A stretch of DNA of 62,549 bases, taken from the NCBI GenBank assembly GCA_938036315.1, contig CALHPK010000023.1, forward strand, positions 1-62,549, in the 5' to 3' direction. Origin of the DNA: an uncultured bacterium. Lineage in GTDB: Bacteria; Calescibacteriota; Calescibacteriia; Calescibacteriales; Calescibacteriaceae. Shown one piece after another: positions 1-62,549 of the stretch. Each line of letters starts with the position of its first letter. The first letter of the stretch is position 1. The notes beneath the pieces are model-generated. The model was not told the origin of the DNA, ran no database searches, and saw nothing but the letters and a program-made list of their open reading frames with translations. Both the position numbers and the translations under genes were made by a program.

Positions 1-491
1 ATCGTAGCATAGACATTGCCGCCGCTGTCTCCTACACTTATAGAAGTGGGACCGATGACTCTGTTTCCGAGTCCACCTCTTAGAAGTTGTTGGTTCCTCC
101 ACACTGTTGATCTGACTATCTTCCTTATCTCTTCATACAGCTTATCTGAGGATGCCTGCAGAGAGTTTATCTCACCTGAGTCATCCGATTCCTTTGCCCT
201 TTCAGCATTTGACTTCATCTGCGCAAGTATCCCGTATATGCTCTCAACTGTATCCTCTATCTTCTGTAGGAGAGACTGGGCTTTTGCAACCTGTTCTGAG
301 GCAAGCTGGAGAGAAGAGAGAGCTCGTGTGAGTATATTACCCTGAACCAGAGCACCAACATCATCTGCAGCTGAGTTGACCCTCTTGCCTGTTTGGAGGC
401 GTTTCATTACACCTCCAAGTTCTATTGTCGCACGCCTTAGATCCTCCGTTGCTATTAGACCGTGTTTATTTGTTAAGACAGGTATTGGCAT
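1..491 (-). CDS. fliC: flagellin, 3'-truncated by window edge
   Basis: Filament subunit of the bacterial flagellum, exported through the flagellar type III system. The reading frame starts at ATG 491-489 and runs off the window at base 1, giving about 163 N-terminal residues. What is seen is the flagellin N-terminal helical signature: a region like LGGVMKRLQTGKRVNSAADD, followed by heptad-rich QLASEQVAKAQSLLQKIEDTV and a stretch matching the conserved ND0/ND1 domain. Flagellin is favoured over hook-associated FlgL because of the NSAADD and ILTRALSSLQLAS pattern. The start is fixed by a strong ribosome binding site, AAGGAGGTG at 507-499, 7 nt upstream. A sigma-28 promoter and a 5' leader hairpin lie upstream, so it is likely a late-class flagellar gene. 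Any variable domain and the C-terminal helices lie outside the window. Confidence 0.9.
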   Translation of the reverse strand, partial: MPIPVLTNKHGLIATEDLRRATIELGGVMKRLQTGKRVNSAADDVGALVQGNILTRALSSLQLASEQVAKAQSLLQKIEDTVESIYGILAQMKSNAERAKESDDSGEINSLQASSDKLYEEIRKIVRSTVWRNQQLLRGGLGNRVIGPTSISVGDSGGNVYAT

Positions 492-521
492 TACTTGACA
501 CCTCCTTGCTTTTTATTTTCT

Positions 522-543
522 GGCTCCCTCCATAAAAGGAGCC
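522..543 (-). promoter_or_regulatory. 5' leader hairpin of flagellin mRNA
   Basis: The inverted repeat GGCTCC (522-527) and GGAGCC (538-543) encloses a 10-nt loop. It lies between the predicted sigma-28 start point and the flagellin ribosome binding site. No U-run follows it in the transcribed direction, so it is not a terminator. Its place at the extreme 5' end suggests a stabilising leader stem-loop, which is an inference. Confidence 0.5.
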
Positions 544-555
544 ATCGTTATTTAT

Positions 556-582
556 TTATCGGATTTTTCGCAATTTAATTTA
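556..582 (-). promoter_or_regulatory. sigma-28 (FliA) promoter of flagellin
   Basis: On the minus strand the -35 element is TAAATTAA (582-575), the spacer is exactly 11 nt (574-564) and the -10 element is TCCGATAA (563-556). The sigma-28 consensus is TAAAGTTT-N11-GCCGATAA. The -10 matches 7 of 8 bases and the spacer is exact. It lies 65 nt upstream of the flagellin start. It implies that the genome encodes FliA, which is not in this window. Confidence 0.8.
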
Positions 583-653
583 ATCATTTTTTCCGTTTTT
601 TTCCAAAAAGTCGGAATCGATCTCAGTTGAGCATAAGCTTAACTTTAGTTCCC

Positions 654-1013
654 CTACTGAACATCTGGGGAGGTGACACCCTGCTGTACCTTGGGCTCTT
701 CAATCTGCATTTGTGGTCGTGGTTGTGGAAGCACCTCTTCTGCTGCAGGAACCTCTGGCAATTTTTCTGCAGGGACAAATTCTTTATATGATGATAACTT
801 GCTTATAGCCAGTGTAATTATGAAAAAAAGACCAATAAGTATGAATGTTCCTTTTTCTATAACAGTTGTAGCTCCCCGAGGGCCTAAGATAGCTTGAGGA
901 CCACCCCCGAAAATTGTCCCTATACTCTCGCCTCGACCGACCTGAACGAGAACTGAAAGAACCAGAAGAATCCCGACTAATATCTCCAATATCCACAAGA
1001 CAGCGAGAATCAT
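654..1013 (-). CDS. secG: preprotein translocase subunit SecG
   Basis: Small membrane subunit of the SecYEG channel. The 119-residue product has the family layout: a first membrane helix (residues about 2-23), the conserved cytoplasmic loop with GRGESIGTIFGGGPQAILG and GPRGATT, a second helix (about 55-72), then a Pro/Glu-rich tail of about 45 residues. The tail is longer than in minimal SecG proteins but such extensions are common. The ATG start has no clear Shine-Dalgarno sequence. The gene stands alone downstream of an OppF-type ATPase rather than beside tpiA, pgk or a tRNA cluster. A weak stem (643-626 on this strand, arms GTTAAGC/GCTCAAC) follows the stop. Confidence 0.93.
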   Translation of the reverse strand: MILAVLWILEILVGILLVLSVLVQVGRGESIGTIFGGGPQAILGPRGATTVIEKGTFILIGLFFIITLAISKLSSYKEFVPAEKLPEVPAAEEVLPQPRPQMQIEEPKVQQGVTSPDVQ

Positions 1014-1064
1014 ATATTCAAATTTATAGACATCTGCGGATAGTCTAAAAATTTTTCTGCAACT

Positions 1065-2063
1065 TTAAATTTTATCTAATTTACCTGCAAAGTGACAGAG
1101 GACTTTTCTTGATCCCACAGTTACATATTCTGGCTCTTTATCACAAATACTTTCCCTAAATGGACAACGCTGGGAAAACCTGCACCCTGGCGGAGGATTT
1201 AATGGAGAAAGTGGCTCTCCTTCTATACCTTTTAATTCATATCTTCCACTTTCTAATACTTTACCGAAATCGACCACTGAATCTATGAGCAATTTTGTGT
1301 AAGGATGTGCAGGACTCTCAAATATTTCTTGGGAATTACCTATTTCAACCACTTTTCCTAAATACATAACTGCAACCCTATCTGAATATGACCTAACAGT
1401 ATGTATATCATGACTTATAAAGATTATTGTTGTATTAAATTTTTCTCTTATTTCTTCAAAGAGTTTGAGAATTTGAGCTCTGATTGAGACATCAAGAGAT
1501 GATGTGGGTTCATCTGCTACGAGTAACTGTGGTTCAACTGCCAGAGCCCGAGCTATAGCTACCCTCTGGAGCTGTCCCCCCGATAATTCAGCTGGATACC
1601 TACTTGCGAATTCTACATCAAGTCCAACCGCCCTGAGGAGATATTTCAGTCTTGCACTAAGTTCACCTTTGGGAATAAGCCTATGAACTATAACACCTTC
1701 AAGAATAAGATCTCTGATTTTCATTTTAGGATTGAGAGATGAGAAGGGATTCTGGAAAACCATTTGTATTCTCCTACGCAAATCTCCCTTAAGTCTATTT
1801 TTAGTTATTTCAACTGAATCAAAGATTATCCTACCACCTGACGGTCTTATGAGCCCAGCAATAAGTTTACCTAAAGTAGTTTTACCGCAACCAGACTCAC
1901 CAACTATAGCGAAAAACTCCCCCTCATTAACTTCGAATGAAACCCTATCAACCGCCTTTATATATGCTGGTGAAAATAATTCTTTTATATTCCTTCTAAC
2001 TGGGAAAAATTTCTTTACATCCTGAACCAAGAGTATAACTTTATCTCTTTTGCTTATAATCAT
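1065..2063 (-). CDS. oligopeptide/dipeptide ABC transporter ATPase (OppF type)
   Basis: ATP-hydrolysing subunit of a peptide or nickel importer of the Opp/Dpp class. In 332 residues one sees Walker A GESGCGKT (55-62), the ABC signature LSGGQLQRVAIARAL (about 160), Walker B LLVADEPTSSLD (about 180) and the H-loop FISHD. The C-terminal oligo_HPY extension has NPPPGCRFSQRCPF and further Cys residues, typical of OppF/DppF and often binding a 4Fe-4S cluster. No partner OppA, B, C or D gene is adjacent, so this is an orphan ATPase and its substrate cannot be named. The ATG start has no obvious ribosome binding site. The gene ends 51 bp before the start of secG on the same strand, so the two may be co-transcribed. 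Confidence 0.88.
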   Translation of the reverse strand: MIISKRDKVILLVQDVKKFFPVRRNIKELFSPAYIKAVDRVSFEVNEGEFFAIVGESGCGKTTLGKLIAGLIRPSGGRIIFDSVEITKNRLKGDLRRRIQMVFQNPFSSLNPKMKIRDLILEGVIVHRLIPKGELSARLKYLLRAVGLDVEFASRYPAELSGGQLQRVAIARALAVEPQLLVADEPTSSLDVSIRAQILKLFEEIREKFNTTIIFISHDIHTVRSYSDRVAVMYLGKVVEIGNSQEIFESPAHPYTKLLIDSVVDFGKVLESGRYELKGIEGEPLSPLNPPPGCRFSQRCPFRESICDKEPEYVTVGSRKVLCHFAGKLDKI

Positions 2064-2211
2064 TGGTAAAAATATAGTGTTCTACAAAATTATAAACCGA
2101 AGTTGAAAAAACAACATATAGCAATTCTCTCCATCCAATAATAGAGATAATTCATTCCTTTCTATCTTCTCGTTCTTTAAAAAAGTAAAATATTCAAATG
2201 GTGTTGGAAGG

Positions 2212-2243
2212 TAAGGGAAATTAAGCCTAAGGGAAATTAAGCT
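2212..2243. repeat. 16-bp tandem duplication
   Basis: Two adjacent copies of a 16-bp unit beginning TAAGGGAAATTAAGC (2212-2227 and 2228-2243) differ only in the last base. It is intergenic, about 55 bp upstream of the TPR gene start. It is one of a set of short tandem duplications across the window. Confidence 0.85.
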
Positions 2244-2297
2244 ATTTAAACCAGAAATTTTCCGAAATTCAAATTAAAATAAAAGTAGAGAGGTAGG

Positions 2298-4457
2298 ATG
2301 CTTGGAGCGAAGAAAATACTTAATTTGGTAAAGTATTTACTTATTACAGTCCTTTTTATATTGGGGAATCAGTCCAGAGTTATTTCTGAAACAATTTTCG
2401 AAGTTAAAATGCGTGAAGCCCAGGAACTTTATAATAAAGGAGAATTAATAGAGTCCTACATAGCTTATTCAGTAGCATATGAGTATGCTGCAAATACTGA
2501 ACAACGGATTGAGGCGAAAAAAAACGCTGCTGAGATTCTCTTCAAAATTGGAGATTTATATGCAGCTGAAGAAATCTATAAACAAATATATAAACTGAGT
2601 CAAATATATAAACTGAGTAAAGATGAAAATATTTTGCGCAAGCTAATAATAATAAAGGCAGAAACTTTGCAAAACGACTTTTACGATTGGATGAAAACTT
2701 TATCAAAAGAACAGGTTGATTCTGAAATTTTGTATTACTTGGGGAAGTATATCCTTAGAAAAGAGAAGAATCCCAAAAGAGCCTGTGAAGTACTCGATTC
2801 GGTTAGGCGTGAATCTCAATACTTCCACAAAGCTCAATACCTCTGTGGAACAGCTATGATAATACTCGGAGATCTTGATGAAGCCCTTCGAAGATTTCTC
2901 AATGCCGAAAAATCAGAAGATAAACTTCTGAAAGAATATTCAAAATTAGCAATAGGGAGGATATACTCAGACGTAGGAAGATTCAAGGATGCTCTACCAT
3001 ATTACCTTTCCATAAACCCTGATTCTCCGGTCTTTTACGAGGCAAGATATGAAACATGTTGGATATTTTATGGACTTGAGATGTATTCAGAGGTTCCACC
3101 TTGTATAGAATATTTTAAGTCCGCTCGCAAAACTCATCTCACAAAGAGAATTGAAATACTTGAGGCATTCCATAGGCTCAACGAAGATTTAGTCGGCTCA
3201 CTTTTGACCTTCACTGCAATTTCTGATTCTTCATCTATGCTTATAACTCAGATAGCTCAGACAAAAAAATTCTCCCCATCCTTCTGGCGTAGGGATTCAA
3301 TAAAATTCTTCTCAGCAAAAGAACCGCACATAGCCGAATGGATAGAATTCTTCCCAGAATACAAATTTTTCAAAGAAAGAAGAGAGTATATTATAGCTGT
3401 AAAAAAATATATTGAGAACATAATTGCTGACCTCCAAAGAATAAGATTAAGCTCAGTTCTTGTTGCTGATAGATCCATAAAAAGGTATATGGAAAGAGTA
3501 TGGTTAGTTCAGGAAAAAATACATGGCTTAATAACCCAAATAGACTTTGATATTATGTCAGATCAAGAGAAAAAGCTTTGGTTTTCTATTTCTTCGATAT
3601 TTCTTGAGCTCAAAAATATGGATATCAAGTCCCGTGAGCTTGCTGCAGTCGCATCAATTAATATGAACGAAGTATGGAGAAATCGTGAGTTCAAAAATTG
3701 GGAAAAAAAGTACAAAGCCTACGAAGACTCAGTAAAATACATCATGAATGAGATTAATAATATCGAAAATCTTTACAAGAAAAATTTTTCTATCATTAAG
3801 ACAATTACAGATTCCCTAAAGAGGAAAGATGGTAGGAAATACATATTCTCAGATAAGCTGGTGGATGAACTTTCGAAACTTTACAATGAGTCATTCAATA
3901 TATTTTTAGATTTCTCGTCAATCTGGAATGAAACAATAAAACAAATAAATGCCTACCTACAAGTTCAGGAAAAGGAATTAAGAAAAGTAAAATGGATGCT
4001 CGATAATTTCTTAGATTATCTTGGTTCTTTTGAGGGGGAACTTTTAAGGTATTTATTCATTACAAGATTAGAAAACGAACTTAAAACAACCTATGCCCTT
4101 GCTCAATATGGTTTTATAGAATCTTCCTGGACCATCAAAGCTAGAGAGTCTGAAATCCTCGACTCCATACATATGCTCAGATTAGAAGAGGAAAACAAAG
4201 TAAGAGACAACCTAACAAAAATATCTGATTCAATTCAAAAAATAGGAATAGGCGAAGTAGCAGGCAGGGGACAGAGTTCTTTTGAAGAAGATCTATCCAC
4301 AACCGAGAACTATATGATAGAAATCCTGACAAAAATAAACGAAGCTGAAAAAATAATGCGAGAAATATCCAGATTCTCTTGGACTCCCCCTGATAGAACT
4401 ATACAACAACTTATTGAGGAGAAAAAGATGAAATCAGAAAAAGGCAAAAGAAGATAA
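2298..4457 (+). CDS. exported TPR/coiled-coil protein of unknown function
   Basis: A 719-residue protein that I do not recognise as a named family. Residues about 10-30 form a hydrophobic signal sequence or anchor, so it is predicted periplasmic or outer-membrane associated. Residues about 35-300 are helical pairs with TPR character (Ala, Tyr and Leu at repeat positions, for example AAEEIYKQIYKLS and ALRRFLNAEKSED). The remainder, about 360-719, is highly charged helix typical of long coiled coils, ending in a basic tail. It is the first gene of a plus-strand group with a second giant TPR protein (81 bp gap) and an MltD-like transglycosylase, which points to a cell-envelope job. An in-frame 18-bp duplication sits in the TPR part. 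Confidence 0.8.
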   Translation: MLGAKKILNLVKYLLITVLFILGNQSRVISETIFEVKMREAQELYNKGELIESYIAYSVAYEYAANTEQRIEAKKNAAEILFKIGDLYAAEEIYKQIYKLSQIYKLSKDENILRKLIIIKAETLQNDFYDWMKTLSKEQVDSEILYYLGKYILRKEKNPKRACEVLDSVRRESQYFHKAQYLCGTAMIILGDLDEALRRFLNAEKSEDKLLKEYSKLAIGRIYSDVGRFKDALPYYLSINPDSPVFYEARYETCWIFYGLEMYSEVPPCIEYFKSARKTHLTKRIEILEAFHRLNEDLVGSLLTFTAISDSSSMLITQIAQTKKFSPSFWRRDSIKFFSAKEPHIAEWIEFFPEYKFFKERREYIIAVKKYIENIIADLQRIRLSSVLVADRSIKRYMERVWLVQEKIHGLITQIDFDIMSDQEKKLWFSISSIFLELKNMDIKSRELAAVASINMNEVWRNREFKNWEKKYKAYEDSVKYIMNEINNIENLYKKNFSIIKTITDSLKRKDGRKYIFSDKLVDELSKLYNESFNIFLDFSSIWNETIKQINAYLQVQEKELRKVKWMLDNFLDYLGSFEGELLRYLFITRLENELKTTYALAQYGFIESSWTIKARESEILDSIHMLRLEEENKVRDNLTKISDSIQKIGIGEVAGRGQSSFEEDLSTTENYMIEILTKINEAEKIMREISRFSWTPPDRTIQQLIEEKKMKSEKGKRR
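2583..2618 (+). repeat. 18-bp perfect tandem duplication inside the TPR gene
   Basis: The unit CAAATATATAAACTGAGT occurs twice back to back (2583-2600, 2601-2618). Being a multiple of three it keeps frame and duplicates QIYKLS in the protein. Confidence 0.9.
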
Positions 4458-4538
4458 TCTTTATATGTGGGAAAGAGTAGTAAATAAACAATTAGGAAGA
4501 ACAATGGCAAATAATAAATTACAAAACAAATATAAAAG

Positions 4539-7500
4539 ATGATAATCTATAAAAAACAGGGATATATAAGAATAGCTAAATTTCTGCTCCTTTACGTTCC
4601 ATTCTTTATCTTATTTGCACAGCCAATCTCAAGTGGATCCCTACACGCTCAAGGGAAAAAATTTCAATCTCCAGCAACAAACGATCATTATTATTTCATA
4701 TCAAGACAATTGCAAGAATTCTACTCTTTACACTCAATTTCTCCTTCTGACTACATTGCCACAAAAAAGGGCTACTTCAGTACGATAAACATATTTTCTA
4801 ATAGACTACAGAATTTAAAATATATAATGAATTCAATAGCAGATCTCAAAATTTTCATAGAGACAACAAAGATATCGAATTTTTTTGAAGATAAAATGAA
4901 ACCATTTCTGGAAGTAGAGAACTCAAGGAGACTTGAATTGATAAGTGCTATTCAAGACTACATAAAAAGATTTCCTGAATCTCCACTAACTCCATACGCC
5001 ATACTAAGATATGCTGAACTCCTTTATGAGAAAATGAGCTACGAATATATTTTAGAGTATGAGAAAGCAATCGCCCGGGGAGAACCTCCGCCACAAAAAG
5101 ATTTCTCTCCAGTCGTAAAGGTATATGAAAATTTCTTAGAAAAGTACAAAAACTTTCCGTGGAAAGACATAGTTATGTACCTTGCTGGATATGTATTAGA
5201 GGAAATGGGACTTTCGTATGAAGCTGTAGAAAGATATTTTGAACCATTGGCGAAAATAAGGTTATCACAATTTGCCCCAGAAGCTGCGATGAGAGCTGGA
5301 GAATTCTGGTTCAACTCCGGAGACCTTGATAAAGCCGAAGAATATTATCTTATCGTTCTGGATTTCCCACAACACCCACTCTATCCAAAAGCTCTTTTCA
5401 AACTCGCCTGGACATACTACAGGAAGGGAGATTACAAAATAGCTGTAGATTATTTTCTTGAATCTATTGATTCAGCGGGAGAGAGTGAAATAAAAGCTGG
5501 CGTCGTTCAAGAAGCAGTAGAATATATGGTTGCCGCAGTAGCTGAACTTGGGGGTATCAAGAAACTTGAAACAGAAAATCAAAGAATCTTATCAGTCCTT
5601 TCAAAAATATACAGAGATCCTGAAATATTCTTTTTTGAAGCCCAAGGTAAAGCATACTTTGAACAGGGGAAATATCAAGAAGCTATCGAAACTTACAAAG
5701 GTCTAATAGATAAGCACTATAATTCTCCAAGATCAATAAATGGAGCAATTGGAATTTTAGAATCTCTTAAAAAATTGGGGAATATTGATGACGCAGTTTC
5801 TTGGTCAGTTGAAATAGCAAGAAGATGGGGACCAACCTCTCAGTGGGCGAAGTCGAACCCGGACACGTATAAAAGCTATAAAGCTGAGATTGAGAAAAGA
5901 CTCCTTGAATCTGCAAAGTATTTCCATAGCAAAAATATGCTAAAAGAAGCGGAAGGATCATACAAATTGTTCTTAGAACTTTTCCCAGCAAGCGAATTCT
6001 CTGCCGAAGTGCAATTCCTCCTTGGAGACCTATATTACGGTAGTGGAGATTACCTGAGTGCCTACGCTATATACAAAGCTAATGTACAAAATATAATGGT
6101 GAAGGAGAACAAGTATCTTCTTGATGCTGCGTGGGGGCTTGTACTTTCTGCAGATAAATCTTTAAATAAAGGAGAAAAAGAAGCACCAGAACTTCTGAAG
6201 GAAGCTTCTTTTATGTTTGAAAAACTCTTCCCCCTTGACGGTCGCACTCCTTTAGCACTATATAAAGCCGCAAAGGTATTATCATCCGAAGGGAAAAAAC
6301 GTGACGCCCTTTCTATCCTGAATAAAATTATAGAAAGATACCCTGGCTCAGAAGTAGTCGCTGATTGCATCTTAGAAATAATAAAAATATACGTCGATGA
6401 AAATGAGCTCGAAAAAGTAGTAGATTTCTCACTCCAAGCAAGAAAAAGAGTCGATATATTAACTCCAGAAAATATAACATACATAAATGATCTTGGAGCA
6501 AAGGCACTTTTCAAGATAGCACAAAAGTATGAAAACAATAAAGAATATGATAAAGCTGTATCCTACTACTTACAAATTGAGAAACTTTACCCATCTTCGG
6601 ATCTTATAGATGATGCTCTGTACAGCGCAATTATGATAAATAATGAAATCAAAAAACTCAATGATGTAGTATCTTACTCCGACATATTCTTGAGAAAGTT
6701 CCCAAACTCTGAACTAAGGTATGATGTCCTATACGTAAAAGCAAATGCTCTGGCAAATCTTCTGTTCTTTGATGATGCCCTAACAAGCTATATGAAACTC
6801 ATCCAAGAATTAGAAAAGAAAGAAGCAGAAGTGTTACAGAAAAAACAGGGGTTGTCCCAAATAGAAAGGGATATGCTCAAAAACTCATATAAATTTGTGA
6901 TGAATATATACTACGGACTTGCGAAGTACTCAGAAGCTGCCAAATGGGCTTTGAATTACAAAGAGAAGTTCGGACAAACCGAGCCAGAACCAGAATATTA
7001 CATCAAATTAGCTGCAGATTTTTATTTTGATGGTAAAGAATTTGAAACAGCAATAAAACTTCTTAATGAATATATAAGTATAAAGCAGAAAAAAGCTCGT
7101 GGAAAACCCACAGCAGAAACAGTTCTAGCAAAACATAAAATAGCATCATATTACAAAAATGAATTTGAAAGATCAAAGTCGCCAGCAGAAAAGCAAGAAC
7201 TTGAAAAAAAATATGAGAAACTACTTTCCGAAATAATCCGTGATTGGGACGGGCTAGCAGCTCAGGAAAAAGCAAAAGTCATAACAGCCTATTCTGAAGC
7301 TAAATTCTTCTTCGCAAAAAGAACTTTCGAAGAGTACGCAAAGATTCGCCTTGCAAAAACAGATAACAAAAAACAACTCGAAAAAAAACTAAAAGATAAA
7401 ACTGAGTTGATGAAGAAAGTTCAAAAAGAAATGACAGAAATTGCTCAATTTGGAGATCCTTATTGGTCATTTGCAGCACTTTTTTATATAGGATACTCAT

Positions 7501-8009
7501 TCCAGGAATTCGCAAATATGCTCATAGAAGCTCCCGTACCGCCCGAGATAGAAAGAATAAGAGACCCAGAAGAAAGGGAACTTGCTATAGCAATATATAA
7601 AGAAGAACTCGAAAAACAGGCCTTCCCACTGGAAGATAGTGCAATCAAAACTTTCTCACAATCTATAGAAAAGATAAAACAGCTCGGAGTAAGAAATGAG
7701 TGGACTGCACTGATATTTAAACACCTGAAAATGCTTGACCCACTTGCACCAGTTGAGATAGAGGATGATAGAATATTCCCACTTAATTTCTCTGTATCTA
7801 TGAGAACATCTGAAATGCCTGCAATAGTAGAAGAGACAAAAACTCAATTATCAATGCAGAAATTTTCCGTGACAGAACTTGTAAACTTTGAGAAGATAAG
7901 ACAAAAAGTAACTTCTAATATAGGTGAGAAGATTTTCTATCCATTTTTTGCATATTCTGAAAATGGAAAACTTAAATTTTACTCTGCTCGTGGCGAAGAA
8001 GAATTGTAA
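4539..8009 (+). CDS. large exported TPR-repeat protein
   Basis: An 1156-residue protein of tetratricopeptide-like repeats. A signal sequence occupies residues about 12-38 (hydrophobic LLLYVPFFILFA, then SLHAQ, a plausible cleavage site), so it is exported. Repeats of the YbgF/BamD-like kind recur from about residue 130 to 880, for example DLDKAEEYYLIVLDFPQHPLYPKALFKLAWTYY-type units (shown in parts: ALFKLAWTYYRKGDYKIAVD, PEAAMRAGEFWFNSGDLDKA). A charged linker (about 925-975) and a C-terminal domain follow. Such proteins scaffold envelope machines; the Myxococcus gliding-complex TPR proteins (GltD/AgmU, about 1200 residues) are an architectural parallel only. It lies 14 bp before the transglycosylase gene, so they are probably co-translated. 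Confidence 0.82.
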   Translation: MIIYKKQGYIRIAKFLLLYVPFFILFAQPISSGSLHAQGKKFQSPATNDHYYFISRQLQEFYSLHSISPSDYIATKKGYFSTINIFSNRLQNLKYIMNSIADLKIFIETTKISNFFEDKMKPFLEVENSRRLELISAIQDYIKRFPESPLTPYAILRYAELLYEKMSYEYILEYEKAIARGEPPPQKDFSPVVKVYENFLEKYKNFPWKDIVMYLAGYVLEEMGLSYEAVERYFEPLAKIRLSQFAPEAAMRAGEFWFNSGDLDKAEEYYLIVLDFPQHPLYPKALFKLAWTYYRKGDYKIAVDYFLESIDSAGESEIKAGVVQEAVEYMVAAVAELGGIKKLETENQRILSVLSKIYRDPEIFFFEAQGKAYFEQGKYQEAIETYKGLIDKHYNSPRSINGAIGILESLKKLGNIDDAVSWSVEIARRWGPTSQWAKSNPDTYKSYKAEIEKRLLESAKYFHSKNMLKEAEGSYKLFLELFPASEFSAEVQFLLGDLYYGSGDYLSAYAIYKANVQNIMVKENKYLLDAAWGLVLSADKSLNKGEKEAPELLKEASFMFEKLFPLDGRTPLALYKAAKVLSSEGKKRDALSILNKIIERYPGSEVVADCILEIIKIYVDENELEKVVDFSLQARKRVDILTPENITYINDLGAKALFKIAQKYENNKEYDKAVSYYLQIEKLYPSSDLIDDALYSAIMINNEIKKLNDVVSYSDIFLRKFPNSELRYDVLYVKANALANLLFFDDALTSYMKLIQELEKKEAEVLQKKQGLSQIERDMLKNSYKFVMNIYYGLAKYSEAAKWALNYKEKFGQTEPEPEYYIKLAADFYFDGKEFETAIKLLNEYISIKQKKARGKPTAETVLAKHKIASYYKNEFERSKSPAEKQELEKKYEKLLSEIIRDWDGLAAQEKAKVITAYSEAKFFFAKRTFEEYAKIRLAKTDNKKQLEKKLKDKTELMKKVQKEMTEIAQFGDPYWSFAALFYIGYSFQEFANMLIEAPVPPEIERIRDPEERELAIAIYKEELEKQAFPLEDSAIKTFSQSIEKIKQLGVRNEWTALIFKHLKMLDPLAPVEIEDDRIFPLNFSVSMRTSEMPAIVEETKTQLSMQKFSVTELVNFEKIRQKVTSNIGEKIFYPFFAYSENGKLKFYSARGEEEL

Positions 8010-8023
8010 AATTTTAAGAGAAG

Positions 8024-9892
8024 ATGATAAACGCAAAAAAACAATCTATATTGGCAACTTCTGTTTCATTTATACTGGCCTGCTCTATCCTATCTACACA
8101 GTCCACCTCCAGCAAGGGTAAATATACAACAGCAATAGTAGAAGAAAAACCACAAAGAAGAGAAAAAATCGATAACCCTTCATCATCGAATATTGAAAAA
8201 GCTAAAACTCTCATAGATATAAACCGTATCGAGAACAAAATAAAAGAAATAAAAATAGACGATGCCAAAGATCAAAAACAAAAAAGTATGAAGCTCGAAG
8301 ATAACTGGGAACTCATCTTTCTCAATTTAGAATACCCCGAAATATTACAGACAAACGATCTGGATCTTAATGATAGCGAACCAAATGAAATGGAGGAAAT
8401 TGACAGAATATTTCTTGAAGCATTAACCAAACCCTTTCCCAAAGAAATAACAAAGTTCGAAAGCTGGAACATCAAAGGTCTTGGTTCGTTCAATATTCCA
8501 GTTGAACTTAATCACTATGTCGAATACTACATTTATCTTTTCACAGAAACAAAATTCAGAGAACATTATGAAAGATGGCTAAGGAGATATTTCAAATACA
8601 ACAAATTCATAAGAGCACTCTTACATCAGCAGGGACTTCCAGATGACCTAATATTTGTCGCCATGGCGGAATCTGGATTTTCAAACAAAGCAGTGTCACA
8701 CGCAGGAGCTGTAGGAATGTGGCAATTTATAGAAGAAACAGCTAAACGGTACTCTCTAAGAATAGATCCTTGGATAGATGAAAGACGTGACCCGGTAAAA
8801 TCCACTATAGCAGCATCAAATTACCTCAAAGAACTATATGATGCATTCGGACATTGGTATCTAGCCTGGGCAGGATATAATGCAGGAGAAAGGAGGATTG
8901 AGAAGGCAATTCGAAAAGCAAATAAGGATGATTACTGGCATTTTGTAAAAAATAGACTTATCCCAAGGGAAACAGCTGGATATGTTCCCAAAATAATAGC
9001 ACTAGCAATAATCACCAAGAATCTTGAGAAATTTGGATTCAATCCCCAAGATTACTATGAACAGCCATGGGAATTTGATGAAATTGAGGTTCCATACCTT
9101 GTAAGTTTCTTTACTATAGCAAAGTTATGCAGCTGTAGTATAGAAGATATTGTTGAATTTAACCCCGCCTTCCGGCATCCTATCGCCACAGGTATTATAA
9201 GAGTTCCCAAGGGTAAGGGAGAAATTGTAAAAGAAAGATTAAAAATTCTTGATAAATTCTTGGTAAATTACACTCCGGTTATGAGGGCTGGATTTTCAAT
9301 ACTGCCATCGGAACTTTTTTCTCAAAGAGTCATAGGTGGCTGGTTACAAATCTCACCAAAAAATCAAGACGCAAACGTATACGAAATTTCCGATCTGTTT
9401 GGCGTCCCAGAAGAGAAGATAAGGAAGTTCAATCAAATTGACGGTATAATAAAGCAAGGAGAAGTAATATCCATACCTATAGAGGTCTACTCAAGATCGT
9501 TCTTAATCTACAGAGTTAGAGAGAAAGATACCATCCAAAAAATAGCCAGAAAATTCGGAACTTCACCACAAGATATAATAGCAATTAACAATCTGAAAAC
9601 CGGTAAAGTTTATCCTGGACAACTTATCAAAATTCCGGCAAGAGTATTTATATCACAACAAACGAAAAGTAAAAGTGCAGGCATTCAACTTATCTCATAT
9701 CATCGCGCAACTACCTACAACCCCGGTCGGATAAAATATGTGTATACTGTAAAAAGAGGGGATAATTTATCTAAAATCGCCAAAGCATTTAATATAAAAA
9801 TAGAAGATATAAAAAAGTTGAATAATCTGAATTCTGATAAAATATACCCAGGGCAAAAGCTTCTTATTCCACAAAGACCCTTATCAGATTGA
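8024..9892 (+). CDS. mltD: MltD-like membrane-bound lytic transglycosylase with LysM repeats
   Basis: Cleaves peptidoglycan glycan strands to 1,6-anhydromuropeptides. In 622 residues there is an N-terminal export signal ending ILAC at Cys20, a possible lipoprotein site. A Lys/Glu-rich linker follows. The SLT domain spans about 190-330, with catalytic Glu216 in AMAESGFSNKAVS followed by AGAVGMWQF and the AGYNAGE motif. C-terminal LysM modules are clear at about 508-551 (YRVREKDTIQKIARKF) and 577-620 (YTVKRGDNLSKIAKAF), each ending in YPGQ. Two weaker LysM-like units lie between, as in E. coli MltD. Third gene of the TPR operon, which supports coupling of the TPR proteins to the cell wall. It ends 4 bp before a convergent gene. 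Confidence 0.93.
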   Translation: MINAKKQSILATSVSFILACSILSTQSTSSKGKYTTAIVEEKPQRREKIDNPSSSNIEKAKTLIDINRIENKIKEIKIDDAKDQKQKSMKLEDNWELIFLNLEYPEILQTNDLDLNDSEPNEMEEIDRIFLEALTKPFPKEITKFESWNIKGLGSFNIPVELNHYVEYYIYLFTETKFREHYERWLRRYFKYNKFIRALLHQQGLPDDLIFVAMAESGFSNKAVSHAGAVGMWQFIEETAKRYSLRIDPWIDERRDPVKSTIAASNYLKELYDAFGHWYLAWAGYNAGERRIEKAIRKANKDDYWHFVKNRLIPRETAGYVPKIIALAIITKNLEKFGFNPQDYYEQPWEFDEIEVPYLVSFFTIAKLCSCSIEDIVEFNPAFRHPIATGIIRVPKGKGEIVKERLKILDKFLVNYTPVMRAGFSILPSELFSQRVIGGWLQISPKNQDANVYEISDLFGVPEEKIRKFNQIDGIIKQGEVISIPIEVYSRSFLIYRVREKDTIQKIARKFGTSPQDIIAINNLKTGKVYPGQLIKIPARVFISQQTKSKSAGIQLISYHRATTYNPGRIKYVYTVKRGDNLSKIAKAFNIKIEDIKKLNNLNSDKIYPGQKLLIPQRPLSD

Positions 9893-9896
9893 AGAA

Positions 9897-11213
9897 CTAG
9901 ATTCTATCATAAACAAAATCCTGAACTCTTAAGATACCTCTGAAAGCATGTGAAAGCATGAACCTCAAAGGCTCGGGAGGCCAAGGGATAACAGTTCTAT
10001 TCACAAAGAAGATATTCGTTCTATCAGATTCCTTCCCCAGAAGGAGTTCAGCTATAGTTAGTCCATTCATATGAGTAAGTGAAACTCCATGTCCAATACA
10101 CCCAAGAGAATATACACAGTTGTTATCTCCTAAATATCCCAGGGCTGGAATAAGATCCACTGTTACTGAAACAGGACCACCCCATTTGTATTCTACCTTA
10201 AGATCTTTTAAAGGCGGGAAGATCTCATTTATAAATTTTTCAAGGTGAGAAAAAATTCTGTAGTTCATATCTTTACTTATATCGTTTCCAAATGCAATCG
10301 AAACATCTCCACCACCCATAAGAAGCCTATTGTCTTTTGTCAACCTGAAATAATGAATGAGATTTCTCGAATCCTCAAGTCCTTCTCTTCTGCTCCACTT
10401 TATTTTAGCAAAATGCTCTTCGTTCAATGGTTCTGTGAGAACTATATAAGTAAAAGCTGGAACTTGTTTTCTTTTTAACTGCGGTATAAGGATTGAAAAA
10501 GCATTTGTAGCAAACACAAGCTTATCTGCTTCCACCTTTCCCTTCTCCACTTTAACCTCGAATTTACGACCTTCTGTTTTTCTCACTTCAAGAACTGGAG
10601 TTTTCTCATAGATTTTTACCCCCTTTCCTTCTACGACCTTTTTCATTCCCTGAGCGAGTTTTGCGGGATTAAGGATTGCACAGTGCCTTTCATACCATCC
10701 GGCCCGCACTACAGGTGAGAAAATTTTTTCTTCTATTTCAGATCTTCTGAGCCACACTGCGTCCTCAATCCCGAGTTTTACAGCAAAATCAAACTCCTTT
10801 TTCAACCTTCTCTCATAAAGTTTTGATGTCGCAACCCTTATAAAACCAGTATACTCGAAGTCACAATCTATGTTGTGTTTTTCTACAAGTGATCTAACTA
10901 GGGAGACTGCATCGTAAGTGTATTTATAGGCTTTGAGGGCATTTTCTCTACCGTATCTCAAGGCTGTCCATGAAAGGTTAAATCCAAACAGAGTCATACA
11001 GAATCCTGCATTTCGCCCACTTGCTCCGAATCCAACATATTCCTTCTCTAAAATCACTATATTCAACGATGGCTCAAGCTCTTTAAGGAAGTAAGCAGTA
11101 GATAACCCTGTAAATCCTCCACCAATTATTACCACATCACAAGATATGTTACCTTCACAAGATGGATTGGGGCTTATGTCAACCTGCGTAAGCCAAAAAC
11201 TCGGAACTTCCAT
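9897..11213 (-). CDS. FAD-dependent oxidoreductase, DAO / PuuB-like family
   Basis: A 438-residue flavoprotein of the D-amino-acid oxidase superfamily. It shows the N-terminal dinucleotide-binding motif VVIIGGGFTGLSTAYFL (G31 to G36), the ribose-binding Glu after NIVILEK, the GASGRNAGF motif typical of gamma-glutamylputrescine oxidase-like and sarcosine oxidase-like enzymes, and the C-terminal YSLGCIGHGVSLTHMNG flavin-contact motif. These enzymes oxidise a secondary or primary amine to an imine with H2O2 release, but the substrate cannot be read from the sequence. No putrescine-pathway gene adjoins it. The C-terminal half carries a 10-bp tandem duplication. Convergent with the mltD-like gene, 4 bp apart. 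Confidence 0.85.
   Translation of the reverse strand: MEVPSFWLTQVDISPNPSCEGNISCDVVIIGGGFTGLSTAYFLKELEPSLNIVILEKEYVGFGASGRNAGFCMTLFGFNLSWTALRYGRENALKAYKYTYDAVSLVRSLVEKHNIDCDFEYTGFIRVATSKLYERRLKKEFDFAVKLGIEDAVWLRRSEIEEKIFSPVVRAGWYERHCAILNPAKLAQGMKKVVEGKGVKIYEKTPVLEVRKTEGRKFEVKVEKGKVEADKLVFATNAFSILIPQLKRKQVPAFTYIVLTEPLNEEHFAKIKWSRREGLEDSRNLIHYFRLTKDNRLLMGGGDVSIAFGNDISKDMNYRIFSHLEKFINEIFPPLKDLKVEYKWGGPVSVTVDLIPALGYLGDNNCVYSLGCIGHGVSLTHMNGLTIAELLLGKESDRTNIFFVNRTVIPWPPEPLRFMLSHAFRGILRVQDFVYDRI
9941..9960. repeat. 10-bp perfect tandem duplication
   Basis: TGAAAGCATG occurs twice in a row (9941-9950, 9951-9960) in the 3' end of the FAD oxidoreductase gene. With a 10-bp unit, the two copies are read in different frames. 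Confidence 0.9.
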
Positions 11214-11490
11214 AACTAATTTACAGTTTTACTCATATGTTAACCAAACAGCAAAATTTCGACAAAATTTTACAACTCAATTATGGTATTTTATAGCTCA
11301 GATTCAATTCAATTATGTGATCATCTTCGGTTTATCATCTATTTATGTTGCAGATAATCAAAATGATTTGAAAAATATCACAGGGTTATGCGATAATTCA
11401 TAAAGATAAGTATTTGCTAAAATATCGTTTATGTCATTTTATTAATTAATGGTGGTATATATAATTATTTGACTGCTTATTTTTTACAAG

Positions 11491-13161
11491 ATGTTCAGCG
11501 ATATTAAAAAAATTTTGACCTACTTGAATTCTTTTAGAAAGTATTTTTGGATGATCATTTTAGCTATACCGTTTTCATTTATAACATCTTCTTACAGAGG
11601 GGCTTTAGCGCTCATCTCAAAGGAAGGTATAGATAAAGGCATAATTGGAGAAGATATCAATTTTTTAATAAAGATAGCAATTGTTATCATTGCTTTATCC
11701 TTTGCATCAAATTTAGGTAGAATCATATCTAATTACCTCATAAGCCTTTCAATCCATAGTATTATAAAAAGTATACGTGAAAGAATCTTTAAAAAAATAC
11801 TACATATTCCCCTTAATAAAGATATAAACTCTGCAGAAACCGTTTCAAAAGTTCTGGCAGATACCGAAGTCATATTAACACTACCAGATGTGGTCAAAAT
11901 AACTATTAAGGAGCCGATCAGCTTTCTGATCCTAGCTGGAATCCTTATATATATGAATTACAAACTTGCTCTGTTCTCTCTTGCATCATTTCTAGCAATT
12001 ACTTTCCCCGTTAACTACATCTCAAAGAAAATAAGGAAGGCTTCACACAAAACCAGAATCTCCGCAGACAAAATATCAGGGAAAATCATTGAATCTATAC
12101 AAGGAGCAAAAGTAGTAAGAACATACTCCCCTCACATCATCATAGAAAAATTTAAAGAACATATAGAAAATTTTAAAAGGAATATGGTAAAATCCAGAGT
12201 ACTTGGAGAAGTTACATCTGCAATTTCAGATTTCTCTGGAGCTGTTGTAGTGTCATTTATAGTAGTATTTGCTGGTCATCAGATATTCAATAATGAAATG
12301 ACCATTGGAGAATTTCTTGCCTTCTTTGGAGCCACTGTGGGGATATGGGAACCAATAAAGAATATGTTACGGGTCCCGGTTGAAGTAGCAAGAATTGCTC
12401 CCTCTTTAACTCGTATCCAAAATTTTGAAAACCTTTCCAATATAAGATACGGCAAGATCAAGAAATATTCATTTGAAGATTATGTAGAATTTAAAGACGT
12501 ATCTGTAAGTTTTAATGGTAAAACCGTTCTTAATAAGGTCAACATAACAATACGTAAAGGAGATAGAATATCACTAATTGGAAGTTCAGGAGTTGGTAAA
12601 ACTACATTCGTATCACTGATACCGAGATTCTTTGATCCAACAGAGGGAGAAATAATTATAGATGGCTATAAACTAACCGATTTAGATGAAGATTCTTTAA
12701 GATCTCTTGTATGCTTTGTTGAGCAAGAGCCGTTCATCTTCGATGATACGATCTACAGTAATGTAGTATTTGCAAGACCAGAGGCAAAATACCAGGAGGT
12801 AGAGGAAGCTTTGATAAAAGCTGGACTTTCTCCGGATACATTCCCAGGGGGATTGAACTTCAGATGCGGTGAAAATGGAAAGAATTTATCTGTTGGTCAA
12901 AAACACAGGATTGCAATAAGCAGGGCATTCCTCAAAAACTCACCAATAGTGATAATGGATGAACCAACAGCTTCACTTGATCCCAAAGTAGAAGAAGAAA
13001 TTATGAAAACACTTGAAGAACTATTTAAATCCCGCACAGTCATAATAATCTCTCACAAATTGAAAACAGCTATTTTTTCCTCTAGATTCATACTTATCGA
13101 AAATGGGAAAATTTACGATGTCGATCGTGAAAGGATTATGACCTTTTTCCTTTCTTGCTGA
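11491..13161 (+). CDS. ABC exporter half-transporter, MsbA-like
   Basis: A 556-residue fused permease/ATPase. Six membrane helices lie in residues about 15-300. The nucleotide-binding domain has Walker A GSSGVGKT (364-371), Walker B IVIMDEPTASLD (about 486-497) and H-loop IIISHK. The signature is LSVGQKHRIAISRA (466 onwards): the usual second Gly of LSGGQ is Val. This change is seen in some functional exporters but is worth noting. The family pumps lipid A-like glycolipids or hydrophobic compounds; MsbA function is plausible in a genome with lpxD but is not shown. Its last 49 bp overlap the convergent truD gene. The ATG start has no Shine-Dalgarno sequence; an AT-rich TATAAT-like box is at 11460-11465. 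Confidence 0.88.
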   Translation: MFSDIKKILTYLNSFRKYFWMIILAIPFSFITSSYRGALALISKEGIDKGIIGEDINFLIKIAIVIIALSFASNLGRIISNYLISLSIHSIIKSIRERIFKKILHIPLNKDINSAETVSKVLADTEVILTLPDVVKITIKEPISFLILAGILIYMNYKLALFSLASFLAITFPVNYISKKIRKASHKTRISADKISGKIIESIQGAKVVRTYSPHIIIEKFKEHIENFKRNMVKSRVLGEVTSAISDFSGAVVVSFIVVFAGHQIFNNEMTIGEFLAFFGATVGIWEPIKNMLRVPVEVARIAPSLTRIQNFENLSNIRYGKIKKYSFEDYVEFKDVSVSFNGKTVLNKVNITIRKGDRISLIGSSGVGKTTFVSLIPRFFDPTEGEIIIDGYKLTDLDEDSLRSLVCFVEQEPFIFDDTIYSNVVFARPEAKYQEVEEALIKAGLSPDTFPGGLNFRCGENGKNLSVGQKHRIAISRAFLKNSPIVIMDEPTASLDPKVEEEIMKTLEELFKSRTVIIISHKLKTAIFSSRFILIENGKIYDVDRERIMTFFLSC

Positions 13162-14438
13162 GAATCTTCTGACTTCCTCTGGATACTAATTTCCTTTCCA
13201 TCTTTTGTGTATATTATCGGTATAGGTTTCTTTTCTGTATACGAGATAGGAAGCAGAGGGGTTATATTTTTTATAAATATTGTAGCAAATACGCCAGGCT
13301 TTAGGAAGAAAGAAAGCTCAAGCTTCTTCATGTTATTGTGAAACTCATCGTCCTCCGCTTTCCACCTTATATCCTCGGGCTTTTCCCAGGCATTTCTTTC
13401 AGCTTTGACAAAGTTAACATAGCTCATACCAGTATCAAAATCCTCAAGTCTTACCCCTTCTTCTTTCAAGATCCTAAGGTACACATCCTTTAACTCAGGC
13501 GGGATTTGAGCCTCTTTGCAAGGAAGAGGAATTTTCAGGTTCTTCATAAGGATTATCTCGTCTTGAGATTTCACAATAGGGAAGACAAATTTATCAACAA
13601 CGTAGGGGAACAGGTAAAACTTTTCGAATCTTTCCTTTATGTATGTGGCCAATATTTTATTGAAAATGAAATTTTGATAAACTTCAAGATAAAGGCGAGC
13701 AAGTCTCATATCTATTTGAGTGAATGCTCCCTTAAAATCATTGGGTCTTCTGATGAGATATCTTAAGACTTTAAAATCATTTCTATCTTGGGCATGGACT
13801 AAACATTCAGCCCAATTTCCCCAATTTTCCCTCATTACTTTCTTGAATTTTTTTACCCTGCTTCTTGTATGATCTGAAACAGCTTGGAAGTGTATTTTTA
13901 GAGCTCCTTCAAAATCTCCTTTTAAGATTCTCTTTCCTATGAAGTCGATTAAATTTTCTGGATTTTCATCATCATCGGCAAAATGCCTTGCCGAACCGAA
14001 TCTCTGCTCATCGAAGTAATTAGGAAATCCCAAGGTACTAATTCTGAGGATGTTTTCTTCGTAGTCCTTAAGCTCATCTGGATGAATATCGCGCAAAACT
14101 ATCTTGAAAAAGTTTCTGTAGATGAATTTAGGTCTTAGTGGTTCAGATGTAAAGCCAATGAACTCAGCTTTCCAGCCATCACCATCAATAAACCTCTTAA
14201 AATTACGTCCCTTGATTGCTATATATTGAACCGAAACAGAATACTTATCTTTCAACCCGCAGGATGAAAACATATCGCGATCCACTTTTAGCTGGCGAGC
14301 CATATCATACATCACGAATAAAGTGTCTTTTTCTTTTTTGGTCACTTTGTAGACAGAATAGCTTCCATTATCTTGGATAATTCCTTCCTTCAGAATCTCT
14401 TCAACGTAGAAGTCTTCGGGCTTAAATTTTACCTTCAT
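13113..14438 (-). CDS. truD: tRNA pseudouridine(13) synthase TruD
   Basis: Isomerises uridine 13 of tRNA-Glu (and U13 of some other tRNAs) to pseudouridine. The 441-residue protein shows the TruD motif SSCGLKDKYSVSVQYIAIKG, with catalytic Asp64 in the GLKDK element. The NYFDEQRFGSARH motif follows near residue 140 and the TRUD insertion domain with PNDFKGAF comes later. It is longer than E. coli TruD (349 residues), more like the archaeal and eukaryal size class, mostly through the central insertion. The C-terminal tail, rich in Lys and Ser, overlaps the 3' end of the ABC exporter gene on the other strand by 49 bp. The start is an ATG (14438) with no clear ribosome binding site. Confidence 0.93.
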   Translation of the reverse strand: MKVKFKPEDFYVEEILKEGIIQDNGSYSVYKVTKKEKDTLFVMYDMARQLKVDRDMFSSCGLKDKYSVSVQYIAIKGRNFKRFIDGDGWKAEFIGFTSEPLRPKFIYRNFFKIVLRDIHPDELKDYEENILRISTLGFPNYFDEQRFGSARHFADDDENPENLIDFIGKRILKGDFEGALKIHFQAVSDHTRSRVKKFKKVMRENWGNWAECLVHAQDRNDFKVLRYLIRRPNDFKGAFTQIDMRLARLYLEVYQNFIFNKILATYIKERFEKFYLFPYVVDKFVFPIVKSQDEIILMKNLKIPLPCKEAQIPPELKDVYLRILKEEGVRLEDFDTGMSYVNFVKAERNAWEKPEDIRWKAEDDEFHNNMKKLELSFFLKPGVFATIFIKNITPLLPISYTEKKPIPIIYTKDGKEISIQRKSEDSQQERKKVIILSRSTS

Positions 14439-14542
14439 AAACCTTTGTACTTACAGCGCAAAGTGATCTTTTTTTCTCTCTAATACATTAACTGCAATAA
14501 ATTTATAAGAGTAAAAATCACAATTTATTTTCAGTAGATATA

Positions 14543-14920
14543 ATGAATAGATATAAAGTTATTTTCATTGTTTGTGATATAAACGAGGCAAGGATAATCA
14601 AAGGATTTTCTCAAGAGCGCGGTATTGATGCAAAAGTATATGCTTCCCCGCATGATGCCATAGAAGAAGAAAAAGCAGATATAGTAGTTGTAGATCATAA
14701 AATAATAAAAGAAGAATCTCTAAAACTGATCTTTTCTTTATCCTCTAATTTTTTATTTATCCTTCCATTTTGGATGAACGCAGCTAAAGAGGTTCACAAA
14801 TTAAGGAACATAGCAGAAAAATTAGGATTCAGGGAGAAAAAGATAAAAATAGCTAAAAGACCATTTACTGCAGAAGAATTAATCAATTATATAGAAAAAA
14901 TCTTTACCCCATCCTCATAA
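14543..14920 (+). CDS. degenerate response-regulator receiver-like protein
   Basis: A 125-residue stand-alone protein with the alternating beta-alpha pattern of a CheY-like receiver. KVIFIVCDINEARII matches strand 1 and the acidic pocket, with only Asp12 there. ADIVVVDHKII places Asp51 where the phosphorylated Asp should be. FILPFW stands where the switch Thr/Ser region should be, and IAKRPFTAEELINYIE matches the C-terminal KPF motif with Arg in place of Lys. The missing second acidic residue and Lys suggest it may not be phosphorylated normally. There is no output domain and no adjacent kinase. The family call is an inference from pattern; a Rossmann-like protein of another kind is possible. 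Confidence 0.6.
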   Translation: MNRYKVIFIVCDINEARIIKGFSQERGIDAKVYASPHDAIEEEKADIVVVDHKIIKEESLKLIFSLSSNFLFILPFWMNAAKEVHKLRNIAEKLGFREKKIKIAKRPFTAEELINYIEKIFTPSS

Positions 14921-15004
14921 ATACCAATTTTCTAGATACTTTCTTAACAGAGCTTCAAATTTAAATTTAAATTTATTTAAAGTTAAAGTTTCGCAGTCAA
15001 AAAA

Positions 15005-16255
15005 TCAGACTTTACCCAAGACAACAGAAGCATTTGTTCCGCCGAATCCAAAAGAGTTACTCATAACGAATCTTAAATTCTTTTCTCGTGAAGTCCAGGG
15101 GACATAATCAAGGTCACACTCAGGATCAGGTTCATCAAGGTTTATAGTAGGTGGAACAACTCCTTGCTTCAGAGCGAGTGCTGAAAAAATAAACTCAACC
15201 GCCCCAGCTGCCCCTATGAGGTGACCAGTCATAGATTTAGTAGATGAAACCATAAGTTTTCTTGAATGCTCACCAAAAACAGTTTTTATAGCCATAGTTT
15301 CAATCTCATCATTATACCTTGTTGAGGTTCCATGGGCATTTATGTAATCAATATAGTCTAATGGGATTTTTGCATCGCTTACAGCATTACGCATAGCAAC
15401 AGCAAATCCTTTACCATCCTGACACGGAGCTGTGATATGATTAGCGTCAGCACTCAGTCCCACCCCTACTATCTCTGCATAGATATTTGCTCCTCTTTCC
15501 TTTGCCTTTTCATATTCCTCAATTATAACGATTCCGGCTCCTTCTGCCATAACAAATCCATCTCTATTTTTATCAAAAGGGCGAGATGCTTTTTCTGGTG
15601 CGTCATTACGCATCGATAAAGCTCGCATGGATGCAAAGCTTGCAATTCCCAAAGGAGTCACAGAAGCTTCTACTCCACCGGCTATAACAGCATCGCATAT
15701 CCCGCTTCTTATAAGCAGACAGGCTTCTATTATTGCGTGGAGTCCGGCAGCACAGGCAGTTGCCGGAGCAAGACATAACCCCATAGCTCCTGCCTTGATA
15801 GATATAAGCCCACCAGCCATATTTATTATAGATACAGGAATAGCAAAAGGAGGTACCCACCTGGGACCCTTTTCCACAAGTGTCCTTACACTATCTTCTA
15901 TAGTCTTTATCCCCCCTATTCCACTACCAACAACAACCCCCACACGATCCGGTAGATAATAATCTACTATTGTTGGCTTGCCATTCTGGATAAATCCTGC
16001 ATCATCAAGAGCTTCATACGCAGCAGAAAGAGCAAGAATATCAAATCTATCATACTTTCTAAGTTCCTTCTCATCAACAAATCTTGGAACAAATTCTTTA
16101 ACTTCTCCGGCAATCTTAACAGGAAAAGATGAAGCATCAAATAAAGTTATGTAAGATATCCCAGATTTTCCCGCTTTTATTTTCTCCCATGTACTTTGTG
16201 AATCAGCCCCTAAAGATGTAACACAACCAATCCCTGTCACCACTGCTCTTCTCAT
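15005..16255 (-). CDS. fabF: 3-oxoacyl-[acyl-carrier-protein] synthase II (FabF)
   Basis: Elongating condensing enzyme of type II fatty-acid synthesis: malonyl-ACP plus acyl-ACP to 3-oxoacyl-ACP with CO2 loss. The 416-residue length is standard. The catalytic triad is present: nucleophile Cys168 in APATACAAG, His308 in NAHGTST and His345 in TGHLIGAAG, with the supporting Lys340. The start MRRAVVTGIGCVTSLG is the canonical N-terminus. It stands alone, away from acpP, fabG or fabH, which is unusual since fabF is most often next to acpP. About 590 bp with no firm gene separates it from recR. Confidence 0.96.
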   Translation of the reverse strand: MRRAVVTGIGCVTSLGADSQSTWEKIKAGKSGISYITLFDASSFPVKIAGEVKEFVPRFVDEKELRKYDRFDILALSAAYEALDDAGFIQNGKPTIVDYYLPDRVGVVVGSGIGGIKTIEDSVRTLVEKGPRWVPPFAIPVSIINMAGGLISIKAGAMGLCLAPATACAAGLHAIIEACLLIRSGICDAVIAGGVEASVTPLGIASFASMRALSMRNDAPEKASRPFDKNRDGFVMAEGAGIVIIEEYEKAKERGANIYAEIVGVGLSADANHITAPCQDGKGFAVAMRNAVSDAKIPLDYIDYINAHGTSTRYNDEIETMAIKTVFGEHSRKLMVSSTKSMTGHLIGAAGAVEFIFSALALKQGVVPPTINLDEPDPECDLDYVPWTSREKNLRFVMSNSFGFGGTNASVVLGKV

Positions 16256-16380
16256 ATTAAAGAGAAAATAACATCCTTCTTTTGGCTTTTACAATTTTAT
16301 AAAAATTAAAAATAAGTTGTTTGATATCCTTATAAAATAGTGAAAATTCCCGCTTAATTTCAAAGCTCAAATGATGACCT

Positions 16381-16725
16381 ATGCCTCAAAGGATGCTCAA
16401 CTACGCAATCTCTCTCCACAGAAAATATCTGAAAAAACATCCCAAAAAACAAAGCTTATCACTTATCCAGAACATCGGGCAAGATAAACTCAGAATGAAA
16501 AATTTCTTCACTTTAAAAACAGAGTTTACCAAAACCTTATGCAGATTCGAAATTATAGATCTGAGTCAGATCTATACAAAAAATTCTTGGAATCTGATAA
16601 TACCAATATCTTTACCCTGTCAATTTAGGGAGAGAAGGGGGAATTATCCTTTACGTTACGTCCCAACTAATCTAAAAGAGCATATTTTTATATTGACTAA
16701 AAAACTTGTATTTGCAACAAAGTAA
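16381..16725 (+). CDS. doubtful small open frame, hypothetical
   Basis: A 114-codon open frame from ATG to TAA in an otherwise empty region. The product is basic, with no signal sequence, membrane helix or motif that I recognise; CPCQ-type metal motifs are absent. Codon choice is not clearly unlike neighbouring genes (AGA for Arg, ATA for Ile), which argues slightly for coding. Against it: no ribosome binding site before the ATG and a perfect palindrome within the frame. It could be a lineage-specific small protein, the remains of a decayed gene, or chance. Confidence 0.3.
   Translation: MPQRMLNYAISLHRKYLKKHPKKQSLSLIQNIGQDKLRMKNFFTLKTEFTKTLCRFEIIDLSQIYTKNSWNLIIPISLPCQFRERRGNYPLRYVPTNLKEHIFILTKKLVFATK
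16554..16576. promoter_or_regulatory. perfect 11-bp-arm palindrome
   Basis: Arms TATAGATCTGA (16554-16564) and TCAGATCTATA (16566-16576) flank a single central G. The symmetry is that of a site for a dimeric DNA-binding protein; as RNA it would fold with a slightly shorter stem. No direct evidence of function. Confidence 0.5.
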
Positions 16726-16769
16726 AATAGATTATTCAATTACTAATGATTAGAATAATAATAGAGGGG

Positions 16770-16811
16770 AAAGAAATTAAAAAACAAAGCAAAGAAATTA
16801 AAAAACAAAGC
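16770..16811. repeat. 21-bp perfect tandem duplication
   Basis: Two identical 21-bp units beginning AAAGAAATTAAAAAACAAAG lie at 16770-16790 and 16791-16811. It sits 36 bp upstream of the recR start, in the probable leader region. Confidence 0.95.
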
Positions 16812-16847
16812 AAGGACAAATTGATCTAAAAGTAAAAGGTTGGGAAC

Positions 16848-17468
16848 ATGACGGATAAAAAAAATATAACTTTCTATCCTTCTGATAAGTTAAAATCTCT
16901 TGTTAAGAAACTTATGATGTTTCCAGGAGTTGGTGAGAGGACAGCGATGAGATTTGCTATATTTTTATTGCAGGCTCCAAAACATTTTGTCGAAGGTTTG
17001 GCACGAGACATTATCACAGTAAAAGATAAAGTAAAACTTTGCTCAAGATGTTTCTTTATAGCCGAAAACGACCTATGCAGGTTTTGTGAAGATGAGACAA
17101 GGAGTAGGAGAAAAATTTGTGTAGTCGAAGGCATAGAAGATGTCATATCAGTTGAGCGCTCAGGAAGCTGGGATGGTTTGTACCATGTCCTATGGGGCTT
17201 GCTTTCAGCACAAGATGGAGCCGATGTATCTCAGCTCAAAATAAAAGAATTAATTGGACGTGTTATCTCCGAAAACATAGAAGAAGTGCTAATTATGACT
17301 GACACAAGCGTTGAAGGAGAGGCTACTGCTATGTATATAAAGAAAGTACTGTCTAAGTTTGGAGTCAAAATAACCAGACCAGCTCTTGGAATACCATTTG
17401 GCGCAGAAGTAGAATTTATGGATACCGCAACGCTACGCAAGGCTATACTATCAAGGCAAGAAGGATAA
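16848..17468 (+). CDS. recR: recombination mediator RecR
   Basis: Works with RecO/RecF to load RecA on gapped DNA. The 206-residue protein has the helix-hairpin-helix segment near FPGVGERTAMR, a C4 zinc finger (Cys65, Cys68, Cys77, Cys80: CSRCF...LCRFC), the Toprim core with VVEGIEDV and TDTSVEGEATAMY, and the C-terminal Walker-like end. Length is normal (E. coli 201). It is not next to dnaX or ybaB, its usual partners. The ATG start is supported by AAGG 8 nt upstream. Downstream lies the convergent KaiC-like gene, 39 bp away. Confidence 0.97.
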   Translation: MTDKKNITFYPSDKLKSLVKKLMMFPGVGERTAMRFAIFLLQAPKHFVEGLARDIITVKDKVKLCSRCFFIAENDLCRFCEDETRSRRKICVVEGIEDVISVERSGSWDGLYHVLWGLLSAQDGADVSQLKIKELIGRVISENIEEVLIMTDTSVEGEATAMYIKKVLSKFGVKITRPALGIPFGAEVEFMDTATLRKAILSRQEG

Positions 17469-17520
17469 AACCACCTCATCAAAGAATAAAACCACTTTAC
17501 CCGCTGATTATGAGGTGATT
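17469..17520. terminator. possible shared terminator stem between convergent genes
   Basis: Arms AACCACCTCAT (17469-17479) and ATGAGGTGATT (17510-17520) pair with one mismatch across a 30-nt loop, in the gap between recR and the convergent KaiC-like gene. The right arm overlaps the 3' end of the latter. Part of the left arm (ATAAAACCAC, 17465-17474) is repeated 21 bp on at 17486-17495. There is no long T-run, so a terminator role is only a suggestion. Confidence 0.3.
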
Positions 17521-18194
17521 TCTATTCCAGATCTTGTTATCCTAAATTCAAGTTTCTGTGGAACAAACTCAACAAACCTCATCTTCCAAACCGTCATTAC
17601 TCTTCTAAATTCTCCGCCCTTTTCCTCCAAATCTAACTTTATTATACCGTCTACCATCTGCTCAAGCTCTGCATTGGATTTCTCCCCAGCCCCTCCATAA
17701 CTTGTCATCACAAAAGTACAATCCATCCCCCTTGCTATTCTCTTGAATTGATCTACTATCTTCCTGATATTCTGTCCTTGTTGGTTTAAAATTGGATTCA
17801 CAGAATCTACTACAACTCTTCTGGCAGAATTTTCTTTTATTACCTTCTTTATGACTTCAAAAAATTCACTAACATCTGATATATCTTGCAACGAAAACTT
17901 TTCCTCTCCCTTGGACTTCCCAATACTAGCAGAGTATGCATCTACGATTGTCATCTTTGTACTGATATGCATTAAATCAAAGCTCTCTATATAAGATCTT
18001 AAGAAAGCAGGAGATTCACTGGATGAAACTAAGATGCATTTATCTCCTTCTTCCACTCCCTTGATTAAAAATTGATATGCAAAAACTGTTTTCCCGCTAC
18101 CTGTGGGACCTGAGATTAGTATGACACTTTTTTGTGGCAAACCTCCCTTTAGAAGTTCATCTAATTTACCTATTCCTGTAGGAATTTTTGTCAT
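17508..18194 (-). CDS. single-domain KaiC/RadA-like (RAD55 family) ATPase
   Basis: A 228-residue RecA-fold ATPase of the KaiC group. It has the characteristic opening TGIGKLDELLKGGLPQKSV, Walker A GPTGSGKT (29-36), and a Walker B strand RRVVVDSVN (about 124-132). It lacks the second KaiC domain and the phosphorylation sites of clock KaiC, so it is of the small archaeal/bacterial KaiC-like type of unknown role (signalling or gas-vesicle and flagellar regulation have been proposed for relatives). It is the last gene of a sucC-sucD unit: 15 bp after sucD on the same strand. That linkage to TCA-cycle energy genes is unusual. No kaiA or kaiB is present. Confidence 0.85.
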   Translation of the reverse strand: MTKIPTGIGKLDELLKGGLPQKSVILISGPTGSGKTVFAYQFLIKGVEEGDKCILVSSSESPAFLRSYIESFDLMHISTKMTIVDAYSASIGKSKGEEKFSLQDISDVSEFFEVIKKVIKENSARRVVVDSVNPILNQQGQNIRKIVDQFKRIARGMDCTFVMTSYGGAGEKSNAELEQMVDGIIKLDLEEKGGEFRRVMTVWKMRFVEFVPQKLEFRITRSGIEITS

Positions 18195-18209
18195 TTCATT
18201 TGCTCGATT

Positions 18210-19097
18210 TCAAATCAAACCCCTTTCCTGAGCAACCTGTTTGACTTTGAGTCCGATTTCAGATGTACTTTCTGCCACTATGACACCAGCAGATCTTAAT
18301 GCGGATACTTTTTCTTCCCATCTTCCTGCACTTCCTGTTATAATTGCCCCGGCATGCCCCATTCTTTTTCCTGGCGGAGCAGTTCTGCCAGCCACATATG
18401 CAACAACAGGCTTTGAAACATGCATTTTGATAAATTCTGCACTTTCCTGCTCTGCAGTTCCTCCAATTTCCCCGATAAGAACTATCACCTTGGTCTGCTC
18501 ATCTTTCTCAAACATATCAAGGATCTCGATAAATGTTGTCCCAACAATTGGATCTCCTCCTATTCCAACGCAAGTTGTTTGTCCAAGTCCAAGCTGGCTG
18601 ATCTGATGAACTGCTTCATAAGTTAGAGTTCCACTTCTTGAAACAACCCCAACAAAACCCCGCCTGAATATCTGAGGGGGCATTATCCCAATCCTACACT
18701 CCTGGACTGTGACTATACCTGGACAATTAGGCCCGATAATTCTTGATCCCTTAAGCTTAGCGTATTCTTTGGCTTTGAGAAGATCTTGAGTTGGTATTCC
18801 CTCTGTTATTACCACTATAAGCTTTATTCCTGCATCACAGGCTTCAACTATTGAATCAAAAGCAAATCTCGCCGGGACAAAAATACAGGTAGCATCCACC
18901 TTACCAAACTCTTTTACCACATCTTCACATGAGTCGAATACAGGGATTCCATCAACCGTCTGACCACCCTTACCCGGAGTTACTCCCGCTATAATTTTTG
19001 TTCCATATTCCTTCGATATCTTCGCATGGAATGCACCGTTTTTCCCTGTTATACCCTGAATTATTACTGTTGTGTTTTTATCTACAAGTATTGCCAT
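18210..19097 (-). CDS. sucD: succinyl-CoA synthetase alpha subunit
   Basis: Forms succinyl-CoA from succinate and CoA (or the reverse with substrate-level phosphorylation) with SucC. The 295-residue product starts MAILVDKNTTVIIQGITGKNG and carries the CoA-binding Rossmann part, GPNCPGI, and the phosphorylated His248 in GHAGAIITG. Its start codon lies 1 bp after the sucC stop, and its ribosome binding site (GGGGAGGT) is inside the end of sucC, so the two are translationally coupled. Confidence 0.97.
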   Translation of the reverse strand: MAILVDKNTTVIIQGITGKNGAFHAKISKEYGTKIIAGVTPGKGGQTVDGIPVFDSCEDVVKEFGKVDATCIFVPARFAFDSIVEACDAGIKLIVVITEGIPTQDLLKAKEYAKLKGSRIIGPNCPGIVTVQECRIGIMPPQIFRRGFVGVVSRSGTLTYEAVHQISQLGLGQTTCVGIGGDPIVGTTFIEILDMFEKDEQTKVIVLIGEIGGTAEQESAEFIKMHVSKPVVAYVAGRTAPPGKRMGHAGAIITGSAGRWEEKVSALRSAGVIVAESTSEIGLKVKQVAQERGLI

Positions 19098-19098
19098 G

Positions 19099-20307
19099 TT
19101 ACACTACCTCCCCGATTTTCTCCTTATCTTCCTTTTTTCTTCTTCCCTTTTTTATCTCCTCGTATTCTCCTGCTTTTCTTACCGCAAGTTCAGCTCCTTC
19201 TCTGATACTTTTAGCAGTCAGGATATTTAAGCCAGATTCTTCAAGAATTTTTCTCCCTAATTCAACATTGGTACCCTCAAGTCTAACAACTATTGGGACT
19301 TTTATATTCATCTCTTTTGCTGCCTGAACCAAGGCATTAGCAACGGTATCACATCGCATAATACCTCCGAATATATTGACAAATACAGATCTGACATTTT
19401 TATCTGACAGAAGGATTGAGAATGCAGATTTTACTTGCTCCAATGATGCACCTCCTCCGACATCCAAAAAGTTAGCGGGCTTACCACCTGCAAGCAATAT
19501 TTCATCCATAGTTGCCATGGCAAGTCCTGCGCCATTGACAAGACACCCGACACTACCCCCTATATACACATAGGATATCCCAACCTTCTTTGCTTTTGCC
19601 TCTTGAGGCGACTCATCTCGAGGATCATAAAATCTCTCAAGCTCTGGGTGCCTGAATATAGAGTTATCATCCACAATCATTTTCGCATCAAGAGCATATA
19701 CTTTGCCATCCTCAGTTTGAACCAGAGGATTGATCTCACACAAAGATAGCTCCTTGTCAATAAAAAGATTAACAAGCTTTTTGACAATATCCGAACACGG
19801 AACACCTAAAAATCTCTCAATTTTTCTTGCTTTGTAATCCGGAAATCCCAGAAATATTTCGGAGTATTCCGTAACTATTTCCTCTGGATGAGTTCTAGCA
19901 ACTTCTTCTATCTCTACACCCCCTTGTCTACTTGCAATGACACAGATCTTTTCCTTACTCCTGTCGAGCAATACTGCCAGATAGTACTCCTTTTTTATTT
20001 TTTGCCCTTGCTCAACAAGGATTTTTCTGACTTTCAACCCCTCCGGACCAGTCTGATATGTAACTATTTTCTTTTTTAGTAATGATTTTGCTATCTCATA
20101 AACCTCTTGCGGAGAGTGAGCTATTTTTATCGCCCCCGCTTTACCTCTTCCGCCTGCAAGTATCTGAGCCTTAACAGCAAAAAGATTTCCCCCTATTCTC
20201 ATTGCCACTTTTTTAGCTTTCTCAGCACTTACTACCACAACCCCCTCAGGAACTGGAATCCCATATTCTCTCAGCAATATCTTTGCCTGATATTCATGCA
20301 AGTTCAT
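19099..20307 (-). CDS. sucC: succinyl-CoA synthetase beta subunit
   Basis: ATP-grasp nucleotide-binding subunit partnered with SucD. The 402-residue product opens with MNLHEYQAKILLREYGIPVP, the family's canonical start. It has the ATP-grasp lysines in LFAVKAQILAGGRGKAGAIK, LCEINPLVQTEDGKVYALDAK for metal binding and the C-terminal NIFGGIMRCD motif. First gene of the sucC-sucD-KaiC-like unit. The C-terminal end is a lysine-rich extension of about 15 residues. The start is an ATG without a clear ribosome binding site. Confidence 0.97.
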   Translation of the reverse strand: MNLHEYQAKILLREYGIPVPEGVVVVSAEKAKKVAMRIGGNLFAVKAQILAGGRGKAGAIKIAHSPQEVYEIAKSLLKKKIVTYQTGPEGLKVRKILVEQGQKIKKEYYLAVLLDRSKEKICVIASRQGGVEIEEVARTHPEEIVTEYSEIFLGFPDYKARKIERFLGVPCSDIVKKLVNLFIDKELSLCEINPLVQTEDGKVYALDAKMIVDDNSIFRHPELERFYDPRDESPQEAKAKKVGISYVYIGGSVGCLVNGAGLAMATMDEILLAGGKPANFLDVGGGASLEQVKSAFSILLSDKNVRSVFVNIFGGIMRCDTVANALVQAAKEMNIKVPIVVRLEGTNVELGRKILEESGLNILTAKSIREGAELAVRKAGEYEEIKKGRRKKEDKEKIGEVV

Positions 20308-20373
20308 ACTGATGATGATAATTAACTATCATATAGTTGGGTAAAAAACACAAAAATTAAAAAAGCAAAAGGG

Positions 20374-20401
20374 TTGACCTATTATCTTAATTTTTTACAT
20401 T
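20374..20401 (+). promoter_or_regulatory. possible sigma-70 type promoter for hemL
   Basis: TTGACC (20374-20379), a 16-nt spacer, then TACATT (20396-20401), 33 bp before the hemL start. Five of six bases match at -35 and four of six at -10. In such AT-rich DNA the -10 match is weak evidence. Confidence 0.35.
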
Positions 20402-20433
20402 GAGTTCAAGATGTTTTTGGATTTTTATGGGCT

Positions 20434-21750
20434 ATGCAAATATCTGAAAAACTGTATAAAGAGGCACTCAGATATATTCCAGCAGGAGTGAATTCGCCGG
20501 TTCGTTCCTTCAAATATGTAGATGGAACCCCTATATTCATAAAGTCCGCCAGGGGATCAAAACTAATAACTGAGGACGGCTCAGAACTTTCAGACTATAT
20601 TATGTCGTGGGGAGCAATAATACTTGGGCATAGTTCAGAGGTAGTAAATAGAGCAATAGTTTCGGCTCTAAAAAACGGAACTTCTTTTGGGCTATGCCAT
20701 AAAATGGAAATAGAATTTGCAAAAATCTTCTCCAATATATTTCCAGATTTCCTTTTCAGGATGGTAAATTCAGGAACAGAAGCAACGATGAGTGCAGTGA
20801 GAGTAGCTAGAGGATTCACCAAAAGAAAACATATCATCAAGTTCTCAGGGTGCTATCACGGGCACTCAGATCAATTTCTCACATCTTCTGGGTCTGGACT
20901 CGCAACATTATCTATCCCTGCCAGCAATGGAGTACCAGAAGAATTCACTTTATGCACAATAACACTGGAATACAACTCAGATATAGAAATACTAAAAAAT
21001 ACATTCAAAAAGTATGAGATTGCTGCGGTAATATTAGAAGTTCTACCCGGAAATATGGGAATAGTCCCTCCAAAGAAGGAATTTATAAATAGCCTGATCT
21101 CCCTTTGCAGAGCAAACTCAACATTAATCATATATGATGAAGTTATAACCGGATTCCGAACCGGGTGGGGGGGGATTGCTGGAGAAAGAAAAGTAGAATT
21201 CATAACTTTTGAATCTGGTATCAAAAAGTGGGAAAGTTTTGAAATCTCAATTCCAGATATGATAACATTCGGCAAGGTAGTAGGAGGAGGATTACCAATA
21301 GGGGTCTTTGGAGGCAGGAGAGAAATAATGGAGAAAGTAGCACCTTCTGGAGACGTTTATCAGGCCGGAACCTTAGCTGGGAATCCAATATCATTATCTG
21401 CAGGACTTGCAGTTTTAAACTTTATATCTGAGACAAAAAATTTCTACCATATCTTAAAGGAAAAAACCATAGCACTTTCAGATTTACTCATTGAGGAATT
21501 TTTGAAAAAAGGAATTCCAGTATCTATTGTGAGTGGAACAGGAATGTTATCTCTCTTCTTCTCTGAAAAAGTTCCTCAAAATTTCAGTGATGTAAAAGCC
21601 TCTGATAAAAAGCTTTTCAACAGATTCTTCAAGGTTTTGCTCGAAAATGGTGTCATCATACCTCCTTCACCTTACGAAGCATGGTTCATATCCTTACAAC
21701 ACAAAGAAGAAGATTTTGAAAAAATAAGAAAAGCTATAAAGAAATTATGA
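20434..21750 (+). CDS. hemL: glutamate-1-semialdehyde 2,1-aminomutase
   Basis: PLP enzyme that converts glutamate-1-semialdehyde to 5-aminolevulinate in the C5 route to haem. The N-terminus (YIPAGVNSPVRSF) is the diagnostic HemL signature that separates it from other class III aminotransferases. The PLP-binding Lys281 is in TFGKVVGGGLPIGVFGG. GTEATMSAVRVARG and GCYHGHSDQFL are also conserved. It is 438 residues against about 427-432 usually; the extra length lies at about 251-272, just before the catalytic Lys region, where most HemL proteins are shorter. Upstream of hom by 59 bp on the same strand. With hemQ elsewhere in the window it implies complete haem synthesis. Confidence 0.95.
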   Translation: MQISEKLYKEALRYIPAGVNSPVRSFKYVDGTPIFIKSARGSKLITEDGSELSDYIMSWGAIILGHSSEVVNRAIVSALKNGTSFGLCHKMEIEFAKIFSNIFPDFLFRMVNSGTEATMSAVRVARGFTKRKHIIKFSGCYHGHSDQFLTSSGSGLATLSIPASNGVPEEFTLCTITLEYNSDIEILKNTFKKYEIAAVILEVLPGNMGIVPPKKEFINSLISLCRANSTLIIYDEVITGFRTGWGGIAGERKVEFITFESGIKKWESFEISIPDMITFGKVVGGGLPIGVFGGRREIMEKVAPSGDVYQAGTLAGNPISLSAGLAVLNFISETKNFYHILKEKTIALSDLLIEEFLKKGIPVSIVSGTGMLSLFFSEKVPQNFSDVKASDKKLFNRFFKVLLENGVIIPPSPYEAWFISLQHKEEDFEKIRKAIKKL

Positions 21751-21809
21751 GGAAGTTCTTGTGACAACTCTAAAATTACCTTATACTTTCCGATAAAGCA
21801 TACAAGGAT

Positions 21810-23090
21810 ATGAAGAAAGTAAAAGTGGGAATACTTGGATGCGGAAATGTCGGTAAATATCTTATAAAGAATTTATTCGAACTCAGAGAGCTAATAAAAG
21901 AGAAAGAAAAATTGGACTTAGAAGTAATAAAAGTTCTCGTCAGAGATGGGAAAAAGAGCAGAACCGTAGATGGATTTAAGATTCCGCAACAGCTTCTTAC
22001 AACATCATTTTCAGAAGTTATGAATACATCTCCAGATATAGTCGTTGAACTTATAGGAGACGTAGAAGTATCTAGAACATTTATAAAACGCTGTCTTGAA
22101 GAAGGAAAGAAAGTAGTCACCGCAAATAAGTTCTTACTTACCATAGATGATGAGATCTTCACAAATGAGAATGTATTTTTTGATGCCTCAGTTGGTGGTG
22201 GAATTCCGATAATAAGAACGATAGAAAAAGCAGTACCAGATGAAATTACAGAAATAACAGGAATCCTCAATGGCACAACAAATTTTATCCTTTCTTCAAT
22301 GGAAGATGGAATGGAATTTAGCAGAGCACTCGAGCTCGCCCAGAAAATGGGCTACGCAGAACCAGAACCTTCATTTGATATAAGTGGACTTGATGCTAGC
22401 CAGAAAATTTGCCTCCTTGCTGCAATAATCTTTGGAATAAGAGTAAAACCAGAAAATATTATACGAGAAGGTATATCATCGATCGAGATGATTGATGTAG
22501 AATTTGCAAAAGAATTTGGTTACTCCATAAAGAGTATAGCAACAATAAAAAAGAAAAAGAAAAGTAACGCCGAGGAAAAATTCGAAATTGCAGTCTATCC
22601 TGTTCTCATTTCTCGGGATTCACATCTGGCACAGACCAAAGGGAATCTAAACGCAGTTACAATAAAAGGAAGAAGAATCGGCGAATTATTCCTGAAAGGA
22701 GAAGGAGCAGGAGGAAATCCTACGTCAATATCAATAATTGCTGATATAATTGAAGCTTCAAAAGGAAGCAAAAGAGATAAAAGGAGAATATTTCCCCCAG
22801 ATGGTAAGTTAATCAACCCAGAGGATATCTATTCAAAATTTTACGTACGAATTGAAGTCGTAGACAAACCCGGAGTTCTCGCAAAAATAGCAGATAGCTT
22901 CGGTAAAAATATGGTCTCCATAGAATCGGTACTACAGAAAGGCAGGGGCGTTGGTGAGGAAAAAGGAGTCCCAATCTTTATAATAACACACGAAACTAAG
23001 GAAAGTAACTTGAAAAAAGCATTAGAGATATGCTCAAAGTTAGATGTAGTATTAGGAGCTCCGTTTTTTTTAAGAATATATCAAGAATAA
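21810..23090 (+). CDS. hom: homoserine dehydrogenase
   Basis: NAD(P)H-dependent reduction of aspartate semialdehyde to homoserine, the branch point to threonine and methionine. In 426 residues: Rossmann motif GILGCGNVGKYL (G10-x-G12-x-x-G15), the catalytic domain with NGTTNFIL and GYAEPEPSFDISGLDA (catalytic Lys/Asp region), and a C-terminal ACT domain (about 345-420) for feedback control by threonine. A lysine-rich insertion (KKKKKSNAEEK) lies near 252-262. Its stop codon TAA overlaps the next ATG by one base. Confidence 0.95.
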   Translation: MKKVKVGILGCGNVGKYLIKNLFELRELIKEKEKLDLEVIKVLVRDGKKSRTVDGFKIPQQLLTTSFSEVMNTSPDIVVELIGDVEVSRTFIKRCLEEGKKVVTANKFLLTIDDEIFTNENVFFDASVGGGIPIIRTIEKAVPDEITEITGILNGTTNFILSSMEDGMEFSRALELAQKMGYAEPEPSFDISGLDASQKICLLAAIIFGIRVKPENIIREGISSIEMIDVEFAKEFGYSIKSIATIKKKKKSNAEEKFEIAVYPVLISRDSHLAQTKGNLNAVTIKGRRIGELFLKGEGAGGNPTSISIIADIIEASKGSKRDKRRIFPPDGKLINPEDIYSKFYVRIEVVDKPGVLAKIADSFGKNMVSIESVLQKGRGVGEEKGVPIFIITHETKESNLKKALEICSKLDVVLGAPFFLRIYQE

Positions 23091-23704
23091 TGAAAAAATA
23101 TGGATACAGGATAATCATCTTTTTCTGCTTCATATCAGTACTTTGGATAGCAGAAGAAACACTTGCTCAAGAAGATGGCAAACTTAAAGCTGGCTACTAC
23201 ATAAGGTTTCCAATAGATACCCTAGGTGCGAGAAATTTTGCTCCCATCGGCGGTATTCTGAACGTCAAATACAAATATTTGGATATTGGTACATCCCTCG
23301 GTTTTTTATACATTAACTCCCCAAATAATATCTGGAAAGTATCGTATGCTCTGGAGGCGGATTTCGGAGTAAGGATAAAAGTAGATTTACTGAGTTCCCA
23401 AAATTCTTCGGTTTTTCTTTCTACGATCCCAGCACAGTATACAATAGGTAAAGTAAAATTCTTTACGTATAACGAAGAGAGAGAACTAACCCTCTCACCT
23501 ATAACTATCATAATGTACAGAGCTATGCTACTTGGAGGATCCGGGATCAGACTTGGAAACTTTTCCTTCGAATTCGAGATCCCACTGATATATTTTATCG
23601 TACAGAGAACTAAACATAACAAACGGATAGATTACCCCCCTAAATTAAGTTCTATATTTGATTACCCATTCATTTGCATCTACAATCTTATAAGGGTTTT
23701 CTGA
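23090..23704 (+). CDS. small exported protein of unknown function
   Basis: The reading frame is open from 23030, but I place the start at ATG 23090. That ATG overlaps the hom stop (TAATG) and gives a proper signal peptide: basic MKKYGYR, hydrophobic IIIFFCFISVLWIA, then ETLAQ as the cleavage region. The 204-residue product after cleavage has alternating hydrophobic/polar strands (GGILNVKYKYLDIGTSLGFL, FSFEFEIPLIYFIV) with aromatic ends, like a small outer-membrane beta-barrel. I do not recognise the family. Translational coupling to hom is likely, though a functional link is not evident. Ends 24 bp before the convergent fliQ. Confidence 0.7.
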   Translation: MKKYGYRIIIFFCFISVLWIAEETLAQEDGKLKAGYYIRFPIDTLGARNFAPIGGILNVKYKYLDIGTSLGFLYINSPNNIWKVSYALEADFGVRIKVDLLSSQNSSVFLSTIPAQYTIGKVKFFTYNEERELTLSPITIIMYRAMLLGGSGIRLGNFSFEFEIPLIYFIVQRTKHNKRIDYPPKLSSIFDYPFICIYNLIRVF

Positions 23705-23728
23705 TCAACTATAAAAAATTGAATCTCT

Positions 23729-24022
23729 CTACTTGATTATCTCTGGAATAGCTGAGAATAGTTCCTTCATAAAATCATTAATCTGATTCACTATAAATGA
23801 TCCGAGAATGAACAGGAGAATGAACACAACAATTATTTTGGGTACGAATGTTAAAGTTGCTTCTTGGATATTAGTAAGAGTCTGAAGGAACGAGATAATA
23901 AGTCCCACCGCTAAAGTTACACCAAGAAACGGAACAGCTATGATAAAGAAAATCTCCAGTGCTCGCCTTGATATATCGGATAAAGAAGATACATCCATAT
24001 ATAAAATTTTACTTTTTCGCAT
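23729..24022 (-). CDS. fliQ: flagellar export apparatus protein FliQ
   Basis: Component of the flagellar type III export gate with FliP and FliR. It has two membrane helices (about 20-45 and 60-82) and the conserved FliQ segments GLIISFLQTLTNIQEATLTFVPKI-type core (seen as GLIISFLQTLTNIQEATL) and FVPKIIVVFI. FliQ proteins are about 89 residues; from the first ATG this is 97, while the internal ATG at 23998 would give exactly 89 and begin MDVSSLSD. Neither ATG has a ribosome binding site, so the start is open. A virulence-type homologue (SctS) is less likely since a flagellin is present. It stands alone, far from fliP or fliR. Confidence 0.93.
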   Translation of the reverse strand: MRKSKILYMDVSSLSDISRRALEIFFIIAVPFLGVTLAVGLIISFLQTLTNIQEATLTFVPKIIVVFILLFILGSFIVNQINDFMKELFSAIPEIIK

Positions 24023-24104
24023 TTGATATAACCAAGATATATGACAGAAGATTTTGAATAAAGATGATTTATGTAGAGAGGTTATAAGATAAGATCGAGA
24101 GGAA

Positions 24105-25748
24105 TTACTTATTACCCTGCTTTGTGAGGTTTTCGAAAAATGCCCCTAGCGATACAGCTGCTTTCCCTCCACTGACCTCCTCAAGCATAGATTTTACCTC
24201 ACTAAAAATTATAATTCCTTCTGAGTTGTCCACTCCAATAGCTTGACACTTCAATTCCTCCCCTTTAGAATAGTTAGCCATTTTAGATACGAGATTACTA
24301 GCTGGGATAAACCCCCTCAGTGCCTTTCCGTCTTTTTCAAACACAACCCACAATCCTTTATCTACCTTAGTAGGATTAAATAGGATTTTGACTTTTATAT
24401 GCTTACCTTTAATTTCTTCGAAGATTTTCTGTACTATATTGTCCTCTACTTTTCTTTTACTAACTATCACATCCTTTCCTCTTACAGCGATGGGTTTTAC
24501 ATAAATTTGATCTCCTGAATTCAATTCCACATCGTTGACAAGCCATGAGACCTCACTTTTTGGAAGCAAAGCTCTAATTCGAACCTGGGCCTGATGGACA
24601 TCAACATCAACAATATATCCTCTTTTATTTTTATGAATAACGGTTGCCTTGTAGACTTCATCTGCACTACTACTCAGAATTTTATACGGGTCTGGTAGCA
24701 TACTCTTTATACTCAATATCATTTTCTTGTCTTGCGGAGAGAGATTTATTATAGTTGCTGTTATTGGCTGGCCGATTTCAAAATTACCTTTAGCTAATTC
24801 TTTATTCCAGCCTGCTTCAGAGAAAGGTAGAAGAGCTTCAATCTCATTATCCTTTACTTTTACACGCACGAATACCCCAAAATCTCTTATGTCTGAAATT
24901 ATTCCTTCGACTACATCTCCAACTTTAAAAACTTTTTCAACCTCCACCCACGGATCTGTTCCCAGATGCTTCAAACTCGCTCTTATAGTTGGTTCTGTCT
25001 CCAAGATTTTAACACTTACAACCTGCCCTTTCACAAGCTTATCTTTGCAACTTTCAACCCTTACCCAACTTACATCATCCCTTAAAATTTTCCCTCTCAC
25101 CCCGCCACCAAAATCAATCTCTGCATATAGGTCGGTTACTCTTATAACCTTACACTCCATAATAGCTCCTGGCTTCAGATTCTGAGAAATTCTCTTCCTC
25201 TCTTCTTCAAGGAGGACCTGCAAATATTCTTTTCGTGATATTATGAATTTTCCATCTTGGGTTCTCTCCTTTATGACAAATTCATATGGATTGCCAACCT
25301 TTATGTCCTCAGCATGAGAAGCTGGGCAAATGGCTATATACTCACCGATACCAAGTCCAGAAAAATCTCCAACATCTACTTCAAAAACATTCTTATTTTT
25401 TCTTAAAACTATTCCAATAACAGCTTTTCTGGCACGCATCAGCTCAGAAAGATACTCTGCCATTTTCTTCTCTTTCGCTGCTCTGAAAGAAAGCTTGTAC
25501 AAACCGTCCGGTGTTCTACCAATGATCATTGCTTCTATGATTTTTCCCTTTTCAATGAAATGGCGGTCTACCTCTGACTTCTTTATTACCCCTTCTGTCT
25601 TTGAACCCAAATCTACTATGATTTTATCATCCCCAATATCCGCCACTCTACACTTTACTATTTGACCCTTCCTAAAGCTTGAAATTTCGTCTGGGAGATA
25701 TTTTTCAAGTTCCCGGCTGAAATCAAATAAGATTTGATCTTTATTCAT
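24105..25748 (-). CDS. rpsA: multi-S1-domain RNA-binding protein, ribosomal protein S1-like
   Basis: Contains about six OB-fold S1 repeats across 547 residues. Each repeat has the V-x-[GC]-x-V-x-x-[IV]-x-x-x-G/D pattern: about 28-63, 90-130, 190-225, 275-315, 360-395 and 430-470. The fourth repeat (GDVVEGIISDIRDFGVFVRV) is the best match to the consensus. This is the architecture of bacterial ribosomal protein S1, which helps mRNA load on the 30S subunit. Many genes in this window lack a Shine-Dalgarno sequence, which fits S1-dependent initiation. The start is taken at ATG 25748; an in-frame TTG at 25760 is less likely. Several relatives in candidate phyla are annotated only as S1 RNA-binding proteins. 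Confidence 0.87.
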   Translation of the reverse strand: MNKDQILFDFSRELEKYLPDEISSFRKGQIVKCRVADIGDDKIIVDLGSKTEGVIKKSEVDRHFIEKGKIIEAMIIGRTPDGLYKLSFRAAKEKKMAEYLSELMRARKAVIGIVLRKNKNVFEVDVGDFSGLGIGEYIAICPASHAEDIKVGNPYEFVIKERTQDGKFIISRKEYLQVLLEEERKRISQNLKPGAIMECKVIRVTDLYAEIDFGGGVRGKILRDDVSWVRVESCKDKLVKGQVVSVKILETEPTIRASLKHLGTDPWVEVEKVFKVGDVVEGIISDIRDFGVFVRVKVKDNEIEALLPFSEAGWNKELAKGNFEIGQPITATIINLSPQDKKMILSIKSMLPDPYKILSSSADEVYKATVIHKNKRGYIVDVDVHQAQVRIRALLPKSEVSWLVNDVELNSGDQIYVKPIAVRGKDVIVSKRKVEDNIVQKIFEEIKGKHIKVKILFNPTKVDKGLWVVFEKDGKALRGFIPASNLVSKMANYSKGEELKCQAIGVDNSEGIIIFSEVKSMLEEVSGGKAAVSLGAFFENLTKQGNK

Positions 25749-25800
25749 CCGCAATATCAAGAGGATTTTACATTTACTATTATCTGTATTTATTATTTTT

Positions 25801-25852
25801 CCTGTTTTTCCAAAAATTTTACCGAACCTGTTTTTGCAAAAACTTTACCGAA
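25801..25852. repeat. 26-bp tandem duplication
   Basis: Two adjacent 26-bp units, 25801-25826 and 25827-25852, each beginning CCTGTTTTT and ending TTTACCGAA, differ at two bases. It lies in the 100-bp gap between the rpsA-like start and the hemQ stop. Confidence 0.9.
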
Positions 25853-25864
25853 CTTCAGAACCTA

Positions 25865-26539
25865 TTATCCGATTTTAAAAAGTTCCGTTGGGGGAGAATA
25901 GATAGCTGTAACTATTGGTGTATCCTTTAAAGTATATCTGCGAGCCTGAGTTTCTCTAAGTTCCATAACAAGATCTTGAAAAACTACTATGTCATCTGTT
26001 TCGTAGGCTACAATAAATTCCTGATCATCTATACCAAATGAGTACGCAAGAAGCTGTTTTACCTGATCATATTTTCTTCCTACTTTGATATGCTCCCTCA
26101 TCATTTCTGCTCTATCTGTGAATCCCAAAAGATACCAATCAGAAGTTTTTGTAAACGGATAAACTATAAGATATTTCCCTCTTTTTGAACCTCCGATTAT
26201 TGCATAGTCCTCAAGCTGGACAGCTGACCCATATCTTGACTTTCTAATTATCCCAGTAAGAATTAAAACTGGCTCGCACTTTTTCCCAAGAGCAGTAGCA
26301 TACAAAAGCTTTTTTGTCCTTTTCACAAGCGATTCTAAATCGCGATGCATCTGAAAGATAAGTATCTCGAATTCTTTCCTTATTCCGAATGTTGAATAAG
26401 TTGAAGTGAAAATATCTTCTCTCAGTAAAGCATTGACAAATTCTTCTTTCTCTCCCTCGGAATATTCTTTTGGCAACTTTACTCCAATAAATTGTACAAA
26501 CATATTTTCAATATCATTCAATGACTTCCATTTCGTCAT
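25865..26539 (-). CDS. hemQ: chlorite dismutase-family haem enzyme HemQ
   Basis: Coproheme decarboxylase of the coproporphyrin-dependent haem pathway, converting iron-coproporphyrin III to haem b. The C-terminal half has the family's haem-binding stretch: IVYPFTKTSDWYLLGFTDRA, then MMREHIKVGRKY containing the proximal His, SFGIDDQEF and VMELRETQARRYT. True chlorite dismutases have a distal Arg and differ here, so HemQ is favoured. The start is ATG 26539: GGAGG at 26551-26547 lies 7 nt upstream. The open frame extends to a TTG at 26566, but that would place the ribosome binding site inside the gene. Gives 224 residues. Together with hemL it implies haem synthesis. Confidence 0.92.
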   Translation of the reverse strand: MTKWKSLNDIENMFVQFIGVKLPKEYSEGEKEEFVNALLREDIFTSTYSTFGIRKEFEILIFQMHRDLESLVKRTKKLLYATALGKKCEPVLILTGIIRKSRYGSAVQLEDYAIIGGSKRGKYLIVYPFTKTSDWYLLGFTDRAEMMREHIKVGRKYDQVKQLLAYSFGIDDQEFIVAYETDDIVVFQDLVMELRETQARRYTLKDTPIVTAIYSPPTELFKIG

Positions 26540-26990
26540 ATCATATCCTCCGAAATCATCGCTCAAAGTAAATCTATTATGTATAAAATTACAATATATT
26601 AGACATACTCATCTGAGGTTAATAAAATAATGAAAAAAATAAAGCTTTACTCTATCTCAATATTCATCACCATCAATTCCTTTAATCTTTGATACCTCAT
26701 ATCCTTGACCGCTCAATAATAGATGAAAAAACCTGAGTAAGTTTAATTCCTCTCAGTAAGGTATGATATAAAGCCCAAGGTTCAAATTCACACAGGATTT
26801 CTAATAAATTACGAAAAAGTAGCAGAAAAAAGATATTATCCATTACACCCCAGATCTCATCTATAGGAGCGAGAAAGATCATCCATCAGAATTTCCAAAA
26901 GTAGCCTAAGGGGAATTTTATAAAATAAATGCCATTCAACAATATTAATATACAATGGCTAAAATTAAATTAGTAGTTAATATCTAAGTT
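26540..26990. other. 450-bp intergenic region, no firm gene
   Basis: Between divergent hemQ and the GspL-like gene. It is AT-rich and contains a 61-codon minus-strand open frame (26697-26882) with no ribosome binding site and no recognised motif; I do not call it. No RNA structure, repeat or convincing promoter was seen apart from AT-rich boxes near 26945-26965. Confidence 0.5.
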
Positions 26991-28232
26991 ATGGTATATG
27001 CAGACATAGAAAATCTTGTAGGAATAGAGCTCAAAAATACATTCAAAAAGAAGATAGTGAACATACTGAAATTTGATAGTGAGGACGAGATTTTGTCAAT
27101 AAAGGATGTTACTATATTCTTTCCAGATCCAGCCTATCTCTCCTTGAGATTCTTTGACCTGCCATTTGGAGGTAAGAAAGCAAAAGATACCTGTGAAATA
27201 GAAATATCATCGGAAGAAATATTCCAGAACGAAAAATACTTGATATGGACTCCCCATAGAAGTGGGACCTCTATAGTTATAATATACGAAGAAGATGATT
27301 ATGTTCGGAAGCTTTTGGGAGAAAATAGAACAATTCTTTTCAAACCAATATGTCTCCTTGACATATGTAGGAGATTTCCGAGTTCCATAGCTTGTGACAT
27401 ATCAGATAAAACATTATCAATAGCTTTCTCAGAAAATGGCAAGATAAGACTTGGATTCTTCAGATACGCAGGTGTTGACGATATAAAGTTTCAGATAGCC
27501 CTATTTCTCTCTCAGAAAAGTGAAAAAGACAATGTGAGATTTAAGGTATGTGGCTCAAGATATTACATATTTCCATTTGAATGTGATGTTATAAAACCTT
27601 CTGATATATCTCAGTTTGATATAGATGATCCAGCATACACTGCTTTAATTTGTGCAGCAGAAGGTAAATATCCCAAAATACTGCTATCTCAAAAGTCAAA
27701 AAGCAATATGGAAGGAATACTGACTAACACACTTCAGGCATCCATTTTTTCATTTGCATCAGCCACTTTATTTATAATCTCAACACTTACTGAATTCGAA
27801 ACAGAAAAAAGTAAATCCCAAAACCTTACAAAGGAAATATATGACATATCGCAAGAAGTTCTGGGTGATGTAAAGATAGTTGATCCTTACACTCAACTCA
27901 GACTTGAATACTCGAAAATAAGCCAAGATGGTAAACTATCGAATTTTCCCATATTTCTGGAATTCGTGAAAGGAATTTCAGATTACGTTATAAGAATTGA
28001 AGATTTTACTGCTGAGCGTATGGAAATATCAGCACAACTTAAAATAAGGGAAATATCTTATGTCGATAAAATAAAAGAGAACTTACAGAATTCATTTGAC
28101 GATATAAAAATAACCTCAACAATAAGAAGCAGAGAAGGAGATTCGTTCATAATGAGGCTAACAGGAAAATACAAATATAGCAAAAACAGTAAACTTGAGA
28201 GCGGAAAAACCTCGGAAGGAACTAAACAATGA
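26991..28232 (+). CDS. gspL: GspL-like type II secretion inner-membrane protein
   Basis: A 413-residue bitopic protein with the GspL layout. An N-terminal cytoplasmic domain (1-240) has an actin-like strand pattern, a single membrane helix spans about 247-267, and a periplasmic ferredoxin-like domain (about 310-390) ends in a Ser/Lys tail. Sequence identity to GspL is not strong; the assignment rests on architecture and on the next gene, which is GspM-like and overlaps it by 4 bp (ATGA). In GspL the cytoplasmic domain binds the GspE ATPase. No gspE, F, G or K is nearby. PilM-PilN-like type IV pilus proteins are the main alternative. No N-terminal signal; no clear ribosome binding site. Confidence 0.6.
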   Translation: MVYADIENLVGIELKNTFKKKIVNILKFDSEDEILSIKDVTIFFPDPAYLSLRFFDLPFGGKKAKDTCEIEISSEEIFQNEKYLIWTPHRSGTSIVIIYEEDDYVRKLLGENRTILFKPICLLDICRRFPSSIACDISDKTLSIAFSENGKIRLGFFRYAGVDDIKFQIALFLSQKSEKDNVRFKVCGSRYYIFPFECDVIKPSDISQFDIDDPAYTALICAAEGKYPKILLSQKSKSNMEGILTNTLQASIFSFASATLFIISTLTEFETEKSKSQNLTKEIYDISQEVLGDVKIVDPYTQLRLEYSKISQDGKLSNFPIFLEFVKGISDYVIRIEDFTAERMEISAQLKIREISYVDKIKENLQNSFDDIKITSTIRSREGDSFIMRLTGKYKYSKNSKLESGKTSEGTKQ

Positions 28233-28657
28233 GGGCAAAAGCTATAGCATCCCTGATCTTGTGGACAACAACCTTACTACTTATACTTGTCAGTGTAAAT
28301 CTCAAATCCAAAATAGAGGAAATGAAATCCGCTAACATAGAGTACCAAAATAAGATAAAAATCATGAAAAGATGGGTAGAAGAAATAAAATTTTACAATC
28401 AAACAAAAAGTAGGGAACAGAATATGCTTTCAATAGTAGAAAGCTCAGCAAGAAAACTCAACATAGCCATAGAGTCAGCTCGTCCAGTCGAAAATTCAAT
28501 AGAAATAATTATAAGAGGGATTGATCCTATCTCACTCCTGAACTTCCTCACAGAGCTTGAAAAAAATGTATCAATCGAAAGAATAAGAATTAGGAAAAAT
28601 TTCTCTGATGAGAGACTCAATGACCTTGAAATTTTAATAAAGCAGAGAACATCGTAA
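28229..28657 (+). CDS. gspM: GspM-like type II secretion protein
   Basis: A 142-residue protein with one N-terminal membrane helix (7-24), a coiled-coil linker (about 25-60) and a C-terminal ferredoxin-like fold. The C-terminal part, from SARKLNIAIESARP through SIEIIIRGIDPISLLNFLTE to VSIERIRI, follows the GspM/PilO pattern closely. GspM pairs with GspL in the secretion inner-membrane platform. The start overlaps the gspL-like stop (ATGA), indicating translational coupling. It is followed after 5 bp by a NUDIX hydrolase on the same strand. Confidence 0.62.
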   Translation: MRAKAIASLILWTTTLLLILVSVNLKSKIEEMKSANIEYQNKIKIMKRWVEEIKFYNQTKSREQNMLSIVESSARKLNIAIESARPVENSIEIIIRGIDPISLLNFLTELEKNVSIERIRIRKNFSDERLNDLEILIKQRTS

Positions 28658-28662
28658 AAGGT

Positions 28663-29247
28663 ATGCATTGGGATCACACTACAAATAGCACAAATATATC
28701 GCCAAAAATAAGGCAGATTATCGAGAAAATCAAGAATTATAATCCGAAAAGGTTAGATGTTAAGGGACTTATTCCATCAGCGGTTCTCATCCCTATTCTC
28801 AGCTCCGGATCCATTGTTTTTATAAAAAGAAATATGAAAGTCAAGGATCATAAAGGACAGATAGCTTTTCCTGGCGGAATGATAGAAGATTCAGATAACG
28901 ATCCTGTAACCACTGCATTGCGAGAAGCATATGAAGAAATAAATCTCCCAAAAGAAAAAGTCAGAGTTCTCGGTCTCATAGATGATGCGGTATCAATAGC
29001 TGGATACATTATTCACCCTGTTGTAGGGCTTATTGAATACTCCAACATTGAGTTCAAACCGAATGAAGGAGAAGTAGAAAAAATATTAATTGTAAAGATT
29101 GAGGACATCATAGGAGCAAGGTATAATGAGTCCGAAGGGGACCTTAAATGTGGCTTTTATATAAATGACATTGTTATATGGGGAGCAACTGGAAGGATAC
29201 TGAAAAACTTTCTCGAGATCACAGGACTAAGGAGATTTGATTCTTGA
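28663..29247 (+). CDS. NUDIX hydrolase, NudL-like CoA pyrophosphatase
   Basis: A 194-residue NUDIX enzyme. The Nudix box GGMIEDSDNDPVTTALREAY continues into EEINL (GX5EX7REUXEEXGU pattern). The upstream IAFPGG element is typical of the CoA-pyrophosphatase subgroup (NudL, YeaB), which cleaves CoA and its derivatives to phosphopantetheine and 3',5'-ADP. The subgroup signature LLxxR before the box is less clear (SSGSIVFIKRNMK). It follows the gspM-like gene by 5 bp, a link likely due to compactness. It ends 1 bp from a convergent gene. Confidence 0.8.
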   Translation: MHWDHTTNSTNISPKIRQIIEKIKNYNPKRLDVKGLIPSAVLIPILSSGSIVFIKRNMKVKDHKGQIAFPGGMIEDSDNDPVTTALREAYEEINLPKEKVRVLGLIDDAVSIAGYIIHPVVGLIEYSNIEFKPNEGEVEKILIVKIEDIIGARYNESEGDLKCGFYINDIVIWGATGRILKNFLEITGLRRFDS

Positions 29248-29248
29248 T

Positions 29249-29971
29249 TTAGCTTATTTTACTTACAAGCTCTTTCGCGAGAGAAAGTATAGATTCACGG
29301 GGGATTCTTTTGCTTTTTTTCGAGAGGTATTTTTTGATCTCCTTTTTGAGATATCTGAAGATACGTATCTTATCTTTCTCCTTAATTACTCTTATATATT
29401 TTTCAATTGTATCAAATGCTTTACTCAAAAAATCAGTATCAATTTTTCCTTCTTGGATCTTCAGAAGAGCAGTTGACAAGATAGCGTATCCCAAAGATAG
29501 CATATCTTTTTTATTTCGCAACCAAGCCCTCTCAAAGAACTCATGAGCGGAAAAGAAATCAGAAGATAAGAAGAAAAATTTTCCAATGGAAAATAGCTTT
29601 CTGGGATCACTTATAGATGCTATAACCTCAATTTCCACTTTTGCTTTTCGAGGCAAGGCAGAAACTCCGACTGTTGAGCGTGCTGGGAGCTCATCTCCAA
29701 AATCTCTAAAAAACCTCTCCCAAACCTCATTTATCTTCTTAAAATCATTCATAGAAGTGGTGTATATTGTAGCTTTCACAATATCTCGTGGAGAAAGACC
29801 AATAGACGTCAAAATTTTATGTATGTTCTTGAGTGCAAATTCAGTCTGCTGCTCAACGGTTTTGCCCATATTCCCATGGTGATCAATACCAAGCTGACCA
29901 GATACAAAAACAATATCACCCACAATTTTGAAGATAGAATATGGACCTAAAGGTTTAACTCCAAACTCCAT
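29249..29971 (-). CDS. RidA-family deaminase fused to a DUF309-like domain
   Basis: A 240-residue protein with two parts. Residues 1-120 are a complete RidA (YjgF/YER057c/UK114) domain, which hydrolyses reactive enamine/imine intermediates from PLP enzymes. It has VFVSGQLGID, NIHKILTSIGLSPRDIVKAT, and PARSTVGVSALP with the key Arg98, followed by Glu115 in VEIEVIA. Residues about 124-195 match the DUF309 pattern: G-x-F-F-x-x-x-D-F-F-x-A-H-E-x-x-E-x-x-W with His143-Glu144 and Trp150. A basic tail ends the protein. The join is in a single open frame without a stop, so it is a true fusion here. I do not know of this pairing in the literature. The ATG start has no strong ribosome binding site. Confidence 0.8.
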   Translation of the reverse strand: MEFGVKPLGPYSIFKIVGDIVFVSGQLGIDHHGNMGKTVEQQTEFALKNIHKILTSIGLSPRDIVKATIYTTSMNDFKKINEVWERFFRDFGDELPARSTVGVSALPRKAKVEIEVIASISDPRKLFSIGKFFFLSSDFFSAHEFFERAWLRNKKDMLSLGYAILSTALLKIQEGKIDTDFLSKAFDTIEKYIRVIKEKDKIRIFRYLKKEIKKYLSKKSKRIPRESILSLAKELVSKIS

Positions 29972-30094
29972 ACAAAGATAAAAAAATAAACCAAACCATG
30001 AAATTAGAAATTTTCAGAAAAAATATATTACTTACATTACCACCTACGTAAAATGAAAAACAAAAATTCCTAAAATAACACTGAATACTAAAAG

Positions 30095-31066
30095 TCACCG
30101 CTCTATTCTCTCTGGGAGAATGAATTCATATCTTTGGTGGAGTATCTTAGTTACAATTCCTCTATGCAACTTTCTTAAAAATAAGAACAAGCTCCAGATA
30201 AACGCATCATTTTTGTAATAGTATTCAACTTCTTTATATTCAATCTCCTTAAGGTTAAGCTCCGCGCAGTAGGTTCTCAAAAATTCATTTGCAAACTCTA
30301 TAAACGGCGGTATCAAATAAGTGAGTTTTTCTCTGTAAAGATTCGCAATAAGGTCTATCACAGTATGGCGAGGGTCATAGTATCTGTCAAGAACCTCCTT
30401 AAGAAAGAGTAACTTGAGCACTGAGCGAAGTATAGGTGGCATACTTTTCAAAAATAAATCCGCATTAAGTGCTTCTTTGCCATTTTTCCTGTACAATGGA
30501 GTAGTGATATCAAGATATACCAGTTCCGGATTTTCTGACAATGGTTCCTCTGGGTATTTTAAGTCCCGCACCGCCCAATTTGAAAGCTGTCCATCAATTG
30601 CTACTTTTACATCCATACTTTTAGCGTTAAAATCCCAAATCCTCTTGAGATTGATAAGAACTGATCTCAATAACTTTACGGCATTATCGATCGAAACTCT
30701 GCGTAGTATACTATTGCAGATTGAAAATTCAGGAAGCATTGGTTGAACAACATAGTATACAAACCTCCTATCGGATGTTTCTACCTTCACACCTTCGGTT
30801 TCAAGGACGTCAATCCCGATCTCGTATTTTAGTAGCTCTACGTATTCAGTTAATATTCTTTCATATCTAGCTATCTGAACATCATTTGAAAATATCGGAA
30901 GACGTTTGAATGCGAACCCCTGCAATAGCGGATGATTAATGGTAAAGACAGTACTTATCTCACCGAAACCGATTATTTTAGCGGTAATCTTGCTTTTTGC
31001 TAGAAACCTCGTATCTAACCCATCTTCAAACTCCTTCAAAATTGCCGTGTTAATGTTGAAGGACAC
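30095..31066 (-). CDS. kinase-fold-like protein of unknown function
   Basis: A 323-residue protein without a firm family name. The order of motifs resembles the protein-kinase/aminoglycoside-phosphotransferase fold: a glycine-containing strand IIGFGEISTVFTIN (like the P-loop), AFKRLPIF with Lys in the place of the ATP-binding Lys, YVVQPM as a hinge, then DGQLSNWAVRD (Asp and Asn as in the catalytic loop), and LVYLDITTPLY (Asp as in the DFG position). The C-terminal half is helical. It could phosphorylate a small molecule or lipid; resemblance to the uncharacterised DUF6206 group is my impression and not a search result. GTG start (31066). It stands alone. Confidence 0.5.
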   Translation of the reverse strand: MSFNINTAILKEFEDGLDTRFLAKSKITAKIIGFGEISTVFTINHPLLQGFAFKRLPIFSNDVQIARYERILTEYVELLKYEIGIDVLETEGVKVETSDRRFVYYVVQPMLPEFSICNSILRRVSIDNAVKLLRSVLINLKRIWDFNAKSMDVKVAIDGQLSNWAVRDLKYPEEPLSENPELVYLDITTPLYRKNGKEALNADLFLKSMPPILRSVLKLLFLKEVLDRYYDPRHTVIDLIANLYREKLTYLIPPFIEFANEFLRTYCAELNLKEIEYKEVEYYYKNDAFIWSLFLFLRKLHRGIVTKILHQRYEFILPERIER

Positions 31067-31292
31067 TTATCTATTTTCTCCCTTCTATCTTTTCTCTTTT
31101 AATGATCGAAGTATATATACTTTATTCATTTTGCTGAATCTTTACTGAAGATCTCTGGAAATTATTCTCTTTGAACACTCTTTACTTTTTGCTTATGTGA
31201 GAGTCAAGAGAAAAAATGATTTATCTTTACCCACCTATAATCGATCCTCCACAATTGAAGCTGAGAAACGGATCAGGCATACAGGTAAGTTC

Positions 31293-32546
31293 TTAAAAAA
31301 TTATAGACTTTGCAAATGAGAAAGCTATATCGAGTCTTCTGATAGTTTCTTCTGCTTCTTCTTTTTTGATAATAAGTGGTGGAAGGAACTGTAGAACCGA
31401 TTTATCATTGTTTGCATAAATACAGAGTAATCCAGATTCATAGCAGGCTCTACTCATAATTGGTCCCAAGCTTTCGTCTACCATCTTAATCCCTATCATC
31501 AATCCTAATTGCCGAATCGACGTAATAATCTGGTGATACTTATCTTTTAGTTTGATAAGTTCTGCACTATAAAATTGGGCTATAGAATTCACATGAGACA
31601 GAAAATGTTCTGAAGATGATATTTCAAGGACTTTAAGAGCAACCTGACACCCTATCTCCGCTCCACCAAAGGTTGATACATGAATAAATGGATCTTCATG
31701 GAAAACGCTTTCTATCTCTTTTCTGAAGCAAGTGGCAGTAATCGGATAGATCCCACCACTAAGCCCTTTACCAATTACCATAATGTCAGGAACAACGCTA
31801 AAATGCTCAATCCCCCACAACCTCCCTGTTCTACCGAGCCCCGCCTGAATCTCGTCAATGATCAGGAGTACACCCTTTTTATCGCAGATTTCTCTGACCC
31901 TCCTAAAATATTCTCTGTTAGGCACATAAATGCCCAGTGTGGCTGGTACTGTTTCAAAAATCACAGCTGCGGTATCATAGTCGACTGCTTCTTCTAACGC
32001 TTCAAGATTATTGAACGGAACTTGGTAGAACCCCGGGGCTAACGGTTCGAATGGCTTTTTGTATTTTTCATCTCCCGTTGCAAGTGCAAGTCCGGTATGT
32101 CCATGGTAACCCCCTTTTGCTGAGATAATTTTTTTTCTTTTCGTGTAAGCACGCGCTACCTTTATTGCAAGATCAACCGCCTCACCACCACTAACACCAA
32201 ATACAGTATATGTAAGATTTCCAGGTGTAAGTTCTGCAAGCTTGCTAGCAAGCACTGCCCTATGTTCACTGATAAGATGATGATTCCCAATATCAAGTTC
32301 ATCCAACGCTTCCTTCATTACTTTCACAATCTCAGGATGCCTATGCCCAAGGTTAAATACACCTCCATTTGAATGGCAGTCTATTAAATCCTTTCCAGTC
32401 TCAACATCATATACATAAATTCCTTCACGCCTGCCGAATATAAAATCCATACCAAATGACGTGAAAATTCGTACTTTGCCCGATGAAACATGATTGTGAA
32501 ACAATTCTATAATCTTGGATTTGTCAATAGAGTGAATGAATTTCAT
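31293..32546 (-). CDS. class III (omega) aminotransferase
   Basis: A 417-residue PLP enzyme of the acetylornithine/ornithine/4-aminobutyrate aminotransferase family. The conserved parts are GVSGGEAVDLAIKVARAYT (phosphate-binding), GGYHGHTGLA, LLIIDEIQAGLGRTG (Asp that contacts the pyridine nitrogen) and VIGKGLSGG with the PLP Lys. It is not HemL, since that gene is separate and the N-terminal signature is missing. Substrate is not set by sequence; acetylornithine, ornithine, putrescine or 2-oxo-acid partners are possible. No arginine or polyamine pathway gene is adjacent. The region upstream is a 540-bp AT-rich gap. Confidence 0.85.
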   Translation of the reverse strand: MKFIHSIDKSKIIELFHNHVSSGKVRIFTSFGMDFIFGRREGIYVYDVETGKDLIDCHSNGGVFNLGHRHPEIVKVMKEALDELDIGNHHLISEHRAVLASKLAELTPGNLTYTVFGVSGGEAVDLAIKVARAYTKRKKIISAKGGYHGHTGLALATGDEKYKKPFEPLAPGFYQVPFNNLEALEEAVDYDTAAVIFETVPATLGIYVPNREYFRRVREICDKKGVLLIIDEIQAGLGRTGRLWGIEHFSVVPDIMVIGKGLSGGIYPITATCFRKEIESVFHEDPFIHVSTFGGAEIGCQVALKVLEISSSEHFLSHVNSIAQFYSAELIKLKDKYHQIITSIRQLGLMIGIKMVDESLGPIMSRACYESGLLCIYANNDKSVLQFLPPLIIKKEEAEETIRRLDIAFSFAKSIIF

Positions 32547-33084
32547 ATAATCTTCTTTAAATTTTTAATTATTTGATAAAATCAAAATTGTTAGCTTAGC
32601 AATAAATACTTTTAGAAAGCAATTTCAAAATAAATTTAATACAATCTTCATTCTCACTTCTCAAAGCTGCAGGCCATTCTTTTCAATAGTCTACTTTTAC
32701 CTTGAAATTGTCTCATCTCCGATTTGTGCCCCATATAGCACCTGATAATAAACATATAAGGACAAAAGAACTATAATAGAAAAAATACATCCTAAGCAGA
32801 AAAAATAGGGGTAGACATTAAGAATTTCCTTCACATCATATTAAGGATTTCCTTCACATCATACATCATAAATATCATCTACAAAATCAAAATAACAATA
32901 TCCATCATAATTTTGAAAAATTATAATAACACTTATTTATTATAATAAAAGAATTAGTTTATAATTTATAATTATAATTAAAATATATATATAGAAAGTA
33001 TATATAAAGAAGAACAAAATACAAATAGTGATCAGAATAATAGTTAATTAGAATACTTTTAAAATAAAGGAGGTTATTGAGCGG
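32547..33084. other. 540-bp AT-rich intergenic region
   Basis: Gap between two divergent genes. The left part has no gene or RNA that I can see. The right third (about 32930-33050) is almost pure A/T with runs such as TATAATTTATAATTATAATT and repeated TATATA, so it contains several possible -10 boxes. A 23-bp tandem duplication is at 32817-32862. AAAGGAGGT at 33066-33074 is the ribosome binding site of the next gene. No DnaA-box cluster (TTATCCACA) was found, so it is not called as an origin. Confidence 0.6.
32817..32862. repeat. 23-bp tandem duplication
   Basis: Two adjacent units (32817-32839 and 32840-32862), both beginning ATTAAG and ending CCTTCACATCAT, differ at one base. A further ACATCAT follows at 32862-32868. 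Confidence 0.92.
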
Positions 33085-33657
33085 GTGGAAAATAAGTTAC
33101 TAAAAAAGGAAGAGCCAACCTTTGCAGATAGGGTTAAGATATTTGAGGAATTCAGGCAATTGAAAAATAAGGTTTTATCCTCTGAAGATTTTGCCGAGGT
33201 TAGCATAAAAGATAAAAGAACCGGAGAAACAAAAAAGAGAAAAATCCTCCTCAAATCTGGATGGAGAAAAATAAAGATATTCTTCGGTATATCAAGCGAG
33301 ATACTGGAAATGAAAAGAGAAAAAGACGGGGATAAGATAATATATATGTGTAAAGCAAAAGTATATACACAGTCTGGGGTTTCAGCAGAAGCAGTTGGAA
33401 TATGTTCTTCTGATGAACCTGGTAAACTTAATATGCCAGAGTACGTATTATCTTCGATAGCTCAAACCAGAGCTATAAATAAAGCCATTGCAGATCTGGT
33501 CGGAGCAGATTTCGATGAAGATGTAGACGAAGACATAGAAAGCTATGGAACCCCCTCTTATCAGCACCAACAAAGAACCTATTCCTATCATCATCAAAAA
33601 AAACAATCACAGTCCGCTACGCCGTCAAAAAAAGAAGACGAATCAAATTTCTTCTAG
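33085..33657 (+). CDS. conserved-domain protein A with SSB-like acidic C-terminal tip
   Basis: A 190-residue protein of no named family. Starts at GTG 33085 with a strong ribosome binding site (AAAGGAGGT, 33066-33074). The core (about 50-150) has LKSGWRKIKIFFGIS, then a strand-rich part, SAEAVGICSSDEPG and the helix LSSIAQTRAINKAIADLVGA. The core is shared with the protein at 40560-41324 (minus strand). From about 150 to the end the sequence is low-complexity Gln/Ser/His/Tyr linker, closing with the acidic-hydrophobic tip EDESNFF. Core, disordered Gln-rich linker and acidic C-terminus ending in Phe is the layout of bacterial SSB, so an ssDNA-associated role is inferred. It does not have the OB-fold sequence of SSB itself. 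Confidence 0.65.
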   Translation: MENKLLKKEEPTFADRVKIFEEFRQLKNKVLSSEDFAEVSIKDKRTGETKKRKILLKSGWRKIKIFFGISSEILEMKREKDGDKIIYMCKAKVYTQSGVSAEAVGICSSDEPGKLNMPEYVLSSIAQTRAINKAIADLVGADFDEDVDEDIESYGTPSYQHQQRTYSYHHQKKQSQSATPSKKEDESNFF

Positions 33658-33663
33658 CTTCAG

Positions 33664-34152
33664 ATGAAATTCAAAAGAATTATCTATCTACTCATCGTTC
33701 TTATTACCCTTACCGACATAAGATTCATCATCTACCCAGAACTATCCAAATATTTTGATCTGAAGGCAAATTTGAAAACCCTTGAACAGCAATACAAAGA
33801 ACTTATGGAACAGAAAGAGGCTATCCTTGCATTAAAGGACAAAATGAGAGATTTGAATTCCAAAATATCAAGGATACAAAACTTCCAATTAGCGGATTAT
33901 TTTCCCGAGATCATAAGAATGGAGAAAAAATCCGAGCATGAAGTTTGTTTTTCCCAGTTCAACTGTTTCATACAGGAAGATGTTTACTTTGAAACTGCTC
34001 TAAGCTTTATAGATCTTGTTGCATTCTTTAAAGAATTTTCCCAATCAAAAGAGCTTGTTCTGTTCAAAAGCATCTACCTTGAATCAGGATATAAAGAAAA
34101 TATAAAAACATCAATATCAGCTCAAGTTTTTAAGAAGATAACCAAACAGTGA
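33664..34152 (+). CDS. PilO-like or GspM-like small membrane protein
   Basis: A 162-residue protein 6 bp after the preceding gene. One membrane helix (about 5-20), then a coiled-coil stretch (about 35-75: LKTLEQQYKELMEQKEAILAL), then an alpha-beta segment with SFIDLVAFFKEFSQSKELVLF, recalling the PilO/GspM ferredoxin-like fold. The family call is by architecture only. It would suit the inner-membrane platform of a pilus or secretion system, as does the gspL/gspM pair 5 kb away. Ends 22 bp before the convergent large surface-protein gene. Confidence 0.5.
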   Translation: MKFKRIIYLLIVLITLTDIRFIIYPELSKYFDLKANLKTLEQQYKELMEQKEAILALKDKMRDLNSKISRIQNFQLADYFPEIIRMEKKSEHEVCFSQFNCFIQEDVYFETALSFIDLVAFFKEFSQSKELVLFKSIYLESGYKENIKTSISAQVFKKITKQ

Positions 34153-34174
34153 ATTAAAACTCACAAGATCGAAA

Positions 34175-37100
34175 TCATTTCATAAAGAGCCTGATCACAT
34201 CTCCTCTAAGTACATCAAGTAAGAAAATTATATTCTTTAATCCGCGCATATACGTAATATCTTTGGCTCCTATTCCATAATTTGGAACAGCTCCAAACAA
34301 AGATATTTCACCTTTATTTCTTACAAAATCTGTTATATCAAGGGCGAGCAAAAGGGAAAATGGTATATCAGGTTGAGATGATGTGAAAATCAAAAAAGCT
34401 ATTTCAAGACCTGCAGGATTACCAAAAAATTCATCAATTACATTAGTAATCAGCACTCCCGAGACCTCAGGATACATTCCTAAATAGAAGCTGAATTCTT
34501 TTATTTTGTTCAGATTATCATCAAAGGTTCTTACATCAAGAAAGTTCCCAACCTGAATAAATTCATATAATACACCTTTATAAAAGTAGAGTAACCCTCC
34601 CCCTTCCCCTTTCTTACTCATCATTACTCCAGAGTTACCCACAATATGCAGAGTCGACGGCGTACTAACAAATACCTTTAGATTTCCTCCTTCATATGAA
34701 TGAATAAGGATGGAATTGATAGATTCATCAAATTTGAGTCTTGTGATTTCTGTTAGAGAAAAATCAGACGTATCGAGCAGAAATAGAAACAGTTCAGCAC
34801 CAGGGACTTGGCATTTTGTTCCAGATAATGCTATAACATATTTATTGCCAAATTTTTTTACTGAAAAAACATTTATACTGTGAGCACCAAAGTCGCTGTA
34901 ATGCTTATACCTTTTTACTTTTCTTACCTTCTCTAGCATGCTATAGACGACCAGTCCCGAGAAATTATCAGGCTCCCCACAGCCAGCTTTCTGAAGTACT
35001 CCAACCAAAATCTCACCATCATAAAAGTGGTAAATCAAATCATATCCCAGATCATACACTATATCTCCCTGAAGATTTATAACCTTAGGATAGATGTGAT
35101 CTTTTATGTGAGAAAGCTCACCTTTATTGTTAAACTCTAATACATCAACCCCTCCTTTACCCCCAACCGCCAAAATCAGATTTATCCCATCCTGAAATCC
35201 AGAAAATCTGAACGGTTCATAAACTTGAAAAGATTCTATATCAAGAAGTTTCATCAGATTTGATGAAGCGGATGCATTAAATATAAATCTTGGATTACTT
35301 AAAATTACCGTTTCTCCATTAACAAAGAGCAAATTTTTCACTCCCTGGGGCAATAAAATGCAATTTGTGTTCATATTCTTGACCACAGTGGAGGATGAAA
35401 AGATGAAAGGATACAAAGCTGTCCTGATACACCCACGATCCGCCAGATCCATACAGAGTGTAGAAACTATACAAAGATTACCGGGACACAAAGAAAAATT
35501 TTGTGATACTATAAAATCGTATATATTTAATCTATAGCGGTTCTGATCTAAAAGAGCACAGATTTCTGTATCTGGTATATCTCCGATAACCTCGGGCATA
35601 CTTATTCCCAAAACTCTGTCAACAGTAGAACAACTCCCCCTAACTACACAACTTTCAATATCAAGAATATATGACCTAAACCCTATCCCTCTTTTTGATT
35701 GGTCAAGATTATCTCCAGTTGATATAAGAAGATATACTTTCCCTCCTTCCGAGAAAAAATCAAGCTTTGCTGGAGCGTAATTAATTAAAAATTTGAACTT
35801 TTGAGGTATCTCCTGCGGAAGCCATAGAGCAAACTGAGAATAATAAGTCAGATTGAACAGATAGCCGACTATTTCATAATTTTCTGGTGAAAAATACGCT
35901 ACATAAAAAGTATCTTTGTAAGCGAAAACGGAAAAAGGGCGAGAAAACGGAAAATCTAAGCTTCTTATAAAACATACATTCCCATCTCTATCGGGAGGGT
36001 AAAACGGACAAACTGCAAGAATTTTTTCAAAAAAGAAAGCAATAAATGTCACTTTACTGTCAAAGGATACAAGCTCAGCTTCGTCAAATTGCCTGACTAC
36101 CTTATATGGTAAACTCCAATTAATCACCCCAGATGGTGTAGCAGGAAATATATACAATTCTGTTGGAACTTTATACAGGAGGAAATCTCCTGCACCGCTT
36201 CTTGCAAATTTTACTCCGATCCCGCTGATTCCCAAAGATGTTGCTCCTTGGATGAAAAAGTTGTTGTTCTCGATTCCATATTCAAATAAAAATCCCTGTT
36301 TTGCCAGTACTAGTTTTGTTGAGCTATCGAAAAATTCGGCAGTGAGTAAAGTAGGCTGTTCAATGGATACGAGTTCTACAGTTTGAAACTGCCTCATAAC
36401 ATACACTGGTTCAAGATTTGAACTTTCACAAACATTTCCCCCGTCATCAAAGACCCTAACTTTTGGTGTGTAGATTCCAATCTTGTTATATGTGAAAGTA
36501 AAAGTTGGTTCATCCGTCTCTCCATCTGGGGAGAAATCTTTACCTTGATAATCTGCATCCCACTCAAACTTGAATTCGCATTTTCTACCCTGGACATATG
36601 GTACTCCTAAGGTGTGAGAGAAACTTCCGCATCTATCATCTGTTACTAGTGCGCCGAGCTGGACGGGGAAAGGTGGCAGACTTATAGGAACTCTTCCAGA
36701 TGGAGCTACAAAATAAATTCTGACTTCGCATGGTTTGTTACTGTAAACTATTACATCGGCTTTTGCTGATTGCAAATTTCCAGCACTATCTTCGACATCC
36801 ACTGAGAATTCGAAAATCTTCGCAACTTCACCTATATAGGTGAGCTCATACTCAAAAGAAATCTCAAAATATCTCCTTTCAGAGCTTATGGAACCATTAA
36901 AAGTAGTGCGGTCTACTTCATCTGTAAAACTTCCATCTTCCACTATTTCCTTCTGATATATCTGAGATTTTTCAAGATTTATTCTAACTTTTTCTATAGG
37001 GACCACACTTTCTGCCGTGACGGATATGGTAAAAAAGGCCGGTGATATTCCTGAAATTGGGCTCACATAGACTTGAACCTTTGGTGGTGAAGAAAATTTT

Positions 37101-37186
37101 CTTTCAACTCCACATATTGCAAGGACTGCGGTGAGTGCTAATGCGGAGATAAGTATTATTATGGCTATGATGCTTTCTTTTTTCAC
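34175..37186 (-). CDS. large membrane-anchored exported protein with Ig/PKD-like domains
   Basis: A 1003-residue protein. GTG start at 37186 (MKKESIIAIIILISALALTA...): a basic start and a hydrophobic helix act as a signal anchor or cleaved signal. Residues about 35-260 hold Ig-like/PKD-like beta domains (VQVYVSPISGISPAFFTISV and FEWDADYQGKDFSPDGETDE followed by TFTFTYNKIGIYTPKVRVFD, a typical PKD end). The rest is strand-rich repetitive sequence that could form a beta-propeller, with several Cys pairs (for example CSTVD, CPGNLC). Function is unknown; a surface or adhesin role is inferred. The gene begins only 6 nt after the 3' CCA of tRNA-Pro, with no ribosome binding site. Confidence 0.72.
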   Translation of the reverse strand: MKKESIIAIIILISALALTAVLAICGVERKFSSPPKVQVYVSPISGISPAFFTISVTAESVVPIEKVRINLEKSQIYQKEIVEDGSFTDEVDRTTFNGSISSERRYFEISFEYELTYIGEVAKIFEFSVDVEDSAGNLQSAKADVIVYSNKPCEVRIYFVAPSGRVPISLPPFPVQLGALVTDDRCGSFSHTLGVPYVQGRKCEFKFEWDADYQGKDFSPDGETDEPTFTFTYNKIGIYTPKVRVFDDGGNVCESSNLEPVYVMRQFQTVELVSIEQPTLLTAEFFDSSTKLVLAKQGFLFEYGIENNNFFIQGATSLGISGIGVKFARSGAGDFLLYKVPTELYIFPATPSGVINWSLPYKVVRQFDEAELVSFDSKVTFIAFFFEKILAVCPFYPPDRDGNVCFIRSLDFPFSRPFSVFAYKDTFYVAYFSPENYEIVGYLFNLTYYSQFALWLPQEIPQKFKFLINYAPAKLDFFSEGGKVYLLISTGDNLDQSKRGIGFRSYILDIESCVVRGSCSTVDRVLGISMPEVIGDIPDTEICALLDQNRYRLNIYDFIVSQNFSLCPGNLCIVSTLCMDLADRGCIRTALYPFIFSSSTVVKNMNTNCILLPQGVKNLLFVNGETVILSNPRFIFNASASSNLMKLLDIESFQVYEPFRFSGFQDGINLILAVGGKGGVDVLEFNNKGELSHIKDHIYPKVINLQGDIVYDLGYDLIYHFYDGEILVGVLQKAGCGEPDNFSGLVVYSMLEKVRKVKRYKHYSDFGAHSINVFSVKKFGNKYVIALSGTKCQVPGAELFLFLLDTSDFSLTEITRLKFDESINSILIHSYEGGNLKVFVSTPSTLHIVGNSGVMMSKKGEGGGLLYFYKGVLYEFIQVGNFLDVRTFDDNLNKIKEFSFYLGMYPEVSGVLITNVIDEFFGNPAGLEIAFLIFTSSQPDIPFSLLLALDITDFVRNKGEISLFGAVPNYGIGAKDITYMRGLKNIIFLLDVLRGDVIRLFMK

Positions 37187-37192
37187 AAGGAG

Positions 37193-37268
37193 TGGTCGGG
37201 GCAGCCGGATTTGAACCGGCGACCTTTGGCTCCCAAGGCCAACGCTCTTCCACCTGAGCTATGCCCCG
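37193..37268 (-). tRNA. tRNA-Pro (anticodon UGG)
   Basis: A complete 76-nt cloverleaf on the minus strand: acceptor CGGGGCA pairs with TGCCCCG, D-arm GCTC/GAGC, anticodon arm TTGGC-CTTGGGA-GCCAA giving anticodon TGG, T-arm GCCGG-TTCAAAT-CCGGC, discriminator A and an encoded CCA (37195-37193). The start CGGGG is typical of proline tRNAs. It reads codon CCA and, by wobble, other CCN. Confidence 0.97.
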
Positions 37269-37303
37269 CCCCCCAAGAAATAAAAACAAGCACACCTTTG
37301 TAA

Positions 37304-37332
37304 ATCTTAATCCAATCTTCCGCCAAAGACAA
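37304..37332 (-). promoter_or_regulatory. possible sigma-70 promoter of tRNA-Pro
   Basis: TTGTCT (37332-37327), a 17-nt spacer (37326-37310), then TAAGAT (37309-37304). Four of six bases match at each box and the spacer is ideal. The predicted start is about 30 nt upstream of the mature tRNA 5' end. If correct, the 1003-residue gene downstream is co-transcribed with the tRNA. Confidence 0.5.
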
Positions 37333-37348
37333 TTTTCCAATAAGAAAA

Positions 37349-37645
37349 TCAAAAGTCCGAAAAGTCAATCCTTCTTTCCTCCTCTTCTATGATTTTAATA
37401 ACTTCATTTAGAGTCCTTATCACCACTTTGTCTTCTTTCCTGACAATGGGCTTTGACTCTATCTCGTCTCGTATCTGACAGATTCTCAATTTTATTCTAG
37501 ATACCACTGCTCTTTCATTCTGCTTTAAAAATCTAACAAATTTTTTTACTAATTCTTCAACCTTTGGCAGGTCTATTCCGAAATTCAGAAGAAAGTCTCT
37601 GATATATCTGAAGAGCTTTTCAATATCTTCCGGAGATAATCTCAT
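37349..37645 (-). CDS. small charged helical protein, unknown function
   Basis: A 98-residue basic/acidic helical protein from ATG 37645. It shows no membrane segment and no metal or nucleotide motif. Heptad-like Leu/Ile spacing (LFRYIRDFLLNFGIDLPKVE, VIRTLNEVIKIIEEEE) suggests a helical bundle or coiled coil. I do not recognise it. It lies upstream of tRNA-Pro and 48 bp after mrp, on the same strand, so it may be in the mrp transcript. Confidence 0.6.
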   Translation of the reverse strand: MRLSPEDIEKLFRYIRDFLLNFGIDLPKVEELVKKFVRFLKQNERAVVSRIKLRICQIRDEIESKPIVRKEDKVVIRTLNEVIKIIEEEERRIDFSDF

Positions 37646-37693
37646 CTATTTGTTCATTTTTATTTTTATTTATTTATACGCTTATCAAATCAG

Positions 37694-38743
37694 TTATACA
37701 CTTATCTTAAGGAGGTCTATTATCTTTTTAGCTATACTCAAAAAGGCTTGTGCCACCTCTGAATTTTTTTTCTCAAGAACATATATTTTCCCTCTATCTG
37801 CAAGTTCAAGGAGCTCATAGTCAAAAGGTATTTGTCCCAGAAGTTCCATATTGTAAACTTTAGAGAGAAGTTCTCCCCCTCCCTTTCCGAAAATAAAATG
37901 TTTTTTCCCACAAGAATCACAAGTAAACCAAGACATATTTTCAACGATCCCCAAAATAGGTACTTCAAGTTTTCTATACATACTTATTCCGCGTCTCACA
38001 TCTTCAAGAGCAATATCCTGAGGAGTTGTCACCATAACTATTCCGTCAATATTCACTTCCTGAGCGAGCGAAAGTTGAATATCTCCTGATCCTGGAGGTA
38101 GGTCTATAACAAGAACATCTGTATCAGGCCAATGAGTTGAAAAGATCAAGGTTCTGAAAGCCTTTATCACAAGCGGTCCCCTCCATATAACTGGAGTATC
38201 TCCTTTAGCCATATATCCAAGTGACATAATCCTAACACCCTCTTTCTCAACAGGGATGATATGCTGTCCGTCATAGGAAGTTGGTTCTGAATCCTGTGTT
38301 CCAGTCATTTTTGGTATCGATGGTCCATATACATCAAGATCGAGTAATGAGGATTTGAGTCCCAAAACTGAAAATGTGTAAGCAAGCTGAGTTGCTATAG
38401 ATGATTTACCCACTCCCCCTTTTGTGGAATATATAGCCACGGTTTTACCTTTTATTGGAATTTTCTGTCTTCTGAATATTTCTCTCTCCCTAACCGATAG
38501 CTCAAGTCCCTTGATCCATCCGATTTTTCCTATTTCCTCTTGTACCTTTTCTTTTATCTGCTCTATCACTTCTTCCTTTTGAGTTGAAATTTCAAGATCG
38601 ATAAAGACTCTGTCATCATCATAAACTTCTATTTTTTTCAAGAATCCGAAGGACACTATATCTCTGGAATATCCTGGATAGTTTACTTTTTTCAGTGCCC
38701 TTAGAATTTCCACTGTTTTTCTTTCCTTCTCTCGAAGATCCAT
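37694..38743 (-). CDS. mrp: Mrp/ApbC-family P-loop iron-sulfur cluster carrier
   Basis: A 349-residue NTPase that carries and delivers 4Fe-4S clusters. The N-terminus (1-85) is a MIP18/DUF59-type domain (KKVNYPGYSRDIVSFGFLKK). The P-loop STKGGVGKSS (108-114) is the deviant Walker A. DLDVYGPSIP, PPGSGD and SLAQEVNIDGIVMVTTPQD are standard Mrp motifs. The cluster-ligand pair CDSC follows NMSWFT. The start is ATG 38743. It is upstream of the small gene at 37349 and is divergent from the M50 protease. Confidence 0.93.
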   Translation of the reverse strand: MDLREKERKTVEILRALKKVNYPGYSRDIVSFGFLKKIEVYDDDRVFIDLEISTQKEEVIEQIKEKVQEEIGKIGWIKGLELSVREREIFRRQKIPIKGKTVAIYSTKGGVGKSSIATQLAYTFSVLGLKSSLLDLDVYGPSIPKMTGTQDSEPTSYDGQHIIPVEKEGVRIMSLGYMAKGDTPVIWRGPLVIKAFRTLIFSTHWPDTDVLVIDLPPGSGDIQLSLAQEVNIDGIVMVTTPQDIALEDVRRGISMYRKLEVPILGIVENMSWFTCDSCGKKHFIFGKGGGELLSKVYNMELLGQIPFDYELLELADRGKIYVLEKKNSEVAQAFLSIAKKIIDLLKISV

Positions 38744-38880
38744 TCAAGATAATATAAAGATAGTGTTGAGCAGTTTTACAAAAATCAGAGAAGATGAATC
38801 TATTAAGTGTTTAGTTTAAAACTTTGACAAAAGTCTGCAAAAGCTACACGGGGTATTCCCTTTACTAATTTTTTTGATGT

Positions 38881-39492
38881 ATGGGTTATTTGAGCGAGCT
38901 TGTAATAATTATACCTGTTCTGCTCTTTTCACTTTCTGTGCATGAGTTCTGCCATGGCTATGTTGCGTGGAAACTTGGCGATCCAACAGCAAAAAGGGCT
39001 GGGAGACTGACGCTAAATCCTATAGCTCATCTTGACCTGTTTGGGGTTTTGTTTGCGATATTTTTCAAATTTGGTTGGGCAAAACCTGTTCCAATAAATC
39101 CGCTGTACTTTAGGAATCCGCTCAGAGATCTTGCCATATCAGCATCTGCAGGACCTCTCTCTAATCTTGGCTTAAGTATCGCCTTCGCTATAGTGTACAA
39201 ATTACTCGGAGTTGTGATTCAGCCTATACCACAATTTATAACGTATTTTTTCCTCACTAGCTCATTCATAAACTCAGCACTATTTTTCTTCAATCTTATA
39301 CCTGTCCCCCCCCTTGATGGTTCTAGAATTCTTTTCTACCTTCTGCCGAATATGACACTCGAAAAGAGCATCAGATACGAGATATACGGAATGTTTGGGA
39401 TTCTCCTCCTTGTTACGATAAATCTTGTGATTCCTATCTTCAACCTTATAGTTGCAAAACCATCGTATTTTCTAATCTCAATACTATACTAA
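38881..39492 (+). CDS. M50-family site-2 protease-like membrane protein
   Basis: A 203-residue integral membrane metalloprotease of the small M50 type. The zinc site HEFCH (His21-Glu22-x-x-His25) lies in the first helix and the third ligand Asp146 in PVPPLDGSRI in a later helix. About five or six membrane helices. There is no PDZ or CBS domain, so it belongs to the short, single-domain group found in many bacteria and archaea; substrate is unknown. Start ATG 38881; a nearby ATG at 38877 is out of frame. Confidence 0.9.
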   Translation: MGYLSELVIIIPVLLFSLSVHEFCHGYVAWKLGDPTAKRAGRLTLNPIAHLDLFGVLFAIFFKFGWAKPVPINPLYFRNPLRDLAISASAGPLSNLGLSIAFAIVYKLLGVVIQPIPQFITYFFLTSSFINSALFFFNLIPVPPLDGSRILFYLLPNMTLEKSIRYEIYGMFGILLLVTINLVIPIFNLIVAKPSYFLISILY

Positions 39493-39569
39493 GACTTTCA
39501 ATGTGAGTTTCTTATCATGTTCATTTCCTACATCATACGATAGAGAACTTAATTTCAATAATAGTAAAA

Positions 39570-40514
39570 TTATTGACAAGGATTTATCAACAATTCATAA
39601 AGATATAAAGATGGGTAGAAAATTCCAACCCTACTTTTTGAAAGAAAAGAATTGAATTTAGCTATGAATTTTGGCAGATTGATCGTCTTTATTGTTCTTA
39701 TCATAGGATCTATATTTGATACTTTAAAAGCTTGGTAGATTTGGTATTTCGTTATAGTTTTATTTACTTCAGACTCCAATTTTATCTTAACCAATGATAC
39801 AAAATAATGTACGAGCAATTGCATAAGAGGTTCAAAAGTATCGTCTCCAAGATATTTCAGAGCATTTGAATCTCCCATAAGTAAAGAAAGAGCTGTATTG
39901 CGGAGCCTCTTCGGATTCTCATAAGATACAACGGAAAGAATATCGCTTTTCCATATATATGTTCTTGGATATGCGAATAAAACCGCTTTATTCACAATCC
40001 TCTCTACATCAATAGAGAGCTTTATAAGGTTTATTAGTTCTTCATCGGCATCTTGCATAAATTTTACTCCCTGAAACCTACTTTTGATCATTGAAAGCAC
40101 ACTCTGTGACTCGTAAGATATCCAGACTAAATAATCCCTGAAATTATCCTGTATGATACGTGGCAAAGGTTTGGTCTCAGTTCTCAGAATCAAGACAGAA
40201 TCAAATTTATTTCTCTTTACTAATTTCTGTACACTTGAAACTATTTCTGATATTTGAGCTTGAGACGGAGAAACGGTTTCGATGTCGAAAACCACTACTT
40301 TCTTAACAAAGATAAAATCCATATTGAAGAGAGCTTGTACAATACTTTCTTTTGGTGAAGATATAAACTGAACTTGTACGTTTTTTCCTAAATTTTCCTT
40401 GATTATACAGATGAATTCTTCAAGAAAAATTTTTGGACAATTAGCAAAGATATAAAACGGTTTCAACTTTTTGCCACTGAGCTCAGCTACTACAGATTGA
40501 AATGATCTTGTCAT
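39570..40514 (-). CDS. HolA-like (DNA polymerase III delta subunit) protein
   Basis: A 314-residue protein with the layout of the clamp-loader delta subunit. It opens KKLKPFYIFANCPKIFLEEF, matching HolA (LLYGDEPYLIEE type), and then a strand-helix ATPase-like part without a Walker motif, as delta lacks ATPase activity. A central domain contains LRNTALSLLMGDSNALKYLG. The C-terminal helices (IYQAFKVSNIDPM, FIAKFNSFLSKSRVGIFYPS) resemble the delta collar. Sequence similarity is weak, so the call is moderate. It is 45 bp downstream of the paralogue B gene on the same strand. The gene ends AT-rich without a clear terminator. Confidence 0.55.
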   Translation of the reverse strand: MTRSFQSVVAELSGKKLKPFYIFANCPKIFLEEFICIIKENLGKNVQVQFISSPKESIVQALFNMDFIFVKKVVVFDIETVSPSQAQISEIVSSVQKLVKRNKFDSVLILRTETKPLPRIIQDNFRDYLVWISYESQSVLSMIKSRFQGVKFMQDADEELINLIKLSIDVERIVNKAVLFAYPRTYIWKSDILSVVSYENPKRLRNTALSLLMGDSNALKYLGDDTFEPLMQLLVHYFVSLVKIKLESEVNKTITKYQIYQAFKVSNIDPMIRTIKTINLPKFIAKFNSFLSKSRVGIFYPSLYLYELLINPCQ

Positions 40515-40559
40515 AGTTACTTATTCTTATAATTTTAATGGTGATTCAACTACTAAAAC

Positions 40560-41324
40560 CTACATAACACTCTTTGATACTTCCTCCTTGAGTATTTTCA
40601 GAATTTTCTGGAGTTCATCATCTTGCAGGCTTGCAGAGCTGATGATTTCCCTTCCTACAATCTTGGATACATATCTTTTCTTCTCTTCCGGAGTTTTAAG
40701 CCCGAGTTTATTCATAAGTTCACCAATTTGTAAGAATATTTCTTTTCGTGTTATGCTATCAAGCTTCTTTGTAGGTTCCAATGGTTTTATAACTTGAGAA
40801 TAAAATCCTATCTCCCCTTCAAGCTTCTTTTCTGCTCTTTCCCAAGTTTGAATAATCTCATCTTTTGGAATTTCTGGAATCTCCTGCGATAACACCTTCT
40901 TTTTCTTTCTTATGAGAAATCCTTCAACCTCTTCAGCGGATAGTTCTCCGATTCCCGTAAGATATGAAATAGCTCTGTTGAAGGCTCTTGTTTGTGCAAG
41001 GCTAGACAAGAAGTGTTCGCTCTTATCTTGAAGGAACGGTTCATCTGAGGATGCAACACCTTCTGCTTCCGAAATGCCTCCTCCCTGCGAGGATACCCTA
41101 ACAATGTACTTCCATATAACCTTCCCATTTACCTCCTGCCTCTCAGAGTGCTTTATCTCATACGAAACATCAAAATAAGATGCGACCTTTACCCAACCAG
41201 CCCTATTCAAATACTCTCCTCCATCAATGACCTCTAAATCATTAGCGGTAAGTAATGATTTTATTTTCTTAAATCTTTCTATTTTGTTTTTCTCGTCAAG
41301 CATACTATTAAAATTAATCAACAA
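40560..41324 (-). CDS. conserved-domain protein B, paralogue of the 33.1-kb gene
   Basis: A 254-residue protein whose core (about 35-130) matches protein A: NRAGWVKVASYFDVS corresponds to LKSGWRKIKIFFGIS, GISEAEGVASSDEP to VSAEAVGICSSDEP, and LSSLAQTRAFNRAISYLTGIG to LSSIAQTRAINKAIADLVGA. From about 140 it has its own helical extension (ELSAEEVEGFLIRKKKKVLS onwards) ending in DDELQKILKILKEEVS. It lacks the SSB-like tail. Its family has no name I can give. Its neighbour is a HolA-like gene and this supports a DNA replication or repair role. Start is ATG 41324. Confidence 0.65.
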   Translation of the reverse strand: MLINFNSMLDEKNKIERFKKIKSLLTANDLEVIDGGEYLNRAGWVKVASYFDVSYEIKHSERQEVNGKVIWKYIVRVSSQGGGISEAEGVASSDEPFLQDKSEHFLSSLAQTRAFNRAISYLTGIGELSAEEVEGFLIRKKKKVLSQEIPEIPKDEIIQTWERAEKKLEGEIGFYSQVIKPLEPTKKLDSITRKEIFLQIGELMNKLGLKTPEEKKRYVSKIVGREIISSASLQDDELQKILKILKEEVSKSVM

Positions 41325-41564
41325 AAGCTGAAAATCAATTTTTTGAGCAATTCATATGATTATATAAGTAATCAGCCTGAAAATTCAGATAAACCGACCT
41401 AACCAAAGAAGACAAAGTGGCAATAACAATGAATCCCAAAACAAAAAAATGAGAGAAAAAGAAATTTTTTTATGAAATAGCTAAACTGAGAAATAATTAA
41501 AAATACTTTATCGAACATTAAAAAATTCAAAACAGAAATGAAAATTATATAGGAGGTTCGGAAT

Positions 41565-44500
41565 ATGACTTTCAAGAAAAATTTTATATGGTTTTTCGGT
41601 ACTGGAAAAGTTGAAGGTGGGAAAGAACTGAACTATTTACTTGGGAACAAAGGAGCGCAACTTTGTGAAATGTCTAAAATAGGAATTCCCATACCCCCAG
41701 GTTTCATAATCACAACAAAAGCCTGCATAGAGTATATGCGACATGGGAAGGAATTTCTTAAAAAGATAGAAAATGATATATTCTCTGCAGTAGAGAAACT
41801 CAAAAAATCCCTCTCAAATACAAGAGGGAAGGATTTTCCATTACTTGTTTCGGTAAGATCAGGAGCACCTGTCTCGATGCCGGGTATGCTTGATACAATC
41901 CTGAATGTAGGTATGAATAAAAATTCACTATCATACCTTGAGAAAATAAATCCAAGATTTGCATACGATACCTGGCGGAGGTTCATTCAAATGTTCTCTT
42001 CAGTAGTCTTTGGAATAAGCAGAGATATATTTGAAAAGGAATTTGAAAAGTGGAAGAAAGCTTACGAATTAACCATTGATGGAAAGTTTTCGTCAGTGGA
42101 ACATGCATACCACAATATAGGCGATGTATCAGAAAAGTCTAAACTGAAAGACACCGAGCTACCAGACTATGTTCTGAAGCTGGTAGCAGAACGCTATCTT
42201 GAGATCTTAGATGAGAAAGGGATAACTATTCCAGAAGATTTATATGAACAGATTTTGCTAGCTACCGAAGCTGTATTTCGTTCTTGGAACAATGAACGAG
42301 CAGTTATATACAGAACTATACACAATATCCCTCATGATTTGGGAACAGCTGTCAATATTGTATCTATGGTTTTCGGGAATATGGGAGAAGATTCCGGTAC
42401 AGGGGTTTTATTTACACGGAACGCAAATACAGGGGAAAAAGAAATATGGGGGAATTTCCTTCCAAATGCACAGGGAGAGGATGTTGTAGCTGGTATAAGA
42501 ACTCCTCATGCTTTAAATGAAAGTTCTAAAAGTAAAGCTAATGAGCATCTCCCGACACTGGAAGAACTTATTCCACGAGCCTACAAAGAATTAAAGAAGA
42601 TATCCGAGAAACTTGAGCATCACTACAAAGATATGCAGGACGTTGAATTTACAATAGAAAGAGGTAAGGTGTGGATACTTCAGACCAGAACAGGTAAACG
42701 CTCAGCCATTGCGCACATAAAAATAGTTCACGACTTTATGAAGGAGAAAATAATAAGCAAGAAAGAAGCCATCACAAGGATATCTCCAAAGCATCTTGAT
42801 GAAATTTTATTCCCTGTCATAGATGAAAGCAAAGCCTCTGATTTCACAATTATAGCAAGAGGGATTCCAGCATCCCCGGGAGCAGTATCAGGTAAAGTCG
42901 TATTTCATCCGAAAGAAGCAGAAATTTTAGCAAAAGAGTACAAAGAAGACGTTATACTGGTCAGGCATGAAACTTCTCCAGAGGATATAGCTGGAATTGC
43001 TAGCGCAAAGGGGATCTTGACATCTCGAGGTGGGGAAACATCTCACGCAGCAGTTGTAGCACGAGCTATGGGTAAACCAGCTGTTGTCGGAGCAGAAAAC
43101 ATAATCATAGACTACGATAATAGGCTATTTAGGGTAGGAGAACTTGAGATAAAAGAAAAAGAAGTAATAACAATAGATGGTAACACAGGAAAAGTGTTCC
43201 TCGGAACTGTGCCGGTAAAGAAAGCTGAACTAACCTATGAAGCCAAAGAACTATTCAAGGTTGCGGACGAAGTAAGGAAAATAGGAGTAAGAGCTAATGC
43301 TGACACCCCAGAAGAAGCTGAGGTTGCCAGAAAACTTGGCGCAGAAGGGATCGGACTCCTAAGAACAGAACATATGTTCTTCGAAGAAGAAAAAATCCCC
43401 ATAATAAGAAAAATGATCATATTAGCAGATAAATACAAAAGAAAATTTGAGGACATAAAAACAAACCTGAAAAGGATATCCGATAACATCCCAGAAATCA
43501 AAGATGAAATCAAAATAGTCCTATCCGCCATCAACTCCACAAGAATTATACCAAGTTTCGAAAGAGGAAGAAATCATAAAATCATCTTTACAGAACTGGA
43601 AAAACTCGTTCAAAAAAATCACGATCCACAGTTCAATCAGGCATATAAAGAATTCAAGGAAATCTCTGAAGAGTACTTTTCAACATTAAAAACTGTAAAA
43701 GGATGGATGAAGGATGATCTAAAGAAAATACTCAAGGTTATGGAAGGATTACCTGTCACCATAAGGCTTATCGATCCTCCTTTGCATGAATTCCTTCCTA
43801 AAACAGAGGAAGAAATACGGTTCACCGCAGAAAAAACAGGAATGAGAATCAATGAGATAAAGGAAGCAATAGAAAGGCTCAAGGAAGTAAATCCTATGTT
43901 AGGTAACAGGGGCATAAGAGTAGGAATAACCTATCCAGAAATATACTGCATGCAAATTGAGGCTATTTTCGAATCCTCTGCTGAACTTCTAAAAAGCGGA
44001 GTAAGAGTCAAACCAGAAATTATGTTTCCAAACATAATAGATCCGCAAGAGGTAAAATACTTCAGAAATGTTGTTGACTCTATCGTTGATGATATCAGAA
44101 AAGCTGAAAATATTTCGATAAGTGTTCCTGTTGGAACTATGATAGAGTTCCCCCGGGCTTGCGTACTTGCTGGTGAAATAGCAAAATTTGTTGACTTTTT
44201 CTCCTTTGGCACGAATGACCTAACACAAACCACACTTGGTATCTCTCGCGATGATGCTGGGAAATTCTTGCCTGATTACGTTGGGCTCATTCTAAGCTTT
44301 AATCCATTTTCTCAAATAGACACTGCAGGAGTTGGCGAACTAATTCAGATAGCTATTGAGAAAGGTAAGAAAGCCAACCCCAAACTAAAATTAGGCGTAT
44401 GCGGAGAACACGGCGGAGATCCAGAATCCATAAAATTCTTCTCATCTGTGGGATTAGATTATGTCAGTGCTTCCCCTTTTAGGATTATCACAGCTCGTCT

Positions 44501-44669
44501 GGCATCGGCACAATCAGCAATTAGCGAAGAGAAAAAAGCAATACACCAGAGATTACTCATAAAACCCAAGAAACCTTTAAGAAAAACTCAGGCTCCAAGA
44601 TCTAAAGTAAGAGCTAAAAACTCGGGATCTAAAAAGCGAAAAAATAAAGTCAGTAAACAAAAAAAGTAA
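41565..44669 (+). CDS. ppdK: pyruvate phosphate dikinase, enlarged
   Basis: Interconverts pyruvate, ATP and phosphate with phosphoenolpyruvate, AMP and pyrophosphate. The 1034-residue protein contains the ATP-grasp domain, the phosphohistidine domain with GGETSHAAVVARAMGK (His494), and the PEP/pyruvate TIM barrel with GLLRTEHMFF, GLPVTIRLIDPPLHEFLP and GVCGEHGGDPESI (Cys946). Typical bacterial PPDKs are about 870-900 residues. The excess lies in an insertion at about 622-724 of charged helical sequence between GLLRTEHMFF and GLPVTIR, and in a strongly basic tail of about 35 residues. Ribosome binding site AGGAGGT at 41551-41557, 7 nt upstream. Its presence argues for gluconeogenic flux or pyrophosphate-dependent glycolysis. 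Confidence 0.93.
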   Translation: MTFKKNFIWFFGTGKVEGGKELNYLLGNKGAQLCEMSKIGIPIPPGFIITTKACIEYMRHGKEFLKKIENDIFSAVEKLKKSLSNTRGKDFPLLVSVRSGAPVSMPGMLDTILNVGMNKNSLSYLEKINPRFAYDTWRRFIQMFSSVVFGISRDIFEKEFEKWKKAYELTIDGKFSSVEHAYHNIGDVSEKSKLKDTELPDYVLKLVAERYLEILDEKGITIPEDLYEQILLATEAVFRSWNNERAVIYRTIHNIPHDLGTAVNIVSMVFGNMGEDSGTGVLFTRNANTGEKEIWGNFLPNAQGEDVVAGIRTPHALNESSKSKANEHLPTLEELIPRAYKELKKISEKLEHHYKDMQDVEFTIERGKVWILQTRTGKRSAIAHIKIVHDFMKEKIISKKEAITRISPKHLDEILFPVIDESKASDFTIIARGIPASPGAVSGKVVFHPKEAEILAKEYKEDVILVRHETSPEDIAGIASAKGILTSRGGETSHAAVVARAMGKPAVVGAENIIIDYDNRLFRVGELEIKEKEVITIDGNTGKVFLGTVPVKKAELTYEAKELFKVADEVRKIGVRANADTPEEAEVARKLGAEGIGLLRTEHMFFEEEKIPIIRKMIILADKYKRKFEDIKTNLKRISDNIPEIKDEIKIVLSAINSTRIIPSFERGRNHKIIFTELEKLVQKNHDPQFNQAYKEFKEISEEYFSTLKTVKGWMKDDLKKILKVMEGLPVTIRLIDPPLHEFLPKTEEEIRFTAEKTGMRINEIKEAIERLKEVNPMLGNRGIRVGITYPEIYCMQIEAIFESSAELLKSGVRVKPEIMFPNIIDPQEVKYFRNVVDSIVDDIRKAENISISVPVGTMIEFPRACVLAGEIAKFVDFFSFGTNDLTQTTLGISRDDAGKFLPDYVGLILSFNPFSQIDTAGVGELIQIAIEKGKKANPKLKLGVCGEHGGDPESIKFFSSVGLDYVSASPFRIITARLASAQSAISEEKKAIHQRLLIKPKKPLRKTQAPRSKVRAKNSGSKKRKNKVSKQKK

Positions 44670-44693
44670 GATAATAGAGAACTTGAACAGCTT

Positions 44694-44713
44694 CTGCGAA
44701 TAACTGCGAATAA
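44694..44713. repeat. 10-bp perfect tandem duplication
   Basis: CTGCGAATAA occurs twice in succession (44694-44703, 44704-44713) in the short gap between the PPDK and YqaA-like genes. Confidence 0.9.
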
Positions 44714-44752
44714 ATCTTAAAAGGTTAACAAAAATGGACTTAAATCAAGAGG

Positions 44753-45349
44753 CTACTCTTTTAAAATGAATTTTGCTATAGCTACTCCGATAAGAATAAG
44801 GACAGCAAAAGCGACTGCTAAAAGATTAAAATATCTATCTATAAATTCTTTAGCTTTTGGTCCAAATACTTTTATCGTTAGAGCAACCGTATAGAATCTT
44901 GTTGCTCTTGATAAAGTATAGGATATAATAAATATTATATAGTTTACAGAAAAGACTCCAGCACCAATAACAAAAGGTTTGTCTGAAACTGGAGTGAAAC
45001 CGACAATATAAACAGTCCAGAAAGCGTTTTGCCTGTAAACTTCGGCAACTCTATTGAAGAACTCCGGGGAAAAAACATAAGTAAGGAAGAAATCTTTAGT
45101 GATCTCCCAGAACCAGTATCCTATTATATAACCTATTGATCCACCAACTGTAGAACCGACTGTACACACTAGTGCAAAATACATAGCTTTTCTTGGCTCA
45201 CCAAGCGCCAACGCAATAAGAAGAACGTCAGGTGGGATGGGAAAAATAAATGTTTCAAGCCCAGAGATCACAAAAAGCACTACAGTTCCACCTGGTTTCT
45301 CCGCCCAACTCAGAATCCAATCATAAAGCTTTCTCAAAAAGCGGAACAT
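44753..45349 (-). CDS. YqaA/DedA-family membrane protein
   Basis: A 198-residue integral membrane protein of the SNARE-associated/DedA-like (YqaA) group, with motifs ETFIFPIPPDVLLIALALG, GSTVGGSIGYIIGYWF and GFTPVSDKPFVIGAGVF. Members affect membrane homeostasis and are proposed undecaprenyl-phosphate or phospholipid flippases. It has about four to six membrane helices. Function here is inferred from family only. It is 28 bp from the end of the aminotransferase on the same strand. Confidence 0.85.
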   Translation of the reverse strand: MFRFLRKLYDWILSWAEKPGGTVVLFVISGLETFIFPIPPDVLLIALALGEPRKAMYFALVCTVGSTVGGSIGYIIGYWFWEITKDFFLTYVFSPEFFNRVAEVYRQNAFWTVYIVGFTPVSDKPFVIGAGVFSVNYIIFIISYTLSRATRFYTVALTIKVFGPKAKEFIDRYFNLLAVAFAVLILIGVAIAKFILKE

Positions 45350-45377
45350 TTCACTCTATCTAATTCTGATAATGAAT

Positions 45378-46592
45378 TTAACTTTGTCGACCTCCATTCT
45401 TCTGCTCTGCAAGCTCATAAAGACCTTCCTTAATTCTCCTTATCCCTTCTTTTATCTTGTCTTCGGATAAAGCAAATGATAATCTTATAAAGCCCTCCGC
45501 ACCAAAGCCAGATCCAGGAATAACGAGAACCTTTTTCTTCTGGAGAAGGTATGCGCTCAAATCGTCTGAGGTTTTTACACTATCTGTGAGAAAGCTCGAT
45601 ATGTCTGGAAATACATAAAAAGCTCCCTCAGGTTTAAAGCATCTCATACCTTTTATCTCAGCAAGGAGTGAGAAAATTAAGTCCCTCCTTTCCTTGAATC
45701 TCTGCGTGGTTTCTTTTACAAAGTTCTGAGTTTCTTCTTTGAGGATTCCAAGAGCAGCATACTGTGCGGTAGTAGTAGGGTTTGATGTTGTTTGTCCTTG
45801 CACCTTTTTCATAGCAGATATTATCTTCTCTGGTCCGAGTGCAATTCCTATTCTCCAACCAGTCATAGCATAAGTCTTTGATACGCCCCAGATCACTATT
45901 GTCTTTTCCTTCAGGAACTTGGCAAAACTTTCAAATCTCCTGTCGTAAATCATAGTTCCATAGATTTCATCTGATATGACAATAATGTCTCTATCTTTTA
46001 TTGCGTAGGCTATTTCCTCAAATAGTTCTGGTTCTGCTACCGCGCCTGTTGGGTTAGATGGATAATTAAGAATAATAACCTTTGTCCGTAAAGTTATATT
46101 ATTCAATATTTCAGAAACAGAAGGTTTAAAGCCCCGCTCTGGAGTTGTTTTTATAACTCTTGGGACACCACCAACCATCTTTATCATATCAGGATAAGAG
46201 ACCCAGTAAGGTGAGAATATCACAACTTCATCGCCCTCATCAACGAGAGAGAAAAGAGCTTCATATATAGCCATCTTTGCCCCTGGAGTTATTATAACTT
46301 CATCAATGTTATATTTCACACCGAAGAAGTATTCAAATCTTTTCAACGCTGCGGATTTTAGCTCAGGAATGCCGTCGACAGCAGTGTATTTTGTTTTTCC
46401 TTCATCCATAGACTTTTTCGCAAGCTCTACCGCTTCTTGCGGAGTTGGGAAATCAGGTTCCCCTGCTCCGAAAGAGACTATGTCCTCTCCCTTTGATATA
46501 AGCTCCTTTGCTTTCGCATCAAGAGTCAAAGTCGGCGAAGGCTTTATCTCCTGAACTCTCTTAGATAAAGTCATGATAAATATCTTTTGCAT
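45378..46592 (-). CDS. class I aminotransferase, aspartate aminotransferase-like
   Basis: A 404-residue fold-type I PLP enzyme of the subgroup I-gamma/beta aspartate aminotransferase type. Key parts: AGEPDFPTP (substrate binding), NYPSNPTGA, SDEIYGTMIYD and the PLP Lys in WGVSKTYAMTGWRIG. Aspartate and 2-oxoglutarate are likely substrates, but prephenate or alanine activity is known in the family. The ATG at 46592 is supported by AAGGT 6 nt upstream; an internal ATG at 46574 (MTLSKRVQEIKPSPT) is the start seen in many homologues. Divergent from the acyltransferase gene. Confidence 0.92.
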   Translation of the reverse strand: MQKIFIMTLSKRVQEIKPSPTLTLDAKAKELISKGEDIVSFGAGEPDFPTPQEAVELAKKSMDEGKTKYTAVDGIPELKSAALKRFEYFFGVKYNIDEVIITPGAKMAIYEALFSLVDEGDEVVIFSPYWVSYPDMIKMVGGVPRVIKTTPERGFKPSVSEILNNITLRTKVIILNYPSNPTGAVAEPELFEEIAYAIKDRDIIVISDEIYGTMIYDRRFESFAKFLKEKTIVIWGVSKTYAMTGWRIGIALGPEKIISAMKKVQGQTTSNPTTTAQYAALGILKEETQNFVKETTQRFKERRDLIFSLLAEIKGMRCFKPEGAFYVFPDISSFLTDSVKTSDDLSAYLLQKKKVLVIPGSGFGAEGFIRLSFALSEDKIKEGIRRIKEGLYELAEQKNGGRQS

Positions 46593-46650
46593 AAAAATAC
46601 CTTACATCAAAAAAGCAAAACTTTTGAGAAATTATTATTTTTTAATTACT

Positions 46651-47718
46651 ATGCTTGAGGTAAGCCAAGCAGAAAAAAGAGAAATAATGGACAGTTTTCG
46701 GGATTCAAGAGCTCCAGCAGATAGAAAAAGCCTGAAAAAGGCACTCTCAGAAATATCTAAAATACTCAAAGATGCCGTTGATGAGATCGAGGAATCATCA
46801 AAAAAAGAAAATCTGACTTTCACAGAAACCGCAGGGATAATGAGAAAATACCTCAATAGAATAATACCCATCCTCAACGCAATATACCTTAATTCATTTG
46901 GGAAACTTATAAGAGCATACCAGACGCTACTGTACTCAGATGCGGTAGATGAATTTGGGTATGATCCAAAATTTGAAGAATTCGTCAAACCACTTTTCAA
47001 ATTCCTCTATGAAAAATGGTGGAGAGTTGAAGTAGAAGGTGGAGAAAACTTACCTTCAAAGGGAAGAGTTCTGATAGTATCAAATCACTCCGGGATGCTC
47101 CCATTTGACGGAGCAATGATAAAATATTACTTCAGAGAAATACATCCGAGTCACAGAGATATAAGACCGCTAGCAGAAAATTTTGTCTATTACCTGCCAT
47201 TCATAGGTGCCTTTATGAACAGAGTAGGCGGTGTAAGAGCATGCCAGGAGAACGCAGAAATCTTGCTAAGAAGAGACGAAGCAGTAATAGTTTTTCCAGA
47301 AGGTGTTAAGGGCATAGTCAAACACTTTTCGAAAAGATATCAACTCCAAAGGTTCGGACGCGCCGGTTTTGTCAAACTCGCAATAAGAACCAGATCCCCT
47401 ATACTTCCAACTGCAGTCGTAGGAGCAGAAGAAATATTCCCAATCATCGCAAAGTTTGACGCACTGGGAAAACTTTTCCACCTCCCAACCTTACCAATAC
47501 CACTCAATCTTTTCCTTCTCGGCCCATTTTTCTGGATACCATTCCCAACAAAGTGGAGAATAAAATTCGGCAAACTTATTACAAAAACTGCCGAACTCCC
47601 TCCAGAAGCTGAAAACGATGACATCCTAATCAACCAAATTTCTCTTGAAGTAAGACTTATAATAGAGGATATGCTCCACGAACTCCTGTCAAAAAGGAAA
47701 AGCATATGGACAGGCTAA
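46651..47718 (+). CDS. 1-acylglycerol-3-phosphate O-acyltransferase-like protein
   Basis: Phospholipid acyltransferase (PlsC superfamily), acylating lysophosphatidate or a related acceptor. The N-terminal 130 residues are a helical region (AEKREIMDSFRDSRAPADRK) specific to this subgroup. The acyltransferase motif is NHSGMLPFDG with His-x6-Asp spacing, known in this group instead of the usual HX4D, then VVFPEG-like VIVFPEGVKG and IAIRTRSPILPTAV (seen as LAIRTRSPILPTAVVGAEE). The frame is open from 46573, but that start would overlap the divergent aminotransferase; ATG 46651 (MLEVSQAEK) is preferred, giving 355 residues. The next gene starts 13 bp before its end. Subgroup members are common in Myxococcota-like genomes. 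Confidence 0.85.
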   Translation: MLEVSQAEKREIMDSFRDSRAPADRKSLKKALSEISKILKDAVDEIEESSKKENLTFTETAGIMRKYLNRIIPILNAIYLNSFGKLIRAYQTLLYSDAVDEFGYDPKFEEFVKPLFKFLYEKWWRVEVEGGENLPSKGRVLIVSNHSGMLPFDGAMIKYYFREIHPSHRDIRPLAENFVYYLPFIGAFMNRVGGVRACQENAEILLRRDEAVIVFPEGVKGIVKHFSKRYQLQRFGRAGFVKLAIRTRSPILPTAVVGAEEIFPIIAKFDALGKLFHLPTLPIPLNLFLLGPFFWIPFPTKWRIKFGKLITKTAELPPEAENDDILINQISLEVRLIIEDMLHELLSKRKSIWTG

Positions 47719-49034
47719 TCCAAAAATCTATCTCAGCCATACTATGCTCCTTCCTTGCATTTTTAAGTTGCTTTATCTATCATCTAAAAAAGGGAATATC
47801 CAGTAGTACCACAGAACACCAACAGCTAAATATATATGAGAGGTTACTTTTTGAAACGATAGCAAACCTAACCAGTAAAGACTTCGACAAAGCTAAAGAG
47901 AATTTTGAAAGACTCAAATCTGAAATCGACCTTTCATCTCCAATTGATAAGACTTTTCCATCACTTTCTACTCTATTTCAGTATCCCTTAACTAAAGTTA
48001 TCCACATAATAGAAAGGGAGCTTAACTTCCCACATGTCAGCATAGGTAACACAGATGTTGTATTAATTACCCCTTGGTGGTTTTCTTCTTCGAACGAATT
48101 TCTGAGGTCAAACTTTAATGCCTTCGAAGTATCAGCGAAAAATTTTTCAGATTTCTCATTCCTACCCGATTTCTACTTAGTTTTCCCTTTCACCCCATCA
48201 AACAAGAAAAGAATAATACTGAACCTTTCGGATCCAGATCAGATAATCATAAACGACAATTTTTCCTTTGTTGTTAACCTACTTCCCCCGAAAGGGACTC
48301 CCAAGAAAAAACAAATCTATCTTCTCCCAAATGTGCGCTACATTCTTCAGGCACTCCTGATGTTTATAAGGGATAATTTCGGATGCAATCCTTCGGTACT
48401 GTATCCAGAGGAGAAAGAAAATCTAAGCTCAGACCTTGGAGAACTTGCTTGGGCTCTTGGTATAACCTTTCCCGTCATTATCAAATATAAGGGCATTGAT
48501 ATAACTCCATATCTCAGGACCAAAAGCTATGAAATATCCCCTCAAGAAATAAAAAGGAAATACAAACCTTCAGATATACAAAAACTAAACATCCCTGAAA
48601 TATACTCAGCTATAGTTGATGTTTTTCAAAAATCGGCATGCATTTTACTCCTTGACAATCCGAAAAATTCCTCAGCAATAATCCCTCAAATCCGTTTCAT
48701 AGGGGCAAAAGATGTAGTTTTCTTTGGCATCAACTGGGGAAGAATAAAGGATTACCTTGAAAAAAGATTTTATGGGAGAGTCTACTATGCAGATATAGTA
48801 CCAGAAAATGTAGATACTACGGATTTTTTCATATCCGAATTAAAGAAGTTATCTGAATTTCTGCTTTCAGTAAATCCAAGGGAATTTGACGGATTTGAGA
48901 AGATTGAAATAAAAATCGATCCACAGACTATTATAGTAACTCCTAATGGATTGATACTACGTTCAGTATTCATCTGGAAAGTTGGAGAAACAGTAGAAAA
49001 GGTAAGCGAAATAATTCAAGATGAAATTCTATAG
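47706..49034 (+). CDS. exported protein of unknown function
   Basis: A 442-residue protein. N-terminal hydrophobic stretch (ISAILCSFLAFLSCFIYHL) acts as a signal or anchor; the CFIYHLKK part could be a lipoprotein site but the box is weak. The body contains alternating strand/helix blocks (PSVLYPEEKENLSSDLGELA, PQIRFIGAKDVVFFGINWGR, YADIVPENVDTTDFFISEL) that look like a type I periplasmic-binding fold, as in LpoA-type activators of penicillin-binding proteins or ABC substrate-binding proteins. No clear motif proves it. Overlaps the acyltransferase by 13 bp and precedes tolQ by 88 bp, so an envelope role is plausible. Confidence 0.6.
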   Translation: MDRLIQKSISAILCSFLAFLSCFIYHLKKGISSSTTEHQQLNIYERLLFETIANLTSKDFDKAKENFERLKSEIDLSSPIDKTFPSLSTLFQYPLTKVIHIIERELNFPHVSIGNTDVVLITPWWFSSSNEFLRSNFNAFEVSAKNFSDFSFLPDFYLVFPFTPSNKKRIILNLSDPDQIIINDNFSFVVNLLPPKGTPKKKQIYLLPNVRYILQALLMFIRDNFGCNPSVLYPEEKENLSSDLGELAWALGITFPVIIKYKGIDITPYLRTKSYEISPQEIKRKYKPSDIQKLNIPEIYSAIVDVFQKSACILLLDNPKNSSAIIPQIRFIGAKDVVFFGINWGRIKDYLEKRFYGRVYYADIVPENVDTTDFFISELKKLSEFLLSVNPREFDGFEKIEIKIDPQTIIVTPNGLILRSVFIWKVGETVEKVSEIIQDEIL

Positions 49035-49122
49035 AAAGCGTGTCGTCAAGCAGTGGTAAAGAAAGAAATAAACCTTATCACATTACGTACAAGGTAGTAT
49101 AAACAATTGTTAAAATATTCTT

Positions 49123-49788
49123 ATGTTATTGAATGCCATACTGCATGCTACCTTACCAGTTAAAATTGTCATAGCAATTCTCTTTCTTTTTTCAATAGTT
49201 ACGTGGACACTAATTATATACAACCTTATTATGTTTAGGAAAATGGAAGAATCAGACTTGAACTTTATTGATAGCTTTCTTTCCGAGCCAGCAAAATTTA
49301 TGAACAGCCGGTGGTTTTCTGATGAGTTCCAGTTCTCCCCCATCGCAAGAACATTCTCAGAAATCACAGCATACATATCAAAAAGAGGGTTAAGTCTTGC
49401 CCCTTACTTACCAAAACTTATACAACGGGAAACTAGAAACACCATAGGAGAAGTCTCAAGATTTCAGTTTATGTATGCAACCGTAGCTTCATCTGCTCCT
49501 TTTATAGGACTTTTTTGAACAGTCTGGGGAATAATGAACTCTTTCTCTCAGATAGCAAAAACTGGGAGAGCTGGATTAGAGGTCGTCGCTCCAGGTATTG
49601 CAGAAGCATTATTCACCACAGCTGTTGGGCTTTTTGCTGCAATTCCAGCAGTAATAGCATACAATTTCTTCCAAAACAAGATCAAGAAAATATCAGCAAG
49701 ACTTGAATATTTTGCTACAGAACTTGAAAACTACATCGCAAGAGCAGAATCTCAAGCTGAAATCCAATCACAGAAAAAAATGCATTAA
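49123..49788 (+). pseudogene. tolQ: tolQ interrupted by an in-frame TGA at a conserved Gly codon
   Basis: TolQ is the MotA/ExbB-like inner-membrane part of the proton-driven Tol-Pal system that keeps the outer membrane attached during division. The two halves lie in the same frame: codons 1-131 end SAPFIGLF, then TGA (49516-49518), then TVWGIMNSF and VAPGIAEALFTTAVGLFAAI, exactly as in E. coli (PYIGLFGTVWGIM), where the interrupted codon is Gly. A single G-to-T change in GGA explains it. Apart from this stop the protein (221 codons) is complete, with three membrane helices. TolR, which normally follows, is absent; glmS (minus strand) ends 18 bp downstream. It could be a real nonsense mutation, a sequencing error or recoding. 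Confidence 0.85.
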
Positions 49789-49806
49789 ACAACAAATATA
49801 TAAATC

Positions 49807-51591
49807 TCATTCAACGGTAACACTCTTTGCAAGGTTCCTCGGTTGATCGATGTTGTATCCGAGATAATCGGCAGCATAGTAAGCAAGAAGCTGTAAGACA
49901 GGAGTTGTAACAAATGGTGTAAGAATCTCGAGTGTTTCAGGAGTTTGGAGTACCCTCCAGGATCCCTCAACTTCTTTATCCATACCTTCTGTGACAACCG
50001 AGATAGCTTTGCCACCCCTGGCTGTGACCTCTTTGAGATTTGATATATTCTTCTTGAAAACCCTATCCTTTGGCATCACAAACACAGCTACCATCTCAGG
50101 CGATACCAGAGCTAATGGACCATGCTTCATCTCCCCTGATGGATACGCTTCAGCGTGTATATAAGCTATCTCCTTGAGTTTTAAGGCTCCTTCAAGCGAT
50201 ACAGGGAACGATACCCACCTTCCAAGATACAAAGCATTCCTGAATTCTGCTACCTCTTTTGCTACCGATTCTATGGAATCTGCTTTTCTGAGAACCTTAT
50301 CAATTTTTTCTGAAATTCTCCTCAGCTCTGATACAAGGTGAGAATCCTTTCTTAACCCCCCAAGTTTTAGTGAGAGCAAAAATAAAACAGTAAGCTGAGA
50401 GATAAAAGTTTTTGTTGCCGCCACACCAATTTCTGGTCCGGCATTTGTGTGTAGAACTATATCAGCTTCCCTACTCAAAGTGGAACCAAGTATGTTGACA
50501 ACTGCTACAAGCTTTGCACCACCTTCTTTAGCTATCCTCACACTCTCAAGAGTATCCGCTGTCTCTCCTGACTGACTTATTGCAACAACCAAAGAATCTG
50601 AAAAATCTTTATCTTTATATCTGAGCTCTGACGCATAATCCACCTCGACATTTTCCTTTGCTATAGTTTCAAGCCAAAGTTTCCCAAGAAGTCCAGCATG
50701 ATATGATGTTCCACAGGCGGTCACAATTATTTTTTTATATGGAGGAAATGCTATTTCATCCCACTGAGACAAAAATGCAGATATCGTATCTTCAACAACT
50801 TTAGGTTGCTCAAAAATCTCTTTCTGCATGAAATATTTATATCCTCCCTTTTCAGCTTTTTGAACATCTAAGGCTATGCTTACAGCTTCCCGCTTAACTA
50901 ACACTTCACCTTTCCTTATTGTGAAATTGTTTGGCTCAATAATAGCAATTTCACCATCTTCAAGTGGGACAATCTTGTCAGTAATCGGTATTAGAGATGG
51001 AACATCAGATGAGACTACAAAGCCGGAATTTAACATACCTATGACCAGGGGAGCTTTTCTTCTTGCACACATAATCTTGCCAGAAGCATAAGAGGTTATC
51101 GCGGCTATGGCGAAAGCCCCCTCGAGCTGACTTACAGAGTTTAAAAATGCACTCTCAAAATCCCCTGATCCTAACTCCAAGTTTTCCTCGATCAGATGAG
51201 CAATAACTTCAGTATCAGTCTCAGATCTGAAGTTGTGTTTCGGAATAAGTCTTCTTTTTAGCTCTAAGTAATTCTCTATTATCCCGTTATGAACAACCGC
51301 TATCTTTGATTTGCAGTCAGAATGCGGATGGGCATTCTCATCCGATGGAGCTCCATGTGTTGCCCATCTTGTATGACCAATTACAACCTTCGCATAGCGA
51401 GGAAAATTAGACTTAGCTACTTCAGATATCAGATCTGAGATTTTTCCCTGCTTCTTCACTATTTTAATATTACCATCAGCTAAAACTGCAACCCCGGCTG
51501 AGTCATACCCCCTGTACTCGAGCCTCTGAAGCGTAGGGAACAAAATCTCAATAGCATTACCATTGGTAGTAATTCCAACAATTCCGCACAT
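49807..51591 (-). CDS. glmS: glutamine-fructose-6-phosphate aminotransferase
   Basis: Makes glucosamine-6-phosphate for peptidoglycan and lipopolysaccharide. The 594-residue enzyme starts MCGIVGIT, where Cys2 is the N-terminal nucleophile of the glutaminase after Met removal. RLEYRGYDSAG and GHTRWATHG are standard. The two SIS domains carry TACGTSYHAGLLGK, SQSGETADT and the C-terminal PRNLAKSVTVE end (conserved PRNLAKSVTVE is diagnostic). Length is normal (about 600). No glmS ribozyme is evident in the 110-bp leader. Confidence 0.97.
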   Translation of the reverse strand: MCGIVGITTNGNAIEILFPTLQRLEYRGYDSAGVAVLADGNIKIVKKQGKISDLISEVAKSNFPRYAKVVIGHTRWATHGAPSDENAHPHSDCKSKIAVVHNGIIENYLELKRRLIPKHNFRSETDTEVIAHLIEENLELGSGDFESAFLNSVSQLEGAFAIAAITSYASGKIMCARRKAPLVIGMLNSGFVVSSDVPSLIPITDKIVPLEDGEIAIIEPNNFTIRKGEVLVKREAVSIALDVQKAEKGGYKYFMQKEIFEQPKVVEDTISAFLSQWDEIAFPPYKKIIVTACGTSYHAGLLGKLWLETIAKENVEVDYASELRYKDKDFSDSLVVAISQSGETADTLESVRIAKEGGAKLVAVVNILGSTLSREADIVLHTNAGPEIGVAATKTFISQLTVLFLLSLKLGGLRKDSHLVSELRRISEKIDKVLRKADSIESVAKEVAEFRNALYLGRWVSFPVSLEGALKLKEIAYIHAEAYPSGEMKHGPLALVSPEMVAVFVMPKDRVFKKNISNLKEVTARGGKAISVVTEGMDKEVEGSWRVLQTPETLEILTPFVTTPVLQLLAYYAADYLGYNIDQPRNLAKSVTVE

Positions 51592-51703
51592 ATTTTAAAA
51601 TTAAAATTTTATTAACTCTTTCAAACAACATCCAGTTTTCCAATCAACAAACCCACAAAGATGCAATCATTCTTCATTAGCTCTAAAAGCCTCTGACTTC
51701 AGA

Positions 51704-53590
51704 TTACATGATTTTCTTCAAATTTTTTATTTGCTCCATAATAAAAGGTATGACATATTTTCTAGCACTTTCACCGAAAATCAATCCAGCATGAGACAAA
51801 TCTTTCTGCATATTAGCGTAAGATAAGATGAGATACTTAGATCTGATCTCGTATGTATCCGAAATAGGAGGAAAATCAGCAATGTTCCACCACCAAGTAG
51901 CCCTATCCCCAGTACTCAAGATGTAAAAAACCAACTGTCCCTTTTTAAAATTGAATGGAGAAAAAAACAAGTTTTCCAATTCCAAGGGAGTAAAATTGAA
52001 AAGTTTCAAATCGAATTTATCATCATGGCTCAAAAACAAACTCAACTTTGTGTTACGCGATATATTTCCCCCTTGCTGTAAATATAAACTATAAAACGTA
52101 GAAATTTCTGTCAATGGTACACCAATCAAGAAAATCATTGAAAAACAATTTTCTTTCAATTTTGAAGCAACCAAACCCGAAATACCGTGAAATATTCCTA
52201 TATTGAATGTAGACGAAAAAGAACTACAAAAGTAATCTACTATCTCCTTAATATCAGATGGTGATAAAACTACATCTGGCATAATATATGACATTCTCTT
52301 TTTATCGAGAACTTCAGAAAAATCATTCCATATATCTTTATGGAATCCAAAGTCTTGAATGAGCAAAAAAGAATACTTCGATTCTCTGTATTCCTTTTTT
52401 TGAAATGAGGAAATCTTACGAGAAAAGGCAGTTTTTTCATCTTCCATCTCTTCTTCAGTAATATTCTCTGTTCCTTTTCCTGAATCGGAGTATTCACCTT
52501 CAGCCACACCTTCTTGAAATTCGTCTCTTTCTACACTGAGAATAAAGCCAAGAATAACTCTGAAGATATCTTCACGGGATATGGCAGAGATATTTATATC
52601 AACGTGCCCGTAGTCAGCTTTGAATCCCTCGCTAATACCGGCAAGAACAAAAGACTTATTACGAGATCCTGAGTTAATATAGGCAATTCTGACAGTGGGA
52701 GGCGGAGCAAGATAATCTTTAACTCCAGCAACGAACAAAGAAGGAACATCCAGCTTCTTCAGATTGAACCCAAAACTCTCTAAACCTAATCCAACTCTGA
52801 AAAACTTCTCCAGAACTCTACTGGAGATATCTCCGGTTGCAAGGAGTGCATTTCTCCTTGTTTTTTTATCAACATTTTCTGGATTCCAGACAAGATGCTC
52901 AAATGAAAAGAGCCATCCCCATCTCCAATCAACAATAGGAGAAAAGAACCAGAAAATATGCGTGAAGGTGGAAAATGGTATCCTATCAACCTTTTTGAGA
53001 AACATAGATATATCATCAAAGTGTATTTTCAAAAATTTCCACCATATATCAAACGGATTCCATATCCTAAACGGAGAAGAGATAGCAACAAAACTTGCGA
53101 GTTTTTTTGTAACTTCAGGAGCACGCGACGCTGCAAGGTATATCAACATCCCACCCATAGAATGGGCTACCCAATGAATCTTATCTACCCCCTCTATAGA
53201 ACAAACTTTGTCTGTTATAGCTATGACATCATAGATATAATCCTCAAAATTAAAATCCATATCACCTCCACTACTCCCCACACCTCTAAGATCTGGTATG
53301 AAGACGTCAAAACCTTCATCAGCAAACATATAAGCCCACGAGATATTCTGATCAAAGTACCAATACTTTCCCTGCGCTCCCATACCGTGAACAAGAACGA
53401 TAGGGTATCTTGCCTTACTAGTATCCCCCTTACCTTTCAAGAAAAAGATATGAATCTTACGCCCATCCTTGGTTTCTGTCCATAGACTCTCAGAGTAGGC
53501 CAATGCAGAAAATGCTAAAGATACAAAAATAAATAAGAAAGTCTTCTGAATAGAACTAAACAATAGTCTCTGGAACAGAATCTTGCTCAC
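51704..53590 (-). CDS. exported protein with two tandem alpha/beta-hydrolase domains
   Basis: A 628-residue protein, GTG start at 53590, 1 bp after the maoC-like stop. Signal peptide about 1-33 (ending ALAYSES). The first domain (about 60-350) is an active-looking alpha/beta hydrolase: IVLVHGMGAQGKYW (oxyanion hole), PDLRGVGSSGG, and the nucleophile elbow AHSMGG with Ser144. It resembles PhaC/lipase-like esterases. An acidic linker (about 355-385) follows. The second domain (about 400-628) keeps the fold pattern (YSFLLIQDFGFHKDIWNDFS, IFHGISGLVAS, WWNIADFPP, DLSHAGLIFG) with a changed elbow, so it is likely inactive. Natural substrate unknown; a lipid or polyester is possible. Confidence 0.8.
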   Translation of the reverse strand: MSKILFQRLLFSSIQKTFLFIFVSLAFSALAYSESLWTETKDGRKIHIFFLKGKGDTSKARYPIVLVHGMGAQGKYWYFDQNISWAYMFADEGFDVFIPDLRGVGSSGGDMDFNFEDYIYDVIAITDKVCSIEGVDKIHWVAHSMGGMLIYLAASRAPEVTKKLASFVAISSPFRIWNPFDIWWKFLKIHFDDISMFLKKVDRIPFSTFTHIFWFFSPIVDWRWGWLFSFEHLVWNPENVDKKTRRNALLATGDISSRVLEKFFRVGLGLESFGFNLKKLDVPSLFVAGVKDYLAPPPTVRIAYINSGSRNKSFVLAGISEGFKADYGHVDINISAISREDIFRVILGFILSVERDEFQEGVAEGEYSDSGKGTENITEEEMEDEKTAFSRKISSFQKKEYRESKYSFLLIQDFGFHKDIWNDFSEVLDKKRMSYIMPDVVLSPSDIKEIVDYFCSSFSSTFNIGIFHGISGLVASKLKENCFSMIFLIGVPLTEISTFYSLYLQQGGNISRNTKLSLFLSHDDKFDLKLFNFTPLELENLFFSPFNFKKGQLVFYILSTGDRATWWWNIADFPPISDTYEIRSKYLILSYANMQKDLSHAGLIFGESARKYVIPFIMEQIKNLKKIM

Positions 53591-53591
53591 C

Positions 53592-54092
53592 TCATTTGGG
53601 CCTTTTTCTTACAAGGACTTCCCTTTCTATTTCTACGACAATTTCTCCTTTCTGATTTTTGCCAACCACCTTAAACTTTATGATCCCAGCATCAGGTCTA
53701 TCTGAATCTTTTTTATCAAGAACATAAGATTCTGCATACAAAGTATCGCCGTGAAAGACGGGATTTTTGTGTACTGCGTTATAGTATCCGAGATCCGCTA
53801 TAGCGTTTTCGCTTATGTCCTCAGATGTTAGCCCAACTACAATCGATGAAACTAATCCACCGTAAACGACTCTTTCTGGGAATATCCCTTTACCCTTTTT
53901 CATCATATCTTCATTAAAGTGTATAGAAGCGGTATTCATTGTAAGAAGTGTGAACATAACGTTATCCATTTCCGTAACTGTTCTTCCTCTGGGATGAATT
54001 ATGACATCTCCAACTTCGAAATCTTCAAAGAAATTTGATTTTCCTGTGACTGAGTTTAAAATTGTATCAAACTCTTTCTGATCTACTTTCAT
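53592..54092 (-). CDS. MaoC-like (R)-specific enoyl-CoA hydratase family protein
   Basis: A 166-residue hot-dog-fold protein of the MaoC dehydratase group. FEDFEVGDVIIHPRGRTVTE begins the domain, NTASIHFNEDMM contains the catalytic-loop His with an Asn nearby, and RVVYGGLVSSIVVGLTSED is the following motif. The substrate is probably an acyl-CoA. The open frame extends to TTG 54101; ATG 54092 (MKVDQKEFD) is preferred because AAGGGG is 11 nt upstream and the TTG would leave almost no spacing. It follows etfA by 29 bp and precedes the hydrolase by 1 bp. Confidence 0.85.
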   Translation of the reverse strand: MKVDQKEFDTILNSVTGKSNFFEDFEVGDVIIHPRGRTVTEMDNVMFTLLTMNTASIHFNEDMMKKGKGIFPERVVYGGLVSSIVVGLTSEDISENAIADLGYYNAVHKNPVFHGDTLYAESYVLDKKDSDRPDAGIIKFKVVGKNQKGEIVVEIEREVLVRKRPK

Positions 54093-54121
54093 ATAACGCA
54101 ATACCCCTTCATTTTACAATC

Positions 54122-55093
54122 TTATCCCATACTTTGCTCTTTCAATTTTTTAAGCTTTTGAGTAAGCTCTGGGACAGCTTGGAACAGATCGGCAACGAGT
54201 CCAGCGTCTGCTATCTGAAAAATTGGTGCTTCTGGATCTTTGTTTATTGCAACTACGAACTTTGAATCTTTCATTCCAGCAACATGCTGAATAGCTCCCG
54301 AGATACCTAAGGCTATGTAGAGCTGAGGCGCCACTGTTTTGCCTGTCTGACCGACCTGATAATCATTAGGAAGCCATCCCGCATCGACAACTGCTCTGGA
54401 TGCTCCCAGTGCCCCTCCCAGAACATCAGTAAGCTCTTCAGCTATCTTTATATTCTCAGGACCTTTTATTCCTCTACCAACCGATACAACTACAGAAGCT
54501 TCTGTCAGCTCTGGTCTTGCACTTTTTGTCTCTCTTAACTCTACAAATCTCTTACCTTCAAAAACTTCTTTTACTTCAACTTTGTGAATTTCAGATTTGG
54601 AACTGACCTTTTCCGCTTTCTCAAAAGCTGTTCCCTTGACTGTAAGAACCTTTATATCCGATTTCAACCTTACAGTAGCTATAACAGTTCCAGCATACAT
54701 ATTCCTTTTGAATGTCTCCCCATCTATAACCTCTATGATTTCTGAAGCCATCCCAGCTCCGAGCTTAGCTGCAACGCGGGGCATAAGGTCTTTACCAAGT
54801 GACGAAGCAACAGAAATAACATACTTAGCTCCAGACAACTCAGCTATCTTCACAACTGCAATTTTGAAATTCTCAGCAGTATAATGTTTGAGGTGTTCTT
54901 CACTACAGACAAAAACCTTTTGAGCTCCAAGATGAGAAGCTTCCTCCACTGCCGAATCAGATGGGGCACCAATAAGGGCAACGTTATATAGCAGACCAGT
55001 TTTCTGAGACAAGAGCTTTGCACAGGTCACCGCAGAAAGAGAAACCGGCTTTACCTTACCGTCCTTTAATTCAAGTACTACAAGGATACTCAT
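54122..55093 (-). CDS. etfA: electron transfer flavoprotein alpha subunit
   Basis: Pairs with EtfB to carry electrons from acyl-CoA dehydrogenases or other donors to the quinone pool via ETF dehydrogenase. The 323-residue protein has the C-terminal FAD-binding domain: ASVVVSVGRGIKG, GASRAVVDAGWLPNDYQVGQ, GKTVAPQLYIALGISGAIQH and KDPEAPIFQIADAGLVADL. Ribosome binding site AAAGGGGG lies 8 nt upstream of ATG 55093. The order is etfB-etfA, then MaoC-like, then hydrolase. No acyl-CoA dehydrogenase is adjacent. Confidence 0.96.
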   Translation of the reverse strand: MSILVVLELKDGKVKPVSLSAVTCAKLLSQKTGLLYNVALIGAPSDSAVEEASHLGAQKVFVCSEEHLKHYTAENFKIAVVKIAELSGAKYVISVASSLGKDLMPRVAAKLGAGMASEIIEVIDGETFKRNMYAGTVIATVRLKSDIKVLTVKGTAFEKAEKVSSKSEIHKVEVKEVFEGKRFVELRETKSARPELTEASVVVSVGRGIKGPENIKIAEELTDVLGGALGASRAVVDAGWLPNDYQVGQTGKTVAPQLYIALGISGAIQHVAGMKDSKFVVAINKDPEAPIFQIADAGLVADLFQAVPELTQKLKKLKEQSMG

Positions 55094-55111
55094 AATTTTT
55101 ACCCCCTTTTT

Positions 55112-55870
55112 TTAAAATGGCAAAACTTTTGACTCTTTCAGAGCCTGAATAAGTTCATCCACATCCTTGACTTTTTTTCCTCCCTGTCTTTGAGGCGGAG
55201 CTTCAAACTTGAGTACCTCTACAGATGGGGAAACATCAACTTTCAGATCCTCAATTTTCACGGTTTTCAATGGTTTCTGCCTTGCTTTCATAATACCTGG
55301 TAACGAAGCATAACGAGGCTGATTAAGTCTTAAATCTGCCGAAATCACTGCCGGTAGGCTGACCTCATCTACTTCTATCCCCCCATCTACCTCCCTCTCG
55401 ACAACCGCTTTTTTGGAGTTCAAATCTATGTCGACCTTTGATGCAAAAGTAGCTTGTGGCCATCCCAAAAGCTCTGCGAGAATTTGGCTTACCTGATTTG
55501 CATCATCATCTATAGCTTGCTTTCCCAAAATCACTAAATCTGGTTTTTCATCTTCCACAATCCGTGCTAAAATCTTTGCGACACCGAGCTGATCTAAGTA
55601 CCTCCCACCTGTATCGACAAGTATTCCTCTATCTGCTCCCATAGCTAATGCTGTTCTTATCTGCTCCACACATTCTTGAGTTCCTATAGAGACAACAACA
55701 ACCTCCCCGCCAAACTTCTCTTTTTTTCTCAAACCTTCCTCAATTGCTATCTCATCAAAAGAATTTATAACGAATTTGATGTTTGATGTATCAATCCCCG
55801 ATCCATCCGGTTTTAATTTTATTTTTGAGTAAGGGTCAGGTGTTCTCTTTGCTGTAACCAATATTTTCAT
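55112..55870 (-). CDS. etfB: electron transfer flavoprotein beta subunit
   Basis: AMP-binding partner of EtfA. The 252-residue product has the standard start MKILVTAKRTPDPYSKIKLK, the adenine-binding GADRGILVD, LVILGKQAIDDDANQVS and the ETF-beta signature VEREVDGGIEVDEVSLPAVI-type stretch (VEREVDGGIEVDEVSLPAV). GAGGAGGT lies upstream of ATG 55870. 18 bp before etfA. A 19-bp tandem duplication lies about 85 bp upstream. Confidence 0.97.
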   Translation of the reverse strand: MKILVTAKRTPDPYSKIKLKPDGSGIDTSNIKFVINSFDEIAIEEGLRKKEKFGGEVVVVSIGTQECVEQIRTALAMGADRGILVDTGGRYLDQLGVAKILARIVEDEKPDLVILGKQAIDDDANQVSQILAELLGWPQATFASKVDIDLNSKKAVVEREVDGGIEVDEVSLPAVISADLRLNQPRYASLPGIMKARQKPLKTVKIEDLKVDVSPSVEVLKFEAPPQRQGGKKVKDVDELIQALKESKVLPF

Positions 55871-55954
55871 TGCTATACCTCCTCGTTTTTAAATTTCTAA
55901 CAAATTGTATAAAATAAGAAAAATTCAAAAATTTTGATTTGAACTCTACCCCAG

Positions 55955-55992
55955 ATTTGAGATAGAATCGCATATTTGAGATATAATCGCAT
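55955..55992. repeat. 19-bp tandem duplication
   Basis: Two adjacent units (55955-55973 and 55974-55992) with sequence ATTTGAGATAxAATCGCAT, differing only at the marked base. It lies in the 190-bp region between the etfB start and the ilvE stop, on the upstream side of etfBA. Confidence 0.93.
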
Positions 55993-56061
55993 GAATTCAC
56001 AGGTGACTTATTTATTAGCTAGATAGAATTAGATAACAAATTATCTCAATTATTGCCCTGA

Positions 56062-56979
56062 TCACATCTTTACAAACTCAATAAGATGGAGATATTTCTC
56101 ATCTTTTCCTTGAGTGATGTCGAAATATTTTCCCTGAATCTTTCTTGTGATCGGGAAAGAACCATCACCTATCTTTATTCCATCCACTTCTCTTATTGGA
56201 GTTATTTCAGCGGCAGTACCTGTCAAGAAAGCTTCATCAGCAAGATAAAGTTCATCTCTTGTTATCCTATCTTCTCTACACTCTATACCAAGTTCCTCAA
56301 GAATCATCATTGTAACTCTTCTGGTTATGCCCGGCAAAATCGAATAAGCAAGAGGAGTTTTTACAATGTTATTTTTTACTATAAAGATATTTTCACCTGC
56401 ACCCTCTGATACAAAGCCTTCAGTATCAAGCAGTACTGCTTCATCATAAGCTCCTTCTTTAGCTTCTTTTTTAGCAAGAACCGAGTTAACATAATATCCG
56501 CATATTTTGGCTTTGGTAAATGACGAATTTGGGTGATGCCTCTGTATCGACGAAATCTTAACTCTAACTCCATTTCTTAGCCCCTCTTCTCCGAGGTAAG
56601 TTCCCCATGGCCATACAGCTATTGCAACATGCACGGGGTTATTGTAAGCATAAAGCCCCATCTCACCCTCACCAATGAACACAATAGGCCTTATATACCC
56701 AGAAAGAACCTTGTTTACTCTTACAGTTTCAGTTATAGCATTTTCAATTTCCTCCATCTTGAAAGGGATTCTTATTCCTACAATCCTTGCTGAATCGAAA
56801 AGTCTCTGTACGTGCCACTTCAGACAAAATATCCCTCCAAGATTCTCACCACATTTGTAAACCCTTATACCTTCAAACGCCCCCAACCCGTAATGCAGAG
56901 TATATGAAAGAACATGGATTTTGGCTTCGTCCCACTTTACAAATTTTCCGTCAAGCCATATATATTCTGTTTTCTGCAT
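56062..56979 (-). CDS. ilvE: branched-chain amino acid aminotransferase
   Basis: Transfers amino groups between Leu, Ile, Val and 2-oxoglutarate. The 305-residue protein is a fold-type IV PLP enzyme with ALHYGLGAFEGIRVY-type opening (YTLHYGLGAFEGIRVY), the PLP Lys158 in the SFTKAKICGYY segment, and EAVLLDTEGFVSEGAGENIF plus LTGTAAEITPIREVDG, the usual IlvE signature. It is not D-amino-acid aminotransferase, as the IlvE-type C-terminal motif is present. UGA is the stop (56064-56062), as in other genes here. Confidence 0.94.
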   Translation of the reverse strand: MQKTEYIWLDGKFVKWDEAKIHVLSYTLHYGLGAFEGIRVYKCGENLGGIFCLKWHVQRLFDSARIVGIRIPFKMEEIENAITETVRVNKVLSGYIRPIVFIGEGEMGLYAYNNPVHVAIAVWPWGTYLGEEGLRNGVRVKISSIQRHHPNSSFTKAKICGYYVNSVLAKKEAKEGAYDEAVLLDTEGFVSEGAGENIFIVKNNIVKTPLAYSILPGITRRVTMMILEELGIECREDRITRDELYLADEAFLTGTAAEITPIREVDGIKIGDGSFPITRKIQGKYFDITQGKDEKYLHLIEFVKM

Positions 56980-57068
56980 CTTTAAAATCTAAAAATAAAA
57001 AAATTACTTTTTTGTTTTTGGACTTTCAATTTTTCAGATTTTCAAAATAGAAACTAACCACTGCTCCT

Positions 57069-57611
57069 ATGCTCCACAGCAACGATAAAAAAGACATAAC
57101 TGAACTTATATTTGGTATTCAAGTATACATAGATAATCCAAAGTTCAAAAGGCTCTTCAAGAAAAACCCCTATATTTTTGGAGAGTGGGACGAAAACGGT
57201 AAGATCTATACAGTCTATATAGGGAAAGACGGGATAAAAGTAGTTCCTTTTTCCCCTGAAGTATTCAAGGAGCTTATCAGATCGATAAGAATCAAAGATG
57301 AAGGGAAGTACATATATACAGATGGAAACACAATGGGCTTTTGCATACTTTTTATCGAAGATGGGAAAGTGAAGGATTATAAAATTTTTAAAAATTCTGC
57401 AACCTCAAATTTTAATGAGCTTAAGGCGGTTCTTAAAGCATATGAAATTTTTGGAGATCTACCTATCTTTTCCGATTCAAAGTATGCTGTTAGCAAGGCC
57501 AAAAAGATAAACGCTAATATAAAAGTTATCAAAACGAGAGCTCACTCAGGAGTTCTTTGGAACAGCATATCGGATCTTATTTTAAGATATCTTCTTCCCA
57601 CAAAAATATAG
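57069..57611 (+). CDS. RNase H-like protein with a new N-terminal extension
   Basis: A 180-residue protein. The last 100 residues follow the RNase HI fold: YIYTDGNTMGFCI with Asp85, NFNELKAVLKAYE with Glu117, PIFSDSKYAVSKA with Asp136, and WNSISDLILRYL with Asp169; His159 in RAHSG matches the RNase HI active-site His. The four acidic residues suggest RNA/DNA-hybrid or other nuclease activity. The first 80 residues have no recognised domain and include a strand-rich block (FGEWDENGKIYTVYIGKDGI). In an operon with skp-lpxD by spacing (44 bp), but the functional link is unclear. Whether it is the cell's main RNase HI cannot be told. Confidence 0.72.
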   Translation: MLHSNDKKDITELIFGIQVYIDNPKFKRLFKKNPYIFGEWDENGKIYTVYIGKDGIKVVPFSPEVFKELIRSIRIKDEGKYIYTDGNTMGFCILFIEDGKVKDYKIFKNSATSNFNELKAVLKAYEIFGDLPIFSDSKYAVSKAKKINANIKVIKTRAHSGVLWNSISDLILRYLLPTKI

Positions 57612-57655
57612 GAAAAATATTTTATGCACTAATACTTTATGAAATTATATTAGAA

Positions 57656-58234
57656 ATGAAATACAATATATCATACTTTCTGATAGGTATAATCTTATGT
57701 ATTGCCATCACAAACCCGGCACATTCGCAGGATAAGATCAAAGTCGCAATTGTTGATATTCAGAAAATAGTTCAGGAAGCTGATGCTGCCAAATACGCAA
57801 GAGAACAACTTCAGATCGAATTCAAAAAAAGACAGGATGAGATAACGAAATTACAACAAGAAATACTGAACCTACAAGAAGAGTTAGCACAGAAGGCAAA
57901 GTTTATGAGCGAGGCCGAACTCAATAAGAAAAAGAGTGAATTGGGGCAAAAGCAGATCAACTTTGCAAATATTCTAAAGGAGGCAGAAATGCAAATGCAA
58001 CTCCTCGATTCAAATCTCACGCAACAGATCATCGACGACATAAGAAAAATAGCAACATCCATAGCAGAAAAAGAAGGATATTTTATAGTTCTCGAAAGTT
58101 CTCAGCTGATCTATGTAAAAGATGCTGATGACATAACATTTAGGATCATAGACGAGTATAACAAACAATGGAAGAATTTCAGAAGGCAGAAGAAAGACGA
58201 CAAAGATCAACAGAAAAAACAGCAAAGAAAATAG
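57656..58234 (+). CDS. skp: periplasmic chaperone Skp/OmpH-family protein
   Basis: Chaperone for outer-membrane proteins in the periplasm. Start is ATG 57656 (MKYNISYFLIGIILCIAITN, then PAHSQ as a signal peptide site), although the frame is open further upstream. After the signal, KVAIVDIQKIVQEADAA is the conserved OmpH start, followed by a long charged coiled coil (about 45-130) and the C-terminal strand. It ends in a Lys/Gln-rich tail of about 20 residues, QQKKQQRK, which is longer than usual. It is followed by lpxD after 42 bp, as in the bamA-skp-lpxD cluster of many diderms, but bamA is absent. Confidence 0.9.
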   Translation: MKYNISYFLIGIILCIAITNPAHSQDKIKVAIVDIQKIVQEADAAKYAREQLQIEFKKRQDEITKLQQEILNLQEELAQKAKFMSEAELNKKKSELGQKQINFANILKEAEMQMQLLDSNLTQQIIDDIRKIATSIAEKEGYFIVLESSQLIYVKDADDITFRIIDEYNKQWKNFRRQKKDDKDQQKKQQRK

Positions 58235-58276
58235 ATAAAAAACATCAAGGGAAAATATACGAAAACAGAACCAAAG

Positions 58277-59344
58277 ATGCATATCATTGAGAAAACATTA
58301 AAAGAAATTGCAGATTTCGTCGGTGGGGAAATATACGGTGACGAAAACGAAAAAGTTTTCGCTCCATCCGATATCTCCAAAGCTAAAAAAGGTAACATAT
58401 CCTTCTTGATCTCTGAAAAATATGAGAAATATCTTTATGAATCGCAAGCATCATGTCTTGTAACTGAAAAAGGATTCCTGAACAGGAAAAAAGATGAAGT
58501 TAAAAATCTGAAAATCAAAAATTTCATAGAAGTCGAAAATCCATCACTTGCTATGATAAGAATTTTATCTTTATGGGAGTACAAAATTCATTTCCCGAAG
58601 GAAGCGAAAAGTTTATCATACATCTCACCAACTGCCAAAATTGGCAAAGATGTTCTTGTATTCCCCTTTTGCTACATAGGAAAAGATGTTGATATCGGGG
58701 AATTTTCAATAATTATGCCGGGAACATTTGTAGGCGATGGATCAAAAATTGGCAGGCGAGTCACAATTTTCCCAAATGTATCAATATATCCGTTCTGCGA
58801 AATAGGAGATAATTCAATCATCCATTCGGGAGCAGTGATAGGTTCGGATGGTTTTGGATACATATCCCATTTTGGAGAAATAATAAAAATACCTCAGGTC
58901 GGAACTGTAAAAATAGGGAAAGCGGTCGAAATAGGGGCAAACACTTGCATAGACAGAGCCACAATGACCGAAACAATAGTTGAAGACGATGTAAAGATTG
59001 ATAATCTCGTACAAGTTGCCCACAACGTAAAAATTGGAAAAGGAACAAGAATAGCATCTCTGACAGGAATTGCTGGAAGCTCAGAAATTGGGGAATACTG
59101 TATCTTTGGGGGGCAAGTTGGAGTCGTTGACCATGTGAAAATAGGGGATTTCGCCATAATAGCGGCAAGATCTGCCATAATATCTGACACAGAGGGTGGA
59201 AAGATACTGATGGGAGAACCAGCAATGGAAAGAGGAAAATTCCTTAGAATACACTCTCTGTATCTCAAACTTCCAGATCTATATGAGAGAATAAAAAAGC
59301 TCGAAAAAGAAGTTCAGGAACTTAAAGCACAAAAAGAAAAATAA
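58277..59344 (+). CDS. lpxD: UDP-3-O-acylglucosamine N-acyltransferase
   Basis: Adds the second acyl chain in lipid A synthesis (third step). The 355-residue protein has the N-terminal substrate-binding domain (KTLKEIADFVGGEIYGDENE) and a left-handed beta-helix of hexapeptide repeats from about 120 on (IGKDVLVFPFCYIGKDVDIG and so on), with catalytic His in LVQVAHNVKIGKGT. A C-terminal helical extension (YERIKKLEKEVQELKAQKEK) is typical of LpxD. It demonstrates a lipid A-bearing outer membrane. It ends 4 bp from the convergent histidine kinase gene. Confidence 0.96.
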   Translation: MHIIEKTLKEIADFVGGEIYGDENEKVFAPSDISKAKKGNISFLISEKYEKYLYESQASCLVTEKGFLNRKKDEVKNLKIKNFIEVENPSLAMIRILSLWEYKIHFPKEAKSLSYISPTAKIGKDVLVFPFCYIGKDVDIGEFSIIMPGTFVGDGSKIGRRVTIFPNVSIYPFCEIGDNSIIHSGAVIGSDGFGYISHFGEIIKIPQVGTVKIGKAVEIGANTCIDRATMTETIVEDDVKIDNLVQVAHNVKIGKGTRIASLTGIAGSSEIGEYCIFGGQVGVVDHVKIGDFAIIAARSAIISDTEGGKILMGEPAMERGKFLRIHSLYLKLPDLYERIKKLEKEVQELKAQKEK

Positions 59345-59348
59345 AAAA

Positions 59349-60734
59349 TTAATCTGAGCGAGGTAAAAATATGCGAAAGGTTGTACCTTTATTTTCCTCG
59401 GATTCGAATTCAATTTCCCCTCCATGATTTTGGATTATTTTCTTTGCCACATACAGTCCTAATCCAGCACCATCAGACTTAGTTGAAAAAAACGGCTTAA
59501 AAATTCTATCTCTTATATTAGGTGGGATACCTTCACCGCTGTCGCTGACCTCCAGAACTAAGAATTTATCTTTATCATAAGTTGTTACCTTTATCACTTT
59601 TTCACCCTCCCGCCCCTTTTTCCTTTCTATGGCATCTATTGAATTGTTAAGCAAGTTGAGAATGACTTGCTCGATTTGAATTTTGTTAGCTTTAATCTGC
59701 CTGGTTCCCGAAAAATTTATATTAACATCTATTTTTGCTTTTTTTATACGAGGTTGTAGAATTTTGAGAATATTGTTCACAGAATCTTCTATTTTGAACT
59801 TCATTATACTTCCAGTTGGTCGAAGGAAGTTGAGTATTCCACGTAGAACTTCGGCTATCTCTGTGCTCTGCTTCTCAATAACATATAAATCCTTCATAAC
59901 TTTATCTGGAATCTGTCCTTCATAGCTTTCAAGAACACTCTTAACCTTCATAACTACAACTCCGAGAAAATTATTCACTTCATGAGATATGATTCCGGCA
60001 AACTCTCCAAGTTCTAAAAGTCTCGAAGTACGAGCCACATCTTCGATCATATTCTTTTCTTCATCTAATTTTCTTCTCAGATTACTAACCAACCTTGAAG
60101 CGAAGTATCCAGATACAAAAAGCAGAACTACCAAAGAAGCAAGGACAGAAACTATATATAAAGGTTCATAGACAAGCCTACCGTGATACGCAGTGATTAG
60201 CAAAGTATGATGAGGCAAAATTCTAAAAAATTCCAAAACTATCACAAATAAAAAAAAGGATAAAGATATACCCGAAATCAGATAAGACGCCTTACTTCCA
60301 AATATAATAGATGCGATAAAGGTATGAGCAAAATAGAGGATGAAAAGGGGACTTTCAACTCCCCCAGAAAGATAAATAAGTGTAGTAATCAAAATGAGGT
60401 CAGTTAGCATTTGGATTTTCAGATTCAAACGTGGCTCAATCTTACCCTTTAGCTTAGAAAATATCAAGTTTACAATACCAATAGATATAGAGGTAATTGT
60501 TAAATAAATCTTTGTTGAAGTTGAGCCGGCAATATCAAAAATATAAAGTGCAATAGAAGAAATTGCAACAGCTACCCCGAACGCAAGATATCTCAAATTT
60601 ATAAACCAATCCACCATAGCAGATTCCTCAGAGAGCCTATCCTCCCAAATACGGTACTTGACTATTCTCAAAGCGAGAAAAGATACTGAGAATATAAGTA
60701 AAGATACACCTATAAGTTTTTCAGGCACCAACAC
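59349..60734 (-). CDS. orphan membrane-bound sensor histidine kinase (PilS/NtrB-like)
   Basis: A 461-residue sensor kinase. About six membrane helices lie in 5-215, with the segment ILITTLIYLSGGVESPLFIL, typical of the PilS-type membrane sensor domain. There is no HAMP or PAS domain. His251 in AGIISHEVNNFLG is the phosphoacceptor (HisKA), then N-box NLLNNSIDAIE (N364), G1 DSGEGIPP and G2 GAGLGLYVAKKI. The acidic residue after the His fits the NtrB/PilS group. No response regulator is near, so its partner is elsewhere, possibly a sigma-54 activator. The start is uncertain: GTG codons at 60734 and 60728, the former used here. Confidence 0.9.
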   Translation of the reverse strand: MLVPEKLIGVSLLIFSVSFLALRIVKYRIWEDRLSEESAMVDWFINLRYLAFGVAVAISSIALYIFDIAGSTSTKIYLTITSISIGIVNLIFSKLKGKIEPRLNLKIQMLTDLILITTLIYLSGGVESPLFILYFAHTFIASIIFGSKASYLISGISLSFFLFVIVLEFFRILPHHTLLITAYHGRLVYEPLYIVSVLASLVVLLFVSGYFASRLVSNLRRKLDEEKNMIEDVARTSRLLELGEFAGIISHEVNNFLGVVVMKVKSVLESYEGQIPDKVMKDLYVIEKQSTEIAEVLRGILNFLRPTGSIMKFKIEDSVNNILKILQPRIKKAKIDVNINFSGTRQIKANKIQIEQVILNLLNNSIDAIERKKGREGEKVIKVTTYDKDKFLVLEVSDSGEGIPPNIRDRIFKPFFSTKSDGAGLGLYVAKKIIQNHGGEIEFESEENKGTTFRIFLPRSD

Positions 60735-60860
60735 AAAAAACGATCTTTTAATTTAGTTTATTCGAAGTTCAACAGATATATAAAGTTCCAAAAACTTAGA
60801 TCAACATGAAAACAGAAAAGTTATATATTCCAATACTTATATTAAGCATTGATCAGCTTT

Positions 60861-61769
60861 ATGCACATTCCTGTATTGGTAAAAGAAGTTATTGAGATCT
60901 TGAACCCACAAGATGGTGAGATAGTATGTGATCTGACTGTTGGCGGTGGCGGACACGCTGTAGAATTTGCGAAAAGAATAGGAAAATCTGGCAAGCTTAT
61001 CTTAATAGACTGCGACAAACAAATGCTCAGCATTGCGGAGAAAAGAGTCACCCAACTGCCAGACCCCCCAGAAATATTTCTTGTGAATTCTAACTTTTCA
61101 AGAATTGATGAAATATTTCAGGAACTATGGAAGGAAGAAAAAATTCTACCGAATATATTCTTCGCAGATCTGGGCATATCTTCGTACCAACTTGAGAATC
61201 CAGAATATGGATTATCATTCAGAATTCCAGGAACACTTGATATGAGAATTTCTAAAGATGTAAAAATTACCGCGCAAGATGTCATTGCGAATTTTTCTGA
61301 AAGGGAGATAGCAAGAATTCTCAGAACTTTCGGTGAGGAGAAATTTGGGCGAGAAATCGCAAAAGAAATTGTAACAGAAAGGAAAAAAAGAAAAATAGAA
61401 AGAACAGATGAACTTGCAGAAATCGTAGAACGCGTCTATAAGAGGAAAGGAATCAAGACCAAAATACATCCGGCCACCAAAACATTTATGGCCCTGAGAA
61501 TATTCATAAATTCAGAGATAGAAAATCTCAGCAAGCTTTTGGAAAAGCTACCACAATTTACAAAAGGTGGAACACGAGTCGGTATAATCTCCTTCCACTC
61601 TATTGAAGATAGGATAGTAAAGAACAATTTCTTACAGTGGGAGAGAAGTTCATTAGGTAAAACAATAACAAAGAAACCTATCACTCCTTCGGAAGAAGAG
61701 GTTATTTTGAATCCTCGCTCACGTAGCGCGAAATTTCGGGCATTCTTTTTCTCACCTCATCAAGAATAA
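60861..61769 (+). CDS. rsmH: 16S rRNA (cytosine(1402)-N4)-methyltransferase
   Basis: Methylates C1402 N4 in the 16S rRNA P-site (also called MraW). The 302-residue protein begins MHIPVLVKEVIEIL, canonical, at ATG 60861; an in-frame TTG at 60849 is ignored. The SAM-binding motif DLTVGGGGHAVEFAKR and the conserved FADLGISSYQL, ALRIFINSEIENL and SFHSIEDRIVK blocks are present. It stands alone, outside the usual mraZ-rsmH-ftsL division cluster. Its 3' end overlaps the convergent cmk gene by 68 bp. Confidence 0.96.
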   Translation: MHIPVLVKEVIEILNPQDGEIVCDLTVGGGGHAVEFAKRIGKSGKLILIDCDKQMLSIAEKRVTQLPDPPEIFLVNSNFSRIDEIFQELWKEEKILPNIFFADLGISSYQLENPEYGLSFRIPGTLDMRISKDVKITAQDVIANFSEREIARILRTFGEEKFGREIAKEIVTERKKRKIERTDELAEIVERVYKRKGIKTKIHPATKTFMALRIFINSEIENLSKLLEKLPQFTKGGTRVGIISFHSIEDRIVKNNFLQWERSSLGKTITKKPITPSEEEVILNPRSRSAKFRAFFFSPHQE

Positions 61770-62376
61770 CATTTATTACATCTTCGATACTCATACCTGT
61801 TGAGTCAATATATATAGCATCCTTTGGTATTCTCAACGGAGAAACCTCCCTACTTCTATCTTGTTCATCTCTTTGTTTTATCATCTTGAGTATTTCATCA
61901 TAAGACTTTTCCTTCTGCTCAAGAAATTTGCGCCTCGCTCTTTCCTCTGGTGAAGCCTCCAAAAATATCTTGATCTGAGCCTCTGGAAAAACCTCCGTTC
62001 CCTCATCCCTTCCGTCAACAACAAACCATCCACTACTGCCATAAACAATTCTCCTCTGAATTTCATTCGCTTTATCTCTTACCTCAGGAAACTTTGAAAT
62101 ATCAGAGGCTCTTTTACCAACTTCCTCTGAAAGGAGTTCTTCATCTATATTCTTTCTATCAAAGATAACCTCACCATCTTCTCCAATCTCAATCTTGTCT
62201 ACTAGCTTCAGAGCCTCTTTTAGTCCTACCCTCATTTCCAAAAATGCAATCGCTCTGTATATCTTCCCTGAACTAACATGTCTTATCTTGAACCTACGGG
62301 AGAGAATTTTACCAACAGTACTCTTACCAGAACCAGCTGGACCATCTATAGTTATTATAACTTTTTCACATTTCAT
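61702..62376 (-). CDS. cmk: cytidylate kinase
   Basis: Phosphorylates CMP and dCMP. Start at ATG 62376 (MKCEKVIITIDGPAGSGKS), giving 224 residues; an in-frame TTG at 62409 would add 11 residues not seen in the family. The P-loop GPAGSGKST, the HVSSGKIYRAIA motif with Arg contacts, VVDGRDEGTEVFPEA and IKQRDEQDRSR (lid region) are all standard. The conserved Asp-Gly-Arg-Asp motif, here DGRDEGT, has Glu where most enzymes have Ile/Ile-Gly, DGRDIGT. The 3' end overlaps rsmH by 68 bp. It is not followed by rpsA, its frequent neighbour. Confidence 0.95.
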   Translation of the reverse strand: MKCEKVIITIDGPAGSGKSTVGKILSRRFKIRHVSSGKIYRAIAFLEMRVGLKEALKLVDKIEIGEDGEVIFDRKNIDEELLSEEVGKRASDISKFPEVRDKANEIQRRIVYGSSGWFVVDGRDEGTEVFPEAQIKIFLEASPEERARRKFLEQKEKSYDEILKMIKQRDEQDRSREVSPLRIPKDAIYIDSTGMSIEDVINVILDEVRKRMPEISRYVSEDSK

Positions 62377-62410
62377 TTTTTTATTTATTAAATAAATTGT
62401 TCTTAGCAAG

Positions 62411-62460
62411 AAAATTTAGGATACTATAATTCAGCAAAATTTAGGATACTATAATTCAGC
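62411..62460. repeat. 25-bp perfect tandem duplication
   Basis: Two identical 25-bp units (62411-62435 and 62436-62460), each beginning AAAATTTAGGATAC and ending ATTCAGC, lie upstream of cmk. The last 90 bp of the window hold no gene that I can see. Confidence 0.95.
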
Positions 62461-62549
62461 AAACCAGGTCCGAAACATTATACATCCCAAATCTAATTTA
62501 CAATAACGTTGATGATAAACGATAAAAATAGAGTATTATTACAAAACTT

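Follow-up and report, generated by a model that had tools for sequence, protein, structure and literature searches.

Rad52 pairs single strands of DNA in repair, and the Rad52 type of single-strand annealing protein (SSAP) displays a fold of five elements, comprising a three-stranded antiparallel β-sheet, a crossing helix, a second helix, a β-hairpin and helix 1 (PMC9870868). In lambda Red-beta, the C-terminal domain (CTD) binds lambda exonuclease and SSB (PMC8303780, PMC7496540), with K214 and K253 being important in SSB binding (PMC8303780), and a shared C-terminal domain of the Red-beta kind has already been reported across several SSAP families in Firmicutes (PMC8093625). The phage T7 protein gp2.5 is also classed among the SSAPs (PMC8093625), and the title of a work cited in a further report (PMC9917605) describes its terminal Phe as important.

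The locus presented here encodes two proteins, A and B, within a window of 62,549 bp (the whole stretch of DNA analysed), which belongs to a 1.87 Mb genome related to Candidatus Calescibacterium and other hot-spring bacteria (Table 1). A and B are most likely paralogous SSAPs of the Rad52 fold superfamily, forming a chromosomal pair with an SSB-type tip on A, in which the fold is a predicted one and annealing is the activity to which this fold and the gene neighbourhoods of the relatives point.

Table 1. Features of the A/B locus in window coordinates
Feature	Position	Strand	Basis
Protein A, complete gene, 190 aa, GTG start	33085..33657	+	Translation; orthologues in all five Calescibacterota genomes
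A core, residues 13-140	33121..33504	+	AlphaFold2, Foldseek, VIA
A tail, low-complexity Gln/Ser/Tyr/His-rich linker	33505..33633	+	pLDDT, composition, orthologue comparison
A tip EDESNFF, SSB-type acidic tip, terminal Phe	33634..33654	+	Conserved ends ENFF/SNFF/IIF
HolA-like gene beside B	39570..40514	-	Single copy in five genomes; hhalign
Protein B, complete gene as listed, 254 aa from TTG	40560..41324	-	Translation; orthologues in G002, G003, G004
B core, predicted Rad52-type fold as in A	40953..41303	-	pLDDT about 95; Foldseek; BLASTP with A
B C-terminal domain, predicted Red-beta-like	40563..40757	-	Foldseek prob 1.00, 26% identity to 6m9k; VIA

The gene pair and its C-terminal regions

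The translated frame of A contains GWRKIKIFFGIS and LSSIAQTRAINKAIADLVGA and terminates in EDESNFF, with the core, linker and tip named in the initial annotation all present. The linker, first described as Gln/Ser/His-rich, comprises six Ser, six Gln, four Tyr, four Lys and three His in residues 150-183 (n = 34), a description that is fair once Tyr and Lys are added. The orthologues display a helical-looking C-terminal stretch before the tip, part of which can be aligned with the C-terminal domain of B. In the A protein of the window this stretch is gone, a low-complexity linker stands in its place and the tip is kept (DESNFF), so the linker is a local replacement. A search behind A for a degraded C-terminal domain in another frame found no remnant. 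A long antisense frame (33051-33461, minus strand) overlaps A and constitutes a trap in automatic annotation, since it seems conserved by BLASTP only because it shadows the codons of A. Directly behind A, the interval 33664-34152 (plus strand) encodes a small membrane-anchored coiled-coil protein, kept there in two relatives (25-34% identity) and absent there in the other two.

B is encoded by a real gene, though on the minus strand; read on the plus strand, 40560-41324 is full of stops. Translation more likely begins at the ATG at 41303 than at the listed TTG. The core that B had been said to share with A is recovered by BLASTP (68.6 bits, E 7e-19, 39% over 100 aa), a match far beyond chance, and at the sequence level the two cores are clearly homologous. 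The C-termini, on the other hand, differ as first proposed: A displays a disordered tail with an acidic-Phe end, residues 146-190 having pLDDT below 50 in the AlphaFold2 model and being predicted as disordered, whereas B is predicted to carry a three-helix domain of the Red-beta kind.

The tip of A is preserved across the five genomes as ETENFF, ETENFF, EEENFF, KEEIIF and, in the window, DESNFF, with Phe as the last residue after acidic residues in every orthologue, and the tail conservation on which the initial annotation depended is thus observed. The SSB of the same genome, encoded on another contig, ends in SDDSDLF. A terminal Phe with at least three acidic residues among the preceding eight occurs in nine of 481 distinct ORFs, a sample drawn from the examined loci in which such ends are thus rare; seven of these nine are family members, the genome's SSB or an ERF protein that shares the tail. 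Acidic residues, a terminal Phe and a disordered tail, features of SSB C-terminal tips, are all found in A, which suggests an SSB-type tip through which A may bind partners.

Residues 193-254 of B match the Red-beta CTD by Foldseek, and VIA aligns this domain to 6m9k, 8tg7 and 8tfu with Z-scores of 8.3-8.6 and rmsd values of 2.1-2.3 over 61-62 residues, a comparison to be read with the caveat that small helical domains may match by chance. The matched Red-beta structures include complexes with the SSB C-terminal peptide. By an ungapped structural match, K214 and K253 of Red-beta correspond to L209 and E248 in B, with Lys residues one or two positions away (K210 and K246). A weak RecT-like match of the B C-terminus among the PHROG families (E 0.023), of little strength alone, agrees with the fold comparison, and the domain is predicted to be Red-beta-CTD-like.

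A different reading of the tip takes it as a sliding-clamp binding motif, which would have A and B process the lagging strand alongside the clamp loader. Ends of the DLF or NFF type can resemble short clamp motifs, and in the window a distance of 45 bp separates B from a HolA-like gene. The HolA-like protein gives a moderate match to a true HolA profile by hhalign (prob 85, E 6e-6, 238 columns) and no match to the Pfam HolA model PF06144; the gene probably encodes the divergent DNA polymerase III delta of this lineage, as judged from this profile match. The proximity first reported stands for the window, but the two genes are adjacent in two genomes only (G000 and G002); a conserved B-HolA operon was therefore dropped, and the linkage carries little weight. 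With this adjacency lost in the other genomes, the Gln-x-x-Leu pattern missing upstream of the tip, and an acidic run with a free terminal Phe that fits SSB tips, including that of the genome's own SSB and the EDELPF end of a viral relative (L057), the clamp reading is unlikely, and an SSB-type tip is the preferred assignment.

Predicted fold of the cores

The family of A and B is undescribed in the profile libraries searched. Neither protein is covered by any Pfam or NCBIfam model, none of 24 family members matched the Pfam SSAP families (including Rad52_Rad22 PF04098, ERF, RecT/Red-beta and Sak3) at E 0.1, and a PF04098 search of the five Calescibacterota genomes was negative. In PHROG, A and B match families of unknown function, and sequence searches of the PDB with A, the family profile and the C-terminal domains returned nothing meaningful. 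The profile search of the shared core envisaged in the initial annotation likewise failed to connect the family with six bacterial Rad52 proteins (hhalign prob 0.4). Missing profile links are usual between annealase families.

The fold was approached through AlphaFold2 models built from alignments of the 24 family members, in which most of both cores exceeds a pLDDT of 90 (about 86-98 in the A core and about 95 in the B core). Both models comprise, in order, a helix, a β-hairpin, a helix, a three-stranded sheet and a helix, and as predicted they agree with the Rad52 annealase fold in all five elements and in their order. Foldseek against the PDB places human RAD52 on top with probability 1.00 (E 1e-5 for A and 2e-5 for B); for each model the first 26 matches are human RAD52 chains, followed by yeast Rad52 and Mgm101. 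VIA aligns A to RAD52 with Z 10.6 and rmsd 3.9 over 137 residues, and B with Z 9.5 and rmsd 5.0 over 118 residues. The TM-scores to RAD52 are modest (0.24-0.65, mostly below 0.5), and the unrelated ribosomal protein S5, with its β-β-β-α arrangement, reaches Z 8.8 for A, about 2 Z units under RAD52, so the fold match taken alone is suggestive and not final. The S5 and NTF2-like rows in the search with A were judged to be matches to a common arrangement and were discounted because RAD52 scores higher and across more residues. Matches in a viral library are led by phage proteins that are uncharacterised and by others labelled RecT, ERF and Rad52.

A Rad52-superfamily fold is thus predicted for both cores, the structural comparison pointing to the fold of annealing proteins, with RAD52 on top, and not to an unrelated one. 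Two proposals of the initial annotation are modified accordingly: (i) the SSB-like architecture is retained for the tail but not for the core, which follows a Rad52-type model without an OB fold and has no PF00436 match; and (ii) the A-x-T-R-A helix, said to recall annealing proteins, falls on the last helix of the predicted Rad52-type fold but by profile it matches none of the known annealase sequence families.

The resemblance of the β-β-β-α part to ribosomal protein S5 and dsRBD folds also suits a Rad52-type core employed in some other nucleic-acid task, such as binding or annealing RNA or acting structurally at the replication fork, in which case the tip of A would be a general acidic tail that cuts non-specific binding. 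Consistent with such a role, the chromosomal A and B genes have no recombination genes next door, and the core of A is conserved like that of a housekeeping protein. RAD52 and Mgm101, however, are the best and most complete matches, with all five elements, and the relatives in viruses and on plasmids belong to modules for recombination and replication, where they replace an ERF annealase, which makes this other task quite improbable and favours annealing as the likely activity of the cores.

Relatives, inheritance and genomic setting

Homologues of the A/B core occur in methanogen viruses, halovirus HSTV-1, phages, IMG/VR contigs and Leptospira plasmids; a viral scan with B alone as query gave no match, and alignment-based scans did find viral relatives. 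PD-(D/E)XK nucleases adjoin the homologues at four loci (L012, L031, L069 and L075) and MCM proteins at two (L021 and L024), the HSTV-1 homologue is near PCNA and MCM, and Sipho_Gp157 is among the neighbours. An annealase beside a nuclease is the classic layout of a two-component recombinase. The A and B genes themselves have no adjacent nuclease.

The Leptospira plasmids carry an ERF annealase (PF04404, 4e-24) and a member of the new family that share a tail (47% over 144 aa), both proteins ending in PAVSDDEEDLF, and the two genes have similar neighbourhoods. That a single SSB-type tail is joined to annealase cores of two different kinds is evidence for both the annealing core and the SSB-type tip of the model. 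Together with the predicted Rad52 fold and the nuclease and helicase neighbours of the relatives, this exchange with ERF upholds the original suggestion of a pair of single-strand-annealing-type proteins. One Leptospira plasmid homologue (L069:3498-4379, plus strand) ends in EEDFPY in place of the DDEEDLF of its relatives, with an apparent frame change in the tail. At a viral locus (L021:3700-4704, plus strand), a single 334-residue frame carries an MCM N-terminal and OB region that continues directly into an HNH endonuclease domain, which looks like a homing element interrupting the helicase gene.

In the bacterial family, A is present in five of five genomes and B in four of five, and outside it the profile matched in two of 285 genomes, in one of them weakly. 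The tree of the cores resolves A as one supported group and B as another, spanning three genera, and every relative in this tree from outside Calescibacterota is viral or plasmid-borne. From these sequences, the pair appears to be vertically inherited in Calescibacterota chromosomes. That A and B are domesticated leftovers of a prophage recombination module with a minor cellular role is, in spite of the viral nature of the nearest relatives outside the lineage, decidedly unlikely, given single clades across three genera, an identity of up to 85% between genera in the core of A, and no phage genes recognised beside A or B in the window.

Other genes in the window include recR at 16848-17468 (plus strand; NCBIfam recR, E 1.7e-59), a DUF6206 family protein at 30095-31066 (minus strand; E 2.7e-29) and a 1003-residue protein at 34175-37186 (minus strand), for which the only match is a weak one to a PKD domain. 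RecO is short and divergent in this lineage (G000:C2:127992-128414 at L089, and L090-L093), with NCBIfam RecO matching the N-terminal part only and Pfam RecO_C absent in all five genomes. A role for A and B as a stand-in for RecO, suggested by the missing RecO_C, was rejected, as NCBIfam RecO found the short RecO in all five genomes, above the cut-off in G000. Since RecA, RecR, SSB and the short RecO are all present in the cell, there is no obvious gap to fill, and A and B probably add to the RecOR route rather than replace it.

Proposed mechanism and comparison with described systems

As paralogous annealing proteins, A and B would oligomerise on ssDNA via the core, by means of its three-stranded sheet and its A-x-T-R-A-x-x-[KR]-A helix, hold the strand with its bases outward and then anneal the complementary strand, while their C-termini would set where annealing occurs. 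The three-helix domain of B may dock on SSB or a nuclease, as in Red-beta, and the flexible tail of A would present its acidic-Phe tip to the class of pockets that reads SSB. By offering an SSB-like tip to such pockets, A would recruit, or be handed to, SSB-interacting repair proteins, possibly including B. It is plausible that A and B bind different putative partners, as first suggested.

A bolder and doubtful version envisages a chromosomal two-annealase system of Calescibacterota in which the Red-beta-like domain of B, along with SSB-reading repair proteins of the cell, recognises the SSB-mimic tip of A, strands being handed mutually between A and B; on a wider scale, the two would belong to an unnamed Rad52-superfamily family, present in a single bacterial phylum as well as in archaeal viruses, phages and plasmids, that repeatedly gains SSB-type tips (in Calescibacterota, in Leptospira and on a viral contig).

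The analysis offers a likely function for proteins that are blank in Pfam, NCBIfam and PHROGs, whether they come from archaeal viruses, phages or spirochaete plasmids or from a thermophilic phylum that branches deeply. The Rad52 superfamily, whose best-known members belong to phages and eukaryotes, would also gain a pair that is chromosomal and vertically inherited. With an SSB-type tip recurring on an annealing core, it becomes possible to test directly how annealases gain access to DNA coated with SSB, and thermostable annealases could serve as tools in recombineering and strand-pairing assays.

Among described systems, human RAD52, yeast Mgm101 and the bacterial Rad52_Rad22 family (PF04098) share with A and B the order of the five fold elements and provide the best structural matches; K133 of A and R117 of B, in the last helix, would lie at or beside K152/R153 of RAD52, a placement read from the ends of the alignment. 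They differ in sequence (12-22% identity, no Pfam match and no profile-profile link) and in their C-termini. Lambda Red-beta resembles B in the three-helix C-terminal domain, whereas its SSB-contact lysines are missing at the matching positions of B, and for the annealing core the fold search gives RAD52 as the nearer of the two, ahead of Red-beta. The ERF annealases (PF04404) are connected through the Leptospira plasmid ERF, which has the tail and tip of a new-family member and a similar gene neighbourhood, but their core is unrelated by sequence, BLASTP aligning the tail alone. Finally, SSB and phage T7 gp2.5 display a flexible acidic tail with a terminal Phe, as A does, and use it in partner recruitment; both are built on OB folds, whereas A carries the same kind of tail on a core without one.
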